Below are positions 1 through 64,000 of a stretch of 64,000 nt of DNA, piece after piece. The translations under genes were made by a program, and so were the position numbers. Under the pieces are notes generated by a model. It saw nothing but the letters and a program-made list of their open reading frames with translations, made no database searches and was not told the DNA's origin. Every line of letters starts with the position of its first letter. Position 1 is the stretch's first letter. The DNA lies in the NCBI RefSeq assembly GCF_001586275.1, contig NZ_CP014545.1:1018501-1082500 (forward strand), read 5' to 3'. This DNA is from Sphingorhabdus sp. M41. Lineage in GTDB: Bacteria; Pseudomonadota; Alphaproteobacteria; Sphingomonadales; Sphingomonadaceae.

Positions 1-351
1 ATTCGGCGCGACCAGCAGGATCAGGCCATTGTCCTTTTCCGTCTCGCCTTCACCATCCTGTCCGATGCCCCATGTCCGGCCAAGCTGATAGCCATAGTCG
101 GCGATATCATAGCCTTCGAGACTGTTGACCGTCGCAACAACCAGCTGGCGATTGGACTGGTTTTCCAGAGCCTCCAGCCGGGCTGTGAGTTCTGCTTCCT
201 GCGCAGGATCAAGCAAATCCGCCTGATCGACGACGCGGCCCGTGAGTTCCGGAAAGCTTTGGGCCAAAGCCGGGCTGGCGATCGCCAAAAAGGCGACCGC
301 CAAGCCTGAAAGGACCGTTTTCAACGGTATGAAGGATCGAAGTGCAATCAC
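1..351 (-). CDS. TPM-domain (YgcG-type) secreted/membrane protein, 3' part outside window
   Basis: The reverse strand holds 117 codons that run off the left edge, so the C-terminus is missing. A GTG start lies 2 bp after the lemA stop, and the start is followed by a clear signal peptide (basic RSFIPLK, hydrophobic LAVAFLAIASPALA, cleavage near ALA-QS). The mature part begins FPELTGRVVDQADLLDPAQE and continues with NRQLVVATVNSL and GYQLGRTWGIGQ, the pattern of TPM domains. TPM proteins are envelope proteins commonly encoded next to LemA; their biochemical role is poorly defined. Whether a C-terminal membrane segment follows cannot be seen. The start is inferred because the Shine-Dalgarno-like TAAGGG sits too close to the GTG. 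Confidence 0.8.
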   Translation of the reverse strand, partial: MIALRSFIPLKTVLSGLAVAFLAIASPALAQSFPELTGRVVDQADLLDPAQEAELTARLEALENQSNRQLVVATVNSLEGYDIADYGYQLGRTWGIGQDGEGETEKDNGLILLVAPN

Positions 352-353
352 CC

Positions 354-944
354 TTAAAAGCTGACTTCAGGTGCTTCGTCGGCGCCTTCGGTTGTGGCAG
401 CAAATGGCTCCATCGGTTCGGCACCATGGATGATCTTGGCACCGATAATGTCCGGGAACGTCCGGATGGTGGTGTTATATTCGCGGACCGCCTCATTATA
501 ATCGCGTCGCGCGACATTGATGCGGTTTTCCGTGCCTTCCAGCTGGCTTTGCAGAGCCAGGAAATTCTGATTGGATTTCAGATCGGGATAGGCTTCGACC
601 GTTGCCATCAGGCGCCCGAGCCCTTGCGAGAGTGCACCTTGTGCCGCAGCAAATTCCTGAACCTTCGCGGCATCGCCGAGGTCATCAGCGCTCAGTTGGA
701 TCGAGGTTGCTTTAGCCCGGGCTTCGACCACAGCGGTCAGCGTGTCCTGCTCCTGCGTAGCAAAGCCTTTGACGGTCTCGACGAGATTGGGAATCAGGTC
801 GGCGCGGCGCTGATAGGTGCTTTCGACATCGGCCCATTTGGCTTTCGCATTTTCTTCTGCCGTCGGCACGCTGTTGATTCCGCAGGCGCTCAGCGACAAG
901 GCCACGGCCGGAACCACCAGAAATTTGATCAATTTATTCAGCAT
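354..944 (-). CDS. lemA: LemA family lipoprotein
   Basis: The 196-residue protein begins MLNKLIKFLVVPAVALSLSACG, a lipoprotein signal peptide with lipobox LSAC, so it should be lipid-anchored. The body is helical and carries LemA-type features: a tandem-helix core with YQRRADLIPNLVETVKGFA near the N-terminus and INVARRDYNEAVREYNTTIR near the C-terminus. I chose the ATG at 944 because GGAGGG lies 8 bases upstream; a longer frame begins at 965 but has no such site. It forms an operon with the TPM-domain gene that starts 2 bp downstream. LemA proteins are membrane-associated and of uncertain function. Confidence 0.93.
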   Translation of the reverse strand: MLNKLIKFLVVPAVALSLSACGINSVPTAEENAKAKWADVESTYQRRADLIPNLVETVKGFATQEQDTLTAVVEARAKATSIQLSADDLGDAAKVQEFAAAQGALSQGLGRLMATVEAYPDLKSNQNFLALQSQLEGTENRINVARRDYNEAVREYNTTIRTFPDIIGAKIIHGAEPMEPFAATTEGADEAPEVSF

Positions 945-1088
945 GTTTGAAATCCCTCCATCCACACGGCAATAGGCCGTACCACTTTGTAAAAATAGGT
1001 ATCAATGGTCGCGTTTGCAACGACTTCCCTCGACAATTTCGGATTTTTCACACATTTACACGCCTTTAGAAATGGGAAGGGAATATAT

Positions 1089-1514
1089 ATGTTAAACGAG
1101 TTTAAGGCGTTCATCCTGAAGGGCAATGTGCTCGATCTGGCTGTTGCCGTCATTATCGGAGCCGCTTTTGCAACCATAACCACATCTTTGACCGAAGACG
1201 TGATCATGCCGATTGTTAGCGCCTTGATTGGCGCTCCCGATTTCTCGGGCATGTTCATCCTGCTCGGTTCGCCACCTGCCGACTATGCCGGTGCGATGAC
1301 CGATTATGCGGCGCTCAAGGAAGCCGGCGTGCCGATGCTCGGCTGGGGCCAGTTCCTGACCGTGGTGATCAATTTCATCATTCTGGCGTTCATCATCTTC
1401 ATGATCGTTCGCTATGCCAACAAGGTGATGAAGAAAGCCGAAGAGGAAGCGGCAGATCCGGGGCCAAGCGAAATTGACCTGCTGATCGAAATCCGGGACA
1501 GCCTGAAGAAGTAA
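1089..1514 (+). CDS. mscL: large-conductance mechanosensitive channel MscL
   Basis: MscL is an inner-membrane pentamer that opens under membrane tension to release solutes during hypo-osmotic shock. The 141-residue product starts MLNEFKAFILKGNVLDLAVA, the conserved amphipathic N-terminus and gate-lining first helix. A second membrane segment (FLTVVINFIILAFIIFMIV) lies near residues 88-106, and a charged cytoplasmic helix follows (EIDLLIEIRDSLKK). The length matches the family. The start at 1089 is set by GGGAAGGGA just upstream and by family alignment; in-frame codons further upstream are not needed. It diverges from lemA. Confidence 0.97.
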   Translation: MLNEFKAFILKGNVLDLAVAVIIGAAFATITTSLTEDVIMPIVSALIGAPDFSGMFILLGSPPADYAGAMTDYAALKEAGVPMLGWGQFLTVVINFIILAFIIFMIVRYANKVMKKAEEEAADPGPSEIDLLIEIRDSLKK

Positions 1515-1531
1515 AATTCGGGATCGCCAAT

Positions 1532-1595
1532 ATCGCCCCTTTTGCCGCCCGGTTTATGGAATATAAAACAGGCACCGCGAAGGGGGCGATTTTTA
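1532..1595 (+). terminator. possible terminator after mscL
   Basis: ATCGCCCC at 1532-1539 and GGGGCGAT at 1583-1590 are perfect complements and are followed by TTTTA. An inner TGCC/GGCA pair supports a long, interrupted stem. The loop is large, so this is weaker than the terminators at 2057 and 2481. Confidence 0.45.
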
Positions 1596-1744
1596 TGTCC
1601 AAACTCTGTTATTTTTTCGTAATTTTTTTCGTAAAACCGGTGCTATCATCCGCGAAAATGAATAATAAGAAAATTATAACAATAGCTTAGTAACAACCTT
1701 CATTTTTTGAGATACATTCGGATTTTTCGATCCTATAGGCTCGC

Positions 1745-1768
1745 TCGGCTGGATTGATTCTCAGCCGA
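1745..1768 (+). promoter_or_regulatory. hairpin in the leader of the first small lipoprotein gene
   Basis: TCGGCTG at 1745-1751 and CAGCCGA at 1762-1768 form a perfect 7-bp stem with a 10-base loop, about 30 bases before the ATG at 1798. The upstream 1600-1740 stretch is AT-rich, with a near-repeat of a T tract plus CGTAA at about 1611-1633. A 5' UTR structure that stabilises the message or controls it is possible; nothing here proves which. Confidence 0.35.
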
Positions 1769-1797
1769 TTTGAACGACGATATGGGGACTAATTATT

Positions 1798-2016
1798 ATG
1801 CGTAAATTCGCTGTTTTGGCTGCATCCGCAGCTGTATTCGCTTTGTCTGCTTGCAATGCTCCAGCTGAAGATGCTGTTGTAACCGACGAAGTTGCTACCG
1901 AAGAAGTTGCACCTGCTGAAGACGCAATGGTTGCTGAAGAAGTTGCTCCTGCAACTGCTGAAGTTGCTCCTGCAGACGAAGCTGCTGTACCTGCTGAAGA
2001 AGCTGTTGCTGAGTAA
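1798..2016 (+). CDS. small Ala/Glu-rich lipoprotein, copy 1
   Basis: This 72-residue protein begins MRKFAVLAASAAVFALSACN, with lipobox LSAC. The mature 53 residues are nearly all A, E, V, P, D and T, with EEVAPA-like units repeated several times, so it is probably an extended or disordered acidic surface or periplasmic peptide. Codon choice is strongly biased to GCT, GAA and GTT, unlike most genes here, which fits high expression. SD GGGGAC lies upstream. The gene at 2185 shares the RBS region, the MRK signal start and the terminator, so the two look like a duplicated cassette. No function is assigned. Confidence 0.82.
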   Translation: MRKFAVLAASAAVFALSACNAPAEDAVVTDEVATEEVAPAEDAMVAEEVAPATAEVAPADEAAVPAEEAVAE

Positions 2017-2056
2017 GCTTTAAATATCTGGAATTCCCTTTTGGGGAACTAGAGAA

Positions 2057-2089
2057 GGGTCAACCGGGAAACTGGTTGGCCCTTTTTTT
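2057..2089 (+). terminator. rho-independent terminator of lipoprotein copy 1
   Basis: GGGTCAACC at 2057-2065 pairs with GGTTGGCCC at 2074-2082 (one G-T pair), followed by seven T. The same hairpin recurs after the second lipoprotein gene at 2481. Confidence 0.9.
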
Positions 2090-2100
2090 AATATTTTTTA

Positions 2101-2155
2101 TCCTCTCGGGAACCAATTCAATCCCGACTGGTTAAGTCGACGAGGGGCTTTTTTT
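2101..2155 (+). terminator. second hairpin plus T tract between the two lipoprotein genes
   Basis: CCTCTCG near 2102 pairs with CGAGGGG near 2139, with an inner ACCA/TGGT pairing, and seven T follow. It lies only about 30 bases before the ATG at 2185. It could be a back-up terminator for the first gene or, if the second gene is transcribed from further upstream, an attenuator-like leader element. Confidence 0.5.
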
Positions 2156-2184
2156 CTGCTCCTTCAAATATACGAGGGACTATT

Positions 2185-2451
2185 ATGCGTAAATTGATGA
2201 TTTTGACCGCTACTACCGCTGCTCTGGCACTGAGTGCTTGCGCTCAGGAAGACACCAGTGGTGCGGAAACCGAAACCGAACTCCAGGCTCAGGAAGCTGA
2301 GATGGAAGCCGATCGTTTGGACGATGCTGCTGATGCCGCTCCGACCGAAGCCGGCGAAGAAATGATGGAAGACAAGGCTGCGGCAATGGAAGACAAGGCT
2401 GATGCCCTGGAAGACAAAGCCGATGCTGAAGAAGGCGTTCTCGCCCAGTAA
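2185..2451 (+). CDS. small acidic lipoprotein, copy 2, with heptad repeats
   Basis: The 88-residue product begins MRKLMILTATTAALALSACA, a lipoprotein signal with lipobox LSAC. The mature part is acidic and ends in three near-identical 7-residue units (MEDKAAA, MEDKADA, LEDKADA), which should form a helix or short coiled coil. The sequence GGGACTATTATGCGTAAATT at the start closely matches the start of the gene at 1798, and the downstream terminator is almost the same, so the pair probably arose by tandem duplication followed by divergence of the mature part. Function unknown. Confidence 0.82.
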   Translation: MRKLMILTATTAALALSACAQEDTSGAETETELQAQEAEMEADRLDDAADAAPTEAGEEMMEDKAAAMEDKADALEDKADAEEGVLAQ

Positions 2452-2480
2452 TCACGAATTCCCTTTGGGGAACTAGAGGA

Positions 2481-2512
2481 GGGTCAACCGGGAGACCGGT
2501 TGGCCCTTTTTC
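2481..2512 (+). terminator. rho-independent terminator of lipoprotein copy 2
   Basis: GGGTCAACC at 2481-2489 pairs with GGTTGGCCC at 2497-2505 and is followed by TTTTTCTT. The flanking bases match those at 2033-2089 nearly base for base. Confidence 0.9.
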
Positions 2513-2554
2513 TTGTCTGTGCACTGTTCATTCAGAAATATATCCCTATATAGG

Positions 2555-2910
2555 ACCTGTCTGTTTCGACGGACTATGGTGATAAATGATGACGTGTAAT
2601 AGACACTACGGACCCGGGGGCAGTACCCGGCGGCTCCACCAATTCAGGCGATTTGCAGCGATGCAGGACGCCTTTGCTGATGGGGCCGAACCAGGATCGA
2701 CGGGTGTTCAAAGGCGTTATTTTTGCCCGGCCTGAGTATGCCGTGATTGCTCAAAACCTATAAGTGCAAACGATAATGAAGCACTCGCTATCGCTGCCTA
2801 ACCCATTGACCTCACGGTCATAAGTTAGAAAGCTACGCGCGGTTGAACCCACCGGGCAACAGAAGGGAATTCAGCGGTTTGGAAGGCACCGGGCAACAGA
2901 AGCCTTCCAC
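2555..2910 (+). ncRNA. ssrA: tmRNA, circularly permuted two-piece form
   Basis: tmRNA rescues stalled ribosomes together with SmpB (encoded at 60425). Here the 3' acceptor half comes first: a T-arm CCGGG-GGCAGTA-CCCGG, then acceptor strand CGGCTCC and ACCA ending at 2641. A 40-base intervening segment follows. The 5' half starts at 2682 with GGGGCCG, which pairs with CGGCTCC, and carries the D-like GGATCGACGGG. The tag reading frame is at 2766-2801. A stem GGAAGGC/GCCTTCC (2881-2908) closes the coding half. This permuted order is the alphaproteobacterial form. The outer ends (2555, 2910) are estimates; the acceptor junctions are read directly. Confidence 0.95.
2766..2801 (+). other. tmRNA proteolysis-tag reading frame
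   Basis: The resume codon GCA at 2766 opens the tag ANDNEALAIAA, ending at TAA (2799-2801). The AND start and the small hydrophobic AA end are the usual features recognised by ClpXP. Confidence 0.93.
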
Positions 2911-3007
2911 TTCATTCAAATAGACCGCAAAATTTGACAATATGCGCCTGTGATCGGCCGGTCGGATGGGTGCGTCATTGCGCATATGTGCCGATGGAAG
3001 CGCCGGT

Positions 3008-3238
3008 TCAATATTCGGAACTGTAAATCCGGTTGAGGTCGACGGCCTCGATCATCTTGGCGCCGGCCATGAACACCGCGCCCGTCGCAGCCAGAAACAG
3101 CATTTTCCCGCCCCATCCCGGATATTCAACCAGATAAAGCTGGCCACGCTGGACCGCACCAGTGGCAAGGGCATAGGTGATGAGGAAAGCCTCGAACTTG
3201 GTCTTGATCACAAACAGCCGTTTGAATTTCTTCCACAT
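3008..3238 (-). CDS. small hypothetical membrane-associated protein
   Basis: This 76-residue protein begins MWKKFKRLFVIKTKFEAFLI, with a basic N-terminus followed by two moderately hydrophobic stretches (about residues 17-26 and 46-62, ending MLFLAATGAVFMAGAKMIEA). That suggests a small inner-membrane protein with one or two passes. Codon use looks like the neighbours and the frame is open across its length, and I believe similar small proteins occur in sphingomonads, but I cannot name a family. It lies alone between ssrA and the ast genes, with no strong Shine-Dalgarno site. Confidence 0.65.
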   Translation of the reverse strand: MWKKFKRLFVIKTKFEAFLITYALATGAVQRGQLYLVEYPGWGGKMLFLAATGAVFMAGAKMIEAVDLNRIYSSEY

Positions 3239-3338
3239 GTACGGAGCCTAGCAAGCCCTGTGCCAAGCGCAGAAAACCGGCAATCCCTTCAAAAAAACAT
3301 GGTAAATTGTAAGTTAACCCGACAGTCGGAAACAGCGA

Positions 3339-4601
3339 CTAGCCGCGCAAGCCGCTCAGGCCGCAGGTGTCGAGCAGCCTGTTTCTCGCCTTGCCGATGG
3401 CCTTGGTCAATGCCGGATCGGTCAGTTGACCGGGGCTGATCGCTTCCGGCCAATATTCCGTCACCACCTGCGCGATTGCATCCAGCTTTTCCGGTGTCGC
3501 CATGAATCGTGGATCAACCGTCCCGGGATCCGCAACCACTCGCAATCGCAGGCAGGCCGGGCCACCCCCATTGGCCATCGACTGCCGGACATTGACCGGG
3601 CAGAGCCTCCGGATTGGGCCATTTCCCGCAACCAGGTCGGTCAGATAGGCCCAAACGGCCTTATTCTCCCGTGCCTCGCTCGGCAGGATCAGCGCCATGC
3701 CGCCGCCGTCCGGCAGGCTCACCAGCTGGGCGTTGAACAGATAGGATTTTATCGCATCGGCCAGACTGACCTTGTCCGCTGGAACGATGATAATCTCTGC
3801 GTCGGGCAGCTTGCCCCGGATGGCATCATAAAGCGCATCGGGCTGCTCAAACGCCTGTTCATGCGTGAACAGCACCTGCTCGTTGGCGACGGCCACGACA
3901 TCATTGTGAAAGGCCCCGGCGGCGATCGCCATTTCCGCCTGTTGCGCGAAAATCACGCGCTGCTCGTCCAGCCCGTGCTTGCGCGCCACTGCCTTGCTCG
4001 CCTCGATATGCTGACGGGCGGGGAAGGGGCCACCACTTTTGCCATAGACAAATATCTCGACACCCGGCGTGCCATGGCCGGAACAGAGCCGCATATGATT
4101 GGCTGCGCCCTCGTCGCCGAACGGGGAGGGAACAGGAGCGTGCACCGAAAAATGATCGCTGTCGGCAAAAGCCAGTCGCAGTTGCGCCAGCGTACCCGGC
4201 CATTCATGGCTGCGGTGCGGCATGGTTTGCAGATTGGCGACGGTGAGATGGCATTTTCCGTCGGGCGCATCCGGTGCGGGAGAAACGGTCGCGGCATTGG
4301 CCGCCCACATCGACGATGCGGAAAAAGCAGCCGCCCTCAAATGCGGCTCGGCGTCAGCAACATTTGTCCCGAGCGCCTCCAGCCAGCCTGTGTTCGGCCG
4401 ATCCAGCGGCATGAAAAAACCCTGCGCCAGCCCCAGCTCCAGATTGTGCCGCATCTTGGCAATGCCCTGCAGCGCCGCTTCCCGCGGATAGGCGGTTGCG
4501 CCGGCATTGGTTGAGGAGGCGATATTGCCCAGGCTAAGCCCGGCATAATTATGGCTCGGCCCGATTATGCCGTCGAAATTAATCTCGATCAGCGCGCTCA
4601 T
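3339..4601 (-). CDS. astB: N-succinylarginine dihydrolase AstB
   Basis: AstB converts N2-succinylarginine to N2-succinylornithine, CO2 and two ammonia, the second step of the arginine succinyltransferase pathway. The 420-residue protein has the family start (INFDGIIGPSHNYAGLSLGN) and the active-site regions: MANGGGPACLRLRV with the nucleophilic Cys, and AFHNDVV with the catalytic His. It is the last gene of a leftward operon; its ATG overlaps the astA stop by 4 bp, so translation is probably coupled. The length is slightly under the enterobacterial enzyme but intact. Confidence 0.96.
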   Translation of the reverse strand: MSALIEINFDGIIGPSHNYAGLSLGNIASSTNAGATAYPREAALQGIAKMRHNLELGLAQGFFMPLDRPNTGWLEALGTNVADAEPHLRAAAFSASSMWAANAATVSPAPDAPDGKCHLTVANLQTMPHRSHEWPGTLAQLRLAFADSDHFSVHAPVPSPFGDEGAANHMRLCSGHGTPGVEIFVYGKSGGPFPARQHIEASKAVARKHGLDEQRVIFAQQAEMAIAAGAFHNDVVAVANEQVLFTHEQAFEQPDALYDAIRGKLPDAEIIIVPADKVSLADAIKSYLFNAQLVSLPDGGGMALILPSEARENKAVWAYLTDLVAGNGPIRRLCPVNVRQSMANGGGPACLRLRVVADPGTVDPRFMATPEKLDAIAQVVTEYWPEAISPGQLTDPALTKAIGKARNRLLDTCGLSGLRG

Positions 4602-5608
4602 CGCGGGATATACCAGATTTCGTCACCGACCGAGAGGCCGATATTGACCGCCGCCTGTTCATCGATCGTGACGCCGTCGTCATTTTCGTCGAGCATTGCA
4701 TAGGTGGCCTGAAAATCGCTCAGCTTGCCGTGCGAAATGATCACCTTCGTTCCGCCTTCGGCGAGAGCGCTGATCTTGGCCGATTTTGCATTGCGGATGC
4801 TCGTCACATCATCGGTCTTGGCAATCATCGTCGGGCCACCGTCAAAAATATCGACATAGCCGTCATAGGAGAAATTCTCGTTCTCCAGCATCCGCATGGC
4901 AGCCCGACCATTGGGATGGGGCACACCGATAGCGGCCCGCGCGGACTCGCTGAGCATAGCGGTATAGATCGGATGTTTGGGCATCAGGTCGGCGATAAAC
5001 TGGTTGCCGTGGATGGCGTTGAAATAATCGGCTTCCTGAAAGCTCATGCCAAAGAAGCGGCCGGCAAGGCCGTCCCAGAAGGGCGACCCGCCCGCCTCGT
5101 CAATGATCCCGCGCAGCTCGGCAAAAATCTTGTCGCCGAAGCGGTCGCGATGCTCCTTGATGAACAGATAGCGGCTGCGCGCCAGCAACATGCCGAGGCC
5201 GCCGGCGCGTTCGCCGGGGTGCAGGAACAGACCGCCGACTTCGCTTGCCCCTTCCAGATCGGTGACCAGGCTCAGCATCTGGGCGCTGAACGTCCGGTCG
5301 AGTTCCTTGCTGGTTTGCGACAGGGTGCTCAGGCGATAGGAATAGAAGGGCCAGGTCTGCCCGACCTTGGTGAACAGTTGTGAAGTGCCCCGCACCGCAC
5401 CGGTTTCGACATTTTCCAGCACCATGACAAACAGGTCATCGCCATGTTCGTTGCTGTCACTCTGATAGGCGCGTTCGGAGCGCTCCAGTTTCTGGGTCAG
5501 CGAGTCCCGGTCGGCCGGCAGGTTGGTAAAGCCGCCGCCGGTCAGTTTCGCCATTTCGTAGAGATGCTGCAGATCATCGACCCGCGCCGCGCGTATCCGG
5601 AAACTCAT
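4598..5608 (-). CDS. astA: arginine N-succinyltransferase AstA
   Basis: AstA transfers succinyl from succinyl-CoA to the alpha-amino group of arginine, committing it to catabolism as carbon and nitrogen source. The 336-residue protein begins MSFRIRAARVDDLQHLYEMA and contains the family core FLHPGERAGGLGMLLARSRY (acetyl-CoA-type fold) and LRGIIDEAGGSPFWDGLAGRFF. A single subunit gene is present, not the alpha/beta pair of some pseudomonads. It overlaps the M20 hydrolase gene upstream and astB downstream by 4 bp each, so the three are one translational unit. Confidence 0.96.
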   Translation of the reverse strand: MSFRIRAARVDDLQHLYEMAKLTGGGFTNLPADRDSLTQKLERSERAYQSDSNEHGDDLFVMVLENVETGAVRGTSQLFTKVGQTWPFYSYRLSTLSQTSKELDRTFSAQMLSLVTDLEGASEVGGLFLHPGERAGGLGMLLARSRYLFIKEHRDRFGDKIFAELRGIIDEAGGSPFWDGLAGRFFGMSFQEADYFNAIHGNQFIADLMPKHPIYTAMLSESARAAIGVPHPNGRAAMRMLENENFSYDGYVDIFDGGPTMIAKTDDVTSIRNAKSAKISALAEGGTKVIISHGKLSDFQATYAMLDENDDGVTIDEQAAVNIGLSVGDEIWYIPR

Positions 5609-6813
5609 AATCCTCCTTTTTCGGCGATCCGCATGATCGTCAGCGCCGATAATTGTGTCCGTTCGACCAGACTGTCCGTGATCAGAAATTCATCGGAGCT
5701 GTGAATGGCCCCGCCGCGCACGCCCATCGTATCCACCACCGGGATACCGCAGGCCGCGATATTATTGCCGTCGCATACGCCGCCGGTGCCGCGCCAGCTG
5801 ATATCGAGGCTCAGTTCTGCGCCGCATTGCTTCACAAGGCCGAAAAGCTTTTCTGCCTGTGGATCAATCGGCTTGGGCGGGCGGCCAAAGCCGCCGTGGC
5901 AGTGGACGCCGAGATCGTGCAGCTTCGCGATATCTTTAACCATCTGGTCCAGAGCCTTTTGCGCCACAGCTTGATCTTCCAGCGTCTTGGGCCGGAAGTT
6001 GACCCGCAATATGGCCTGATCGGGAACCGAATTATTTGGTCCGCCACCGTCGATCTTCGCCGGGTTTACGCTCAGCCCCTCGCGGTGCAGCGCTTTCAGC
6101 CGCACCGCCATGTCTGCCGCCGCGACCAATGCGTTGCGCCCTTCGTCGGGATTGCGTCCGGCATGCGCGCTCTTGCCGGTAAAGATGATCGAAAAATTGC
6201 CGCTGCCGCCGCGCTCGCCGGCCAGCGTACCGTCGGGCAGCGCGGGTTCGTAGGTGAGGGCGGCGGTCTTGCTTTCGGCCAGTCGCCTGATCAGCGCTGC
6301 CGATGATCCGGAGCCGACTTCCTCGTCGCTGTTGATCATCACGTCATAGCCGATCCTGCTGGCATAGTCGCTTTGCTCGAGCAATTGCAGCGCGCCGAGC
6401 ATGACCGAAAGACCGCCTTTCATGTCGGCAAGGCCGGGGCCATTCAAAATGCCATTTTCCAGCTCGATGATCTGCTGGAACGGGTGATCCGCCGCAAATA
6501 CAGTGTCCATATGACCGGTCAGCAGCAGGCGCACCGGCGCCTCCGGCCGTACCGAGGTGACCAGATGCCGGCCGCGCCGGACCTGGTCAACCGAGCCGTC
6601 CGCGCGCACCGCCTCGACCGGTTCGGGATCGACCAGGCTGGTTTCTCCGGGTAAAACCGAAAAGGCATCCGCGAGCATTCCCGCGACGGTCGCCAGGCCA
6701 TCGAGATTGGTGGTGCCACTGTTGACCTTTGCCCATTCGAGCGTGCGCGGCAAAAGCGGCAGGTCTGTCGCGCTTTCCAATATTGCTTTCTCAGAGGAGG
6801 AATTAGCTTTCAT
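5605..6813 (-). CDS. M20-family hydrolase of the ast operon, candidate succinylglutamate desuccinylase
   Basis: The 402-residue protein is an M20 metallopeptidase of the carboxypeptidase G2 / acetylornithine deacetylase type. Metal and catalytic residues are visible: His and Asp in LLLTGHMDTVF, Asp in GPGLADMKGG, the paired Glu in NSDEEVGS, Glu in LTYEPALP, and the late His in GGAIHSSDEF. It is the first gene of the operon and overlaps astA by 4 bp. Canonical AstE is an M14-type enzyme, and none is seen here, so this protein may do the same hydrolysis of N-succinylglutamate. That assignment is inference from context. No strong SD precedes the ATG at 6813. Confidence 0.85.
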   Translation of the reverse strand: MKANSSSEKAILESATDLPLLPRTLEWAKVNSGTTNLDGLATVAGMLADAFSVLPGETSLVDPEPVEAVRADGSVDQVRRGRHLVTSVRPEAPVRLLLTGHMDTVFAADHPFQQIIELENGILNGPGLADMKGGLSVMLGALQLLEQSDYASRIGYDVMINSDEEVGSGSSAALIRRLAESKTAALTYEPALPDGTLAGERGGSGNFSIIFTGKSAHAGRNPDEGRNALVAAADMAVRLKALHREGLSVNPAKIDGGGPNNSVPDQAILRVNFRPKTLEDQAVAQKALDQMVKDIAKLHDLGVHCHGGFGRPPKPIDPQAEKLFGLVKQCGAELSLDISWRGTGGVCDGNNIAACGIPVVDTMGVRGGAIHSSDEFLITDSLVERTQLSALTIMRIAEKGGL

Positions 6814-7258
6814 TTGAAACCGATAGCATTTGTCGTGAGTCCTTGCCAGCCGCTCTGTGATCGGGAAAATGCTGTCCTACAAGGGATGGGGCTATTATCA
6901 TTCAGATATGGGTCCCAGTCCCTCGTTACCAAAGGAGTATCCCATATGGATCTGAGCAGAAGTCGAGCCGAACTGTCCTTCACTGGAAATCAGGAATTAT
7001 CTAAAAATCCATTTAATCTCAGTCTATTTGGATAGATTTCTTGCAAAAATTCTCGGGAGAAGGAAAAATTTTCATAACAGTGTAAAGTTTGTAAAGTTCA
7101 TCTCCGGGAATATCCTTTTTCGCCGTTCCGATTGCCCATCCCATTTACAGGGCGAAGAAGAGGCGTCATAGACGGCTGCGATTCCTCCCCGGAACATTTT
7201 GAACGTCTATAGTGTACGCTGTACGCTCCGGATAAATGCATTTGAACGAGGAAGATTT
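6814..7258. other. 445-bp intergenic stretch between the ast operon and glcB
   Basis: It should hold the divergent promoters for the leftward ast operon and rightward glcB. I see a possible short reading frame (6946-7035), an AT-rich block near 7055-7100 with repeated GTAAAGTT units, and a short direct repeat TGTACGC-TGTACGC near 7213 just before glcB. No RNA gene or clear promoter can be assigned. Confidence 0.5.
6946..7035 (+). CDS. possible 29-residue small protein
   Basis: ATG at 6946 is preceded at good spacing by AAAGGAG, one of the best Shine-Dalgarno matches in the window, and opens a 29-codon frame (MDLSRSRAELSFTGNQELSK, then a hydrophobic FNLSLFG tail) ending at TAG. It is the only candidate between the ast operon and glcB. 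There is no recognisable family and the frame is short enough to be chance, so this rests mainly on the RBS. Confidence 0.3.
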   Translation: MDLSRSRAELSFTGNQELSKNPFNLSLFG

Positions 7259-9364
7259 ATGTCCGAATATGTCAGCCAGAACGATATCCAGATCGCGCGG
7301 GAACTGTTTGATTTTGTCAATGACCGTGCCTTGCCGGGAACCGGCGTGGACGGGACGAAATTCTGGGCAGGCTTTGCCGAACTCCTCGGCAAGTTCGCGC
7401 CACGCAATGCGGAACTGCTGGCCACAAGGGAGAAGCTGCAGGCGCAGATTGATGCCTGGCATATCGACCACAAGGGCCAGCAGATTGATCAGGCTGAATA
7501 TCAGACCTTTCTGAAGGACATCGGCTATCTGGTTGAAGAACCGGCGGCTTTTTCCATCACCACGGAAAATGTCGATCCCGAAATCGCGACCATGGCCGGA
7601 CCGCAACTGGTGGTACCTTCGCTCAACGATCGCTTCGTTCTGAATGCCGCCAACGCGCGCTGGGGCAGCCTTTATGACGCTTTCTACGGCACTGATGCAT
7701 TGGATGCACCACCGGCCAAACCCGGTGGCTATGATCCCGAGCGCGGCGCTGCGGTGATCAAGGCAGCCAAGGCTTTTCTCGACGAAACCTTCCCGCTTTC
7801 GAGCGGATCATGGACCGATTTTGCCGGAGGCGAGCCCGCCTTGGTCGATCCGTCACAACTGGTTGGCCGCAACGGTCAGTCGCTGCTGCTCAAACATAAC
7901 GGACTGCACGCCGAAGTCGTCATCGACCCGGCGCACCCGATCGGCAAGGATGACCCGGCCCATATCGCCGATGTCCTGATGGAAGCGGCGCTGACCGCGA
8001 TTATCGACATGGAAGATTCTGTCGCGGCGGTGGATGCCGAGGACAAGGTGCTGGCCTACAGCAATTGGCTCGGTCTGATGCGCGGCGATCTTGACGCGTC
8101 CTTCGAAAAGGGCGGCAAGACGGTCGAGCGCAAGGCCAATCCCGATCGCGATTATGTCGATCTCGACGGAAGATCCTTCACCCTGCCGGGCCGCAGCCTG
8201 ATGTTTGTCCGCAATGTAGGCCATCTGATGAGCAACCCCGCGGTCCTGCTGGCTGATGGATCAGAAGCACCGGAAGGATTGCTCGACGGCGTGTTTACTA
8301 GCCTGATCGCGATGCACGATATCAAGGGGCTCGGCGAACTGCGCAACAGCCGCGAAGGTTCCATCTATATCGTGAAGCCGAAAATGCACGGGCCGGAAGA
8401 ATGCGCGTTCACCAATGATCTGTTTGATGCGGTCGAAGATCTGCTGGGCCTCGACCGTCACACCATCAAGGTCGGCGTGATGGACGAGGAGCGCCGGACG
8501 TCGGCTAATCTCGCCGCCTGTATCCACGCAGTGAAGGACCGGGTCGTGTTCATCAACACCGGCTTCCTCGACCGGACCGGCGACGAAATCCACACATCGA
8601 TGCAGGCGGGCGCAATGCTGGCCAAGGGCGATATCAAGACAAGCGACTGGATCACTGCCTATGAGCAGCGCAACGTCGCCATCGGTCTCGCTTGCGGCAT
8701 GTCCGGCAAGGCGCAGATCGGCAAGGGCATGTGGGCCGCGCCCGACATGATGGCCGACATGATGGAGCAGAAAATCGGTCATCCGATGACCGGCGCCAAC
8801 ACCGCCTGGGTGCCAAGCCCGACGGCGGCCACGCTGCACGCGATCCACTATCACCGGGTCGATGTCTTCGACCGTCAGAAGGAAGTCGCGGCGGACGGCA
8901 TTGCGCCGCTCGACAAATTGCTGACCATTCCGCTGGCGGATGGCCACAACTGGTCGGATGCCGAAATTGAGCATGAGCTGGACAATAATGCACAGGGCAT
9001 ATTGGGCTACGTGGTTCGCTGGATCGATCAGGGAATCGGCTGTTCCAAGGTTCCGGACATCAATGATGTCGGCCTGATGGAGGACCGCGCGACGCTGCGG
9101 ATTTCCTCGCAGCATATGGCTAACTGGATGCTGCACGGCGTCTGCTCGGCCGAGCAGGTTGATGCCGCCTTGCTGCGCATGGCGGCCAAGGTCGACGGCC
9201 AGAATGCGGGCGATCCGCTCTACCGGCCCATGGCCCCCAATCCGGATGCCAGCCTGGCTTTCCAGGCGGCGCGCGATCTGGTGTTCAAGGGTGTCGAGCA
9301 GCCAAGCGGCTATACCGAGCCCTTGCTGCATGCCTACCGGCGGAAACTCAAGGCTGCTGGCTAG
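7259..9364 (+). CDS. glcB: malate synthase G
   Basis: Malate synthase condenses glyoxylate with acetyl-CoA to malate in the glyoxylate shunt, allowing growth on acetate, fatty acids or glycolate. The 701-residue length and the sequence mark the G isoform. Visible motifs include [38 protein letters not shown], the [13 protein letters not shown] region and [20 protein letters not shown]. The start at 7259 is chosen for GAGGAAG just upstream; 20 further in-frame codons upstream lack such a site. Its stop overlaps the convergent rsmA stop in a shared CTAG. Isocitrate lyase is not in the window. Confidence 0.97.
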
Positions 9365-10188
9365 GAGAGCAGCCGTGCGAGTTCGACGAACTCGGAAACG
9401 GCAAGGGTCTCGGGCCGGCGCTGGCTGTCGATGCCGGCCTGTTCCAGCGCTTCGAGACCGCCGGGAAGCTTCTTCAGGCTTTGCCGCAGCATTTTGCGTC
9501 TCTGGCTGAAAGCGGTCTGCGTCAGTGTTTCCAGCTTGGCAAAATCGACGCCTTCGGGCTGTGCGGCGGGAACAATATGTACGACCGCTGACATGACCTT
9601 GGGCGGCGGCGTGAAGGCCGACCGGTGGACCGTCATGGCGAGCTTCGCGGTGCTGCGCCACTGCGCCAGAATCGACAGGCGGCCATAAGCGCCGGAGCCG
9701 GGCTGGGCGACAATCCGGTCGGCGACCTCGCGCTGGAACATCAGGGTCAGCGATGCCCATTGCGGTGGCCATTGCGGTGCCGACAGCCACTTGATCAGCA
9801 GCGCCGAGCCGACATTATAGGGCAGGTTGGAGACGATATGGAAAGGCCCGTCAAACAGACTGCCATGATCCAGCGCGAGCGCATCGTCGTTGATCAGCTT
9901 CAGCTTGTCCGGAAAATAGCCGGACAACTCGTTCAAAGCTGGCAGACAGCGTTCGTCCCGTTCAACGGCGGTCACATTGGCACCGGCCTGCAGCAACGCG
10001 CGTGTCAGGCCGCCAGGGCCGGGGCCGACTTCGAAGACGGACTGGCCATCGAGGTCACCGGGAACCGCAGCAATCCTGCCGAGAAGCTGCATGTCGAACA
10101 GGAAGTTCTGGCCCAGCGCTTTGCTGGCGGTCAGACCGTATTTCTTGATCACCTCCCGGAGCGGGGGCAGGGCAACAGGCTGGCTCAA
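9361..10188 (-). CDS. rsmA: 16S rRNA dimethyladenosine transferase RsmA (KsgA)
   Basis: RsmA dimethylates two adjacent adenines in helix 45 of 16S rRNA during small-subunit maturation. The 275-residue protein has the expected order: [10 protein letters not shown] near residue 25, SAM motif [17 protein letters not shown], acidic VERDERCLP, catalytic NLPYNVGS, and the C-terminal [15 protein letters not shown]. It is the last gene of the lptD-surA-pdxA-rsmA block, with a 4-bp overlap with pdxA upstream and a shared CTAG with the glcB stop. Confidence 0.97.
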
Positions 10189-11192
10189 TGGCCGTGAATC
10201 TGTCGATTGGTGACGGCGGTGGCTGCCATCTGGATTGCGGCAATCATCGATCGCGGATCGGCAATGCCTTGTCCGGCGATATTGAACGCGGTGCCATGAT
10301 CCGGCGAAGTCCGCACAATCGGAAGGCCGAGCGTGATGTTGACTCCATCAAAGAAATGCAGGGTTTTCAACGGTATCAAGGCCTGGTCATGATAAGGGCA
10401 CAGCGCGACATCATATTTGACCCGTGCTTCCTCGTGGAACATCGTATCGGCGGGAAGCGGATCAGTGATGTCCATACCGTCTTCACGCAACTCATCGATC
10501 GCTGGCTGCATGATCCGCTGCTCTTCGTCGCCCAGATTGCCATTCTCGCCAGCATGCGGGTTGAGGCCAGCTACGGCGATGCGCGGGTTTTCTATTCCGA
10601 AATTCCGGATCATTGCCTTCTCCGCAGCGCGGGCGCGAGCAATAATCAGCCGGCAGGTAAGCTGTTCGGGGACATCCTTCAGCGGGACATGCACGGTCAG
10701 CGGCACGACGCGCAGCGAAGGGCCTGCCAACATCATCACCGCATTCTCTCTCGCAATTCCACAGCGTTCCGAAACAAATTCGGTCTGGCCAGGATAGCGA
10801 AAGCCAATCTTGTAAAGCTGGGACTTGGAAACAGGTGCGGTGATGACCGCTCCGGCATCCCCGGAACGGGCCAGACCGCAGGCAATCTCGAGCGCATGCA
10901 ACGAACATTGCGCCCCGTCCAGCGTCGCCTCGCCAGGAATTGCGGCGGCGGCCTCATGGATATGGAACACGGGCAAGGCATCGTCGAAAGCCTCGCCGGC
11001 TTCCATCGGCTGATCGATTTTGCGGACCGGAACGCCCGCGAGATTTTCGAAATCGGCAAAATTGCCGATGGCAAAAAACGGCTTCAGACCAGCTGCCGCT
11101 CGTTGTTTCCAGCTCTTGCCGATGATTTCCGGCCCGACACCGGCGGGGTCTCCGCAGGAAATCGCAAAGGGCTTGGCAGTCCAGTCGGCCAT
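10185..11192 (-). CDS. pdxA: 4-hydroxythreonine-4-phosphate dehydrogenase PdxA
   Basis: PdxA oxidises 4-phosphohydroxy-L-threonine on the DXP-dependent route to pyridoxal phosphate. The 335-residue protein opens with [15 protein letters not shown] and shows the metal-binding regions [19 protein letters not shown] and [13 protein letters not shown], then the C-terminal [19 protein letters not shown] motif, all family signatures. It sits between surA (1-base overlap) and rsmA (4-bp overlap), a conserved proteobacterial order. Confidence 0.97.
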
Positions 11193-12556
11193 TAATTATA
11201 TTCGATGATGGCGTCGCGTCTCAGATCGCGCAGATAGATTTGCGCCCGTTTGTTGACACGTTCATTTTCCAAACGAGACATGATGGCATCGAAGGAAGGA
11301 GCCGCAGCGGTCTGGGGATCATCACGTCCGCACAATATCAATACCCGGACACCATCTTCGACCGAACCAAATGGCTGGCTGGCCTGACCGATTTGCAGTT
11401 CCGCGATAGTACCTTGTAAAGCAGCAGGAAGATCGCGAAGTTTGACCTGATCATTGTCTACCACGCTGGCGCCCAGTCGAGCAGCGACTTCATTGGCAGC
11501 GCCGCAACCTTTGATGCCCCGTGTTGCTGTGGCAAATTTGGCCGCCTGAGCAGAAGCTTGGGCTTCGGTGATGCCGGCGGGAAAGCTGATCGCCAGTTGC
11601 TTGAGGCTGAGCAGCGCGTTGCGGGGGTCAGCCGTCAGAACTTGCCGGGAATCAATCAGATAGAGAATGGAGAATCCGCCAGGGACTTCAACCGGACCGA
11701 CTACCTGTCCGACCTGCATCTGCTCGGCTGCATCCGCAAGGCTTTGCGGCAACTGGGCGGGACGGACCCAGCCCAGATCACCACCGGTTGCGGCGGTCGA
11801 GGCTTCGGAAAACTGACGAGCATAAGCGAGGAAGGAACCGCCAGCGCGAATCTGTTCCAATATCTTGCGCATATTCTCGGCAACTTGCGGAGCAGTTTCC
11901 TGCGACGCTGACATATAGATTTCACCGATCCGAAATTCGCTTGTGCCCTTGGAGGCATTCAGGCGCTCGATGATCGCATTCACCTCTTCATTGCCGACAT
12001 TGATGAATGGCTGGATATTGCGGCGAAGCAGGCGGCTCCATGCCAATTCGCCCTTGATCTGGCGCTTGAGCGTATCCGTGGAAGAGCCCTGCGTGCGCAG
12101 ATATTCGTCGAACGCATTGATGTCCTGCTTGAAATTCTGCTGGGCTACCTGACGGAAAGTTGCCTCCACTTCTTCTTCTGAAATGACAATTTCATTGGCT
12201 TCAGCTTCCTGAATTTGCAGCGTTTCATCGATCAGGTTTCGCAACACCTGAAGGCGAAGGCGCTGTTTCTCTTCTTCCGAAACTTCGCCGCCATTGGCCG
12301 CAACGATCAAGGCCAGGCGCTGGCCGACATCGGTCCCGGTGATGATGTCGCCGTTCACGATCGCAGTGGCCCGGCGAACATTGGGATCGTTTTTGCCGAA
12401 TATTGTCAATTCGTCAGGAATATCCAGCCCGGTTTGTGGCAGTGAGGTATCTGCAACCGTCTGGCTGACAGACGGTGAAGCGCCTGCAACGGCAAGCGCT
12501 GTAATCAACGCAGCCTTGGTTTTAAAGTCGCGGAATTTCATGCTCAATTGGTTCAT
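11192..12556 (-). CDS. surA: periplasmic chaperone / peptidyl-prolyl isomerase SurA
   Basis: SurA escorts outer-membrane proteins, including LptD, through the periplasm. The 454-residue protein has a signal peptide (TKAALITALAVAGASPSVSQ), an N-terminal SurA chaperone region starting at RRATAIVNGDIITGTDVGQR, and a parvulin-type domain around residues 210-310 (IGEIYMSAS, GGDLGWVRPAQLP, VGPVEVPGGFSILYLIDSR). A second, degenerate parvulin-like region follows. It is the second gene after lptD. An ATG 5 codons downstream is an equally plausible start; both lack a strong SD. Confidence 0.93.
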   Translation of the reverse strand: MNQLSMKFRDFKTKAALITALAVAGASPSVSQTVADTSLPQTGLDIPDELTIFGKNDPNVRRATAIVNGDIITGTDVGQRLALIVAANGGEVSEEEKQRLRLQVLRNLIDETLQIQEAEANEIVISEEEVEATFRQVAQQNFKQDINAFDEYLRTQGSSTDTLKRQIKGELAWSRLLRRNIQPFINVGNEEVNAIIERLNASKGTSEFRIGEIYMSASQETAPQVAENMRKILEQIRAGGSFLAYARQFSEASTAATGGDLGWVRPAQLPQSLADAAEQMQVGQVVGPVEVPGGFSILYLIDSRQVLTADPRNALLSLKQLAISFPAGITEAQASAQAAKFATATRGIKGCGAANEVAARLGASVVDNDQVKLRDLPAALQGTIAELQIGQASQPFGSVEDGVRVLILCGRDDPQTAAAPSFDAIMSRLENERVNKRAQIYLRDLRRDAIIEYN

Positions 12557-12654
12557 TTCTTATTTCTTCTCAACTACAAAGAGTAAATTTTAGGCAGCAA
12601 ATAGCAAATATCTGCTGAACCCAATATGAGCGGGCCGACCCGTTTGAAAATCCT

Positions 12655-14870
12655 TTACACGCCCAGATTGCGCAAGGCCAGCCGGAACAGAAAAGTACTA
12701 CCGCGCCGTGCATCGCCAGTATCTTCATAGTCGTAGCGCCAGGTCACACCCATTGAGAGGCAACCATCGTCATAGGCGACACCGAGGCGATGCCTCACCG
12801 GATCAAAGCCATCGGCTGCCGAGATCGGATCTTCGCTGCCATCAGTCAGGTCGATAATCGTAGAGCCAAAAACGGACCAATATCTATCAATCTGATAGCG
12901 GCCCCCGACCCGAACTTCTTCGCGGTCTCTCAGGTCTTCAAGTTGAAGCCCTATATTGCGGTTCAGGCGCAGATAGCCGATTTGGGCGTAAGTGTTCTTC
13001 GATCCGACCGTCGCGTCGATCTCGTTGCGCCTTACCGCAAGATTATCCTTGTCCAGCCGGAAACGGTGAGTGAATTTCACAATATCCTTGAACCGAACGT
13101 TGGTGCGGCCAACAATGTCGGAAAAACGATCGGAAAGTCCGGTTCCTTCCGGTACAATATTACTGTTGTTTTCAAGCCGATAGCTTTGGCCGACGATCGT
13201 ATTTACCTGCAGGTTAGGACGATTGATCTCCCATTCCACACCATAAGTTGCCCGGACATTATCTTCATAGCGGTCGTAACCGGGAAAACGGTTCAGAGAG
13301 AAGAGATTTGTGTCCTCGAGATCTACAGCGCGCGAGTCTTCATTCGGAACCGAGAGATTGGCCAAGCCAGGTGTCGCAACAATCTGAAAGCGTGGCGTGA
13401 TCGTTTGCGTGCCGCCAAAGGCCTCGCCGATCAGTGGCCACTTCACGTCAATCGCAGCCGTTGCGATTGCCCGCGTCTCCCACCCGCTTTGCCCGCGATA
13501 GATAGCCGTGTCATTGAGATCATTGTCATCGCTATGATAAACGTCGCCGCGAACAAGTCCGGTGAAGGTGATTTCCTGACCCCAGTCGGTAAGCTTGCGC
13601 ATGTCCCAGCGGGCTGATCCGAAGGCACGTTGCGTGTCTTGCCCCTCGCTGCGTCCGATCGCCAAGCTGTTTGCCTGCAGTTCAAGCCTACCGCCCAGGA
13701 TGGGGTCATCGAACCGCTTGCGATAGTCAATCACCGGCAGAGCGACCGGGACACGGTTTTGCGGATCGTTTACCCGCAATGTCTGGAACGCCCAGCCGGC
13801 CAAAGAAAAATAGCTGCTATTGCTGATCCGTTCGACGTTGATCGTAGACCGAAGGCTATCGTCGTCGCTGATATCATAGCGCCTCAGGAATGTACGATCT
13901 GATACGATGCGCGCCGATTGGGAGACCGTCCATTTGTCATCGAGCCGGAACCGGCCGCTGGTCGCAAAATATCCGCGAAAATCCTCCTCCGCATTGGGCA
14001 GGAGCTGAGAAGCGCCTGTAGGAATGCGGGAGCCATAAGTGGCATAGCCGGTCAGCTGGAAGGCCCCTTTCTGATCAAGGTTGCGATATGTCCCGCTGAC
14101 CAGCGGTGCGACATCCGTGAATATCTGCGTGGTAAGGGTAGCGTCCTGATTGGGCGCGATGCTGAAATAATAAGGCACTGTCACGCCAACGCCGTTCACC
14201 GTATCGAATTTGATGTCCGGAACCAGAAGGCCGCTCCGATTTTCGTCGCTGACCGGATGCGAGAGACCGGGCAACGGAATGACGGGCAAACCAAAAATCT
14301 CGATGCGCGCGCCTTTATATTTCACCCGCTTCTTGACCGGGTCATAGATCACCTTCACGGCCTTGATCTGCCAGCTGGGATTTTTCGGGCATCCATCCTC
14401 GGTCGTGACCGCGCAAGCAGTATAAGCCGCATTATCCAGTGCGAGCGAGCCATCGGCATAGCGTTCGCTGCGGCGAGCCGCCAGTCGACTACCGTCATCC
14501 AGCACGAGCAGAAGATTGTCCACAGCACCATCGCGCAGACTATCGGTCAGTTCGATGCGATCACCATAGGCAACATCGCCATCGGGACTGATTGATCTAA
14601 TATTGCCTTCTGCCACAACCACGCCGGTTTTCCGATTCCAGACAACCTGATCGGCCCGCAATTTATATATCCGTCGCGATTCAGAACCACATTGCCTTCA
14701 GCAGTGATGAAGTCATTCTCAAAATCATAATCTAGGCTATCGGCACTAAATTCGATTTCATCATCTTGCTGATCAGCGGCAACGGGGGTGTCGCTTTGTG
14801 TTTGGCCCATAGCAGATGCAGGCGTCACAGCAGCCAAACTTAGGGTAAAAAGGGCGAGTGAGGATTTCAT
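12655..14870 (-). pseudogene. lptD: LPS-assembly protein LptD, frameshifted in this sequence
   Basis: LptD is the outer-membrane barrel that, with LptE, inserts LPS into the outer leaflet. The reading starts at 14870 (MKSSLALFTLSLAAVTPASA, signal peptide) and goes through the OstA-like start EIEFSADSLDYDFENDFITA and GNVVLNRDGY. It then loses frame at the TATATAT tract at 14664-14670. Removing two bases would give RDGYKLRADQVVWNRKTGVV and join it to the remaining roughly 668-residue frame to the TAA at 12655, for a normal 737-residue product. The downstream frame contains the LptD jellyroll and barrel and ends LRNLGV. Because LptD is usually essential where LPS is essential, a sequencing or assembly error is likely. 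Confidence 0.9.
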
Positions 14871-15138
14871 CGACTGGCTCAACCTGCTTTTAGTCCCATT
14901 TTGAACAGCATCAAATATCGCACTGTCCACCTTCCGATCGCCTATTGCACCAGTTTGCCTTGTCTGCAAATTTTCTTTGACAGATTCTGATGAACAGGTG
15001 CTTGACCGGAAACCCAGGACGGTGCAGCAACGCCCGATGATAGGATAAATGTCGGCCCGTTGAGAAATGAGTCGGATCGACGAGTGAGCCACTGAGGCTT
15101 GCCACTCCTCAAAACAGAAAAATAGGGACAGTTTTCCA

Positions 15139-16596
15139 ATGAATTTCAACTTTGCCAACGAGCGGCCCTCTAATGCTGACACAATCATTTTCGCAATCGC
15201 CAAGCATGGACTAGGTGATTTCGAGCTTAAGCTTGAACAAGAGAATACAGTGAAGGCGGGAGCGAAAGCCGCCCGGTTTGACGGTAAGCAGGGCGAGGTT
15301 TTTGAAGTTTTTGTCACCGAATCAGGGAAAGCCTTGCGGGTTATTCTGACAGGATTGGGCAAGGGCAAGGCAAAGGACGCCGAATCTGCAGGTGGTTCAG
15401 CGATCGCCCGCATTCTGGCATCCGGAGCGAAGCATGCCGTCATCGACCCATCGGGTCTGAATGAGGAACATTTGGCAAGATTTCTCTTCGGTGCAAAATT
15501 GCGAAGCTGGCGGCATGATAAATATCGGACGACCATGCCGGAAAAGCAAAAGGTCACGCTCGAGAAAATAACGATACTTGATCAGGATCTGGAAACCGCC
15601 AAGGCTTGGACTGATTTGTCCGCCGTGGCTGACGGCGTTGCCTTGACCCGCGAACTGGTCGCGGAACCGGCCAACGCCATTTATCCTGAAAGCTTTGTGG
15701 CTCGTTGCGAAGAATTGAAAGATCTTGGCGTGGAATTCACAGTGCTCGGCTGGGATGAAATGGAAAAGCTCGGGATGGGCGCACTGCTAGGCGTTTCGCA
15801 GGGTTCCGAGCGTCCACCGCGTTTACTCGCAATGCGTTGGGACGGCACCAATGGCGAACAGAAGACTCCGCTGGCCCTGGTCGGCAAGGGCGTCACTTTC
15901 GACACTGGCGGAATTTCGCTGAAACCGGGCGCTGGCATGGAAGAAATGAAATGGGACATGGGCGGTGCTGGAGCCGTTGCCGGAACCATGAAAGCACTCG
16001 CTGGCCGGAAAGCCAAGGCCCATGTGGTCGGCGTTTGCGGACTGGTAGAGAATATGCCTGATGGCAAGGCCCAGCGTCCAGGCGACGTGGTGACCAGCAT
16101 GAATGGTCAGACCATCGAGGTGATCAATACTGACGCAGAAGGGCGGCTGGTATTGTGCGACGCGATGCACTGGACGCAGGAAACGTTCAAGCCGGAAATA
16201 TTGATCGATCTGGCAACCCTGACCGGTGCGATGATTATCGCTCTGGGCAATGAACATGCCGGTTGTTTCAGCAACGATGATGATCTGGCCGAAGACTTGA
16301 TCGATGCGGGCAAGGATTCCGGTGATCCGCTGTGGCGGCTGCCGATTGGTCCTGCTTATGACAAACTGATCAACTCGCCGATTGCCGACATGAAGAATGT
16401 CGGACCACGCGGTGCAGGATCCATCACGGCGGCGCAGTTTCTCAAGCGTTTTGTCAAGGATGGCGTGAAATGGGCGCATCTCGATATTGCCGGCATGGTC
16501 TGGGCCGACAAGCCGAGCCCGGTCTGGGACAAGGGCGCTACCGGCTATGGTGTGCGCTTGCTCAACCAATATGTCGCTGACCATTTCGAAGATTGA
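15139..16596 (+). CDS. pepA: leucyl aminopeptidase PepA (M17)
   Basis: PepA is a cytosolic, two-metal aminopeptidase that removes N-terminal residues from peptides. The 485-residue protein has an N-terminal macro-like domain, then the M17 catalytic domain from about residue 165. Signatures are LVGKGVTFDTGGISLKPG (Lys and Asp ligands), MKWDMGGAGAV, and VINTDAEGRLVLCDAM, the classic NTDAEGRL motif. It is divergent from lptD and leads pepA-holC, an order common in proteobacteria because the two genes are often adjacent. Confidence 0.97.
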   Translation: MNFNFANERPSNADTIIFAIAKHGLGDFELKLEQENTVKAGAKAARFDGKQGEVFEVFVTESGKALRVILTGLGKGKAKDAESAGGSAIARILASGAKHAVIDPSGLNEEHLARFLFGAKLRSWRHDKYRTTMPEKQKVTLEKITILDQDLETAKAWTDLSAVADGVALTRELVAEPANAIYPESFVARCEELKDLGVEFTVLGWDEMEKLGMGALLGVSQGSERPPRLLAMRWDGTNGEQKTPLALVGKGVTFDTGGISLKPGAGMEEMKWDMGGAGAVAGTMKALAGRKAKAHVVGVCGLVENMPDGKAQRPGDVVTSMNGQTIEVINTDAEGRLVLCDAMHWTQETFKPEILIDLATLTGAMIIALGNEHAGCFSNDDDLAEDLIDAGKDSGDPLWRLPIGPAYDKLINSPIADMKNVGPRGAGSITAAQFLKRFVKDGVKWAHLDIAGMVWADKPSPVWDKGATGYGVRLLNQYVADHFED

Positions 16597-16640
16597 TTCG
16601 GCTGTAGCAATGCGGCGAAGCCTGACTCGAAAGTCGCGCG

Positions 16641-17078
16641 GTGCGGGTTGATTTCTATCATCTGACCCGCGATCCGGCGGTCAAGCTGGTGCCGATGCTG
16701 GCCAGCAAATCGCTGGATGTTGGAAAAAGGCTGTTGCTGCTGTCGCAGGACGAAGGCCGCCGTTCCGCGCTCAGCGATGCTTTGTGGAGCACTGATCCGG
16801 CCAGCTTTCTGGCTCATGATCTTGCTGGATCCGAGGGGCAGGCGGAGCAGCCGATCCTGATCTCCGATCAGTGCGAGGCGCTGAACGGTGCGCAATATAT
16901 CATCCTGTCCGATGGCTCGTGGCGGGAAGAGGCGCTGAATTTCGAGCGCGCCTTCTTCCTGTTTACCGCCGACCAGATCGACCATGCGCGCACTGTTTGG
17001 CGGGATTTGGCTAACCGGGAAGCTGTCACCCCGCGCTACTGGAAGCAGGATGGCGGTCGTTGGGTAGAAGGCCCCTGA
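16641..17078 (+). CDS. holC: DNA polymerase III chi subunit HolC
   Basis: HolC links the clamp-loader to SSB on the lagging strand. The 145-residue protein begins with GTG and MRVDFYHLTRDP, and it keeps the family pattern KLVPMLASKSLDVGKRLLLL, DEGRRSALSDALWSTDPASF and the C-terminal YWKQDGGRWVEGP. It starts 45 bp after pepA. The GTG has only a weak Shine-Dalgarno, but no better start is in frame. Confidence 0.92.
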   Translation: MRVDFYHLTRDPAVKLVPMLASKSLDVGKRLLLLSQDEGRRSALSDALWSTDPASFLAHDLAGSEGQAEQPILISDQCEALNGAQYIILSDGSWREEALNFERAFFLFTADQIDHARTVWRDLANREAVTPRYWKQDGGRWVEGP

Positions 17079-17146
17079 TTTGCCAAACCCGGTGATTTCC
17101 GGTACATTCGGATAGTGGTCGCGCCTCAAAATCCGGAGCTTAGCTC

Positions 17147-17653
17147 ATGTATAAATATCTGCTTCTGCCCGTCACATTTGTCATTGCCGCCTGCGGCAGC
17201 AACGATAGCGAAATGGCTTCCGGTTCCTTTGATGATGGAGACGGCAATGAGGGCAGCTATTCGGTGCGTGGCGATGACGAGAATAGCGAAACGTTGATCA
17301 AGACCGAAAAGGGTGAAGTGCGCATCGCGACGGGCGACAAGGTGACCAAGGATCTGCCGATGGATATCGGCCTCTATCCTGGAGCCGAAATCCAGTCCAG
17401 CATGACGGGCATGGGTGAGGGTAAATCCGGCGCGATGGTCGTCTTCAAGACTGCAGATGGCCTTGACGATGTGATTGCCTTCTATCGGAAGCAGATGGCA
17501 GCAAAAGGGATCGCGGTAAAAACCGAGGTCAAGGCCGGGGACATGCAGATGATCGGCGGCGAACGGGCGGATGGTGAAGCTGTTCACATCTCGGTGACCA
17601 AATCTCCCGATGGAGGCGTGACCGGGACGATTGTCGCGGGCGGGAATAGCTAG
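17147..17653 (+). CDS. hypothetical lipoprotein
   Basis: The 168-residue protein begins MYKYLLLPVTFVIAACG, with lipobox IAAC, followed by an acidic, probably disordered linker (SGSFDDGDGNEG). The C-terminal region (about residues 65-165) has a soluble fold that includes PMDIGLYPGAEIQSSM, FKTADGLDDVIAFYRKQMAA and VSITKSPDGG-like segments (exact: HISVTKSPDGGVTGTIV). Short proteins of this type are seen in sphingomonads, but I recognise no named family. It lies between holC and ndk, with its own SD-like GGAGC. Function unknown. Confidence 0.78.
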   Translation: MYKYLLLPVTFVIAACGSNDSEMASGSFDDGDGNEGSYSVRGDDENSETLIKTEKGEVRIATGDKVTKDLPMDIGLYPGAEIQSSMTGMGEGKSGAMVVFKTADGLDDVIAFYRKQMAAKGIAVKTEVKAGDMQMIGGERADGEAVHISVTKSPDGGVTGTIVAGGNS

Positions 17654-17739
17654 GACCCAATCGAAAACTTGCCATGGTGCAGTGCAGCGGCTAAGGGCGG
17701 CGCAACTTTCGACTATCCCTAAATTTATGGAGCTTTATC

Positions 17740-18162
17740 ATGGCCGTGACACGGACATTCTCGATCATTAAACCCGACGCAACCCGCCGCAACATCACTG
17801 GTGCTGTCATCAAAATGCTGGAAGAAGCAGGACTGCGCGTCGTCGCTTCCAAGCGCATCCACATGACCCGTGAACAGGCCGAAGGCTTTTATGCGGTACA
17901 CAAGGAACGTCCGTTTTTTGGCGAACTGGTTGATTTCATGATCAGCGGCCCTTGCGTCGTCCAGGTGCTGGAAGGCGAAAATGCGATGCAGGCCAACCGC
18001 GACATCATGGGCGCGACCAACCCTGCCGACGCGGCTCCCGGCACGATCCGCAAGGAACTGGCTGAAAGCCTCGAAGCCAACACCGTTCACGGTTCTGACA
18101 GCGAAGAAAATGCAGCGATCGAAATCGCCTATTTCTTCAATGAAGACGAAATCGTCGGCTAG
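17740..18162 (+). CDS. ndk: nucleoside diphosphate kinase
   Basis: Ndk balances nucleoside triphosphate pools through a phospho-histidine intermediate. The 140-residue length is normal. It begins [20 protein letters not shown], has [20 protein letters not shown], and carries the active-site His in [18 protein letters not shown] strong hairpin terminator follows at 18191. Confidence 0.98.
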
Positions 18163-18190
18163 GCATTTCGCCTAAACTTCGCCTATTCAA

Positions 18191-18223
18191 GCGCCCGGTT
18201 GCAGATCTGCGGCCGGGCGTTTT
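18191..18223 (+). terminator. terminator after ndk
   Basis: CGCCCGG (18192-18198) pairs with CCGGGCG (18213-18219). The inner GCAGATCTGC is itself self-complementary and TTT follows. A strong hairpin with a short T run. Confidence 0.75.
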
Positions 18224-18396
18224 GATATGTGCTCGCTAAGCGTGTGAGGGGGATATGCGAACTCTCCGTCTGCCCCGCGCGGCAACAGCAAGCTTTATAT
18301 TTTGGCATGTTCGCTTTCCGGGATGTCTTCGATCCGCCTGTTCGTCTCTTACAAGCCCTTACGTCGAAAACATCGGTCCAAGCGCGACCATATGCC

Positions 18397-19101
18397 CTAA
18401 ACAGCTGCGGCCTGGCCCATGGATCTCATGATGATTTGACGATTCGAGCGGTCGGCCTCGAAGCGGGCTAGCGGCACGTCACCGGCTAATATGGCAGCGA
18501 TGATGCGTTGGCGGCCAGCGCGCCATAGCTCGGGTGAAATGAGGCCTTGAGCAGAGACCTCCGGTGGATTTGATAGTGAAAAGTGCAATGTGACTCGTGT
18601 GAGAAGTTCGAACAGCGGACGATTGACCATCCGAAAGAGCATGTTCTGAAATTTCTCTTCGAATAGGCTCAGTTCGGATTGCGGATCGCAATCATCAATC
18701 TCCCTTCCAAGTGCAAGCATCTCCTCTCGTAGCTCCCCCGGAATATCGACACTGGCGGCGGCGGCGCATAGCTCGTTAAAAAGCAACGAGGTCATATCGA
18801 GGGCCTCTTCCCAGGACGCGGGCTGGCTTCGCATATATGCCGCTAAAATGCTCTCAAGCGTATCGATATCGGGTCGGCGACCGAAATAGCCGCCACCCGG
18901 TCCCCGGCGAACTTCAAGCAAGCCTTCATGCTCCAGAATTCGAGCAACCTGCTGAATCGTGACGATGCCTACATTGAAAACCTCGGCAAGCTCGCGAAGA
19001 GATCCAATCTGCGCGCCTGGCTCGTTGGCGAAGACGCGTTGCCGCAATGTTTCGGCCGTGGCCTGAACCAGCTGCCCGCGCTGTCGTGTCTTTTTAACCA
19101 T
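18397..19101 (-). CDS. GntR-family (FadR-type) transcriptional regulator
   Basis: The 234-residue protein has an N-terminal winged helix-turn-helix (about residues 12-80) with the GntR signature GSLRELAEVFNVGIVTIQQV and RRGPGGGYFG, then an all-helical C-terminal ligand domain of the FCD kind that continues to LARFEADRSNRQIIMRSM. GntR regulators of this type usually repress neighbouring catabolic genes until a ligand binds. It diverges from the dehydrogenase gene at 19237, with back-to-back promoters in between, so it is the likely regulator of the 19.2-23.3 kb cluster. A Shine-Dalgarno-like GGCGCAGGAA precedes the ATG. Confidence 0.88.
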   Translation of the reverse strand: MVKKTRQRGQLVQATAETLRQRVFANEPGAQIGSLRELAEVFNVGIVTIQQVARILEHEGLLEVRRGPGGGYFGRRPDIDTLESILAAYMRSQPASWEEALDMTSLLFNELCAAAASVDIPGELREEMLALGREIDDCDPQSELSLFEEKFQNMLFRMVNRPLFELLTRVTLHFSLSNPPEVSAQGLISPELWRAGRQRIIAAILAGDVPLARFEADRSNRQIIMRSMGQAAAV

Positions 19102-19117
19102 TTCCTGCGCCTCTCAA

Positions 19118-19158
19118 TGACTGACGATAATTAAACCTATATAATTTGCATCAGTCAA
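19118..19158 (-). promoter_or_regulatory. promoter and dyad of the GntR regulator gene
   Basis: On the minus strand TTGACT (19153-19158) and TTTAAT (19130-19135) are separated by 17 bases, a good sigma70-type promoter. Inverted heptamers TGACTGA (19118-19124) and TCAGTCA (19151-19157) bracket it, suggesting an operator for autoregulation. TCAGTC also appears at 22441 near the other divergent pair in the cluster. Confidence 0.45.
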
Positions 19159-19181
19159 CAGATAAGGCCTCGAAAATTGCT

Positions 19182-19208
19182 TTGACTCTCGATATATGTG
19201 CATATTAT
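19182..19208 (+). promoter_or_regulatory. possible promoter of the first dehydrogenase gene
   Basis: TTGACT (19182-19187) and TATTAT (19203-19208) lie 15 bases apart, shorter than ideal. ATATG-TG-CATAT between them (19193-19205) is a perfect short palindrome and could be an operator. Confidence 0.35.
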
Positions 19209-19236
19209 AGCGTGATTCATGGAAATCAGGATCAAC

Positions 19237-19980
19237 ATGGATGGCAAGGTTGCATTGGTGACGGGGGCTGCTTCTGGTCTTGGCCGCGCCACCGCAATCA
19301 AGCTTGCGTCGGCCGGTGCGAAGCTTTGCCTTGTCGATGTTGACGAGACGGGGCTTGCAGAGACTTCCGCTATCATTGGTGACAGTGGCGGGGTCGCGAT
19401 AGTGCAAGTTGCCGACTTGACTGATCCGGTAGCGTGCAGCGCGCCGGTCGATCATGCAGCAGATACATTTGGGCGATTTGATGCGCTGTGTAATGTGGCG
19501 GGGCTCATCTATATGGCCAAAACGCCCGATATGCCGGTCGAACAACTCCAGCGCACCATTGCGGTCAACTTGACCGCGCCGTTTCTGCTTTCCCAATCGG
19601 CAATCCCCCATTTGCTCAAGACAGAGGGAGCCATCGTCAATGTCGCTTCTTCGGCAGCCTTTCTGGGCGAGGCTTATGCAGCGGCTTATTGCGCCAGCAA
19701 GTCCGGGCTGGTGGGCATGACCAAGGCGATGGCGATGGAATATGCCAAGCAGCCGATCCGTATCAACGCCGTCGCGCCTGGTGGCATGATGACCAATATC
19801 GCGACGAACATGAAATTTCCGGATGATGCCGATGTGGAACTGATCCGGCGCTATACAGGATTGCGGGGGCTGGTCGAGGTGGACGATGTTGCCGACATGG
19901 TGTGCCTGCTCGCCAGCGATGCCGGGCGCGGTTACCACGGTGCGTGCATAAATATCGACGCAGGCATCACGGCGGGATGA
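19237..19980 (+). CDS. short-chain dehydrogenase/reductase 1
   Basis: This 247-residue classical SDR starts MDGKVALVTGAASGLGRATA, with the TGxxxGxG nucleotide motif and the Asp of VDVDE, which favours NAD. The catalytic residues follow: Ser in NVASSAAFLG, Tyr and Lys in AAYCASKSG, and the NVAGLIYM segment in place of the usual NNAG. I chose the ATG at 19237 because AGGA sits 8 bases upstream; an in-frame ATG at 19219 lacks an SD. It is the first gene of the cluster and faces the GntR regulator. The substrate is not visible, but by context it oxidises a secondary alcohol to a ketone. Confidence 0.93.
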   Translation: MDGKVALVTGAASGLGRATAIKLASAGAKLCLVDVDETGLAETSAIIGDSGGVAIVQVADLTDPVACSAPVDHAADTFGRFDALCNVAGLIYMAKTPDMPVEQLQRTIAVNLTAPFLLSQSAIPHLLKTEGAIVNVASSAAFLGEAYAAAYCASKSGLVGMTKAMAMEYAKQPIRINAVAPGGMMTNIATNMKFPDDADVELIRRYTGLRGLVEVDDVADMVCLLASDAGRGYHGACINIDAGITAG

Positions 19981-20083
19981 TCGTGGATATTTCAATGCTT
20001 CGCGGCCGCAGGAGCCAGGACTCCAGACATTCCAACTGAGCAAAAATTGTCTGGCGAACCTCGAATAACAGGAGTGCGGGTAA

Positions 20084-20869
20084 ATGGCATTTGAACTTGA
20101 TCAATTTCGGCTCGACAACAAGGTGGCAATTGTCACCGGCGCTGGTGGCCGTGGCAATTCTATCGGCCGGGCATATGCCCTGGGCCTGGCCAATGCCGGG
20201 GCTTCCGTTGTGGTGGCCGATCTCAATGAAGATGGGGCACTGGCGGTCGCGGAGGAAGTTATTGCGGCTGGGGGCAAGGCACTGGGCGTCAAAGTCGATG
20301 TTGCAGACGAGGCGTCAACTCTGGCGATGGGGGCAGCGGCGATCGAGAAATTCGGCGGCGTCGATATATTGGTGAATAATGCCGCGCTGATGGTCGATGT
20401 CAGCTATGACAATTGTGAAACCGTCAGCATGGATGCTTGGAACAAGGCCTTTGCAGTCAATCTCAATGGCGCCCTGCTTTGCGCACGCGCTTGCATTCCT
20501 TCGATGCGCGAGCGTGGTGGTGGCCGCATTATCAATCAGACCAGCGGTGGCGCCTTTCCGGCAACCGGTCTTTACGGCATTTCAAAAATCGCTCTGGTGG
20601 GTTTGACGACCACGCTTGCCAAGCAATTTGGCAAAGAGGGTATTACCTGCAATGCGATCGCACCGGGCAATGTGACTTCTGATGCGGGAAAGATGCTGGT
20701 CCCCGATGACTCTCCCTTCATACAGCACCTGCAGGCGACCGTTGCCACCAAGCCCCGCGGCGAACCGGATGAACTTGTCGGCGCACTGATGCTGCTATGC
20801 TCCAAGGCCGGAGAGTGGATCACGGGTCAGACCATTCATGTTGATGGCGGCTGGATCATGCGGCCATAA
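20084..20869 (+). CDS. short-chain dehydrogenase/reductase 2
   Basis: The 261-residue SDR has an extended nucleotide motif, TGAGGRGNSIGRAYA, with Asp in VVADLNED indicating NAD preference, then NILVNNAA-type DILVNNAALM, catalytic Ser in NQTSGGAF, and Tyr-Lys in GLYGISKIAL. The C-terminus ends ITGQTIHVDGGWIMRP, typical of the family. It starts about 100 bp after the first SDR with a good SD (CAGGAGTG), and the beta-diketone hydrolase gene follows 79 bp downstream. Likely one of the steps that makes or removes a carbonyl on the cluster's substrate. Confidence 0.94.
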   Translation: MAFELDQFRLDNKVAIVTGAGGRGNSIGRAYALGLANAGASVVVADLNEDGALAVAEEVIAAGGKALGVKVDVADEASTLAMGAAAIEKFGGVDILVNNAALMVDVSYDNCETVSMDAWNKAFAVNLNGALLCARACIPSMRERGGGRIINQTSGGAFPATGLYGISKIALVGLTTTLAKQFGKEGITCNAIAPGNVTSDAGKMLVPDDSPFIQHLQATVATKPRGEPDELVGALMLLCSKAGEWITGQTIHVDGGWIMRP

Positions 20870-20948
20870 TTGCTGCGCCGCACCGTGAAGCTTTTGCCGA
20901 TGCGTCAGGCATCGACCGTGCCAGATAAATTTCCGGGAGTATGATGAA

Positions 20949-21719
20949 ATGCAACTTAGCGATTACGAAACAAAATATAGCACAATCCGGTTTGAGCGGG
21001 ACAAGGGTGTTCTGATCATGACCATGCACAGTCGTGGTGGGCCGCCGATGTGGGGCATGTCCCTCAACAGCCTGCACGCCGAACTCCCAAATGCCTTTCT
21101 TGACGTGGCGCGCGACACGGAAAACAAGGTCGTGATCCTGACAGGGGAGGGTGACAGTTTTCTGACCAAATTTGATGCGGAGGAAATGTTCCACGAAGGC
21201 AGTCAGGCTGAAATGTGGCCGCGCATTTATGAAGAAGGCGTCGGGCTGCTGAACAACCTGCTGGCGATTCCGGTGCCTGTAATCGGTGCAGTTAACGGGC
21301 CCGCCCATATTCATGCCGAACTGCTGATATTGTCGGATATCGTGCTCGCAGCCGAACATGCCGAATTTGCGGATCTGGCTCACGTCCCGGGTCGAACCGT
21401 GCCGGGCGATGGCGTGCATGTGATCTGGCCGATGTTGCTCGGCCCCAATCGCGGACGCTATTTCCTTTTGACCGGCGAACGCATCGGTGCGGCCGAAGCC
21501 AAGCAACTTGGGGTCGTGGGCGAAGTGCTGCCTGCCGCCGAATTGCTGACCCGCGCCAGGGAGCTCGGATCGCAACTGGCGCAATTGCCGACCCCTGTTC
21601 TGCGTTACACGCGTCAGGTTCTGGTGCACGATCTACGCTGCCGGATGATGAACGGTCTGGCCGGTGGCCTTGCCCATGAAGCACTCGGCTCGCTCACAGC
21701 GGCAGCGGCCAAAGGCTGA
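20949..21719 (+). CDS. crotonase-fold beta-diketone hydrolase, 6-oxocamphor-hydrolase-like
   Basis: The 256-residue crotonase-family protein resembles Rhodococcus 6-oxocamphor hydrolase (OCH) more than enoyl-CoA hydratases. As I recall them, both share ENKVVILTG, LLNNLL, VPGDG-HV-WP and NRGRYFLLTG. OCH cuts a C-C bond of a cyclic beta-diketone by a retro-Claisen reaction. Its catalytic set, His45, His122, His145, Asp154 and Glu244, is matched here by His43 (SLHAEL), His122 (HIHAE), His145 (LAHVPG), Asp154 (PGDGVH) and Glu244 (LAHEAL). CoA-dependent hydratase glutamates are not in the usual places. The actual diketone is unknown; the neighbouring SDRs could produce it. The OCH comparison is from memory. 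Confidence 0.88.
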   Translation: MQLSDYETKYSTIRFERDKGVLIMTMHSRGGPPMWGMSLNSLHAELPNAFLDVARDTENKVVILTGEGDSFLTKFDAEEMFHEGSQAEMWPRIYEEGVGLLNNLLAIPVPVIGAVNGPAHIHAELLILSDIVLAAEHAEFADLAHVPGRTVPGDGVHVIWPMLLGPNRGRYFLLTGERIGAAEAKQLGVVGEVLPAAELLTRARELGSQLAQLPTPVLRYTRQVLVHDLRCRMMNGLAGGLAHEALGSLTAAAAKG

Positions 21720-21912
21720 CGGCAGTATAAGCTTGGCAGCCCTCGACGACCTTCCCAAATTTGCTCGTCACAGAATGGAGTCAGTCCCTATTGGCGTACC
21801 GCTATGACCATTGGAGGAGATTGGCACTTCCCGACGGGCGGCATAGGTCAGGGCACGGCCGCATGCCCCCTCCGCCAGGGCTAGCTGCTGCCCTTCGCGC
21901 ACCCAAATCTCT

Positions 21913-22419
21913 TTACCCTAGCGAATTACCACCAACATGATGCCCCACCGTCACTGCTGAACTACTCGCCTCCGCTGATCGTTCCCAGTCGTGGAAGGCT
22001 TCCCGCTTGACGATGATCCAGCTGCCATTGCGCCGTTCAAGTCTGTCACAATAGCGACCGGCAACGATCCAGTCCGTTGCCTTGCCACGGGTTTCGCACG
22101 GAGCGAAGTCGGGATTGCCCGCTTCAATATAATGATAGGCGACAAAATTGGCCTCGGTGGTGGCGCTGTTGCCGTCGTCCGACAGGTCGATGTGTACATT
22201 GGAGATGGAGTGGTGGGTGCCAGGGATATTTTCCAGCGTCTGGCTGGCAAAGCCGATGAACTCGTCCGGCGGTCCCTCATATTCGGCATGCTTGTGGACA
22301 TGATCATCGGCAAAACAGGAGCGGACCAGCGGCCAGTCGCGGCGATCAATCCCCTTGCAATAACGATGCAGGATATCGCGAATCTCTTCGCGTGCCGACA
22401 GCTGCTCCAATGTGTACAT
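21913..22419 (-). CDS. SnoaL-like (NTF2-fold) protein
   Basis: The 168-residue protein has the start typical of SnoaL-like domains, ARAEIRDIL-type SAREEIRDILHRYCKGIDRR, then DWPLVRSCFADD, TTEANFVAYHYIEA, and a C-terminal sheet ending RRNGSWIIVKREAFHDW. The fold is a cone-shaped pocket shared by ketosteroid isomerases, limonene epoxide hydrolases and dioxygenase small subunits; the catalytic chemistry varies and cannot be fixed from sequence. An AGGAGA lies just before the ATG. It faces the third SDR and its promoter region shares TCAGTC with the regulator's promoter, so it probably belongs to the cluster. Confidence 0.83.
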   Translation of the reverse strand: MYTLEQLSAREEIRDILHRYCKGIDRRDWPLVRSCFADDHVHKHAEYEGPPDEFIGFASQTLENIPGTHHSISNVHIDLSDDGNSATTEANFVAYHYIEAGNPDFAPCETRGKATDWIVAGRYCDRLERRNGSWIIVKREAFHDWERSAEASSSAVTVGHHVGGNSLG

Positions 22420-22503
22420 CCCTGATATCTCCTAATTTTGTCAGTCGTTATAATTTGACTCTGGCCCTAGCCTTCACCGCAATGACTGTTGAGGAGATAA
22501 AGC

Positions 22504-23277
22504 ATGGGCAGACTGCAAGGCAAAGTGGCAATAATAACAGGCGCGGCCAAGGGACTGGGCGAAGCTGATGCCCGGATGTTTGCGCGCGAGGGCGCGACCG
22601 TCATCCTCACCGACATGGACGAAGAAAATGGTCAGCGGGTTGCCGGAGACATTGGTGATGCGGCTGAATTCCAGATTCAGGATGTCCGCGATGAACAGGG
22701 CTGGGAGGACTTGGTTGCCGATGTCGTTTCTCGCCATGGCAAGCTCGACATATTGGTCAATAATGCCGGTGTGGTCGAACCGGGAACGATCGAGACGCAA
22801 ACGGCCGAGGAATATCGCTTCGTCATGGCGGTGAGTGCCGATGGCGCCTTTTTTGGCTGTAAATATGCGGTGCCCGCGATGAAAGCCTCTGGTGGAGGGA
22901 CGATCATCAACATGTGCTCGATCGCTTCGATCATCGGTGAGCCGATCGTCGTCGCTTATGCGATGGCCAAGGGTGCAATCGAGAGTCTGACCCGCAGTGT
23001 CGCGGTCCATTGCGCGAACAACAAATATAATATTCGCTGCAACAGCGTCCACCCTGCTGGGATATTAACGCCAATGGTCGAGGCCATCGGTCCCAAGGTC
23101 ATGGGCCGCGACGATCTCCGCCCTTCCAGCGAAGGGCCAGCACCAAGCGCGCTGGGCGAACCGGATGATATCGCCAATACCATATTGTTTCTGGCATCGG
23201 ACGAAAGCAAGTTCATCAATGGCGCCGCCATCAGGGTCGATAATGCGAAATCAGTGATGGAGGGTGTGGTGCCCTGA
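22504..23277 (+). CDS. short-chain dehydrogenase/reductase 3
   Basis: The 257-residue SDR begins MGRLQGKVAIITGAAKGLGE, with TGxxxGxG motif and LTDMDEE, favouring NAD. Catalytic residues are Ser in NMCSIASIIG and Tyr-Lys in VAYAMAKGA; DILVNNAGVV is present. Its sequence resembles hydroxysteroid or cyclohexanol-type dehydrogenases (the CNSVHPAGILTPM region), so the substrate may be a cyclic secondary alcohol. A strong SD (GAGGAG) is present. It ends the cluster; a hairpin follows at 23338. Confidence 0.93.
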   Translation: MGRLQGKVAIITGAAKGLGEADARMFAREGATVILTDMDEENGQRVAGDIGDAAEFQIQDVRDEQGWEDLVADVVSRHGKLDILVNNAGVVEPGTIETQTAEEYRFVMAVSADGAFFGCKYAVPAMKASGGGTIINMCSIASIIGEPIVVAYAMAKGAIESLTRSVAVHCANNKYNIRCNSVHPAGILTPMVEAIGPKVMGRDDLRPSSEGPAPSALGEPDDIANTILFLASDESKFINGAAIRVDNAKSVMEGVVP

Positions 23278-23337
23278 CCATTTGATGGGGTCGGTCTTCC
23301 CATATTGGAAGAACGATATTATCCAAATCCATGCTGT

Positions 23338-23366
23338 CAGAGACATCACAACGGGCGATGTCTCTG
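23338..23366 (+). terminator. hairpin after the third dehydrogenase
   Basis: CAGAGACATC and GATGTCTCTG form a perfect 10-bp stem with a 9-base loop, 61 bases past the dehydrogenase stop. No T run follows, so it may end or protect the transcript without being a classical terminator. Confidence 0.45.
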
Positions 23367-23821
23367 CTTGGAGATGCACCAATTTGCGCTGGCAAGGCGA
23401 AAAGGAAAATATGGTGATAATCGCAACGGCTACCCAATTCTTGGAAACCGCTTTCCTACACCCGCGCCGAATGTTTATTCTCTCGGTCGGTCCATCGCTG
23501 CGCTCGGGTCAGGCTCTTTGACAATTTGGAGAGAAGAACACCCCTTCCGCACGCCTGCAGAATGGAACCGGAGCGATTGCCGGTGAGAATCGAAAGTTTA
23601 CACTCGCCGCATAGATGCTGTCTCGAAAGTCCAGGATATCTCTGGCTTCGGGGGAAAAGTCACGGAAAATAAAACCAGTCATTTCTGTAAAGTTTGCGGC
23701 GCGGTACGGGATTCGTTGGGCGCGCACGACGTCCGCGCGGCAGCGACCCATATTTCTTTGTCTCTGGATTGCGGTGACCTCCTGATATTGAAATGGAAAA
23801 TCGCGCCGATCAGGCGACAAA

Positions 23822-23837
23822 GGTTGCGTTTGCAACC
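23822..23837 (+). promoter_or_regulatory. palindrome upstream of putA
   Basis: GGTTGC-GTTT-GCAACC is a perfect inverted repeat about 135 bp before putA. Because PutA here lacks a DNA-binding domain, a separate regulator must act, and this is a candidate operator. No regulator gene of putA is adjacent, so this is only suggestive. Confidence 0.3.
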
Positions 23838-23971
23838 GGAAGTGAGATATTCGGTGGTCCTCGGCCAACTGATCAACAGGACAAAGCAACGATCATTGTC
23901 CGGTCTCACAATGACATTTGATCCCCCAAGCGACAAAAATGTCGGCAATTTTGTTAGGAAACCTCTGATCC

Positions 23972-26900
23972 ATGAATACTCTGATGGACTACCGGGAAAA
24001 GATTCGCACGCATCACCGCAGTGATGAAAATGAAATTCTGGAACATCTGATCTCGAATTTCGGCCCGGATGAGCAGACACGCGAGCGGATTCAGGAGCGG
24101 GCGATTCAGGTTGTCCGGGATGTGCGGAGCGCTTCCGGGCCGACATTGACCGAGAGTTTTCTGGGCGAATATGGTCTTTCCACCGACGAAGGGCTGGCGT
24201 TGATGACGCTGGCCGAGGCGCTGTTGCGCGTACCGGACAATCAGACGATTGATGCACTGATCGAGGACAAGATCGGACCGTCCAACTGGCGCGACCATAT
24301 CGGCCAGTCGGAAAGTTCGCTGGTCAATGCATCGACCTATGCGCTGGAGATGACGCGCAGCGTGATCAACAAGCCGGAAAGCCGCGGCCCGCTCGACGCT
24401 TTGCGGGGCGCCATAAAGCGGCTGGGCGAGCCAGTGATCCGGGTGGCGGTGCGTCAGGCGATGAAGGAACTGGGCAATCAATTCGTGCTCGGGGAAGATA
24501 TGAAGCTGGCGCTGAAGCGAGCGGAGAAGTGGAAAGCCAAGGGCGCGACTTACTCCTATGATATGCTGGGAGAGGCCGCGATTACCCAGGAAGGCGCGGA
24601 CGAATATTTCGCCGCTTATGCCGATGCGATCAAGGAAATCGCCAAGGTCGCTATTTCCGATGACTTGCGGGAAAACCCGGGTCTCTCGATCAAATTGTCA
24701 GCGCTCTATCCACGCTACGAGATGAGCCAGCAGGCAAAGGCGGTTCCCGATCTCGCCGAACGCGTCGGCGAACTGGCGCGCGCCGCGCGAGACGCCAATG
24801 TCGGGCTTAATATCGATGCTGAAGAAGCCTACCGCCTGGGCATATCGCTCGACATGATCGAGATGGTGCTCAGCGATCCGCGGCTTGCCGGATGGGATGG
24901 CTTTGGCGTTGTGGTCCAGGCCTTTGGCAAGCGGGCCAGCTTTGTGCTCGACTGGCTTTATTCGCTGGCGACCCAGCTGGACAGAAAGATCATGGTTCGC
25001 CTGGTCAAGGGCGCCTATTGGGACAGCGAGATCAAGCGGGCGCAGATGGACGGTGTCCCCGATTTTCCGGTATTCACAACCAAATCTGCGACCGATATCA
25101 GCTATATCTGCTGCGCGTCCCAGCTGCTGAAAATGACCGATCGCATCTATCCGCAATTCGCGACCCACAATGCCCATAGCGTTGCCGCCATTCTCGAAAT
25201 GGCTGGAAACCAGCAGGATTTCGAGTTCCAGAGGCTGCACGGCATGGGCGAGACATTGCACGATGCCTTGCTCCGCAATGAAAAAGTGCGCTCACGAATC
25301 TATGCTCCCGTCGGAAAACACCGTGAATTGCTCGCCTATCTTGTCCGGCGCCTGCTGGAAAATGGTGCGAACTCGTCCTTTGTGAACCAGTTGGCCAATC
25401 ATACGGTGGCTGCCGAAATGATCGCGACCGATCCATTCGAGACGCTGAAGGCCGATCAGCAATCAAGCCGGTCGAAGATCATCAAGCCTGGCGATCTGTA
25501 CCAGCCGGACCGGGTCAATTCGCGCGGCTGGGATCTGGCCAATCGCACCGACATGAATGAATATGTCGGCGAGCGCGCGCCCTTCGCCGAAAAGCTTTGG
25601 CGTTCGTCAGCTATCACCGTGCGGCCGGTAACCAGTGGAACCACTCACAAGATATTCAATCCGGCACGCGTGGATATTCAGGTCGGAGAAGTGATCGAGG
25701 CTGACGAGAACCAGGCTCTGCAAGCCATAGAAGACGCCCGCGTCTGGGATGCTCCGGTAGCCGAGCGGGCTGCGATCCTGTGCAGAGCCGCCGATCTTTA
25801 CGAGCACCATCATGGCGAAATTTTCGCATTACTGGCGCGCGAAGCGGGCAAAACCCAGTTCGATACGATCGCCGAATTGCGGGAGGCGGTCGACTTCTTG
25901 CGCTATTATGCCAAGGAAGCGGAGAAGCATCCGGAGAGCAAGCCGCGTGGCATAATCAGCTGCATCTCGCCCTGGAATTTCCCGCTGGCGATTTTTACCG
26001 GTCAGGTGGCCGCCGCGCTGGCTGCAGGCAATGCGGTATTGGCGAAACCCGCTGACCAGACGCCGCTTATTGCGGCTCTGGCTACCAATTTGCTGCACGA
26101 AGCCGGCGTTCCCGTTGCTTCTCTGCAGTTGCTGCCGGGCGCTGGTGCGACCGTGGGAGCAACGATCAGCGGCGATGCTCGGATCAATGGTGTCTGTTTT
26201 ACCGGCTCTACCGCGACCGCGCAGACGATAAACCGGAATATCGCCGAAAATGGTCAGGCGGACTCGCTGCTGATCGCCGAGACCGGCGGTCTGAACTGCA
26301 TGATCGTCGATTCGACCGCTTTGCCGGAACAATCGGTTCGCGATATCATCACCTCGGCATTCCAGTCCGCCGGGCAGCGTTGTTCGGCGTTACGGGTCCT
26401 CTATTTGCAGGAAGATGTCGCCGAGCCATTTCTGAACATGCTCTATGGTGCCATGGATGCAACGGAGATGGGCAATCCCTGGTGGCTGTCGACCGACATC
26501 GGCCCCGTTATCGATCAGGATGCGCAAGATAAAATCAGCGCACACATAGCGAGGGCAGAGAAGGACGGCAGATTGCTCAAGCAACTCGACTGTCCGGATG
26601 AGGGCTATTTCGTCGGACCGGCGGTCATCAGGATCGATGGGATCGACGATCTGGCAGAAGAGATATTCGGTCCGGTCCTGCATGTTGCCACGTTCAAGAA
26701 TGACGAGCTCGACAAGATCATCGACGATATCAACAGTCGCGGATACGGACTGACCTTCGGCCTGCAGACCCGGATCGAGCGCCGCATCGACAAGCTGACC
26801 AGTGCCTTGAAGGTCGGAAATATTTACGTCAATCGTAACCAGGTTGGTGCTGTGGTCGGGTCGCAGCCCTTTGGCGGAGAGGGTCTTTCCGGCACCGGCC

Positions 26901-27451
26901 CCAAAGCCGGCGGCCCGCATTATCTGCCGCGCTTCCATGCAGGATCCAGGCCGGTATCGATATTGACTCACGGCGAAGAGTTGAATCTCGAAAGGATTCA
27001 GACAGCACTCGACGATCTGCCTCCGGTCGACACGCGACCACGCAGTTCCGAGATCATGCCCGGACCAACCGGTGAATCGAATGAGCTGTTAACCTATGCG
27101 CGGGGGACGATATTGTGCCTCGGCCCAACGCGGGAGGATGCTGCAAGGCAGGCGGAGACGGCACATCGGCAAGGTTGCGTAGCGCTGATCTGCGTTCCCG
27201 GCGCTACCGGAGAACATACGCTCGACGGATTTGTGCCTCGGGAAATTCTGTCTGCGTTGACCGGTATGGATGCCGTTGTCTGCTGGAGTGAAATCGAGGA
27301 TATCCGCGCCATCCGCAAGGCGCTTGCCATGCGCGACGGGCCGCTGATCCCGATCATCACCGAAGAGAGTTTCGGCCACCAATGTCTGGTCGAACGCCAC
27401 GTCTGTATCGATACAACTGCTGCGGGAGGAAATGTGTCGCTACTGACCTAG
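23972..27451 (+). CDS. putA: bifunctional proline dehydrogenase / pyrroline-5-carboxylate dehydrogenase PutA
   Basis: PutA oxidises proline to glutamate in two steps using FAD and NAD. The 1159-residue protein begins directly with the helical and proline dehydrogenase region (EEAYRLGISLDMIEM, YSLATQLDRKIMVRLVKGAY, THNAHSVAAILEM, RRLLENGANSSFVNQLA) to about residue 470. The aldehyde dehydrogenase half follows, with CISPWNFPLAIFTGQ, Glu in LIAETGGLN and catalytic Cys in FQSAGQRCSALRVL, then a C-terminal extension. The ribbon-helix-helix DNA-binding domain of the enterobacterial protein is absent, so it is catalytic only. SD AGGAAAC precedes the ATG. Confidence 0.97.
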   Translation: MNTLMDYREKIRTHHRSDENEILEHLISNFGPDEQTRERIQERAIQVVRDVRSASGPTLTESFLGEYGLSTDEGLALMTLAEALLRVPDNQTIDALIEDKIGPSNWRDHIGQSESSLVNASTYALEMTRSVINKPESRGPLDALRGAIKRLGEPVIRVAVRQAMKELGNQFVLGEDMKLALKRAEKWKAKGATYSYDMLGEAAITQEGADEYFAAYADAIKEIAKVAISDDLRENPGLSIKLSALYPRYEMSQQAKAVPDLAERVGELARAARDANVGLNIDAEEAYRLGISLDMIEMVLSDPRLAGWDGFGVVVQAFGKRASFVLDWLYSLATQLDRKIMVRLVKGAYWDSEIKRAQMDGVPDFPVFTTKSATDISYICCASQLLKMTDRIYPQFATHNAHSVAAILEMAGNQQDFEFQRLHGMGETLHDALLRNEKVRSRIYAPVGKHRELLAYLVRRLLENGANSSFVNQLANHTVAAEMIATDPFETLKADQQSSRSKIIKPGDLYQPDRVNSRGWDLANRTDMNEYVGERAPFAEKLWRSSAITVRPVTSGTTHKIFNPARVDIQVGEVIEADENQALQAIEDARVWDAPVAERAAILCRAADLYEHHHGEIFALLAREAGKTQFDTIAELREAVDFLRYYAKEAEKHPESKPRGIISCISPWNFPLAIFTGQVAAALAAGNAVLAKPADQTPLIAALATNLLHEAGVPVASLQLLPGAGATVGATISGDARINGVCFTGSTATAQTINRNIAENGQADSLLIAETGGLNCMIVDSTALPEQSVRDIITSAFQSAGQRCSALRVLYLQEDVAEPFLNMLYGAMDATEMGNPWWLSTDIGPVIDQDAQDKISAHIARAEKDGRLLKQLDCPDEGYFVGPAVIRIDGIDDLAEEIFGPVLHVATFKNDELDKIIDDINSRGYGLTFGLQTRIERRIDKLTSALKVGNIYVNRNQVGAVVGSQPFGGEGLSGTGPKAGGPHYLPRFHAGSRPVSILTHGEELNLERIQTALDDLPPVDTRPRSSEIMPGPTGESNELLTYARGTILCLGPTREDAARQAETAHRQGCVALICVPGATGEHTLDGFVPREILSALTGMDAVVCWSEIEDIRAIRKALAMRDGPLIPIITEESFGHQCLVERHVCIDTTAAGGNVSLLT

Positions 27452-27479
27452 GGGCCTTGGAGAGACGGTTGCGGCGCTC

Positions 27480-28166
27480 TCAGCTGCTTGTCAGCGCGTC
27501 GACAAACCGATCAATGGTGCTGTCGAGCAAGGCGAGGGCCGCCGTGTCGAGTGTGTCCCGGCCGAGTATCTGGAGCGAGACATCGCGCCCGGTGTTGAAG
27601 GCCAGCAAGCTGGAAATCAGCATCAGCGCTTCTGTCCGATCGCTTTCGGTCGCTTCGCGCTTGGCTTTTCCGCCGGCCAGCAAGCGGGCGACGATGTCGA
27701 CGCCGGGCTGCCAGAGCCGTTCATAGAGGATGACAAAAGCTGGCCCGCGCTCGCGCATTTCGCGGGCAATGAAATCAGCGCGCGACTGGGCGCTTTCGGT
27801 TTCGGCAAAGATCCGCAAGACCATGTGCAGCAAGCGCTTGAGCTCGGCGCGGCAGCGTTCCGGGTCGCCGCTCGCATCAAGCGTGAACTCGCCGGCCGAT
27901 ATCATGTCGGCAGCGCTGCCTTCATAGCGTGCGACGATATCCTCGGCACAGGCGATATACAGCCCTTGTTTGCCGCCGAAATGATAGGCGATAGAGGGCA
28001 GGGTAACCGCCGCCTGTGCCGCGATACCCCGCGTCGTCGCTCCGGCAAAGCCGTGCGCACCGAAGGCCGCCAGTGCTGCATCAAGGATCGCGCTGCGAGT
28101 GCCGTCGCTTTTCGCATAGCCGTCCGGGCGGGCGGCAGGTGAAGGGGTTTTGGCAGGCTCAGCCAT
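27480..28166 (-). CDS. TetR-family regulator with CerR-type C-terminus
   Basis: The protein (228 residues from this start) has a TetR helix-turn-helix at about residues 25-70: TRSAILDAALAAFGAHGFAG, then TTRGIAAQAAVTLPSIAYHF and GGKQGLYIACAEDI. The C-terminal region resembles the CerR/DUF1956-type ligand domain. It starts 7 bp before the end of the oxygenase gene and so is translated with it. An alternative start at 28190 also lacks a clear SD. TetR members usually repress their own operon; a perfect palindrome lies in the promoter region at 29523. Confidence 0.88.
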   Translation of the reverse strand: MAEPAKTPSPAARPDGYAKSDGTRSAILDAALAAFGAHGFAGATTRGIAAQAAVTLPSIAYHFGGKQGLYIACAEDIVARYEGSAADMISAGEFTLDASGDPERCRAELKRLLHMVLRIFAETESAQSRADFIAREMRERGPAFVILYERLWQPGVDIVARLLAGGKAKREATESDRTEALMLISSLLAFNTGRDVSLQILGRDTLDTAALALLDSTIDRFVDALTSS

Positions 28167-29484
28167 GTGTGGCTCTATAACTGTCGCCATCTGACACAAA
28201 TTCGGCATGGCCATAGCGTTCGAGCAGCCGGTTCAGCTTGCCGACGAGGCGTCGGTCCGCAGTTTCGCGAATGATCGGAATCCTGGCAAGCAGGTCATAG
28301 AATCCCAGTCGCGAATAAATTCTCCCGGCCGCAGCAAGCGCGAGCAGCTTGTCGCGCAACCTGTAGCGCACCCCGATTGTTTCGGCACGCTCGGTATCGC
28401 CCTGCAGGAACTGACGGATGAAAAAGGCTTTGGAGAAACCCCGTTCCAATGTGCGGTCGATCCGTCCGGCAACTGACTGGTCATGTGACAATTGGGTGTT
28501 CATCGTGCCGCGCACTAGCGCGCCGCAGGTTTCGTCGTCAAACGCATTGCGCAGCGTTGCCTGGCGCGCCAGCATCAGGCGCGTGATCGCGCGCGGTGTT
28601 TCTCCGAGCAGCTGTTCTGGCAGGCCGAGCAGGAAACAGCGATAGCGGGCGATCTCGATGCGGGCTTGCTCTGCGGGTGTGAATTGCTCCCGCCCCTCGC
28701 GCATCGCCTGAAAGGCGATCAGAAAGGAACCGATTTGTCCTGCGGGCATCTGGTCGACCTGCGGGATCGGGATGCCATAGGTTTGGGCGTCCCAGACGCC
28801 ATCGCGCTGCATGACATTGTAGCGGACCATCGAATGCATCAGCCGGACCATTGCCGCTGCCTTGAACGCCGCGCCATGGCGTTCGAGCGCGCCGGGGATG
28901 ACTGTCAGGGTGAAGAAAGTTGCCGTCTCGTGGACGCGCCTCGCGGCCAGCTTGTCGGACAGCGCCCCGGTCAGTGCCATTGGTAGCGCCGAATAACGGT
29001 TCATGAAGGTCGCGAGAAAAGCACCGCGGATCGCGAAGGGCACGAGATGGGCATATTGGTTGCGCTCGACCCGCGCGCCTTCTCGCACCAAATCCATATC
29101 GACCCAATCGGGCCGGTTTTCCATCGCAGCGATAAAGACAGCCAGTTCGGGCGGTGCATCGGGAACCGCAGCCAGATCGTTGTCACAGGCGGTCTGCAAC
29201 ATGTCGATCAGCGTGCGAAATCCAAAGTCGGGGATACGTGCTGCGTAGGCGTCCGCAACCGGATCGCCCATGAACGTATAGGCTGCCATCATCTCTACCA
29301 GCGCTTCATCCCCCATCAGATCGGGGATCATATCGGTGAATCCCGACATATTTTCTCCAGAAGGCTCCGTTGTGAAACGCTCGGGCATGGTGCCGAAATC
29401 AAAGCTGCCAAAAATTGCGGGCGTATCCACTGCCTGTTGCTCAACCCGGCTCCAAAGCTCCGGATGATGATGACGACTCTCCAT
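28159..29484 (-). CDS. MpaB / rubber-oxygenase-type (DUF2236) heme oxygenase-like protein
   Basis: The 441-residue protein has the DUF2236 pattern of latex-clearing protein and fungal MpaB oxygenases: a long helical body with the signature VRLMHSMVRYNVMQ near residue 205, GIPIPQVDQMPAGQIGSFLIAF, and a C-terminal helical end. The His in RLMHSMVR corresponds to the family heme-ligand region. No signal peptide is visible, so it is probably cytoplasmic or membrane-associated. The start at 29484 is set by AAGGAG 8 bases upstream. Substrates in this family include polyisoprene; the actual substrate is unknown. It shares a transcript with the TetR gene downstream. Confidence 0.85.
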   Translation of the reverse strand: MESRHHHPELWSRVEQQAVDTPAIFGSFDFGTMPERFTTEPSGENMSGFTDMIPDLMGDEALVEMMAAYTFMGDPVADAYAARIPDFGFRTLIDMLQTACDNDLAAVPDAPPELAVFIAAMENRPDWVDMDLVREGARVERNQYAHLVPFAIRGAFLATFMNRYSALPMALTGALSDKLAARRVHETATFFTLTVIPGALERHGAAFKAAAMVRLMHSMVRYNVMQRDGVWDAQTYGIPIPQVDQMPAGQIGSFLIAFQAMREGREQFTPAEQARIEIARYRCFLLGLPEQLLGETPRAITRLMLARQATLRNAFDDETCGALVRGTMNTQLSHDQSVAGRIDRTLERGFSKAFFIRQFLQGDTERAETIGVRYRLRDKLLALAAAGRIYSRLGFYDLLARIPIIRETADRRLVGKLNRLLERYGHAEFVSDGDSYRATHG

Positions 29485-29522
29485 GGGCACACTCCTTTTA
29501 TACTTCCTATCGTAAATAATAT

Positions 29523-29536
29523 CTATCGATCGATAG
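29523..29536. promoter_or_regulatory. candidate TetR operator
   Basis: CTATCGATCGATAG is a perfect 14-bp palindrome in the gap between the oxygenase-tetR operon and the EL222-like gene, with partial repeats CCTATCG at 29507 nearby. It is the only palindrome of this kind in the intergenic region, and its position fits autoregulation by the TetR protein. Confidence 0.45.
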
Positions 29537-29648
29537 GTATTCAAGTGGGAATTGCATAATGGTGCCGCGCGCGGGAATCCACTCTGGCGCGATAACCCCT
29601 TGGCTCTATTACTTGCCTTTAACTACGTATGTCGGGTAGCTTGGCACC

Positions 29649-30305
29649 ATGGATCACGAGCAAGATACAGGCGCGCAAAATCAGCTGACGATTTCAAAAT
29701 CGGATTTGCCAAAGACGACCGTCATGAGGTTGATCGAAAATAGCCCGATTGCCTCTGTGGTCAGCAATCCCCGGCTGACCGATAATCCGATTGTCGCGGT
29801 CAACGATGCTTTTCTGGCGCTGACCGGTTATGATAGGGATTTCATTGTCGGTCGGAACTGTCGGTTTCTGGCGGGCGAGGCGACCGAGCCTTGGCTGACC
29901 GAAGAAATTCGACGCGGCGTGCGACAGCAAAAGTCCGTGTTGGTTGAGATATTGAATTACAAGAAGGATGGCACAGCCTTCCAGAACGCCGTTCTGGTAG
30001 CCCCACTGTTTGACGAAGAGGGCGAACTGGAATATTTTCTCGGCTCACAGATTGAAATCGATGCCGATATTCCGAGCCTTGCCAAACCGCGCCGGATGCG
30101 CGCCGTGGCGATTGTGAAGGATTTGTCGAAACGGCAGCGGGAAGTGCTGCAATTTATAGCCAAGGGCCTCCTCAACAAGCAAATTGCTCATGAATTGGGC
30201 CTCAGCGAACGAACTATCAAAATGCATCGTTCGATTCTGATGAAACGGCTCGATGTCCCTAGCGCCGCGGATATGGTCCGGCTCGCCGTAGAAGCGGGTA
30301 TGTAA
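29649..30305 (+). CDS. LOV-HTH blue-light transcription factor, EL222-like
   Basis: The 218-residue protein has an N-terminal LOV domain (about residues 25-145) with the flavin-adduct cysteine in GRNCRFLAG, preceded by [16 protein letters not shown], and the later [18 protein letters not shown] and [10 protein letters not shown]. The C-terminal LuxR-type helix-turn-helix (about 160-215) reads [20 protein letters not shown], then [16 protein letters not shown]. The arrangement and many residues match EL222 of Erythrobacter as I recall it, where blue light releases the HTH to dimerise and bind DNA. It faces the oxygenase-tetR operon across 164 bp, a possible target. Start ATG chosen as the first with a LOV-compatible N-terminus; no strong SD. 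Confidence 0.93.
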
Positions 30306-30481
30306 GCTTATCTTTCATACGGTCCAATGGCCGTATCGATTCTGGGCCTATTCGCGACTATCTATTGAAAGGCATCGCGGGTTGGAGCTTCTTTTCCCAA
30401 TTCGGGCCGCAGACATTGTTTGGGCAGCATTTTTCCCTCCTCCTTGTTGTCCAAGGATTTTCAGTCCGTGATGCACTTTTT

Positions 30482-31447
30482 TTAGAATTGATCCGCGATT
30501 TCGACCATTTTGGTGAGCCGCCTTGGGGCTACCTGACACCAGCTTTTGTAAAGCCTTTCAGTGATATGGTCCCAATCCGTGCTACCGGTATCCAGCCGGA
30601 TCGCTATCCAGCCAGACTTTCCATAAAATTTGGGTGAATAATAAAGCTCTGGGTCGGCGTCGATCAGGGCCGCCTGCTCGTCCGTGCCAGTGGTTTTCAC
30701 GAGTAAGGCAATACTAGCCTCGCCATGATGACTCTGGGCGAAATAAGCGAAATATTTGCCCGTCCTTTCGCTGCCGACCCGCCAGCCGGGGGCACCGAAG
30801 CTTGGCCGTTCGTGGGTTTCCGCAAGCGCCATAGCGCGCTCGCGAACCTGTCCCAAAATCCAGTCCGGATCATTCTCGCGGGTAACATATCTGGCTAATG
30901 TAGCAGGATAGAGCTGATGCTCGGCAATCAATATCCGGCCGGCTAGAGTGTCGGCATCGTCGTCGGACAGGATGGCGACTTCGGTCTGAGCCAGTACCGG
31001 GCCATCATCCAGTTCTGCGGTGACCAGATGAACGCTGCATCCCGCTACTCTGTCTCCGGCATCTATAGCCCGCTGATAAGTATCAAGGCCCTTATATTTG
31101 GGGAGCAGGCTGGGATGGATGTTCAGCATATGATTTGTCCATTTTCTGACAAAGCCATCGCTCAAGATCCGCATATAGCCTGCCAGCACGACATATTCGG
31201 CCCCTGACTGGACTATAGCGTCATGCATGATTTCATCATGCGCTTCACGGGCCAGGCCTTTGTGTCGATGAGCGAAGGTTGCGATGCTCTCTGCTTCTGC
31301 GAGCCGCAAGCCGGGGGCATCGGGGTCATTGGATGCCACGAGCATGATTTCAAACGGGCAGTCGGGTGTTTTGGCTGCGTATACCATCGCCGCCATATTC
31401 GACCCGCGACCGGAGATTAATATCGCGATTTTGGCTTTGTCAGCCAT
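30482..31447 (-). CDS. purN: phosphoribosylglycinamide formyltransferase PurN fused to an MmcQ/YjbR-type domain
   Basis: Residues 1-200 are PurN, which transfers formyl from 10-formyl-THF to GAR in purine synthesis: [59 protein letters not shown]. The rest, about residues 205-321, is unlike PurN and matches the MmcQ/YjbR fold: [31 protein letters not shown] and [10 protein letters not shown] read no stop or frameshift between them, so this is a fusion of about 321 residues versus about 200 for plain PurN. The start at 31447 overlaps the purM end by 8 bp. Confidence 0.93.
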
Positions 31448-32546
31448 TGTGGGTGGCGGTCCAGTCGTTCGTTGCCGACCATATGCCGCGTGTTCCGCTG
31501 ACCGAACAGCCCGTGGTTCCATTGCGCACATCGCCGATTCGGTGGACTTTTTCGCCGGCGGCTAGAAGATCTGCCGTAATCGACTGTGCTTCGTCGGGCG
31601 ATACCGCCAGTACCATCCCGATCCCGCAATTGAAGGTCCGGGCCATTTCCTCGGGCTCGATATTACCCTGGGCCTGAAGGAATGCCATCAAACGGGGTTG
31701 GTCCCAGTTCGAAGCATCGACATGGGCGTGCATGCCATCGGGTAATACCCGCGGGATATTTTCCAGCAAACCGCCTCCGGTGATATGGGCGAGAGCCTTC
31801 ACCCGACCGGACTGCATCAGCGGCAAGAGCGATTTTACATAGATTCGGGTTGGCGCGATCAATGCTTCGATCAACAATATGTCGGGATTGAAAAGGGCAG
31901 GGCGATCCATTTTCCAGCCCTTGTCTGCGGCCAGTCGCCGGACCAGCGAAAAGCCGTTCGAATGGATGCCTGAGGATTCGAGGCCGAGCAGGATATCGCC
32001 CGCTTCGATCGTCGCTCCGGTAATCGCTTTCTTGCGCTCCACTGCGCCGACACAGAAACCGGCAAGATCATAATCGCCTTCGGCATACATGCCGGGCATT
32101 TCCGCCGTTTCGCCACCGATCAGTGCACAGCCTGACATCTTGCAGCCTTCGGCAATCCCCGCCACAACTCGCTCGGCAATACCGTTTTCAAGCTTGCCGG
32201 TGGCGAAATAGTCGAGGAAGAACAGAGGTTCCGCGCCTTGCACGATCAGATCATTGACGCACATCGCGACAAGATCGATTCCAACACTGTCATGTCGGTC
32301 ATAGTCAATCGCAAGTTTCAGTTTTGTGCCAACGCCGTCATTAGCGGCAACCAGCAGAGGGTCTTGATAACCTGCTGCTTTCAGATCAAAAAAACCTCCG
32401 AAACCGCCTAGTTCCGCATTTGCGCCCGGACGCGCCGTGGCTTTGGCCAGTGGCGCAATCGCTTTGATCAAGGCGTTACCTGCCTCAATAGATACACCGG
32501 CTTTCGCATAGGTGTAAGAATCCGGTTCATTTTGCTTTTCACTCAT
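31440..32546 (-). CDS. purM: phosphoribosylformylglycinamidine cyclo-ligase PurM
   Basis: PurM closes the imidazole ring of AIR with ATP. The 368-residue protein has the expected motifs: [65 protein letters not shown], and [16 protein letters not shown]. It is transcribed with purN and diverges from the DUF2066 gene, a layout seen in sphingomonads. Confidence 0.98.
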
Positions 32547-32608
32547 AACTTGTGCGATTAGACAAGTCGCGGCTGGATTTCTACGCCATAATCGTCAAAA
32601 GGGCGCAA

Positions 32609-33898
32609 ATGAGTTTTTTGAGTGACTTCCGGATCAAGATTGCCGCCGCCGTTGCCGTTGTGACTATGCTCGCGGGAACGGTCGTCTATGCGCAGCTGGA
32701 AGGGACCGAGCGCGGGGTTGCGCCGCTGGCCAGCACAGGTGATTTCGAAGTCATGGGCGTCGAGGTCGATGTCCACGGTGACAATGCTGTTGATGCGCGC
32801 AAAAAAGGCTGGGAGGAAGCTCAGCGCAAGGCTTGGCAAATGCTTTATAAGCGCACCCAAGGTGGCGAAACCGCCGGTCTGCCGGATGATAGGCTTAACA
32901 CGATCGTCTCCGCCATCATTATCGAGCAGGAGCAGATCGGGCCGAAACGCTATATCGCAACGCTTGGCGTTATGTTTGATCGGGCCAGAGCAGGTTCAAT
33001 TCTGGGCGTTGGCGGACGGCGATTGCGGTCCCCGCCACTGCTGGTCCTGCCAGTCATGTGGAGCGGCGGGTCAGCCCAGGTATTTGAAAGTCGGACCGAG
33101 TGGCAAAAAGCCTGGGCGCGCTTCAGCTCCGGCGATAGCGTTATCGACTATGTTCGCCCGTACGGATCAGACAGCGAGTCGCTGGTATTAACCGCGGGGC
33201 AGGCAAATCGTCCGAGTCGGCGCTGGTGGCGAAATATTCTCGATCAGTTCGGTGCAGCGGATGTTATCATCCCGATTGTCCGGCTGACCTATAAATATCC
33301 CGGCGGCCCAGTCACCGGGCGCTTTACCGCCCGCTATGGCCCCGATAACCGCTTCATCGACAGTTTTACCCTGAAAGTGAGCCGCAGCGAAGATGTTGCC
33401 AAGATGATGGATCAGGGAATCGCACGATTGGACAATATCTATTCCAGCGCCTTGTCGCGCGGCGTTTTGAAAACTGATAAGTCTCTGATTATCGAGGACC
33501 CCTTCAATCTGGATGAACTGGATCTTGAGGATTTCAATCTTGACGATGATTTGGCCGTGGAGACTGGCGAGAGCGATGCGTCTGCAATTCCGGTCGGTAC
33601 CATCAGCGCATCAGAAACAGGCGGCGAGACGCCAGTGACGGCGCCGGCTGCGATAATCAGCATTTCGCTGCAATTTGATACGCCAGACGTTGGTGCGGTC
33701 GGTCGCGGCGAATCATCTGTGCGTTCAATACCGGGTGTGACCTCTGCTTCGACATCCAGCCTCGCGCTAGGCGGCGTTTCCGTTATGAGCGTGAATTACC
33801 GCGGCGATATTTCTACCTTGGCCCAGGCGCTTCGGGCGCAAGGCTGGCAGGTCCAGCAAGGAGCGGGCGCCCTGCGTATCAGTCGTTCCGGACAATGA
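32609..33898 (+). CDS. DUF2066-type exported protein
   Basis: The 429-residue protein begins MSFLSDFRIKIAAAVAVVTM, a signal or anchor sequence, then the DUF2066 region (VEVDVHGDNAVDARKKGWEE, AWQMLYKRTQGGETAGLPDD, RYIATLGVMFDRARAGSILG). The C-terminus is separate, with an acidic linker (about residues 290-330) and a final conserved-looking block (SISLQFDTPDVGAVGRG). The start at 32609 has AAAAGGG nearby. It heads the operon DUF2066-hda-ppk1-ppx; the role is unknown, but the co-transcription with chromosome-replication and polyphosphate genes is conserved in relatives by my recollection. Confidence 0.82.
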   Translation: MSFLSDFRIKIAAAVAVVTMLAGTVVYAQLEGTERGVAPLASTGDFEVMGVEVDVHGDNAVDARKKGWEEAQRKAWQMLYKRTQGGETAGLPDDRLNTIVSAIIIEQEQIGPKRYIATLGVMFDRARAGSILGVGGRRLRSPPLLVLPVMWSGGSAQVFESRTEWQKAWARFSSGDSVIDYVRPYGSDSESLVLTAGQANRPSRRWWRNILDQFGAADVIIPIVRLTYKYPGGPVTGRFTARYGPDNRFIDSFTLKVSRSEDVAKMMDQGIARLDNIYSSALSRGVLKTDKSLIIEDPFNLDELDLEDFNLDDDLAVETGESDASAIPVGTISASETGGETPVTAPAAIISISLQFDTPDVGAVGRGESSVRSIPGVTSASTSSLALGGVSVMSVNYRGDISTLAQALRAQGWQVQQGAGALRISRSGQ

Positions 33899-33910
33899 TG
33901 TAGCGAGACA

Positions 33911-34525
33911 GTGAGTCAGATACCTCTCCCTCTTGAACAAAAACCGTCGCAGGAACAGGGAGGATATCTGGTGACTGCCGCCAATGCGGAGGTGCATCGT
34001 CACCTGGGGAACTGGCAGGACTGGGTGCACCACACGTTGATTTTGACTGGCCCTGAAGGCTGCGGTAAATCCACCATGGCGGCGGCGTTCGAGACGGAGA
34101 GTGGTGGGCTGTGCCTCGATGATGCTTCTGAACATGAGGATACGGAGCTATTCCACCTCTGGAACCGGGCCAACAGCGAACATAAGCCGTTATTGCTTTT
34201 GTCGTCAAAACTGGTCTCGGAGTGGGGGATCAACCTTCCCGATCTGAAATCCCGGCTCGCAGCATCACTGCATCTTGAAATCGGTCCGCCCGATCAGGCG
34301 ATGATCAACGGGCTGTTTCAGAAATATTTTGCAATGCGCGGGCTTACCATTTCCGAAGACGCGCTGCGCTATCTGGAAAAACGCATGGTCCGCTCCTATG
34401 CTATGGTGCGTCAATTGGCGCAAAAAATGGATGCGCTTGCGATCGAGAGCAAGAAGCCAGTCAATCTGGCTATCGCGAAGTCAGCGCTCGTTTTTTTGGA
34501 TGATGATCAAAAGGTGGATATTTAA
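33911..34525 (+). CDS. hda: DnaA-related regulator Hda
   Basis: Hda couples the loaded sliding clamp to hydrolysis of DnaA-bound ATP, limiting re-initiation. The 204-residue protein has an AAA+ core: Walker A GPEGCGKST near residue 48, a Walker B-like LCLDDASEHE, LPDLKSRLAASLHLEIGPPD (Box VI-like), and the sensor-like MRGLTISEDALRYLEKRMVR. The N-terminus carries QIPLPLEQ, which fits a clamp-binding motif. A GTG start follows the DUF2066 stop by 12 bases. It is clearly shorter than DnaA and lacks the DNA-binding domain IV. Confidence 0.92.
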   Translation: MSQIPLPLEQKPSQEQGGYLVTAANAEVHRHLGNWQDWVHHTLILTGPEGCGKSTMAAAFETESGGLCLDDASEHEDTELFHLWNRANSEHKPLLLLSSKLVSEWGINLPDLKSRLAASLHLEIGPPDQAMINGLFQKYFAMRGLTISEDALRYLEKRMVRSYAMVRQLAQKMDALAIESKKPVNLAIAKSALVFLDDDQKVDI

Positions 34526-34528
34526 CCG

Positions 34529-36718
34529 ATGGAAAATCCTGCTGCAGAGTCGCTGGATGCGGACATATCGACAGCGGACGATGCCAATGGTGCTTTTTCG
34601 GAAGATGGAAGCAAGCGCTATTTCAATCGCGAAATAAGCTGGCTCGGGTTTAATGAGCGGGTCATCGAAGAGGCTGAAAATACCGCACATCCGTTGCTTG
34701 AGCGGTTGCGCTTCCTGTCCATTTCCGGAAGCAATCTCGACGAATTTTTCATGGTCCGCTTTGCCGGGCTCGTGGGGCAATATCGACAGAATATCGAGGA
34801 ACGTTCAGCCGACGGTCTGACCGCCACGCAGCAACTGGAAGCAATTGCAATCCGGGCCGACGCGTTGCTGGAACATCAGCAGCGGGTCTGGTCATCTCTG
34901 TCCAAGACGCTTGCCGCAGAAGATATATATGTTTCGACGGTGAGCGAGCTTTCCGATGATGGGAAGGCCTGGTTCCGACAGCATTTTCTCGATCAGATAT
35001 TCCCGGTGCTGACGCCGCAGGCTCTCGATCCGGCTCATCCTTTTCCTTTCATTCCCAACAAGGGACTCAGCCTTGTTTTCGATCTGGTCAGATTGTCGGA
35101 TAATCAGGGTATTCGCGAATTGGTGATGATACCGTCGGGTCTGCCGCGTTTCATTCGCTTGCCTGGCGAGTCCGCGATCTATGTGTCTGTCGAAACCGTC
35201 ATTCAGCAATTTTCCGATATTCTCTTCCCTGGCTACGCCGTGAAAAGCAGCGGCCTGTTCCGGATCATTCGCGACAGTGATATCGAAGTGGAAGAAGAGG
35301 CGGAGGATCTCGTTCGCTATTTCCGCAGTGCTATCAAACGTCGCCGACGCGGGGATGTGATCCGGTTGGAAATGGGGCCGAAACTGGCGGAGCCCGTTGT
35401 TGCAATGCTGCGTGAGAATCTGCTGCATGACGGCGCAACGGAAAGCCGGGTCAACGGTCTGGTAGGAGTTAGTGATCTTGACATCCTAGTCGACGAAGAC
35501 CGCCCTGATCTGAAATTCACGCCGTATAGTCCGCGTTTTCCGGAGCGTATTAGAGAGCATGGCGGCGATTGTTTCGCCGCTATTCGTGATAAGGATATCC
35601 TCGTCCATCACCCCTATGAATCATTCGAAGTGGTGATCGAATTTTTGCGGCAGGCGGCTGCCGATCCCGATGTCGTCGCGATTAAACAGACCCTATATCG
35701 CGCCGGCAAGCAATCCGCCGTCATTCGGGCACTTATCGATGCCGCAGAAGCCGGCAAATCTGTGACTGCAATCGTCGAGCTCAAGGCGCGCTTTGATGAA
35801 GAGCAGAATCTGCTCTGGGCTAGCGCACTGGAACGAGCTGGAGTGCAGGTCGTATACGGATTTATCGAATGGAAAACCCACGCGAAAATCTCGATGGTCG
35901 TGCGCAAGGAGCAGGAAGGCTATCGCACCTATTGCCATTTCGGCACCGGCAATTATCATCCGATTACCGCTAAAATCTATACCGATCTGAGCTTCTTCAC
36001 TGCTGACCCGAGGGCGGCGCGCGATGCGGCGCAACTATTCAACTATATCACTGGCTATGTCGAACCCAAGGAACTGGAACTTATTTCCATGTCTCCGCGC
36101 GATATGCGCAAGGACCTAATGGGGCTAATCGATCAGGAAATTGTCAATGTCCGTGCGGGCAAGGCCGGTATGGTCTGGGCGAAGATGAATTCACTTGTCG
36201 ACCCGGCCCTGATCGAGAAACTATATCAAGCGAGCAATGCCGGTGTTGAAATTGATCTGGTGGTCCGGGGCATTTGCTGTCTGCGGCCAGATGTGCCGGG
36301 CATGTCGGATCATATCCGGGTCAAGTCTGTGGTCGGCCGTTTTCTGGAGCACAGCCGTATCTGGGCGTTCGGCAATGGCCAGGAACTACCAAATGACGGG
36401 GCTAAACTCTATATTTCATCTGCTGACTGGATGCCGCGCAATCTTGACCGCCGCGTTGAATATATGATGCCTATTACCAACAAGACCGTACATGATCAGA
36501 TATTGGATCAGGTCATGGTGGCCAATTTGATCGATGACGAGCAGAGCTGGGAATTAAATGCTGATGGCAGTTATACAAGGGTGAAACCTTCTGACAAACC
36601 GTTCAATCTGCATCGCTATTTCATGACCAATCCGTCACTGTCCGGCCGCGGCAAGGCGCTCAAGAAAAGCAATGCGGTTCCCCGTCTCAGCTTGCGCCGC
36701 CGCAAGAAAAAGGCGTGA
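34529..36718 (+). CDS. ppk1: polyphosphate kinase 1
   Basis: PPK1 reversibly makes polyphosphate from ATP. The 729-residue protein opens with the family N-terminus (RYFNREISWLGFNERVIEEA, LRFLSISGSNLDEFFMVRFA) and has the catalytic His region KTHAKISMVVRKEQ near residue 452 and HFGTGNYHPITAKIYTDLS, with the second conserved block in the C-terminal domain (RRVEYMMPI). It is coupled to ppx by an overlap of 4 bp (GTGA). Polyphosphate links to stress survival. Confidence 0.98.
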   Translation: MENPAAESLDADISTADDANGAFSEDGSKRYFNREISWLGFNERVIEEAENTAHPLLERLRFLSISGSNLDEFFMVRFAGLVGQYRQNIEERSADGLTATQQLEAIAIRADALLEHQQRVWSSLSKTLAAEDIYVSTVSELSDDGKAWFRQHFLDQIFPVLTPQALDPAHPFPFIPNKGLSLVFDLVRLSDNQGIRELVMIPSGLPRFIRLPGESAIYVSVETVIQQFSDILFPGYAVKSSGLFRIIRDSDIEVEEEAEDLVRYFRSAIKRRRRGDVIRLEMGPKLAEPVVAMLRENLLHDGATESRVNGLVGVSDLDILVDEDRPDLKFTPYSPRFPERIREHGGDCFAAIRDKDILVHHPYESFEVVIEFLRQAAADPDVVAIKQTLYRAGKQSAVIRALIDAAEAGKSVTAIVELKARFDEEQNLLWASALERAGVQVVYGFIEWKTHAKISMVVRKEQEGYRTYCHFGTGNYHPITAKIYTDLSFFTADPRAARDAAQLFNYITGYVEPKELELISMSPRDMRKDLMGLIDQEIVNVRAGKAGMVWAKMNSLVDPALIEKLYQASNAGVEIDLVVRGICCLRPDVPGMSDHIRVKSVVGRFLEHSRIWAFGNGQELPNDGAKLYISSADWMPRNLDRRVEYMMPITNKTVHDQILDQVMVANLIDDEQSWELNADGSYTRVKPSDKPFNLHRYFMTNPSLSGRGKALKKSNAVPRLSLRRRKKKA

Positions 36719-38235
36719 CCCGGGTGTTGGTGGCAAAAGGTGTTGCAGCCAATTCTGTGCAAGTGAGAAATAAACACAGCAGCCAGCGGACGGCGATCGT
36801 GGATATTGGGTCAAACTCCATCCGGCTGGTTGTCTATCAGGGCCCGGTCAGGGTTCCGGCAATCCTGTTCAATGAAAAAGTGATGGCCGGCCTGGGTAAG
36901 GAATTGTCGACGACCGGCGCGATTGCAAAGGATTCAATGGCGCTTGCCATACGTGGCCTAAAGCGTTTCCATCGCCTGTGTATGGAAATGGAAGTCGACA
37001 GCATCAAGAGTTTCGCCACCGCGGCGGTACGGGATGCAAGCAACGGCAAGGAGCTGCTGCAAGCCGCGCACGAGATTGGCTACGATGTTGTGGTGTTGCA
37101 GGGTGAAGAAGAAGCGGAGTCGGCAGCACTGGGCGTCATCTCCGGAATACCAGATGCCAAGGGTATAGTGGGTGATCTGGGCGGAGGCAGCCTGGAACTG
37201 GCGATGGTTGATAAAGGCAAGGTGCTCGAACGATATTCCTTTCCGCTCGGCGTGTTGAGGGTCGCGGACCTGCGCGCCAAGGGCCAGGACGCGCTCAAGA
37301 GTCAAGTGCGAAAGATGCTCAAAAAAACCGGATGGGAGAAGCAAGTGCAAGAACTTCCTTTCTATCTGGTGGGTGGATCCTGGCGGTCACTGGCTCGGCT
37401 CGATATGTTTGACAGCCACTATCCGCTCCCCGTGATTCACAACTACGAAATGGAGCCGCGGCGCGCACAAAGGCTAGTCAGCCGGTTGGCGCAACTGAAC
37501 CGAGACAAGCTCAAAAATGTCCCCGGCCTCTCTACGTCGCGGATACCGACACTGAAGGATGCCGCCTGGCTATTGTCAATGCTGGTGCGTTATCTGAACA
37601 GTAGCAAGATGGTGGTTTCCGCTTATGGGGTACGGGAAGGCCTGTTGTACCAAGCTATCAGCAAGCAGGAAGCGGCTCGTGATCCGTTGTTGCTGGCAAC
37701 CGAAGACGCTGGAGCTGCACAAGCGCGTTTTCCGGCGAACAGCAAATTGCTCGGTGAATGGATAACCGATATTTTTTCTGACGATCCGGTCGAATGGCAC
37801 CGCATCCGTCAGGCTGCCTGTAATCTGGGCGATGTCGCTTGGCGAGCAAACCCCAATTTTCGGGCAGAGCGAGGATTAGAGATTGGCTTGCATGGCAATT
37901 GGGTCGCAATCAGCGGCCCGGAACGCGAGATGCTTGGGCAGGCACTCTATACCAGTTTCGGCGGCGGAAATTATATATTCCCCGGAGGTGGCAAGCTCGC
38001 CAGCGAGCAGGCAACCCAGCGCGCGATCAGCTGGGGACTTGCGATGCGGCTGGCGCAGCGGCTCAGTGGTGGTACCCGTAATCCGCTGGAACAAACGCAA
38101 ATCCGCAAGTCTGGGAAAAAGCTTGAGCTGACAATAGCTGGTGATCTGGTCCATCTTTATGGCGATGCGGTTGCCAAACGGCACGGCCATCTCGCGAACA
38201 TGATGGGTCTGGAACCGGTGATGACCACCGTCTAG
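36715..38235 (+). CDS. ppx: exopolyphosphatase (Ppx/GppA)
   Basis: Ppx removes terminal phosphates from polyphosphate, opposing PPK1. The 506-residue protein has the ASKHA-type motifs AIVDIGSNSIRLVVYQG and IVGDLGGGSLELAMVD near residues 30 and 150, plus a C-terminal helical domain. Translation starts at the GTG that overlaps the ppk1 TGA, a coupled stop-start. It abuts the convergent rnd gene with no gap. Confidence 0.96.
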   Translation: MTRVLVAKGVAANSVQVRNKHSSQRTAIVDIGSNSIRLVVYQGPVRVPAILFNEKVMAGLGKELSTTGAIAKDSMALAIRGLKRFHRLCMEMEVDSIKSFATAAVRDASNGKELLQAAHEIGYDVVVLQGEEEAESAALGVISGIPDAKGIVGDLGGGSLELAMVDKGKVLERYSFPLGVLRVADLRAKGQDALKSQVRKMLKKTGWEKQVQELPFYLVGGSWRSLARLDMFDSHYPLPVIHNYEMEPRRAQRLVSRLAQLNRDKLKNVPGLSTSRIPTLKDAAWLLSMLVRYLNSSKMVVSAYGVREGLLYQAISKQEAARDPLLLATEDAGAAQARFPANSKLLGEWITDIFSDDPVEWHRIRQAACNLGDVAWRANPNFRAERGLEIGLHGNWVAISGPEREMLGQALYTSFGGGNYIFPGGGKLASEQATQRAISWGLAMRLAQRLSGGTRNPLEQTQIRKSGKKLELTIAGDLVHLYGDAVAKRHGHLANMMGLEPVMTTV

Positions 38236-39426
38236 CTATTCCGCTTCAGCGCTGTCACCTTCTTGCTGGTGGGTCATTTTGAGCTTGCCATCTTTCACGG
38301 TGAAGCTCACCCGGCCTTCAACCAGATCCAGTGCGTCCCGGCCAAATTCTTCATAGCGCCAGCCTTCGAGTAGAGGCACGTCTTCGCGTTCTCCGGCGAC
38401 GATGCGTTCCAGGTCATCGGCACGAGCAAGTAGGCGGGATGCGACATTCATCTCCGCCGAACGAATCTTGAGCAATAATTTGAGCAGATCCGTGACCAGT
38501 GCGTTGGATTTGCCATTTTTCGGGCGCCGCCCGATTTTGAGCGGCAGATCGTCCCGTGACAGCGGTTCCGCCTGTTCGATAACATCCATCAAACGGGCGC
38601 CAATATCGTTGTTTTTCCAACCAGCCGAAAGTCCGCGGACCTGCCCCAGCTTTGCTTGATCCTTGGGGGGATGGGCGGCGATGTCTGCCAGTGTTTCATC
38701 GCGCATGATCCGTCCGCGCGGCAGGTCTTTGGACTGGGCTTCTCGCTCCCGCCAAGCGGCCAGCGCTTTCAGTCTGCCGAGCATGTCCAGATTTCTTCCC
38801 TGCGACTTGACCCGCAGCCAGGATTTTTCCGGATCATTCACGTAATTTTCGGGATCTGCGAGTTTTTCCATCTCGGCATTAATCCATCTGCCCCGTCCCG
38901 TCTCTCGCAATTTTTCCAGCATCATCGGGAAAATTTTGGCCAGATGGGTGACGTCAGCCACGGCATATTCGAGTTGGCGTGTGTTGAGCGGTCGGCGTGA
39001 CCAGTCAGTAAATCGGGCGCCTTTGTCCAACGTGATTCCCAGCCAGCTGTCAACCAGATTGGCATAGCCGATCTGTTCGCTCTGGCCGATCGCCATGGCA
39101 GCGATCTGGGTGTCAAATATCGGGTGAGGAGTCTTGCCGGTCAGATTGTGGATGATTTCTACATCCTGCCCGCCAGCGTGGAAAATCTTGAGCACATTCT
39201 CATTGTTGACCATCAACTCAAGCAAGGGGCCAAGATCGACGCCTTTTGCCAGAGGGTCAATCGCGGCGGCTTCCTTGCCGTCGGAAATCTGGATGAGGCA
39301 GAGAATGGGCCAATATGTGTTCTCGCGCATGAACTCTGTATCAACCGTGATGAAATCCGCCGTCGCAAAGCGAGCGCAGATATCGGCGATGTCCTGATTG
39401 TCTGTCAGCAAATTGTGGATGTGCAT
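38236..39426 (-). CDS. rnd: ribonuclease D
   Basis: RNase D trims tRNA 3' ends. The DEDD exonuclease residues are visible: VDTEFMRENTYWPILCLIQI (D, E), HAGGQDVEIIHN (D) and the Tyr-Asp of LEYAVADVTHLAK. An HRDC-type C-terminal domain follows from about residue 200. The 396-residue start at 39426 (MHIHNLLTD) fits family alignment; a longer in-frame start at 39453 is also possible and neither has a strong SD. Its upstream region is shared with the divergent gene at 39498. Confidence 0.95.
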   Translation of the reverse strand: MHIHNLLTDNQDIADICARFATADFITVDTEFMRENTYWPILCLIQISDGKEAAAIDPLAKGVDLGPLLELMVNNENVLKIFHAGGQDVEIIHNLTGKTPHPIFDTQIAAMAIGQSEQIGYANLVDSWLGITLDKGARFTDWSRRPLNTRQLEYAVADVTHLAKIFPMMLEKLRETGRGRWINAEMEKLADPENYVNDPEKSWLRVKSQGRNLDMLGRLKALAAWREREAQSKDLPRGRIMRDETLADIAAHPPKDQAKLGQVRGLSAGWKNNDIGARLMDVIEQAEPLSRDDLPLKIGRRPKNGKSNALVTDLLKLLLKIRSAEMNVASRLLARADDLERIVAGEREDVPLLEGWRYEEFGRDALDLVEGRVSFTVKDGKLKMTHQQEGDSAEAE

Positions 39427-39497
39427 TTTTATGCTATACAGCGGGCGGCTCATCCCGCAAACAATTCGTGGACAGAGGATACAATTTGGGGGAAATC

Positions 39498-39830
39498 ATG
39501 GCATTTTGGTCACTGATTATGATCGGCGTACTGACGTTGCTCTTGCTTGGGCAGATTATGGCGCTGTGGGGTGATGCCTGTCTAGCGATAGCCGACCCGC
39601 GGCCGATTGGCGGCAAGACAATCGAGATCACGATATTGGCCTGGGGATTTGCCTCGCGGAGAGGGCGATCCCTGCAGGTCGATGATTGTTCTCAGCTCGG
39701 CATCAACGATATGCGTTTTTTCATGACCGGAAAGGCAATTCTGATCTGTTTGGTAAGCTTTGGCTTCGTCCGGAAAGTGAGCATTGCCTATCGCTGCTAT
39801 GCCGGTGACCATGATGTGGGAGAGGCCTGA
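39498..39830 (+). CDS. small membrane protein coupled to the FAD oxidase
   Basis: The 110-residue protein begins MAFWSLIMIGVLTLLLLGQI, a strong membrane segment, has a basic middle and a second weaker hydrophobic segment (KAILICLVSFGFV). The start at 39498 has GGGGGAAA upstream. Its stop and the next ATG overlap as TGATG, so the two are translationally coupled; this protein may anchor or partner the oxidase. No family is recognised. Confidence 0.75.
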   Translation: MAFWSLIMIGVLTLLLLGQIMALWGDACLAIADPRPIGGKTIEITILAWGFASRRGRSLQVDDCSQLGINDMRFFMTGKAILICLVSFGFVRKVSIAYRCYAGDHDVGEA

Positions 39831-41344
39831 TGGCGCGGGTTATCCATCTCGGTCACCAGGTCTGGAAGAACTATCACGAAACGGCAGAATGCAATCTCAA
39901 GGACCGGATCGAACTGGCGAACGGTGACGAGAGGAATGGCCGTGCGCATCTGAAAGGTGTGGCGGAAACTGTACGGGATTTGCTCAGGGAAGCCAGGCAA
40001 TATCACATTCCGGTACGGCCGATTGGCGCTGGCTGGTCGCCGTCGCCGATCAACGTGGTGGAGGACGGTTGGCTGGTCGAGACTCTGCGGCTCAACCGGA
40101 CCTATAAATTGTCGGCCAAGGATTTGCATGAAGATTGCGAAGTTGCCGCGGAAGCGCTGTTGCTGGTGCAGGCTGGTGCTACGGTTGATGAAGTTTACGA
40201 AAGTGCCGAAGAAATTGGCCGGTCGCTGCGGACTGGCGGGGCCAGCAACGGCCAGAGCTTTGCCGGCGCCTGTGCTACCGGAACCCATGGCAGCGTCTGG
40301 CAGGCGGGCGGTATCCAGGATCATGTTCGGGCGGTGCAATTGGTGACACCGGAACGGATATTGTGGATTGCTCCGAAGAAAGCGGTGCTGTCGGATGCGT
40401 TCATTGCCCAGACCGGTTCGGAGATCATGCGCGATGACCGGATATTTGCCGCTGCCCAGATTCATGTTGGTGCGATGGGTTTTGTCACGGCGATGCTGAT
40501 CGAAACCGATCCGATCTATATGGTGCAGAATATCCAGAAAGCAGCGAAGATCAAACGCGAGCATATCGACTGGCTGTGCCGCGGCGAGTTCCAGAAATTT
40601 TCCTGCGAGTTCGGACTGCATGAAGAGCCTTATTTTCAACAGCTTATAATGAATCCTTTCGATCCTTTCGACAAGAAGACTCTGTTGCGCTTCCTTTACA
40701 AGCGTCCTTATGATGCCAGCGTCCTGCCGCCACCTCCAGGCGATATGGGGGCCGGCTATGACGCCCTGACCCTGCTTGGCAAGGCGATGGCGGAAAGTGA
40801 CTGGTTCAAGGGAGAGATATTGCAACTGGCGATGGAGCAAGCCTATCCGGACAATCGTGATGTTGACGATCCGCCGGCCATTGCCACCTGGGGCCATACG
40901 ACCGAAGAGCATATGCCGATTGCCAGCCTGTTCAACGGATCAGTAACAATGGATCGCAGTAAGCTTAGTGAAGCCTTTGATTTAATTATTGATAGTTTCA
41001 GGAGCGGGGGAGGGGGCACAGTCGTCACCCTGCGTTTCGTACGACAAGCCCAGGGTCTGCTGGCGCCCGCGCACTGGCCGGATAATGTCGTGATCGATTT
41101 TGACGGCCCGAATCTCGAATCCAGTCACAACGGCTACAAGAAAGTCGTCGAGGCGCTTGATGATGCGGGTATCGCCTTCACTCGGCACTGGGGCAAAACC
41201 AACAATCTCGACGAGCGGCGGGTGAAGCGGGATTATGAACAGAATTTCGCCAACTGGAAATGGGCGCAGGCGCAAGTCATGCCGGATGCGGCCGACCGTC
41301 GGGTTTTCGCGAATGACGAATTGGTCAAACTGGGGCTGATATAG
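39830..41344 (+). CDS. FAD-linked oxidase of the VAO/aldonolactone-oxidase type
   Basis: The 504-residue protein has a flavin-binding N-terminal domain: RPIGAGWSPSPINVVEDGWL, RTGGASNGQSFAGACATGTH, then HVRAVQLVTPERILW. The GTHGS motif is typical of the aldonolactone oxidase subgroup. The C-terminal domain ends KWAQAQVMPDAADRRVFAND. The oxidised substrate may be a sugar lactone or alcohol; the sequence does not decide. No signal peptide is seen. It is coupled to the membrane protein upstream. Confidence 0.9.
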   Translation: MARVIHLGHQVWKNYHETAECNLKDRIELANGDERNGRAHLKGVAETVRDLLREARQYHIPVRPIGAGWSPSPINVVEDGWLVETLRLNRTYKLSAKDLHEDCEVAAEALLLVQAGATVDEVYESAEEIGRSLRTGGASNGQSFAGACATGTHGSVWQAGGIQDHVRAVQLVTPERILWIAPKKAVLSDAFIAQTGSEIMRDDRIFAAAQIHVGAMGFVTAMLIETDPIYMVQNIQKAAKIKREHIDWLCRGEFQKFSCEFGLHEEPYFQQLIMNPFDPFDKKTLLRFLYKRPYDASVLPPPPGDMGAGYDALTLLGKAMAESDWFKGEILQLAMEQAYPDNRDVDDPPAIATWGHTTEEHMPIASLFNGSVTMDRSKLSEAFDLIIDSFRSGGGGTVVTLRFVRQAQGLLAPAHWPDNVVIDFDGPNLESSHNGYKKVVEALDDAGIAFTRHWGKTNNLDERRVKRDYEQNFANWKWAQAQVMPDAADRRVFANDELVKLGLI

Positions 41345-41373
41345 GCTTTAGTGTCCCATCACCACTCGGGTGT

Positions 41374-42270
41374 TCAACGATCCGCGGCGGCTATAGGCGC
41401 TTTGACGCCGGGGAAATCACCTGTGGCCCTCTCCTCGGTGGACAGCTCTTCCGAATGCCATTGCTCCCCTTCGAGGGAAAATCCGACGTGGCTTGCGCGC
41501 TGAAATTCTTCGCCATTCCAGACGATCACTTGCAATTCCATCCGGTTGCCTTGCTCGACGTGGAGCCAGTTGAAACTTTGCGGTTCCTGATTGCGCAGAC
41601 GGGTCGAGGTGGCCGTGCCCGCCTGAATTACCAGAGTCGGCCCCGCTTTCGCCACCATTTTGCTGGCGGCCTCGGCATAGGTGCGGTGGAAATGGCCCGC
41701 CAGCGTCAAATGAATGCCGGCGTCGGCTATCGCCTGAAGGGCGTCTTCGTGCCGGCCCACGGCTTCGCTCAGTTCATTGCCCCAGCCAATTGGCAATGCA
41801 AACAACGGGTGATGGGTAACCAGAATTCGCGTTTTATCGGGCGCAACGCCTTTGAAGCGTTGGCGAATGAGCTGCATTTGCTCCTCGTTTATACGGCCAT
41901 CCTTGATCGTGAGGGAGCGGGCAGTATTGATTCCCAACACGGCGGCTTCGTCCGTTTCCACCCAAGGGCACAAATCCTCTGCAATATGACGTTTGTACCG
42001 GCCTAGCGGCGAAAGGAAGCGCCTGAACACATCATATAGAGGAATGTCATGATTCCCGGGAATGACCAGCAGTCTGTGCCCGTTTTCCCGCAGTGACCGG
42101 AGATATTCGGCAGCATCCTGAAATTGACCCTCGCGCGCGCGTTGGGTCAGGTCACCGCTGATGATGACGAGATCGGGTTGTTTGTCGTTCACCCAATCGA
42201 TCGTGGCCGCAACGATGTTCGGGTCATTTGCGCCAAAGTGAATGTCAGAGAGATGTGCGATCCGGGCCAT
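41374..42270 (-). CDS. metallophosphoesterase, cyclic-nucleotide phosphodiesterase-like
   Basis: The 298-residue protein has the calcineurin-like metal motifs in order: ARIAHLSDIHFGA, VIISGDLTQRARE, VIPGNHDIPLYDV, VTHHPLFALPIG and LAGHFHRTYAE. These five blocks hold the two-metal centre. The relatives Icc/CpdA hydrolyse cyclic nucleotides; other substrates are possible. It converges with the FAD oxidase and diverges from the lipid-kinase-like gene. Confidence 0.92.
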   Translation of the reverse strand: MARIAHLSDIHFGANDPNIVAATIDWVNDKQPDLVIISGDLTQRAREGQFQDAAEYLRSLRENGHRLLVIPGNHDIPLYDVFRRFLSPLGRYKRHIAEDLCPWVETDEAAVLGINTARSLTIKDGRINEEQMQLIRQRFKGVAPDKTRILVTHHPLFALPIGWGNELSEAVGRHEDALQAIADAGIHLTLAGHFHRTYAEAASKMVAKAGPTLVIQAGTATSTRLRNQEPQSFNWLHVEQGNRMELQVIVWNGEEFQRASHVGFSLEGEQWHSEELSTEERATGDFPGVKAPIAAADR

Positions 42271-42341
42271 GAAGGTCTAACTGCTGACTCCTAAATAAGT
42301 TTCACCGTGCATCCAAACATCCGCCGCAGCGTAGTCTCATC

Positions 42342-43226
42342 ATGAAAAGCAATTCTCTCCCTCGGGACGCCATTCTTGTCATTAACGCCGGATCTCGGAA
42401 GGGAGAGGATTTGTTCGAAGAGGCGAAAGCAAAACTGGCGGAAGCTGGCGTTAATCTCCTCGACGCACAGGCCGTCGAGAATCCTGACGATATTCGCAAT
42501 ATTGTTCGGCAAGCCGTCAAGAAAGCACCGATGGTCATTGTCGGCGGCGGTGATGGTTCGCTTTCGGGCGTCGTCGACGAATTTGTCGGCACCGATTGTG
42601 TCTTCGCCCTATTGCCTCTTGGTACCGCCAACAGTTCGGCGCGAACGCTGGGCGTGCCTCTTGATCTTGAAGGGGCCATTGAGGTCATTGCGCACGGGCA
42701 TCGCAAGCCAATAGATCTTGGCATGATCGATGACGATTATTTTGTAAACGCTGCATCCTTAGGCCTTTCTCCAATCATCGGGGAAACGGTTCCGCATGAA
42801 TTGAAGCGCTATCTCGGTCGTTTTGGCTATCTGTTCTGGGCCCTGAAATGCCTCATCGGCTTCCGGCCCTTCAGGCTGACGATTGATGATGGCGCAGAAA
42901 AGCACGCATTATGGTCGACCGAAGTGCGGATATTGAACGGATCCTATCATGGTGGTCTGGAATTGTCTGACAATGCGGAAATCGACAGCGGGCAGATCGT
43001 GATCCAGGCTGTCGTTGGAAAAAGCAAAATCCAGCTCATGTGGGACTGGTTTGCAAAAGCGCTGAAGCTGAGAGACCGGAACGCCAACACGCGTGAATTT
43101 TCCGGAACATCCTTTCAGTTGGAGACGATACCGAAGCTGAAGATTTCAATCGATGGCGAAGTGCTGGCATCCACGCCAGTCCAGGTCCGCGTTGCGAGGG
43201 ATGCCATAGAGGTCGCTTGTCCATAA
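42342..43226 (+). CDS. diacylglycerol/lipid kinase-like protein
   Basis: The 294-residue protein has the DAGK catalytic motif VIVGGGDGSLSGVVDEFV near residue 67 and the following ALLPLGTANSSARTLGVPL. Family members usually have GTANDFAR in the second block; here it is GTANSSAR, which may alter activity. A C-terminal beta-rich domain ends KLKISIDGEVLASTPVQVRV. It probably acts on membrane lipids in the cytoplasm; the substrate is not established. Confidence 0.9.
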   Translation: MKSNSLPRDAILVINAGSRKGEDLFEEAKAKLAEAGVNLLDAQAVENPDDIRNIVRQAVKKAPMVIVGGGDGSLSGVVDEFVGTDCVFALLPLGTANSSARTLGVPLDLEGAIEVIAHGHRKPIDLGMIDDDYFVNAASLGLSPIIGETVPHELKRYLGRFGYLFWALKCLIGFRPFRLTIDDGAEKHALWSTEVRILNGSYHGGLELSDNAEIDSGQIVIQAVVGKSKIQLMWDWFAKALKLRDRNANTREFSGTSFQLETIPKLKISIDGEVLASTPVQVRVARDAIEVACP

Positions 43227-43291
43227 GGGGCGGAACTATCCTGCGATGGCCGCGTAATTCTATTATGACACAACATAATGGAGAGTCCCCC

Positions 43292-43573
43292 ATGGCGAAG
43301 ATTGACAAGAAAAAAGCCGGACATTCGCACGAATATGAACGGCTGAACCCCGGGGCAGCACCCGGCACTCCGCATCGACCGGACAGTTCCTACGGCATGG
43401 ATAAGGGCAAGGCCGGCGGTACGTATGGCGATGCGGACAATGTGCCGGTAAACAAGGACGATGATGCGACCCCCGGCGGCCAAGCCCCGGAAAAGGTGAG
43501 CGACCGTCCCAATTTTTCCACGGTTCGGCCCGGAGACTATCCGCTGAAGGATCGCAAGGACAGGCAGGCTTGA
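43292..43573 (+). CDS. small hydrophilic hypothetical protein
   Basis: The 93-residue protein begins MAKIDKKKAGHSHEYERLNP and is rich in G, D, K and P with no hydrophobic segment, so it is likely disordered and cytoplasmic. GGAGAG precedes the ATG at 43292. I recognise no family. It sits between the lipid-kinase-like gene and aspS. Confidence 0.68.
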   Translation: MAKIDKKKAGHSHEYERLNPGAAPGTPHRPDSSYGMDKGKAGGTYGDADNVPVNKDDDATPGGQAPEKVSDRPNFSTVRPGDYPLKDRKDRQA

Positions 43574-43703
43574 GCGTTTAGCAAAGCTATCGGGCCCCGC
43601 TGACTCCTTGCGCCTGATGCGGAGCTTTCGGCGGCGACAGCCTTATCCTTCGCAAAACTCCGCATCAACTGCGGCGCACAGCCTGTTTGGACAATCTCAA
43701 GCC

Positions 43704-43732
43704 TTGACAAATGGCCCGCAGACCTGTGTTAC
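43704..43732 (+). promoter_or_regulatory. possible promoter of aspS
   Basis: TTGACA (43704-43709) is a perfect -35 element; TGTTAC (43727-43732) lies 17 bases on as a poor -10. Its location, about 50 bp before the aspS ATG, is apt. Confidence 0.4.
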
Positions 43733-43780
43733 GCGTGCAATCTTTCCATCTGGGAAAGCACCCAATTCCAAAGGTCCATC

Positions 43781-45565
43781 ATGCACGCATATCGCACCCA
43801 CAATTGTTCCGCGCTCCGTTCTTCGCACGTTGGCGAGACCGTCCGTCTGTCCGGCTGGATTCACCGCAAGCGCGACCACGGCAATCTGCTGTTCGTCGAT
43901 CTGCGCGACCATTTCGGTCTGACCCAGATCGTCAGCGAAACTGGTAGCGAGGCGTTCAAGACACTCGACAGCGCGCGCGTGGAATCGGTCGTCACGGTGA
44001 CCGGCAAGGTTGTGGCCCGCGACGCCGAAACGGTGAACAAGAATCTGCCGACTGGCGACGTTGAACTGGTCGCCGATACGGTGAGCATGCAGGGCCCGGC
44101 CGACGAACTGCCGATGCCGGTTTTCGGCGAACAGGAATATCCCGAGGATATCCGCCTGCGCTACCGCTTCCTCGACCTGCGGCGCGAAAGTGTTCACGCC
44201 AATATGATGCTGCGCTCCAAGGTTATCGCCAGCCTGCGCAACCGGATGACCGAACAGGGCTTTACCGAATTCCAGACCCCGATCCTGACCGCTTCGTCCC
44301 CGGAAGGCGCGCGCGATTATCTCGTCCCGAGCCGCGTTCATCCCGGCAAATTCTATGCGCTGCCGCAGGCACCGCAGATGTTCAAGCAGATGCTGATGGT
44401 CGCCGGTTTCGACCGCTATTTCCAGATCGCGCCATGCTTCCGCGACGAAGACGCGCGCGCCGACCGTTCGCCGGGCGAATTTTACCAGCTCGATTTCGAA
44501 ATGAGCTTTGTCACCCAGGAAGATGTGTTCCAGACGCTGGAACCGGTTCTGGCTGGCGTGTTCGAGGAATTTGCCGATGGCCGTTCGGTGACGCTTGCGG
44601 GCGAATTCCCGCGCATTCCCTACAAGGAATCGATGCTGAAATATGGCAATGACAAGCCGGATTTGCGCAACCCGATCATCATCCAAGACGTCAGCGAACA
44701 TTTCAAGGGCTCCGGCTTTGGTCTGTTCGACAAGATTACCTCGACCGGCGGCACGGTGCGCGCCTTTGTCGCGCCGGAGGCCGGCAAGAACAGCCGCAAA
44801 TTCTTTGACGCGATGAACGACTGGGCGCGCGGCGAAGGTTTTGCCGGGCTCGGCTATATCAACATGAAGGAAGGCGCAGCCGGAGGGCCGATTGCCAAGA
44901 ACCATGGCGAGGAAGGCACGGCCAAGCTGCTCGCCGATCTCGGCTGTGGTCCCGACGACGGCGTGTTCTTTGCCGCGGGCAAGGAAGCGGAAGCCGCACG
45001 GCTCGCCGGTCTGGCACGGACCCGCACTGCGGAGCAACTCGACCTGATCGACAAGAATGCGTTCAAATTCTGCTGGATCGTCGACTATCCGATGTTCGAA
45101 TATGATGCCGAACTGAAGAAAATGGACTTTTCGCACAACCCCTTCTCGATGCCGCAGGGCGAACTGGAAGCGCTGGAAAACCAGGATCCGCTCGACATTC
45201 TCGCCTGGCAATATGATATTGTCTGTAACGGCATCGAGCTGTCCTCCGGCGCGATACGGAACCACCGGCCCGACATCATGTACAAGGCGTTCGAGATCGC
45301 CGGTTACACCAAGGAGCAGGTCGACAGCGAATTTTCCGGCATGATCAACGCGCTGAAATATGGCGCGCCGCCGCATGGCGGTTCGGCTCCGGGCGTGGAC
45401 CGGATCGTTATGATGCTGGCGAACGAACCGAATATTCGCGAGGTTGTCTTGTTCCCGATGAACCAGAAAGCCGAAGATCTGATGATGAGCGCGCCGAGCC
45501 CCGTCGCCGCGAAGCAGCTGCGCGAATTGCATATTCGGGTGGTGGAACCGCCAAAGGAAGCGTGA
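43781..45565 (+). CDS. aspS: aspartyl-tRNA synthetase
   Basis: AspS charges tRNA-Asp (and often tRNA-Asn in bacteria lacking AsnRS). The 594-residue bacterial form has an N-terminal OB fold ([20 protein letters not shown]) and class II motifs: motif 2 [20 protein letters not shown] and motif 3 [19 protein letters not shown]. The bacterial insert is present. The length is typical. A -35-like TTGACA precedes it and a repeat element follows. Confidence 0.98.
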
Positions 45566-45583
45566 TCTCAACAACTCAGATAG

Positions 45584-45676
45584 TCGTCATGCTTAACCTG
45601 ATTCAGCATCCAGAGCCGTAACAAGCATGTTTTGCGAGCGGTTGTTCCGGATCCCGGATCAAGTCCGGAATGACGA
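45584..45676. repeat. intergenic repeat-like element
   Basis: A 93-bp unit with terminal inverted repeats TCGTCAT (45584-45590) and ATGACGA (45670-45676) contains two inner stems: ATGCT/AGCAT in the left part and TCCGGA/TCCGGA in the right part. The right part resembles repetitive intergenic sequences I recall from sphingomonads. There is no open frame inside. Copy number cannot be judged from one window. Confidence 0.6.
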
Positions 45677-45691
45677 AATAGGAAAAGTTCA

Positions 45692-46546
45692 ATGATCCTC
45701 CCCGTTATGAATGTCTTTCCATCGTCCCATGGCGATATCTGCTATTTCGAATGGGGCAAGGCGGAGGACGGCCCGTCTGTCCTGCTGCTGCACGCGACCG
45801 GCTTTCACGCCCGCTGCTGGGACCAGGCCATCGCTGCCTTTCCGGCTGGCACACATGTAATCGCGGTCGATCAACTCGGCCACGGACGCAGCGCCGCACC
45901 GATCATCACCGACTGGACCGATGTCGCGGGCGCGACCGCCGAACTGGTGCAATCGCTCGGAATCCGCTTTGCGGTTGGAGCAGGGCACAGCATGGGCGGC
46001 CATTGTCTGGTGCAGGTCGCGGCCAGCCACCCTGATCTGCTGGAGCGGCTCGTCTTGATCGATCCGGTGATCATGGAACGGGAATTCTACCGGGATCTGC
46101 CCGATTATAGCGCGACCAGTGATATGGTGGCCAGACGGCGCAATAGCTGGACCGGACCGGATGTGATGTTCGAACGGTTCAAGGACCGGCATCCCTACAA
46201 GACATGGGATCCGGCAGTGCTGCGGAATTACTGCGAATATGGTCTGCTGTCAGACGGGGAGGGTGGTTACAGGCTGGCCTGTCCCCCACAGACCGAGGCA
46301 TCGGTCTATGCGACCAGCGCCAGCGTCGATCCATGGCCTCTGATCGATCAGATCGAAAAGCCGGTCACTATCCTGCGCGCGCCACAGATCGAGCGGGATG
46401 GCGCCTTTGATTTTGCCGGTTCGCCGACGCCGCCAGGACTCGCCGACGGTTTTGCTCATGGCAGCGATATTTATCTGCCCGATCTCACCCATTTCATGCC
46501 GATGCAGGACCCGAAACGGATTGCGGAACTGATCATCAGCGGCTAA
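45692..46546 (+). CDS. alpha/beta hydrolase
   Basis: The 284-residue protein has the nucleophile elbow GAGHSMGGHCLVQ near residue 108, an oxyanion-region VLLLHATGFHARCWDQ, and a late His in LPDLTHFMPMQD, which supply the Ser and His of the triad. The acid, probably Asp, is less certain. The overall plan matches small-molecule esterases, epoxide hydrolases or C-C hydrolases. It has a cap-like helical segment between residues 130 and 210. Alternative starts are possible because ATG at 45692 and 45707 are both in frame. It stands alone. Confidence 0.9.
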   Translation: MILPVMNVFPSSHGDICYFEWGKAEDGPSVLLLHATGFHARCWDQAIAAFPAGTHVIAVDQLGHGRSAAPIITDWTDVAGATAELVQSLGIRFAVGAGHSMGGHCLVQVAASHPDLLERLVLIDPVIMEREFYRDLPDYSATSDMVARRRNSWTGPDVMFERFKDRHPYKTWDPAVLRNYCEYGLLSDGEGGYRLACPPQTEASVYATSASVDPWPLIDQIEKPVTILRAPQIERDGAFDFAGSPTPPGLADGFAHGSDIYLPDLTHFMPMQDPKRIAELIISG

Positions 46547-46597
46547 TGTCTCGTTCAGATTAGTATCGATATTTGTGAACGACCATCTTTCGGGGGA

Positions 46598-47545
46598 ATG
46601 GACATGAACAAATTATGGATCGGTGCGATCACCATCTTGATGACGCTATCAGGGCTTTCTGCAGCAGCGCAGGCCGAGGTTCTGACCATTGAAGGACTGG
46701 CAGCGGCCAATTCCCCCGAATTTGCCCGGATACAATCGATATCCATCGACCGTTTCGGTGGCCGCGACGGGCGGGCGCTGGCCTTTGAACTGGAAGACAG
46801 GCTTTCCGGCATAACGGTCTTTGGCCGCCCCTATTTTAATGTGATTGGCGGACCGTCCGCGGTGCAATCCGATGCGACGCTCTCCGGCAATGTTACCGCC
46901 GGGGTCGAGCAATATGAAACGACCGCAAAGCGGCGGCGCTGCGTCGAGCGGGATGACAAGGACAAATGCGTCACCCATAAAAATATGAAAGTATCTTGCC
47001 TGACCCGGACCATCGATTATCGCGCGCAGGTCCGGGCGACGCGATATAGCGATGGGCGCAGTATCTATACGGAAAGTTTTCCCGACCAGAATGAACAGAC
47101 GATATGTTTCGGCGATGACGAGGATTTTTCGAGCAGTGAATCGGTGCTCCGGAGCATGATAGCCGGGACCGCCAGCGCCATCAGCAATGATCTGGCCCCA
47201 AGAGAATATCGTGAGGAAATCCGCATATTGGAAAGCCGCAAGGGTATGACGAAAACGGAAGGAAATTTCTTCAAGGCCGCGATCAAGAAGACCAAGAGCA
47301 ACGCGGCCGAGGCCTGCCGGATGTGGGACGAAGCGGCCGGCAATGGACAGGTTCATATCTCGCTGACATTCAATCGCGGCCTCTGCGCAGAACAGCGCGG
47401 CGATCTTGAAGGTGCGCTGGATTTCTATCAAGAGGCGGACAGATTTTCCCCGGGAAAGCTTGAAGTGACGGAATCCTTGCGGCGCGTGAGCGATCATCGG
47501 CGCGCATTGGATGAATGGGAATTGCGTCAATCCGGAAGAGACTGA
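46598..47545 (+). CDS. exported hypothetical protein with C-terminal repeat-like helices
   Basis: The 315-residue protein has a signal peptide (MDMNKLWIGAITILMTLSGL, cleavage near AQA-EV). The N-terminal half has sheet-rich segments with paired Cys (KRRRCVERDDKDKC and SCLTRTIDYRAQ), and the C-terminal part (about 230-300) resembles TPR-like helices (AAEACRMWDEAAG, FNRGLCAEQRGDLEGALDFY). It is probably periplasmic. SD GGGGGA is present. I recognise no named family. Confidence 0.78.
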   Translation: MDMNKLWIGAITILMTLSGLSAAAQAEVLTIEGLAAANSPEFARIQSISIDRFGGRDGRALAFELEDRLSGITVFGRPYFNVIGGPSAVQSDATLSGNVTAGVEQYETTAKRRRCVERDDKDKCVTHKNMKVSCLTRTIDYRAQVRATRYSDGRSIYTESFPDQNEQTICFGDDEDFSSSESVLRSMIAGTASAISNDLAPREYREEIRILESRKGMTKTEGNFFKAAIKKTKSNAAEACRMWDEAAGNGQVHISLTFNRGLCAEQRGDLEGALDFYQEADRFSPGKLEVTESLRRVSDHRRALDEWELRQSGRD

Positions 47546-47611
47546 AGTCAAGAATGACTCACAGGGTTAACCGGCTGGCTGTTCATGCCAATCGGATATA
47601 GATTGACCTGC

Positions 47612-47640
47612 TCGGACTGAGCCTGTCAAAGCCGGTCCGA
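47612..47640. repeat. degenerate short repeat
   Basis: TCGGAC (47612-47617) and GTCCGA (47635-47640) flank TGAGCCTGTCAAAGCCG. The shape matches a short sphingomonad intergenic hairpin family that I recall; it lies just before the PPK2 gene. Confidence 0.45.
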
Positions 47641-47707
47641 AGACGATAGATGCGGTTGAGCGTTGTCCGTCCCTTGGATCAGCGAGCGGTGCGCGAACGG
47701 AGTAAGA

Positions 47708-48493
47708 ATGACCATAGACCTGTCCGACTATGAATCCGGCGACAAATTTGATGGCAATTATAGTGAGGCGCTGAAAGCGCTTCAGGACCGGCTCGCCCAG
47801 ATCCATTTCAAGCATATCATCCACGGTTGCCGGTCGATTCTGGTGTTCGAGGGCTGGGATGCAGCGGGCAAGGGCGGCACGATCCGCCGGATGACCGGGG
47901 AATGGGATCCGCGCTATTATGATGTCTGGCCGATCGGCGCGCCGACCAGGGAAGAGAAAGACCGGCATTTCCTCTGGCGCTTCTGGCAGAAACTGCCGGG
48001 GAGCCGCGAAATCGGCGTGTTCGACCGCAGCTGGTATGGACGGGTGCTGGTCGAGCGGGTTGAAAATTTTTGCACCAAGGCCGAGTGGAAGCGCGGCTAT
48101 GACGAGATCAATGAATTTGAAGCGCAGCAGATCGACGGCGGCACCAATGTGGTGAAGCTGTTCTTTCACACGACGCAGGAAGAGCAGGACGAGCGTCTCA
48201 CCAAACGGCTCGACACGCCGCACAAGCGCTGGAAGATTACCGCCGAGGATTTTCGCAACCGGGAAAAGCGAGGCGATTATCTCGAAGCGATGGACGATAT
48301 GTTCAAAAATACCGACACCCGCTGGGCGCCGTGGAAAGTGATCGCCGGTAATGACAAGAAATCCGCGCGCATCGCTGCCATGACCCATGTCGCCGATACG
48401 CTGGAAGCAGCGCTGCCAAAGGATTTGCCAGACGCTGATCCGGAGCTGGTGAAACTGGCGCATGATGCTTTTGGCTATGAGGCCAAGGATTAG
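47708..48493 (+). CDS. ppk2: polyphosphate kinase 2 family protein
   Basis: PPK2 uses polyphosphate to phosphorylate nucleotides. The 261-residue protein has Walker A VFEGWDAAGKGGTIRRMTG, the PPK2 lid and Walker B-like region REIGVFDRSWYGRVLVERVE, and NTDTRWAPWKVIAGNDKKSA. The start at 47708 follows GGAG; upstream in-frame residues are not needed. It complements ppk1-ppx at 34.5-38.2 kb. Which class it is (NDP or NMP kinase) is not decided. Confidence 0.95.
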   Translation: MTIDLSDYESGDKFDGNYSEALKALQDRLAQIHFKHIIHGCRSILVFEGWDAAGKGGTIRRMTGEWDPRYYDVWPIGAPTREEKDRHFLWRFWQKLPGSREIGVFDRSWYGRVLVERVENFCTKAEWKRGYDEINEFEAQQIDGGTNVVKLFFHTTQEEQDERLTKRLDTPHKRWKITAEDFRNREKRGDYLEAMDDMFKNTDTRWAPWKVIAGNDKKSARIAAMTHVADTLEAALPKDLPDADPELVKLAHDAFGYEAKD

Positions 48494-48536
48494 CAGTCAA
48501 AAGGTTGATTTTTCGTCCGGCACAGTGAAGCCAGAG

Positions 48537-49142
48537 TCATTCCACCGGGCGAGCGGATAGCCAGACGGCCCAACCGGAAAATAGGGTTGCAATTGCTCCG
48601 CTCCCGCCGGAAAATGGCACTGAGCCCAGTCCCGAACGCACGGCAGCCATATTCAAGACAATGGCAATCACGCCAGCGATCATAGTGATCAGGCCGATTA
48701 CCCGGATTTTTTTGCTGTCGTCGCGAAACAGTGTCAGGCTGAAGAGCAGGGCAGCCAGTCCGATTATCGCCTTTGCCAGATTGTAGAACAGAAATGATCC
48801 GGCGAGCAGGGTGCCCATAAGCGGCGCGAACTCGGGACCCGCTTTGGCCGCTGGCAGAAACATCGACAGTCCGATGCCCGACTGGACGATATTTATCAGC
48901 CCTGCCGCAACCAGAGCGGCCCAGCCCCATTGCATCGCCGGAGACCGAACCAGACCGACGAGCGAAGCGACCGTGATGCCGGTAAACAAGAGAATCTCTG
49001 TGGTCCAGATTGTCGATCGCAACGGCCAGCCATCAATAATCCCGACACCCTTCAGGGTCACGATATACAGCGATTGCGTCGCTACAGTGAGCAGCAGCAT
49101 GATGGATACAGTTATTGCGATGCTGCGGGTTGTCTGTGGCAT
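48537..49142 (-). CDS. hypothetical multi-pass membrane protein
   Basis: The 201-residue protein has about five hydrophobic segments: SIMLLLTVATQSLYIVTL, ILLFTGITVASLVGLV, WAALVAAGLINIVQSGIGL, LAKAIIGLAALLFSLTL and VIGLITMIAGVIAIVLNMA. No catalytic motif is visible and no family is recognised. It converges with the PPK2 gene. Confidence 0.72.
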   Translation of the reverse strand: MPQTTRSIAITVSIMLLLTVATQSLYIVTLKGVGIIDGWPLRSTIWTTEILLFTGITVASLVGLVRSPAMQWGWAALVAAGLINIVQSGIGLSMFLPAAKAGPEFAPLMGTLLAGSFLFYNLAKAIIGLAALLFSLTLFRDDSKKIRVIGLITMIAGVIAIVLNMAAVRSGLGSVPFSGGSGAIATLFSGWAVWLSARPVE

Positions 49143-49318
49143 AAATTCTCCAGAATTCTCTATGGTTTGAAGGCTATTCAGGCGGACGGGAGAATTTGTT
49201 ACAGTCGCAGGAAAATTTCATGAACCTGGGGCCAGGTCGATATCAGAGAGAAATTGTGCTCGATTCGAACAAGTCGGCCGTTAACGGCATTCATGGAGAG
49301 GATCATATCCGTACAGAT

Positions 49319-49334
49319 ACTGATTTGAATCAGT
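49319..49334 (+). promoter_or_regulatory. FNR/FixK-like box upstream of the universal stress gene
   Basis: ACTGATT-TG-AATCAGT is a perfect 16-base inverted repeat. Written as CTGAT-N4-ATCAG, it differs from the FNR consensus TTGAT-N4-ATCAA by a symmetric T/A change at each end. It lies 95 bp before the universal stress protein gene, whose relatives are commonly induced by low oxygen. Confidence 0.45.
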
Positions 49335-49429
49335 CGGAAAGCGGTTAGGGTTGCAGATCAACGACATTCATCTCTCCGAATTGGGAAGATGAAGGTTCAC
49401 GCCCACGAACTTACAGAAGGTATTATTCC

Positions 49430-50248
49430 ATGCCCGCATCCAAGCAAATTCTCGTCGCAACCGATCTGACGGCTAGGGGAGACCGGCCGTTTGCTCGCGC
49501 CAAAATGCTCGCGGATGTCTGGAATGCGGATAGAACCTTGTTGTTTGTGAACAGCGCCAAGACCGAGGTTGATATTGCCAAGGTCGAGGCTCTTCTGGTG
49601 CGGAATTATGGTGAGGATACCGAAGGCTGCAATCTCGCGATAAATTATGGCAAGCCCCCCAAGGTCATTGCCGACACCGCGTTGCAGCTGGGCAGCGATC
49701 TGATCATTGTCGGGGCTGCCCGTCACAATAATATCTCCGATTTTTTCCTCGGCACTGCGGTGGATCATTTGGTCCACCATGCCGAGGCTCCCGTGCTTAT
49801 CGTCAAGGAGCGTCCGCGCGCGGACTATAGCCGAATATTGGTGGCGACCGACTTTTCGGATTGTTCGGCAAAAGCGCTTCGCGTTTCGCTGGCCTTTTTT
49901 CCCGCTGCGCAAATCGATCTCGTGCACGCATATCATGTGGCTTATGAAGCCTGGCTGAAATCAGAGGGCGTTGCGACGGAAATGCTGTCCGATGCGGAAA
50001 AGGAATTGCGGGATTTCATGGACGCTCTGAACCTGTCCGACACGGATAGCGCTCGCGTGAATCCCCGTCTGGTCCAAGGCAATCTTCACCAATCCGTGCA
50101 TAATATGCTCGATTCCGGTGATTATGATCTTCTGGTTCTGGGAACCCACGGTCGGGGCGGTTTTTCCATGGCAACCATCGGCAGTCGCGCCAGTGAAATG
50201 ATGGGCTGGTCGCCGGTGGACGTGTTGATGGTCAGAAACTCTGGCTAG
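49430..50248 (+). CDS. tandem-domain universal stress protein
   Basis: The 272-residue protein contains two Usp domains, each beginning with a strand such as KQILVATDLTARG (residues 5-17) and YSRILVATDFSDCS (about 133-146). The second keeps the nucleotide-loop signature GTHGRGGFSMATIGSRASEM, while the first has only GAARHNNISDFFLGTAVDHL, closer to the same pattern. Such proteins bind ATP or other nucleotides and help survive starvation or oxygen limitation. An FNR-like box lies upstream. Confidence 0.94.
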   Translation: MPASKQILVATDLTARGDRPFARAKMLADVWNADRTLLFVNSAKTEVDIAKVEALLVRNYGEDTEGCNLAINYGKPPKVIADTALQLGSDLIIVGAARHNNISDFFLGTAVDHLVHHAEAPVLIVKERPRADYSRILVATDFSDCSAKALRVSLAFFPAAQIDLVHAYHVAYEAWLKSEGVATEMLSDAEKELRDFMDALNLSDTDSARVNPRLVQGNLHQSVHNMLDSGDYDLLVLGTHGRGGFSMATIGSRASEMMGWSPVDVLMVRNSG

Positions 50249-50295
50249 AATGGATGTGTGCTAGCGAGGGAAATCGGTCTCGCGGCGGATATTTG

Positions 50296-50319
50296 TTGAC
50301 AGTGTTATCTATATAACAC
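50296..50319 (+). promoter_or_regulatory. operator-like palindrome before the CPBP gene
   Basis: TTGACA (50296-50301) overlaps by one base the region of a perfect inverted repeat GTGTTAT-CTAT-ATAACAC (50302-50319). A -35 followed at once by a dyad suggests repression by a dimeric regulator. Confidence 0.4.
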
Positions 50320-50331
50320 ACCTGCAGTTAT

Positions 50332-51060
50332 ATGGAATTATCGAAGAATATCGAAATCGAAACCAACCAGCCGCAACGCTGGATCATTCTGGCCGAGATA
50401 GCGGGTTTTGTCGCCTTCGCTTTGCTGTCCAAATATCTTATGAGTCTGCTGTTCTGGCGTTACGCTGGTCCGGTCTCGCTATTGCTGACCCTGGCTCTTG
50501 TCACAGTCTATATGCGCAAGATCGGTATTGACTGGCCTTCTCTGGGTCTGCGTCGCTTGCCCGGAATCAGAGCGAAGCTGATGGTAGCCCCGCAAGCCAT
50601 GCTGGTCTTCGTGGCTTTCGCTATCGCGGTCGCATTGACCACCATAGGTGGCCCGGCAATCGGGCTGGATTTCATGACCGAGATGCCAGAGGGCGTGGAG
50701 GACCGATGGGGCGATGTCGCAGGAAACCTTCCTAAATATCTGATGTGGCTTGCGATTGTCTGGACCGCAGCGGCTTTTGGCGAGGAGATGTTTTTTCGGG
50801 GCTATCTGATCAGCAGGCTGCAAACCGCTTTTTCCGGTCACAGGCTGGCGTCCGTTCTAGCGGTGATCCTGCCCGCGTTTTTTTTCGGCTATGGGCATTT
50901 TTATTATCAAGGCTGGCGCGGCGCCATTGTAACCGGCTGCATTGCATTGGCATTCGGTACGATGTTCCTGCTGCTGAAACGCAATCTCTGGCCGGTGATC
51001 CTGATGCACGGCATAATCGATACGCTGACTTTCACGGCGCTCTATCTGGAGTGGGAATAG
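50332..51060 (+). CDS. CPBP-family intramembrane metalloprotease
   Basis: The 242-residue protein has several membrane segments (IILAEIAGFVAFALLSKYLM, VSLLLTLALVTVY, MLVFVAFAIAVALTTIGG and others), the catalytic EExxxR as GEEMFFRGYL near residue 149, the FxxxH-like FFFGYGHFYYQG, and HGIIDTL. These are Abi/CPBP (type II CAAX-type) features. It is an inner-membrane enzyme whose substrate is unknown. No clear SD precedes the ATG; a promoter and palindrome lie just upstream. Confidence 0.92.
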   Translation: MELSKNIEIETNQPQRWIILAEIAGFVAFALLSKYLMSLLFWRYAGPVSLLLTLALVTVYMRKIGIDWPSLGLRRLPGIRAKLMVAPQAMLVFVAFAIAVALTTIGGPAIGLDFMTEMPEGVEDRWGDVAGNLPKYLMWLAIVWTAAAFGEEMFFRGYLISRLQTAFSGHRLASVLAVILPAFFFGYGHFYYQGWRGAIVTGCIALAFGTMFLLLKRNLWPVILMHGIIDTLTFTALYLEWE

Positions 51061-51204
51061 ATATGGGCTGCCGATGTCATGAAGAGGGTTCTCAGCCAGA
51101 ATTGTAAACCATAAGATTTGCACCGCTTCGCTTTTTCAGCAAGATAGACAGACATGCTCCGGCCAATTGTCGGTTGTGTCATATTTCGATCGCAGGAGAA
51201 GCCG

Positions 51205-52704
51205 GTGAATCTATCGCCTGACAGTTACGTGAACTGTGCAAAGCAAAACTGGTCCAAGCTGAAAAATTCCGCCGTGGCTGCAATTTTTCTCGGTATTGCT
51301 GCGACATTGCTCCCCCTGGATAATACAAAGGCACAGCAATCAACGGCAGAAGCACCTGCTGTAGAGGCGCAACCCGCTCAGCATAAACCAACATTGGCTG
51401 AGGCAGCGGGCCTCGCGCAAGGCAAGGTGGTTTACCGCGATGTTGTCCTAATTGACGGTACGAGTGAGAACGCGCGTCCGGACATGGCGATCGTGATCCA
51501 GGATGACCGGATCACGGCAATCGTCCCGAATTCGGCAGTCAGCGAGGATATGCTTGATGGGGCGACCGTCTATGACATGGCCGGCGAATATGTGCTGCCG
51601 GGCCTGATCGATTCCCATGTTCATCTGGCGACGCTGCCGCACCGGGCGACCGCCAGTGCCTATATGAAACGATATATTTATGGCGGCATTACCGGCGTCC
51701 GCGACATGGCTGGCGATGTCCGGGCATTGGCAGATCTGTCGCGCGCGTCACTGGTCAACGAAATACCCGCTCCCGATCTTTTCTATGCCTCGCTGATGGC
51801 TGGCCCGGATTTTTTCTCGGACCCGCGGACGGTGACCTCCGGCCTGGGCGGTGTTCCCGGAAAGCTGCCCTGGATGCAGGCGATCACCGAAGATTCCGAA
51901 ATAGCTCTGATGGTGGCACAAGCGAAGGGGACATCGGCAACGGGAATCAAGATCTACGCCAACTTGCCGGGCAAGCTGGTGCAGGCGATCATCGCCGAAG
52001 GGAAGAAACAGAATTTCCCGGTCTGGTCGCATTTGCAAGTCTATCCGGCCACGCCTTATGACTCGCTGGGTGCAACGGTCGCTTCCCATGTCTGCATGAT
52101 CGCACGATATGTCGGCGAGCGGAACAAGCAGCGCTATGGTCATGACAATCCGCCATCCTATGAGGGGATCACGGCCGAACATCCCGAAATCCGGAAATAT
52201 ATATCCGCGCTCCTGAAATCGGGCACGATCATGGAAGCGACCTTGAGTGTCTATGATGAAATATCGGCTGAACAGGCGGCGGCGTTGAACGAAGACGGGA
52301 CGCCGCAGCGACCAGGTTGTTCACGGGTTCTGGCTGCGGGCATAACGCGGGCGATGCTTGAGGCCGGCGTACCGATCATTGCCGGGACGGACCGGGCGGC
52401 TCCCGCCGACGATCCCTTTCCTAAACTTTATGAAGAGATGGAGGCATTGGTTTCCGATGCCGGGCTGACCCCGCAGCAGGCGATACTGTCTGCGACATCG
52501 GTTGCCGCACGCGGTCTTGGCAAGTCACAGGACATCGGGACGTTAGAAGCGGGAAAGTTCGCCAATATGGTCTTTGTCAAACAAGATCCACTAGCCGATA
52601 TTTCGGCGCTGCGCTCGATCAGTTTGACCGTGAAACGCGGTCACCGTTTTGAGCGGAAAGACTATGAGCATAAAAATATACCGGAACTGGTTTACCCCGA
52701 ATGA
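51205..52704 (+). CDS. amidohydrolase-superfamily exported enzyme
   Basis: The 499-residue protein has an N-terminal hydrophobic segment (AVAAIFLGIAATLLPLDNTKA) for export, then the amidohydrolase fold. Metal and catalytic motifs are HxH in LIDSHVHLATL, Lys in GIKIYANLPG, His in VWSHLQVYP and ASHVCMIAR, and Asp in AGTDRAAPADDP, ending with GTLEAGKFANMVFVKQDPL. The group includes Xaa-Pro dipeptidases and imidazolonepropionase-like enzymes. A GTG start at 51205 has GGAG upstream. It is first of an operon with an M19 peptidase, a transporter and an ornithine cyclodeaminase-type gene. Confidence 0.9.
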   Translation: MNLSPDSYVNCAKQNWSKLKNSAVAAIFLGIAATLLPLDNTKAQQSTAEAPAVEAQPAQHKPTLAEAAGLAQGKVVYRDVVLIDGTSENARPDMAIVIQDDRITAIVPNSAVSEDMLDGATVYDMAGEYVLPGLIDSHVHLATLPHRATASAYMKRYIYGGITGVRDMAGDVRALADLSRASLVNEIPAPDLFYASLMAGPDFFSDPRTVTSGLGGVPGKLPWMQAITEDSEIALMVAQAKGTSATGIKIYANLPGKLVQAIIAEGKKQNFPVWSHLQVYPATPYDSLGATVASHVCMIARYVGERNKQRYGHDNPPSYEGITAEHPEIRKYISALLKSGTIMEATLSVYDEISAEQAAALNEDGTPQRPGCSRVLAAGITRAMLEAGVPIIAGTDRAAPADDPFPKLYEEMEALVSDAGLTPQQAILSATSVAARGLGKSQDIGTLEAGKFANMVFVKQDPLADISALRSISLTVKRGHRFERKDYEHKNIPELVYPE

Positions 52705-52782
52705 CCGTCTGGGATGAAAATATTCCAGCGATCTGTTCCACAGAATATTCGACCTACCCCGATCAGCGAAGGACAGAGAGTC

Positions 52783-53997
52783 ATGCGTGACAATGGAATT
52801 TTGAAACGACCGTTCGAGCGACGCGGTGTCATCCAGTTGGCAGCAGGCACGATGACTGCAGGATTGGCACTGGGTGCGACCGGTGCTTCTGCAAAAGCAG
52901 GTGCGGACAGTCCGACAGCCGGAGGCGCAAAAGGCCGCAAGCCAATCATCATTGATGGGCTTGGCGGCATATCGAATGTTAATCTGCGAATATTGCCGGA
53001 AGAGAAATCGGGTGATCCAGCAGTGCCGGATAAGGGAATCGACGCACGCGCGCTCGAGGATGTGAAAGCGTCCGGAATGAGCGCGGTCAATGTCACCATT
53101 GGCTATGTTGCCGGAGAAATGGAGCCATTCGAACATAGCGTCCGGGAAGTCGGGCAGTGGGATGCTCTGATCAGGCGAAATAATGACCGTCTGGCTAAGG
53201 TACTGACGGCACAGGATATTCGTGATGCCCACGGTTCGGGCAAGGCCGGTGTCATCTTGGGGTTTCAGAATGCAGCAATGATGGGGGATGACGCGAGCCG
53301 TGTCGAAATTTTCGCCAATCTGGGCGTGCGGGTCATTCAGCTCACTTACAATGTCCGCAATCAAATCGGCGACGGATCGATGGTCTCCGAAAACCGGGGG
53401 CTGACCGAATTTGGACGCGAGGTGGTGGCACAGCTCAACGCCAATAATATTTTGGTGGACCTCAGTCATAGCGGCGAACGCACCTGTCTGGATGCGCTGG
53501 CTGCTTCCAAAGTCCCTATCGCGATTACGCACACCGGTTGCCGCGCTGTCACCGATCTGCCGCGCAACAAAAGCGATCAGGAATTGAAATTGCTGGCCGA
53601 CAAAGGCGGTGTTGCCGGCATGTATTACATGCCCTTTCTGGCAACCGGACGTCAGGCGCTGGCTGCCGATCTGGTTGCGCATATGGAACATGCGATCAAT
53701 GTCTGTGGTGAGGATCATGTTGGCATCGGCAGTGATGGCGGCGTTTCCGCCGTTGATGACATGTCCGCCTATCGTGCAATGATCAGGAAGGAAGTCGCTG
53801 CGCGCCGGGCAGCTGGTATCGGCGCGAAGGGGGAAACGGCTGACATCGTTCCCATGCTCCCTGACTTGCAGGGGCCGGACAAATATTGGAAACTAGCAGA
53901 TATGCTCGAATCAAGAGGCCATAAGGCAGCGCGTATCGACAAGATACTCGGCGGCAATTTTCTGCGCCTGATGGATGACGTCTGGACAGGAGTTTAG
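52783..53997 (+). CDS. M19 (membrane dipeptidase)-family protein with altered metal ligands
   Basis: The 404-residue protein has a Tat-like signal (FERRGVIQLAAGTMTAGLAL). The M19 fold shows ILVDLSHSGERT, PIAITHTGCRAV and HVGIGSDGGVSAVDD, keeping two His and one Asp of the metal site. The usual N-terminal HxD is absent (IIIDGLGGISN) and the bridging Glu is Gln (VILGFQNAAMM). A clade of M19 proteins with FQN exists as I recall, so it may be a different specificity. The start at 52783 follows GAAGGA. It lies in the operon with the amidohydrolase. Confidence 0.88.
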   Translation: MRDNGILKRPFERRGVIQLAAGTMTAGLALGATGASAKAGADSPTAGGAKGRKPIIIDGLGGISNVNLRILPEEKSGDPAVPDKGIDARALEDVKASGMSAVNVTIGYVAGEMEPFEHSVREVGQWDALIRRNNDRLAKVLTAQDIRDAHGSGKAGVILGFQNAAMMGDDASRVEIFANLGVRVIQLTYNVRNQIGDGSMVSENRGLTEFGREVVAQLNANNILVDLSHSGERTCLDALAASKVPIAITHTGCRAVTDLPRNKSDQELKLLADKGGVAGMYYMPFLATGRQALAADLVAHMEHAINVCGEDHVGIGSDGGVSAVDDMSAYRAMIRKEVAARRAAGIGAKGETADIVPMLPDLQGPDKYWKLADMLESRGHKAARIDKILGGNFLRLMDDVWTGV

Positions 53998-54024
53998 CCG
54001 ATCAGCCAGGAACTCGTCACTTAT

Positions 54025-54912
54025 GTGAATACCGTCATTATTGGGTGGGGCTTGATCGCCGTGATGTTCAGCCTTGGCCTTTCCCTGACCGTCAAGGATT
54101 TCGCTTACGTCCTGCAAAACCGGAGGAGCATTGGCGCTGGCCTGATCGGTCAGCTGCTATTGCTGCCACCGCTGGGTTGCGCGGTCGTGATCCTGTTCGG
54201 ACTGCCGCCCGCGCTCGCCATCGGTCTCTTGATCCTGGCGTTCAGCCCAGGCGGAATAACCTCCAATGCGGTGGTCTTTGCCGCCAAGGGCAATGTGGCT
54301 CTGTCCGTGGTGCTGACCTCGATAGCCAGCTTGGTCACGGTTTTGTCGACGCCGCTTCTGATCAATCTGTCGCTGGACTATTTTATGACAGAAGGCACGG
54401 CGCCAGCCTTTTCTGTTGTAGATACGGTTGGCCGTCTGTTTCAGATGACCATATTGCCGATTGTCCTGGGAATGATCATCCGCCGTGGGGTTCCGGCACT
54501 TGCAGAGCGGCTGGTTGTTTGGTTGCGGCCGGCTGCGCTGATTGTGTTGCTCTGCGTCATCGGCTTTTCGGTCTATATCAGCGCCGATCTGGTGTGGCAG
54601 AATATTGCTATTGCCGGACCTGCGGTCTTGGCTTTGAACATATTCGCAATGCTGCTGGGCCTGTGGCTGGCAAGAATGTTCCGGCTGGACGATAGGGACT
54701 CGATTACTATCGGCATAGAAGTGGGCGTGCAAAATGCCACGGTCGCTACCTTTCTGACCATGGCGGTGATGAACGATATCGTGCTGGCTGTGATCCCGAC
54801 CCTATATGGCGTGCTCATGCTTGTGAATGCGTTCATATTGGTCCGCATCTGGCGATCCGGAAAACTCGCGAAAATATTCGGTCGGCCTGCAAATTCAGCG
54901 GCTGGGGCATAA
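54025..54912 (+). CDS. bile-acid:sodium-symporter-family transporter
   Basis: The 295-residue protein has nine or ten hydrophobic segments, including LIAVMFSLGLSLTVKDF, GLLILAFSPGGITSNAVVF (family crossover motif), and VGVQNATVATFLTMAVM. It should be an inner-membrane transporter for an organic anion. The GTG start at 54025 has CAGGA upstream at loose spacing. It is followed after 6 bp by the cyclodeaminase gene. Confidence 0.92.
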   Translation: MNTVIIGWGLIAVMFSLGLSLTVKDFAYVLQNRRSIGAGLIGQLLLLPPLGCAVVILFGLPPALAIGLLILAFSPGGITSNAVVFAAKGNVALSVVLTSIASLVTVLSTPLLINLSLDYFMTEGTAPAFSVVDTVGRLFQMTILPIVLGMIIRRGVPALAERLVVWLRPAALIVLLCVIGFSVYISADLVWQNIAIAGPAVLALNIFAMLLGLWLARMFRLDDRDSITIGIEVGVQNATVATFLTMAVMNDIVLAVIPTLYGVLMLVNAFILVRIWRSGKLAKIFGRPANSAAGA

Positions 54913-54918
54913 GACAGA

Positions 54919-55899
54919 ATGTATTATATTTCCGGAGAAGAAATCACCTCGATATTGAGCTATTCAAAATGTATCGAGCTGATGCGCAAGGCGATGGAAA
55001 CCGTGGCCAGGGGCGATAGCGTTTTGCCTTTGCGGCAGGCCATACCTTTGCCAGATAGTGACAATAAACTGGGCGTGATGCCCGGCTATCTGGGCGGCGA
55101 TGATCGGGCGTTTGGTGTGAAATTGCTCAGCCTCTATCCGGGCAATCCCGAGGCCGGTTTTCCTTCTCATATGGGTCTTTATACGCTGTTCGATGCCGAG
55201 CATGGCGAGCCGCTGGCGATCATGAATGCCAATGCGCTGACCGCCATTCGCACCGCCAGCATGACCGCTGCCGCGACGGACATATTGGCGCGCAAGGATG
55301 CCAAAATCATGTTGGTTGTTGGTACGGGCGAGCAGGCAGAGAGCCATATTCATGCGCTGTGCGAAGTGCGGCAATTTGAGGAAATCCGTATCTGGGGACG
55401 CAGCCTGGAAAAGGCTCGGGCGCTGGTCGCTGGATTGCAGACCGCTACGTCAGTGAAGTTGACCGCCGTCGGCGACCTCCATGCAGCCACCCAAGGCGCA
55501 GATATCATCACTGCGGTCACTGCCTCGCCGACGCCTCTGCTTGACGCAAGCTGTCTTGAGGCAGGCATGCACGTCAATAGCGTCGGAGCAAGCCATAGAG
55601 GGGTAATGGAGATTGCGCCCGATATGCTGGCGAATAGCCGCTTCATTGTCGATCATCTGCCAGCCGCTCTGGATCAGGCCGGGGAACTGCTCGCTGCGCT
55701 GGATCAGGGCATTATTTCCGGCGTCGATATGGTCCCGCAGATTGGCGATGTGTTTCTGGGGAAAGCAAAAGGCAGGACAGCCGATCAGGATGTGACGATC
55801 TACAAATCGCTCGGGATCGCGGCGCAGGATATTGCTGCGGCAAAATATATCTTGAGCGAATCCAAAGCGAAGGGGCTGGGAACCGAGCTATCTTTATAG
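54919..55899 (+). CDS. ornithine cyclodeaminase / mu-crystallin family protein
   Basis: The 326-residue protein has the NAD-binding motif MLVVGTGEQAESHIHALCEV near residue 133, and the substrate region IRTASMTAAATDIL and YLGGDDRAFGVKLL. Members include ornithine cyclodeaminase, alanine dehydrogenase and ketimine reductases, so it probably interconverts an amino acid and an imine or keto acid. It is last in the operon begun at 51205. Confidence 0.94.
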   Translation: MYYISGEEITSILSYSKCIELMRKAMETVARGDSVLPLRQAIPLPDSDNKLGVMPGYLGGDDRAFGVKLLSLYPGNPEAGFPSHMGLYTLFDAEHGEPLAIMNANALTAIRTASMTAAATDILARKDAKIMLVVGTGEQAESHIHALCEVRQFEEIRIWGRSLEKARALVAGLQTATSVKLTAVGDLHAATQGADIITAVTASPTPLLDASCLEAGMHVNSVGASHRGVMEIAPDMLANSRFIVDHLPAALDQAGELLAALDQGIISGVDMVPQIGDVFLGKAKGRTADQDVTIYKSLGIAAQDIAAAKYILSESKAKGLGTELSL

Positions 55900-55951
55900 G
55901 CAATGCTGACCGGTCGCTTTGCCGCATTGCTATGTCCGATATCGCGGTTCT

Positions 55952-57409
55952 TTACGGAAATTTGATCGCGACATCCGCCGGGGCACAGGTCTGCGATCTG
56001 ACGGCTTTCGGATTTTTGGCAAACCGCGCGAGTGGTTCGGTCAGGCAATCCTGGCTTGTGATATAGGCTGCGTGGGGAGCGTCGGTTAAGGTCAGCATTG
56101 TGACTGAAGCGCTGGCGCGGAGGCTGGCTGCGTGTTTTGCCGCGGAATCATAGGGTGTTTTGGGGTCTAATGTGCCTTGCAAAATCAGCATCGGTGGCAT
56201 GGCGACGGGCATTGCCAGCGCCGGGGGGGCTTCATATAGTGGAAACTGGTTGCTCACCAGCAGGCCGGGGAGCGGGCTGGTAAATCCCAGAGCTGCTTTT
56301 TCTGCTGCCAGTTGCTCGGCTGTCAGCTCGGGGCGGCTGTTGGATTCGGAGCCGGTGATGATCGCGGACAGGGGAATTGAAGATGTCGCCTGCTGGAACC
56401 GGGTGATATTACTCCAATATGCCTCGGCGCTCTGAATGATATTCTGGATCAGCGCACCCGCTGCGGCATCTCTGTTCGACAAGGCGGCAATGATATCGGG
56501 AATCCGGTTGCGGGCGCTTGGCACATCGAGAAGCAGGCCGAGCAGTTGCCGGATGTCGCCATTGGGAATGCTATCCAGACCGGGCATGTCTGCCCCTGCA
56601 TCTATATCTTTGAGCAAAGCACGATAGGTGTCGACTGCATCTTTTCCCAGACTGCAATTGCTGTCTGCTGCACAGCGATCGAGCAGGGCCATTCCGACCC
56701 GGTCGGTGGTTTGCGAACGATAGGACAGGCCATTCAGATGATCGGACGGCGCGGGTGTCAGCGAATCGAGGATGATGCCGTCGATATCGGTGGTCGCCAG
56801 CCTGGCATATTCCAGCACCAGCGAAGTTCCGTAGGACACACCATAAACCAGCGTTTTTCCGTTGGAACCCAGTGTCGAAACGAGCGTGTCGAGATCACGG
56901 GCGGCGTTCCTCTGGCTGAAGCTATTGGCTCTCTTGGGGTCTGCATATAGCTGCCCGAAACAGGTCCCCCATTCCGCGCCGGCGAGGGCCAGCCCATCCG
57001 CGCTATCCGGCGTTTCCTCCGGCATGCACAATTTCGACGAGTAGCCGGTGCCACGATGGTCGGGAACCATGACATCATAATCGGCAAATGTCTGTCTGAA
57101 GAAATCTATGTCCGCATAGAAACTGGCACCGGATTCGCCGGGTCCGCCGGCAATCAGCCATATCTCGCCCTGATGCTCGCCGCGGGCGGGGAATTTGCGG
57201 ACGAACAGTTGGACGGGCTCATCCTGCGAATCACTGTGATCGATTGTGGTTTCGATACACAGGCTGTCGGACAGATTCGCGTGCACATTCCGGTCGTCGC
57301 AGGCGGTGGATCCGGATTTTGCGATCCGTTCATCGGGAGTGGCGCAGGCACTCAAGGCTATGGTCGCCAGAACGGCAGGAAGGACTGTCTGGAGATATTT
57401 CACTGGCAA
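55952..57409 (-). CDS. S33-type exported peptidase
   Basis: The 485-residue protein has a lipoprotein signal ending LSACATPDE and the TAP-like alpha/beta hydrolase plan: IAGGPGESGASFYADIDF (oxyanion region), PDHRGTGYSSKL, the nucleophile elbow VYGVSYGTSLVLEYA near residue 195, Asp in GTLDPKTPYDSA and His in TDAPHAAYIT. It probably removes N-terminal residues from peptides outside the cytoplasm. It converges with the peptide-operon genes. Confidence 0.93.
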   Translation of the reverse strand: MPVKYLQTVLPAVLATIALSACATPDERIAKSGSTACDDRNVHANLSDSLCIETTIDHSDSQDEPVQLFVRKFPARGEHQGEIWLIAGGPGESGASFYADIDFFRQTFADYDVMVPDHRGTGYSSKLCMPEETPDSADGLALAGAEWGTCFGQLYADPKRANSFSQRNAARDLDTLVSTLGSNGKTLVYGVSYGTSLVLEYARLATTDIDGIILDSLTPAPSDHLNGLSYRSQTTDRVGMALLDRCAADSNCSLGKDAVDTYRALLKDIDAGADMPGLDSIPNGDIRQLLGLLLDVPSARNRIPDIIAALSNRDAAAGALIQNIIQSAEAYWSNITRFQQATSSIPLSAIITGSESNSRPELTAEQLAAEKAALGFTSPLPGLLVSNQFPLYEAPPALAMPVAMPPMLILQGTLDPKTPYDSAAKHAASLRASASVTMLTLTDAPHAAYITSQDCLTEPLARFAKNPKAVRSQTCAPADVAIKFP

Positions 57410-57443
57410 CTTTCGGACTGAAATTGAGCGGAAGGCCGAGGAC

Positions 57444-59435
57444 TCAACCCTTATAATTTTTGCCGATATAGCGCGTCAGCGGCGTGTCGCTGCGGATCGT
57501 CGGGCCGCGCGGGTTTTTCGTGTCATAGACCACCGCATTTTCCAGCACCCGCTTGACGTAATTGCGGGTTTCGGAAATCGGAATATCCTCGATCCACTGG
57601 ACCCAGTCGATCCCGCCCATGCGCGGGTCGCCATTGGCGCGGAGCCATTTGTTCACATTGCCGGGGCCGGCATTATAGGCCGCGACGGCGAGCGGGTAGC
57701 TGCCGCCATAATAATCCATCATCCGCTGGATATAGCCGCTACCGAGGCGGATATTATATTGCGGATCATCGGTCAGCGACGAGAGATTGTAGGACAGATT
57801 TGCCTTGCCCGACTGTTCCCGGGCAGTGCCGGGCATTAGCTGCATCAGGCCGCGGGCACCAGCGTGGCTGATCGCGCCTTCGGCGAACTGGCTTTCCTGA
57901 CGGGTGATCGCGTGGATCAGGGTCCAGCTGCTTTCATGACCAAAGGGAACATTCATGGTCGGAAAGGATGTTTCGTCAATCGCGCCGACGCCAGCGCTCA
58001 AGGCGCTGATACCCTTGATCACGCCAAGGTCGCGTGCGCCGATGCGAGTTGCAAGATCGCTGAGCAGCACATAATCCTTGGCTGTCTTGGCGTTATAGGC
58101 AAGCGCCCGGTGAAAGCGGATCTGCTCGCGCCAGGGACCGGTGCGGATCGAAGCCTTGGCCGCGATGACCAGTGGCTCGCTGTCATAGGCTTTCCGGTCT
58201 TCTTCGGTTATCTCGATCGCAGGTTTGCGATTGAAGACCGGGAGTGGACGCCCCAGCCGTTCCAGTGACAATTGACCATAGAAATGGTCTGGGAATTCAG
58301 CGGCTTTTTCGAAATAGGCCTTGGCCTGTTCCTTCTGCCCGGCTTCGGCGGCCGCGCGGCCGGCCCAATAATAGCCCTTGGATGTGATGTTGGGCGAATC
58401 ATAGGATCGCGCATAGAGATCGAACATCGGCACCGCTTTGGCCGGTTGCCGCATGCCGTTCAGGGCAGCTGTGCCTGCTATCCATGCCAGATCGGAATAT
58501 TTATCCCGCACCCGGCTATTCTGATCGGCGATCCGGGTCGGAACGGCATAGGCATCCTCGATTTTCGTGGCGATATTGTAGGCGGTCGACCATTGCCGGT
58601 CATTGGCGGCAGCTTCGGCGTTGATCAGCATTGCCTCGAACCAGGTATCGGGAGCCGCTGGCTTGACGCGCAATTCCGGACGGGTGGCTAGCAATTGCCG
58701 CGCCGCCGCGCTTTGGCCCTGATTGCGTAAATAGCGGGCGCGATCGGCCAGATAGCCAGCGTCATCGCGAGCAATAGCGCCGACTGCGCTGGCCTTGTCA
58801 TTGGCATCGGAAGATTCTGTTAGCTGGGATAGTCTCGCTTCGAACACCGGTCGCCGCGTAGACGAGGTGAAGCTCAACTGGCGCGCTGCATCCCGCGTCG
58901 CTCTCGCCCATAACAGCGCGTCCATCCGCGCGTCATGATCATCGACGCTGAATGCGGAACTGAACCGCGAGATGAGTACAGCTTCATCCTCGTCGGTCAG
59001 AGTGCCGCCACGCCAGGCGGTTCTGGCCCATTGCTTAGCCAGATCCTGCTTCCCGGTCGCTTGCAGGGCAACTGCGAATTTTGCAGCACCCGCGTTGGTG
59101 ATCGGTTCGAATCGACCGAAAAAGGCGAGTACACGGGCAGGGGAGAAGCTGTTGATATTGATCGCCTGTTCGGCGTTGCGTTGCATCCTCGTGTCTTCTG
59201 GCCAGCCGGGGAAAGTCACCAAGAACCCGGCATAATCTTCAAAAGAATAATTGTCTGACTGCGTTAACACGCGCCAGCGTTGCAAGCCCAGAACCGCATT
59301 GCCGCCGGTCGGATCGGACAGGCCTGCGTTTTCATTTTGCCAGCCCATTTGCTCGCCGATATTGTCGGCTGCCATGCAGGTGGCAGGGCTGAAAAGCAGT
59401 GCCGCTATAACAAATCTTGATACCATGCTGGACAT
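57444..59435 (-). CDS. lytic murein transglycosylase (Slt type)
   Basis: The 663-residue exported enzyme cleaves peptidoglycan to anhydro-muropeptides. It has a signal (FVIAALLFSPATCMA), a long helical superhelix-like region, and a C-terminal SLT domain from about residue 500 with catalytic Glu in ITRQESQFAEGAISHAGARG, LMQLMPGTA, and AVAAYNAGPGNVNKWL. The order matches soluble Slt70 proteins. An alternative start three codons in is possible. Confidence 0.95.
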   Translation of the reverse strand: MSSMVSRFVIAALLFSPATCMAADNIGEQMGWQNENAGLSDPTGGNAVLGLQRWRVLTQSDNYSFEDYAGFLVTFPGWPEDTRMQRNAEQAININSFSPARVLAFFGRFEPITNAGAAKFAVALQATGKQDLAKQWARTAWRGGTLTDEDEAVLISRFSSAFSVDDHDARMDALLWARATRDAARQLSFTSSTRRPVFEARLSQLTESSDANDKASAVGAIARDDAGYLADRARYLRNQGQSAAARQLLATRPELRVKPAAPDTWFEAMLINAEAAANDRQWSTAYNIATKIEDAYAVPTRIADQNSRVRDKYSDLAWIAGTAALNGMRQPAKAVPMFDLYARSYDSPNITSKGYYWAGRAAAEAGQKEQAKAYFEKAAEFPDHFYGQLSLERLGRPLPVFNRKPAIEITEEDRKAYDSEPLVIAAKASIRTGPWREQIRFHRALAYNAKTAKDYVLLSDLATRIGARDLGVIKGISALSAGVGAIDETSFPTMNVPFGHESSWTLIHAITRQESQFAEGAISHAGARGLMQLMPGTAREQSGKANLSYNLSSLTDDPQYNIRLGSGYIQRMMDYYGGSYPLAVAAYNAGPGNVNKWLRANGDPRMGGIDWVQWIEDIPISETRNYVKRVLENAVVYDTKNPRGPTIRSDTPLTRYIGKNYKG

Positions 59436-59549
59436 TTTACGGCTAGGCTCCTTATCAGGCGCTGAACGGCGAACTATATCACCGTTAATATTGAAAATGA
59501 CTTGGTGGTGGCTTTGCCAATTTCCAAGGCAAACATAAAGGATTATTAG

Positions 59550-60425
59550 ATGTTCTCGGGCTCAATACCGGCTCTGGCGACTCCCTTTCGCGACGGATCG
59601 TTTGCCGAAGACCAGTTTCGCGCTCTGGTGGACTGGCAAATCGACCAGGGCAGCAGCGCTCTCGTTCCCTGCGGAACTACCGGCGAAGCTTCCACATTGT
59701 CCAATGCCGAGCATCACCGTGTCATCGAAATATGCATAGAGCAGGCGGCTGGCCGGGTACCGGTTATCGCTGGCTGTGGATCCAATGACACAACCAATGC
59801 CTTGCTGCATCTCAATTTCTCCAAGAAATGCGGCGCAGCGGCCGGTCTGGTCGTCGCCCCTTATTATAACAGGCCCAATCAGGAAGGCATTACCGCGCAT
59901 TTTACCACGCTGACGGAAAATGTTGATTTGCCGCTGGTTCTTTACAATGTGCCAGCCCGTACGGTGACGGACATCATGCCTGACACGGTGGCGGCCTTGT
60001 CGAAACTGCCCAATGTCGTGGCGATCAAGGATGCCAGTGGTGATCTCGACCGGGTCACCGCGCACCGGCTCAACTGCGCCGATGACTTCGTGATGCTGTC
60101 GGGCGTGGACGAGCTGTCGCTGGCGTTCAATGCCGCCGGCGGTGTTGGCTGTATCTCGGTCACCGCCAATGTCGCACCCAAATTATGCGCCGAGTTTCAG
60201 GCTGCCTGCGCCGCAGGCGACTATGCCAAGGCGCGCGAGCTGAACGATGTGCTCTATCCGCTGCACAAGTCCTTGTTCTCGGACGCATCTCCCGGCCCGA
60301 TCAAATATGCCATGTCGCGGGTTCTCGGAGATTTCTCGACCGATCTGCGCTTGCCGATGACACCGCCGTCCGAAGCCAGCCGCATGGCTGTGGATGCCGC
60401 TCTTGAAGGGGCTGGGCTGATCTGA
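59550..60425 (+). CDS. dapA: 4-hydroxy-tetrahydrodipicolinate synthase
   Basis: DapA makes the first committed intermediate of lysine and diaminopimelate. The 291-residue protein begins [20 protein letters not shown], has [14 protein letters not shown], the catalytic Tyr in [12 protein letters not shown] and the Schiff-base Lys in [14 protein letters not shown]. Its TGA overlaps the smpB ATG, so the pair is coupled. Confidence 0.98.
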
Positions 60426-60907
60426 TGGCAAAACCGCGGCCGAAGGAATTTGACAAGCAGAAGGTCGTCGCCGAAAACCGGCGTGCGCGCTATGACTATT
60501 TCTTGGATGACAAATTTGAAGCTGGAATCATGTTGACCGGTACGGAAGTGAAATCGCTACGCTTCGGGTCGGGCTCAATCGCCGAAAGCTATGCCGAGGT
60601 GAAGGATGACGAAGTCTGGCTGATCAACGCCAATATTCCTGAATGGAGCCATGGCAACCGGCACAATCATACCCCGACGCGTCCGCGCAAATTGCTGCTG
60701 AGCCGGCGCCAGATAAACAAGCTGCATGGCGCGGTGATGCGCAAGGGCATGACGATTGTACCGCTGTCGATCTATTTCAACAGCAAGGGTCGGGCGAAGC
60801 TGGAACTGGCACTGGCCAAGGGCAAGAAAGCGCCGGACAAGCGACAGACCGAAAAAGACCGCGACTGGAAAAGGCAGCAGGGTCGGCTGATGCGCGAACA
60901 TGGCTGA
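60425..60907 (+). CDS. smpB: tmRNA-binding protein SmpB
   Basis: SmpB delivers tmRNA to stalled ribosomes. The 160-residue protein has [54 protein letters not shown] and the basic C-terminal tail ([14 protein letters not shown]). Its RNA partner is the permuted ssrA at 2.6-2.9 kb. Start overlaps dapA; its stop overlaps the DUF2062 gene by 8 bp. Confidence 0.98.
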
Positions 60908-61514
60908 TCCCAAGCCCAATATCCATGACAAGGATTTTGCTGCGCGTTTGATCATGTTCGTTGTTCATTGGCTCCAGCGCAAGATGCCGACCCGTGCGGC
61001 AATGGAGCAGAATAAATATCTCAAGCCCATTGCCCATCGCTTCCTGCACTCGGAGCTTTGGCGCTTCACCAGACGCTCTGTACCGCGTGGTGTCGCCTTG
61101 GGGATGCTGGCGGCCTTTCTGGTCCCCGTCGGCCAGATATTCGCTGCAGTTTTTCTGGCGCTTCCGGTGCGCGCCAATGTGCCGATCGCAGCGATAACGA
61201 CTTTCATTACCAATCCCTTGACCTATCCATTCTGGATTGCCGCGGCCAACCAAACCGGAAAATTCGTCTTGCAGATAGATGCGATGACCGCCGGGCAGCC
61301 GATCAATACGCATATACAGAGCGAATTTGGCCAATGGCTCAGCTGGCTGGTGCGCGAGGCCGGTGTAACGGCGTTCGGGTTTCTGATGTTCGCGATATTT
61401 TTTGCCAGCATCGGCTATTTGATCAGTTCATTTGGATGGCGCTGGTGGATTGGACGCAAGCGAAAAGGGCGGTTGAGCAAAATTCTCGCCGACCGGACCG
61501 GCGATGGCCAGTAA
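60900..61514 (+). CDS. DUF2062 membrane protein
   Basis: The 204-residue protein has the DUF2062 pattern [20 protein letters not shown], then [20 protein letters not shown] and a C-terminal membrane segment ([18 protein letters not shown]). It is an inner-membrane protein with no established role. It overlaps smpB by 8 bp and cckA by 11 bp. Confidence 0.93.
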
Positions 61515-63945
61515 AGCCCCGGGCAAAAACGGATTGCTGAATCCGAGCACACGCAAGGTGCAGACCGATGTCCGGACAAGGGCCGTATTGCTGTTGCTAG
61601 CGGTGCTGGCATCGGCCGGGCTGCTATACTGGCAAGTGCAGAATATTACCCTGATCATCGCTTTTCTCGCTCTCGTGCTGAGCTTGATGGGGGTTGCCTA
61701 TTTTCTGCGGCCGCAAAATATCGCCGCCGGTCAGGATCGTTCCGACCCCGAAGATTGGGCGGTTACGCGCATGGTTGCCGATCAGTCATCTATCGGTTTG
61801 GCAATTACCGATCGGGCTGGCCGGCTGGTCTGTGCCAACGAGCTGTTCACCAAATGGTTTAATGGTGCAGCCGTTCCTCCCGAATTGCCGTTACACGATG
61901 GCGGCAATGAACTGCTCGCGACCGCTGGTCGAACCGCGTGGCGCGATGGTCGAGGCTATGCCGAGGGCCTGAAGCGTGGGGTTGCCGAATATAACGCAAA
62001 AGTCGTTCGCGCCGGGCAGGGCGATGAATATCTGCTCTGGCAGATGATACCGCAGATTCAGGCTGACATTATGGAGGAGATGATCGGTCTGGTCAGCGGC
62101 GGCGGTGGTCGTGCCTTTTCGGAAGTCGGTATATTGGCCAGTGTGATCGGTGGCGAAGGAAGGATTCGCGCGTCCAATCAGGCCTTTGCGTTACGCGCTA
62201 CCGGGCGGGTTGATGCGAATATATCGGGCCGCAATTTCATCAATTTTCTGCGCTCCGATGACAAGGGCACGATCTTTTTCGAGCGAGACGGACGGCACGG
62301 CACCCCGGTGCGTTTGTTCCATGTTCCGCTCGATCGGGAAAAGGAAAAGGGACCGGCACTGATTCTGCTGATCGATGATGACGGCGGTATGGTGGAGCGC
62401 GGCATGGCGCTCGAGCAGGTGGAATCGATGCTGTCGCTTCTTCCACTGGGGCTCGCCCTGGCCGATCGCGACGGACGTTTCCTGTTTCTCAACGAGGCCT
62501 TCGCCAAAATCGCCGGGATCGATGATAAGGAAAAGCCGCTCTATCCCGGCGACCTGATGATCCGAGATGACAAATCGGCGGTTGCCGATGCCGTGCGCCG
62601 CTATGCGAGCGGCCCGGCTCTGACAGGGGATCTGGCGGTGCGGCTGCGCAATGGTGGAGAAGAGCCGGTCGCGTTGGGCATTGCCGGCGTTCGCGGATTG
62701 GGTGAGGCGGCGGTGCTGCTGTCGATCCGCGATAATAGCGAAGAGTCAAAATTGAAGAGCCAAGTGGCTCAGGCGACCAAGATGCAGGCTGTTGGCCAGC
62801 TTGCCGGGGGCGTGGCTCATGATTTCAACAATATTCTCACCGCCATCATTGGTCATTGCGACCTGATGCTATTGCGTCATGCGCCGGGTGACAGCGATTA
62901 TGACGATATCCAGCAGGTCAAGAATAACAGCAACCGGGCTGCGGGGCTAACCCGCCAGCTGCTTGCTTTCTCGCGCCAGCAGACCCTGCGCCCGCAGGTA
63001 ATCCAGTTGCCTGACGTGGTGGCGGATGTCTCGAATCTGCTCAAGCGCCTGCTCGACGAGACGATCGAGCTGGAAGTGCGGCATGGCCGCAACTTGGGTC
63101 TGGTCCGCGCCGATCCGGGGCAGCTGGAGCAGGTCATCATCAATCTTGGCGTCAACGCTCGCGATGCGATGCCAGGGGGCGGCAAGATTTCAATCTCGAC
63201 CCAAGCGGTGGTGGCGGCCGATGTCCGCGCGTTGAAAAGCGAAATCCTGCCGATCGGAGACTATACGGCTCTGATTTTCACCGATTCCGGAAATGGTATT
63301 CCTCCGCATGTGATCGGCAAGATTTTTGAACCATTTTTCACGACCAAAGCGGTTGGCAAGGGGACCGGCTTGGGGCTGTCGACGGTTTACGGGATCATCA
63401 AACAGTCCGGTGGCTATATCTTTGCCGATTCCAAGCTCGGCAAGGGTACCACTTTTTCTATCTACTTCCCGGTTCACCAGCCCACCAAGGAAGACCTGGA
63501 GCGGGCCAAGCTGGATTCGCTGCCGGTCAAGGCGACGGCCAAGAAGGAATTGTGGGGTAGCGCTCACATCCTGCTGGTCGAGGATGAGGATATGGTTCGT
63601 GCGGTTGCAGAGCGGGCCCTGACCCGTCAGGGTTACACTGTGGTGACGGCCAGCGAAGGCGAGGAAGCCTTGGGATTACTGGCCGTTCAGGACGAAAGCG
63701 AACGGCAGTTCGACCTGATTGTGTCCGATGTGGTGATGCCCAATATGGACGGCCCGACCATGGCGAAACATGTTCGGAAAATCTATCCGGATATGCCGAT
63801 CCTGTTCATGTCCGGCTATGCCGAGGAGCAATTGCGCAAGTCAATTGATGTCGACAAGGTCAATTTTCTGCCGAAACCCTTTTCCGTGGCGCAAATAGCC
63901 GAAGCGGTAGGGGAAACTTTGGCCGAACATGCCAAGAAAATATGA
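61504..63945 (+). CDS. cckA: hybrid histidine kinase CckA
   Basis: CckA is the bifunctional kinase-phosphatase that, through ChpT, controls CtrA in alphaproteobacteria. The 813-residue protein has two N-terminal membrane helices (about residues 28-65), one or more PAS-like regions (about 85-410), the His phosphorylation site in GVAHDFNNILTAIIGHCDLM near residue 440, ATP-binding boxes (NLGVNARDAMPGGG and GKGTGLGLSTVYGIIKQSGG), and a receiver with Asp in LIVSDVVMPNMDGPTM. Phosphotransfer runs His to Asp within the protein. The overlap with DUF2062 suggests a shared transcript. Confidence 0.95.
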   Translation: MASKAPGKNGLLNPSTRKVQTDVRTRAVLLLLAVLASAGLLYWQVQNITLIIAFLALVLSLMGVAYFLRPQNIAAGQDRSDPEDWAVTRMVADQSSIGLAITDRAGRLVCANELFTKWFNGAAVPPELPLHDGGNELLATAGRTAWRDGRGYAEGLKRGVAEYNAKVVRAGQGDEYLLWQMIPQIQADIMEEMIGLVSGGGGRAFSEVGILASVIGGEGRIRASNQAFALRATGRVDANISGRNFINFLRSDDKGTIFFERDGRHGTPVRLFHVPLDREKEKGPALILLIDDDGGMVERGMALEQVESMLSLLPLGLALADRDGRFLFLNEAFAKIAGIDDKEKPLYPGDLMIRDDKSAVADAVRRYASGPALTGDLAVRLRNGGEEPVALGIAGVRGLGEAAVLLSIRDNSEESKLKSQVAQATKMQAVGQLAGGVAHDFNNILTAIIGHCDLMLLRHAPGDSDYDDIQQVKNNSNRAAGLTRQLLAFSRQQTLRPQVIQLPDVVADVSNLLKRLLDETIELEVRHGRNLGLVRADPGQLEQVIINLGVNARDAMPGGGKISISTQAVVAADVRALKSEILPIGDYTALIFTDSGNGIPPHVIGKIFEPFFTTKAVGKGTGLGLSTVYGIIKQSGGYIFADSKLGKGTTFSIYFPVHQPTKEDLERAKLDSLPVKATAKKELWGSAHILLVEDEDMVRAVAERALTRQGYTVVTASEGEEALGLLAVQDESERQFDLIVSDVVMPNMDGPTMAKHVRKIYPDMPILFMSGYAEEQLRKSIDVDKVNFLPKPFSVAQIAEAVGETLAEHAKKI

Positions 63946-64000
63946 ATTTTAAGCACATTTCTGTTATTAATCATTACGTTAGAATATTCGTAAAATAATT

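Follow-up and report, generated by a model that had tools for sequence, protein, structure and literature searches.

A four-gene accessory cassette with a predicted beta-diketone hydrolase in Sphingorhabdus sp. M41

Gene content and limits of the cassette

We analysed a 64,000-nt stretch of the Sphingorhabdus sp. M41 genome (the window), in particular positions 18397–23277. An earlier note had read this region as one cluster of six genes; all six open reading frames are present in the ORF list at the coordinates given here, with Pfam agreeing on the class of each. A GntR-family regulator, a presumed repressor (18397–19101, minus strand; Pfam GntR, 30.5 bits for a cut-off of 27), faces two short-chain dehydrogenase genes on the plus strand, SDR1 (19237–19980, the frame being open from 19219; assigned by Pfam) and SDR2 (20084–20869; PRK07774 family, NCBIfam NF005853, 316.9 bits for a cut-off of 303). 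They are followed on the same strand by a crotonase-fold gene (20949–21719), the product of which is assigned to the beta-diketone (6-oxocamphor-type) hydrolases by its structural relatives, marker residues and position in a tree. Beyond it lie a SnoaL_4 gene (21913–22419, minus strand) and a third dehydrogenase gene, SDR3 (22504–23277, plus strand), with a 3beta/17beta-hydroxysteroid dehydrogenase as best solved relative. These last two form a divergent pair, and the run of genes is interrupted there.

In 24 of the 26 congener genomes fetched (of the 31 others in the genus, all except G011, G012, G014, G015 and G020), ndk is followed downstream by the SnoaL/SDR3 pair. The pair is placed elsewhere in congener G026 and was not found in the 14 kb fetched from congener G002. 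SnoaL is carried by the 10 genus members listed in the family sample, M41 included. The hydrolase, in contrast, was detected in a single genus genome out of 32, that of M41 itself (E<=1e-40; 24 of the 32 genomes have a completeness of 90% or more and a contamination of 5% or less). Because the pair occurs without the hydrolase across the genus, SnoaL and SDR3 are core neighbours and not, as had been claimed, members of the cluster. The accessory unit thus consists of four genes, GntR / SDR1-SDR2-hydrolase (18397–21719), and occupies the gap between ndk and the core pair, the content of which varies across the genus. No integrase or IS was recognised by eye in the ORF lists, and a search for flanking repeats as mobile-element borders gave none convincing. 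Cluster borders drawn from adjacency only may take core neighbours for partners, and congener genomes can correct them.

The hydrolase groups with 6-oxocamphor and beta-diketone hydrolases

In a search of solved structures, the closest relatives of the hydrolase were 1o8u (E 7.1e-67) and 2j5g (E 2.9e-60), the first enoyl-CoA hydratase appearing at 1.4e-21. This group of C–C hydrolases is little characterised (the solved-structure search gave two such members), and the short cassette offers a testable entry to it. The window protein is 51% identical over 241 columns to 6-oxocamphor hydrolase (PDB 1o8u, 1szo), and the eight marker residues compared (W35, H43, H122, E124, D142, H145, D154 and E244), including H122 and the tryptophan preceding H43, are all identical. 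It differs by a three-residue insertion between W35 and H43, which is common to the clade of the window hydrolase and absent from both solved hydrolases; because of this insertion, camphor itself is disfavoured as a substrate. H122, a position with a role in 6-oxocamphor hydrolase, is also present in 2j5g and is absent from all six own paralogues aligned (L002–L007, out of ten other own matches; L008 gave no match). Paralogue L002 retains five of the eight marker residues.

The Anabaena beta-diketone hydrolase alr4455 (ABDH; PDB 2j5g, 2j5s) is 44% identical to the window protein over 238 columns, with a phenylalanine at the position of W35 and no insertion. Its catalytic residues, as given in PMC3584854, are D153, H144, E243 and H43, and the same four are found in the window hydrolase (H43, H145, D154 and E244). 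PMC3584854 also gives E144 and E164 (1ey3 numbering) as the catalytic glutamates of enoyl-CoA hydratase, and equates the E164 position with H146 in 3q1t and, through 3q1t, with H144 in ABDH. At the E164 position, the only one of the pair compared, the window hydrolase carries H145 and not a glutamate.

In a tree, 43 rows with 1o8u and 2j5g were separated from six own enoyl-CoA-hydratase-like paralogues by a split supported at 100/99, for which the tool warned of long paralogue branches. L011 and L034 (duplicates), L018 (near duplicate) and L064 (truncated) were left out, while L017 and L057 were kept as identical rows. As judged by sequence, the hydrolase is a true relative of the 6-oxocamphor and beta-diketone hydrolases, and the C–C hydrolase named in the earlier note is upheld by the identity, the conserved residues and the tree.

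Regulator and predicted operator

A promoter is predicted in the GntR–SDR1 spacer at 19182–19210 on the plus strand (TTGACT, a 17-nt spacer and TTATAG), with a near-palindromic operator-like motif, ATATGTGCATAT, within it. Using a matrix built from five other loci, with the window excluded, this spacer was top-ranked in the 64 kb on both strands (28.9 bits, the next at 10.2), the hold-out being not fully blind, since the window's spacer was already known when the training sites were aligned by eye. Without mismatch, the promoter core pattern has a single site in the M41 genome, that of the cassette. A wider regulon was considered and rejected: the pattern search of the genome gave 7 sites (control 1), and the other six carry two mismatches each and lie inside script-called coding regions. 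No FadR-type TnGT-ACnA operator occurs in the spacers examined. The regulator facing the genes, as earlier described, is retained and has a conserved operator-like motif, and the predicted operator could serve in the search for the inducer. A start of SDR1 at 19237 is more probable than one at 19219, as it leaves space for a ribosome site behind the -10-like element.

GntR orthologues were found in 8 of 397 family genomes, M41 included (E<=1e-25), and six of the seven others have SDR2 at a distance of about 5 kb or less; this linkage comparison covered twelve loci, with L158 lacking a close SDR2. Matches to FCD, the effector domain of FadR-subfamily GntR regulators (E up to 1, best 1.2e-6), were obtained for eight of nine aligned orthologues, the window protein being unmatched. 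We suspect from these alignments that the latter has a divergent FCD-type effector domain.

A related sphingomonad operon

Eight other loci carry a sphingomonad operon of the order ALDH-CMD-SDR1-SDR2, accompanied at six of these by a close GntR, and orthologues of GntR, SDR1 and SDR2 are found in it. One close likeness is the arrangement GntR / ALDH-CMD-SDR1-(NAD oxidoreductase)-SDR2, as on plasmid pKN1 of S. yanoikuyae CC4533. Identities to the window proteins are 46–56% for the regulator, 55–73% for SDR1 (over the eight loci) and 62–84% for SDR2, and the divergent spacer carries a similar promoter/operator-like motif. The window differs in having neither ALDH nor CMD and in the hydrolase placed after SDR2: the sole tblastn match to ALDH in the window was the ALDH domain of PutA (28%), and CMD gave no match in the window and none in the whole genome, in a search run without a positive control. 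The operon is itself variable, since two loci lack a close GntR, one has GntR downstream of SDR2, and two more lack CMD and SDR1.

For SDR1, the near-top solved relatives include cyclohexanol dehydrogenase and levodione reductase. SDR2 orthologues occur in 20 of 397 family genomes, M41 included (E<=1e-75), as counted in screens (run also for the hydrolase, SnoaL and GntR) in which a few top candidates from each genome were scored, so that weaker copies may escape; the SDR2 genomes fetched were all except G322, G376, G328, G225, G344 and G394.

Neighbours of the hydrolase relatives

The hydrolase is present in 25 family genomes, four of which also have a close SDR2 (G000, G347, G314 and G371). 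The two genes are adjacent in two genomes, that of the window and that of Pontixanthobacter aquaemixtae, and lie on different contigs in G314 and G371. In P. aquaemixtae (locus L040), the SDR2 orthologue (76%) directly precedes the hydrolase (79%) with 22 bp between them, in agreement with the link between dehydrogenase and hydrolase proposed earlier. This locus differs from the window by the absence of a GntR match and of an SDR1 orthologue. Upstream it carries a Rieske oxygenase, an AMP ligase and a KSTD-like flavoprotein, all absent from the window cassette, and downstream SnoaL_4, SDR, SnoaL_4 and MFS genes. Conserved linkage of the whole gene set was not observed, as the hydrolase had orthologues of GntR and SDR1 for neighbours only in the window, among roughly 20-kb stretches from 22 of the 25 genomes (G182, G230 and G350 being covered by short loci only). 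These neighbour tests rest on tblastn, the script gene calls being noisy in GC-rich loci, with some hydrolase genes missed.

The neighbours of hydrolase relatives include SDRs, KSTD-like flavoproteins, a GMC oxidoreductase with a P450, a P450 and a luciferase-like monooxygenase, which favours the chemistry proposed below. For the KSTD-like flavoprotein of L042 the best NCBIfam match is 3-ketosteroid-delta-1-dehydrogenase, under its cut-off. A CoA-transferase III gene lies directly upstream of the hydrolase relative at L039, L041 and L051, which hints at CoA-ester catabolism nearby. Many relatives have neighbours that fit no oxidation step. Adjacency of SDR2 and hydrolase in just one genome besides that of M41 tells against the pathway proposed below.

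A possible pathway and its alternatives

We consider it rather probable that the unit is a repressor-controlled catabolic cassette of four genes in which ALDH and CMD are absent and a CoA-independent retro-Claisen hydrolase has been added for 1,3-dicarbonyl cleavage. GntR would sit on the operator inside the SDR1-SDR2-hydrolase promoter and be released when a pathway compound binds. Starting from a ring or side-chain compound that already carries oxygen, SDR1 and SDR2 would, by analogy with their family, oxidise hydroxyls with NAD to give a 1,3-dicarbonyl. As its catalytic residues and its identity to 6-oxocamphor hydrolase suggest, the hydrolase would then add water across the C–C bond between the carbonyls, giving an open-chain keto acid that would enter central catabolism. 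The oxygenation step would be encoded elsewhere in the genome: the cassette has no monooxygenase and several oxygenases are present at other loci, as the earlier note had allowed. A cyclic diketone would fit as one of several 1,3-dicarbonyls. The class of chemistry first proposed is right; the membership of the cluster was wrong. In the literature searched, subscription journals being outside its scope, no paper was found on this gene combination or on the ALDH-CMD-SDR operon, which is weak evidence.

The cassette derives from the GntR / ALDH-CMD-SDR1-SDR2 operon, or shares with it the regulator, promoter motif and two dehydrogenases. It is possible, although we hold this only tentatively, that sphingomonad catabolism has an exchangeable module made up of the regulator, its operator and the two dehydrogenases, and that its partners have been swapped, ALDH and CMD for a CoA-independent retro-Claisen hydrolase of a non-camphor subclade with the three-residue insertion close to the active site, so that the same ligand-sensing switch would drive a different C–C cleavage in a new 1,3-dicarbonyl pathway.

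Alternatively, the cassette could serve a 1,3-dicarbonyl that is acyclic or part of a side chain. SDR2 might, for instance, make a beta-keto aldehyde, and its splitting by the hydrolase would replace the ALDH and CMD steps of the related operon. At 13 of 16 SDR2 loci outside the window (the exceptions being L154, L157 and L040) an ALDH lies near SDR2, being or resembling (41–78% identity) the L146 enzyme, and the cassette has no such gene; because of this association, SDR2 may yield an aldehyde or beta-keto acid instead of a cyclic diketone. We nevertheless find this fairly unlikely, since the solved relatives of the hydrolase, 6-oxocamphor hydrolase among them, act on cyclic or linear diketones. 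ABDH is described as a beta-diketone hydrolase in PMC3584854.

That all six genes form one cyclic-diketone cluster sensed by the regulator is very doubtful and largely refuted. The genes are adjacent, and SnoaL_4 and SDR genes adjoin some hydrolase relatives (two SnoaL_4 in L040; an NTF2-family gene in L177), but the window SnoaL is just 29–30% identical to those of L040, and both it and SDR3 are present throughout the genus in genomes that lack the hydrolase. An assembly that has decayed or arisen by chance, without joint function, which the single occurrence in the genus might suggest, is highly improbable given the open frames without internal stops, the 46–84% identity of regulator and dehydrogenases to related operons and the strong match of the operator-like site. 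An ordinary CoA-dependent enoyl-CoA hydratase of a fatty-acid-like pathway is scarcely credible: although Pfam matches ECH_1 and the best NCBIfam match is the enoyl-CoA hydratase/isomerase family NF005595, the latter reaches 112.5 bits for a cut-off of 292, the cassette has no acyl-CoA genes, and structural relatives, marker residues, tree and identity all place the protein with the 6-oxocamphor and beta-diketone hydrolases.

Cassette borders

Six genes lie between ndk (17740-18162) and putA (23972-27451), both named by sequence inspection, on a single 3.34 Mb contig, in the order GntR (-), SDR1 (+), SDR2 (+), hydrolase (+), SnoaL (-) and SDR3 (+). Their presence at 18397-23277 was as described in the earlier note, and Pfam classes agreed for all six, GntR to SDR3. 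The note had also taken them as one cyclic-diketone catabolic cluster, which had to be cut to four genes. Of 32 genus genomes, only the window's own yielded the hydrolase (E≤1e-40), while SnoaL occurred in all 10 genus members listed in the family sample (11/397 family genomes overall). When ndk surroundings were compared in 26 of the 31 other congeners, ndk, a gap and then SnoaL(-)|SDR3(+) were observed in 24, with SDR3 identities of 86-96%. In G026 the pair lies at another place in the genome, and in G002 it was not found within the fetched ndk stretch. Gap length runs from about 20 bases in G021 up to about 9 kb in G016, and the ORFs inside differ between species. Among 16 congener stretches read, it carries an SDR of another kind in 4, a secreted-looking protein of 631-641 aa in 7 and a TonB-receptor-like protein in 3, labels drawn from sequence reading and 27-30% tblastn matches rather than profile searches. 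Since the hydrolase is confined to this genome within the genus, SnoaL/SDR3 are common to congeners and gap content is variable, the cassette comprises GntR|SDR1-SDR2-hydrolase (18397-21719) and is cargo at a variable site.

Window positions 18162-21913, with congener loci L126-L145 and L160-L165, form a variable-content spot whose cargo differs between species. At L120 (G005), the SnoaL homologue carries one in-frame TGA, a possible pseudogene or sequencing error.

Identity of the hydrolase

A phmmer search against solved structures returned 6-oxocamphor hydrolase as best match (7.1e-67), a second entry of this enzyme with H122 changed to alanine (1.7e-65) and the Anabaena beta-diketone hydrolase, ABDH (2.9e-60). 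Enoyl-CoA hydratases began only at 1.4e-21. A passage of PMC3584854 gives D153, H144, E243 and H43 as the ABDH catalytic residues. By alignment, the window hydrolase has H43, H145, D154 and E244, plus W35, H122, E124 and D142 as in the 6-oxocamphor hydrolase structure 1o8u. None of the 6 own-genome paralogues aligned carries H122; one of them, L002, keeps H43, D142, H145, D154 and E244. The tree separated 43 rows, both solved hydrolases among them, from the 6 paralogues at 100/99; the tool warned of long branches among the paralogues. The closest hydrolase outside the window, that of Pontixanthobacter aquaemixtae (L040), pairs with it (100/99) within an eight-row sphingomonad clade (100/99). 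This clade and several neighbours share a three-residue insertion between W35 and H43, which 1o8u and the ABDH structure 2j5g, in contrast to the window hydrolase, lack. Search score, retained catalytic residues and tree split uphold the 6-oxocamphor-hydrolase-like class proposed earlier.

A related ALDH-CMD-SDR1-SDR2 operon

SDR2 was detected in 20/397 family genomes (E≤1e-75). We viewed 16 SDR2 loci, from 12 of the 19 other genomes (L146-L157), P. aquaemixtae (L040) and three plasmid records (L180-L182). ALDH, CMD, SDR1 and SDR2 occur together at 8 (L146, L148, L149, L151, L152, L153, L180 and L181), where ALDH is 61-78% identical to the L146 enzyme (or is that enzyme), CMD 52-64% (or the reference), SDR1 55-73% and SDR2 62-84%. 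CMD is missing at L147 and L150, which keep regulator, ALDH and SDR2; ALDH is more distant (41-43%) at L155, L156 and L182, and no ALDH at ≥40% was found at L154, L157 or L040. A close GntR (46-56%) is present at L146-L151, L180 and L181; it lies downstream of SDR2 at L151 and diverges from the ALDH gene at the others. At L152 and L153, GntR matches reached just 28-30%. The GntR orthologue occurs in 8/397 family genomes (E≤1e-25). Apart from the window's there are 7, and 6 of these lie at most about 5 kb from SDR2. The seventh, G115, showed no SDR1 or SDR2 match in 20 kb but has a 42% ALDH at a distance of about 4 kb. In the SDR2 tree, the window belongs to a group of six rows (96/100) whose inner branching is not resolved; the other five are G314, G201, S. 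yanoikuyae, Novosphingobium sp. RL4 and P. aquaemixtae. The cassette's regulator and dehydrogenases have their nearest kin in the ALDH-CMD operon rather than in a described diketone cluster.

A conserved promoter motif

The divergent spacers share TTGAc-N17-TTAT and, around TGCA, a near-palindrome rich in A/T. Five loci (L146-L150), window excluded, supplied a matrix that was scored on both strands of the 64 kb; its training sites had been aligned by eye with the window spacer already seen, so the hold-out was not fully blind. Window positions 19182-19210 ranked first (28.9 vs 10.2 bits for the next), as they did with a 19-mer matrix without the -35 element (26.8 vs 14.9). With the 17-nt spacer alone the site came second (17.6 vs 19.1); the signal is therefore spacer plus promoter. 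Leave-one-out recovered all 5/5 training sites. The best match at L180 and L181 fell in the same spacer, and at L151 the top two, at 11.1 and 8.8 bits, fell immediately before ALDH; no convincing site was obtained by matrix at L152 and L153, which have no close GntR. SDR1 probably begins at 19237 rather than at the ORF opening at 19219, as a -10-like element runs up to 19210 and an AGGATC stands before the second ATG.

Across the genome, the core pattern has one zero-mismatch match, at the cassette, and six further sites with two mismatches each, inside called coding sequence. Because of this distribution, GntR may be a local, possibly autoregulated repressor; repression and sensing are both predicted roles.

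Proposed chemistry and oxygen supply

Each of the three SDRs has the glycine motif, as a variant in SDR2, together with YxxxK and, past the second strand, an acidic residue of the kind that favours NAD. Solved neighbours of SDR1 include cyclohexanol dehydrogenase and levodione reductase, matches that are loose in this superfamily. In the most economical sequence of steps, SDR1/SDR2 would convert an alcohol to a ketone and the hydrolase would then perform retro-Claisen cleavage. Residue conservation and the solved relatives, 6-oxocamphor hydrolase and ABDH, argue for the cleavage step, and the general chemistry proposed earlier stands; substrate class and step order are putative.

The hydrolase family is present in 25/397 family genomes (E≤1e-35) and 49/72,556 plasmid records (E≤1e-25), every one of the latter at <60% identity, and its contexts differ from locus to locus. 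Relatives lie near a KSTD-like flavoprotein (L042, L053, L040), CoA-transferase III (L039, L041, L051, L059), a luciferase-like monooxygenase (L037, L051 and, by sequence cluster, L039 and L041), a P450 (L037, L051, L058), a GMC oxidoreductase on the opposite strand (L055) or an SDR (L066). On pLA3 of Novosphingobium pentaromativorans, a molybdopterin oxidoreductase neighbours a relative without H122 and W35 by alignment. Not every context fits: of 20 neighbour ORFs scanned (several lie on the opposite strand), 3 matched no family, and among the rest were PP-loop, LysR- and LuxR-type regulator, histidine-kinase-like, AhpC-like, lipoprotein-like, tannase-like, FadB-like, alpha/beta hydrolase or enoyl-CoA hydratase.

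On a Paraburkholderia sprentiae plasmid (L174, 5111-8765), P450, GMC oxidoreductase and a 52% hydrolase relative stand in tight order amid ferredoxin-type and P450 genes, a set that reads as a complete-looking hydroxylate-oxidise-cleave series. Three hydrolase copies lie within 31 kb at G048:C1:893075-924036 (L024, L034, L036), two with identical scores; these scores, rather than a DNA comparison, suggest recent duplication.

P450 searches of the own genome gave ten matches in about nine genes; eight ring-hydroxylating alpha subunits were also found, along with four FMO-like matches. None falls within the cassette, in line with the monooxygenase absence noted earlier. As oxygenases are present in the genome yet none is in the cassette, oxygenation could come from genes in trans. 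At about 88-190 kb of the same contig, matches to P450s, Rieske oxygenases, FMO-like proteins and crotonases are dense, likely a catabolic island that could feed the cassette.
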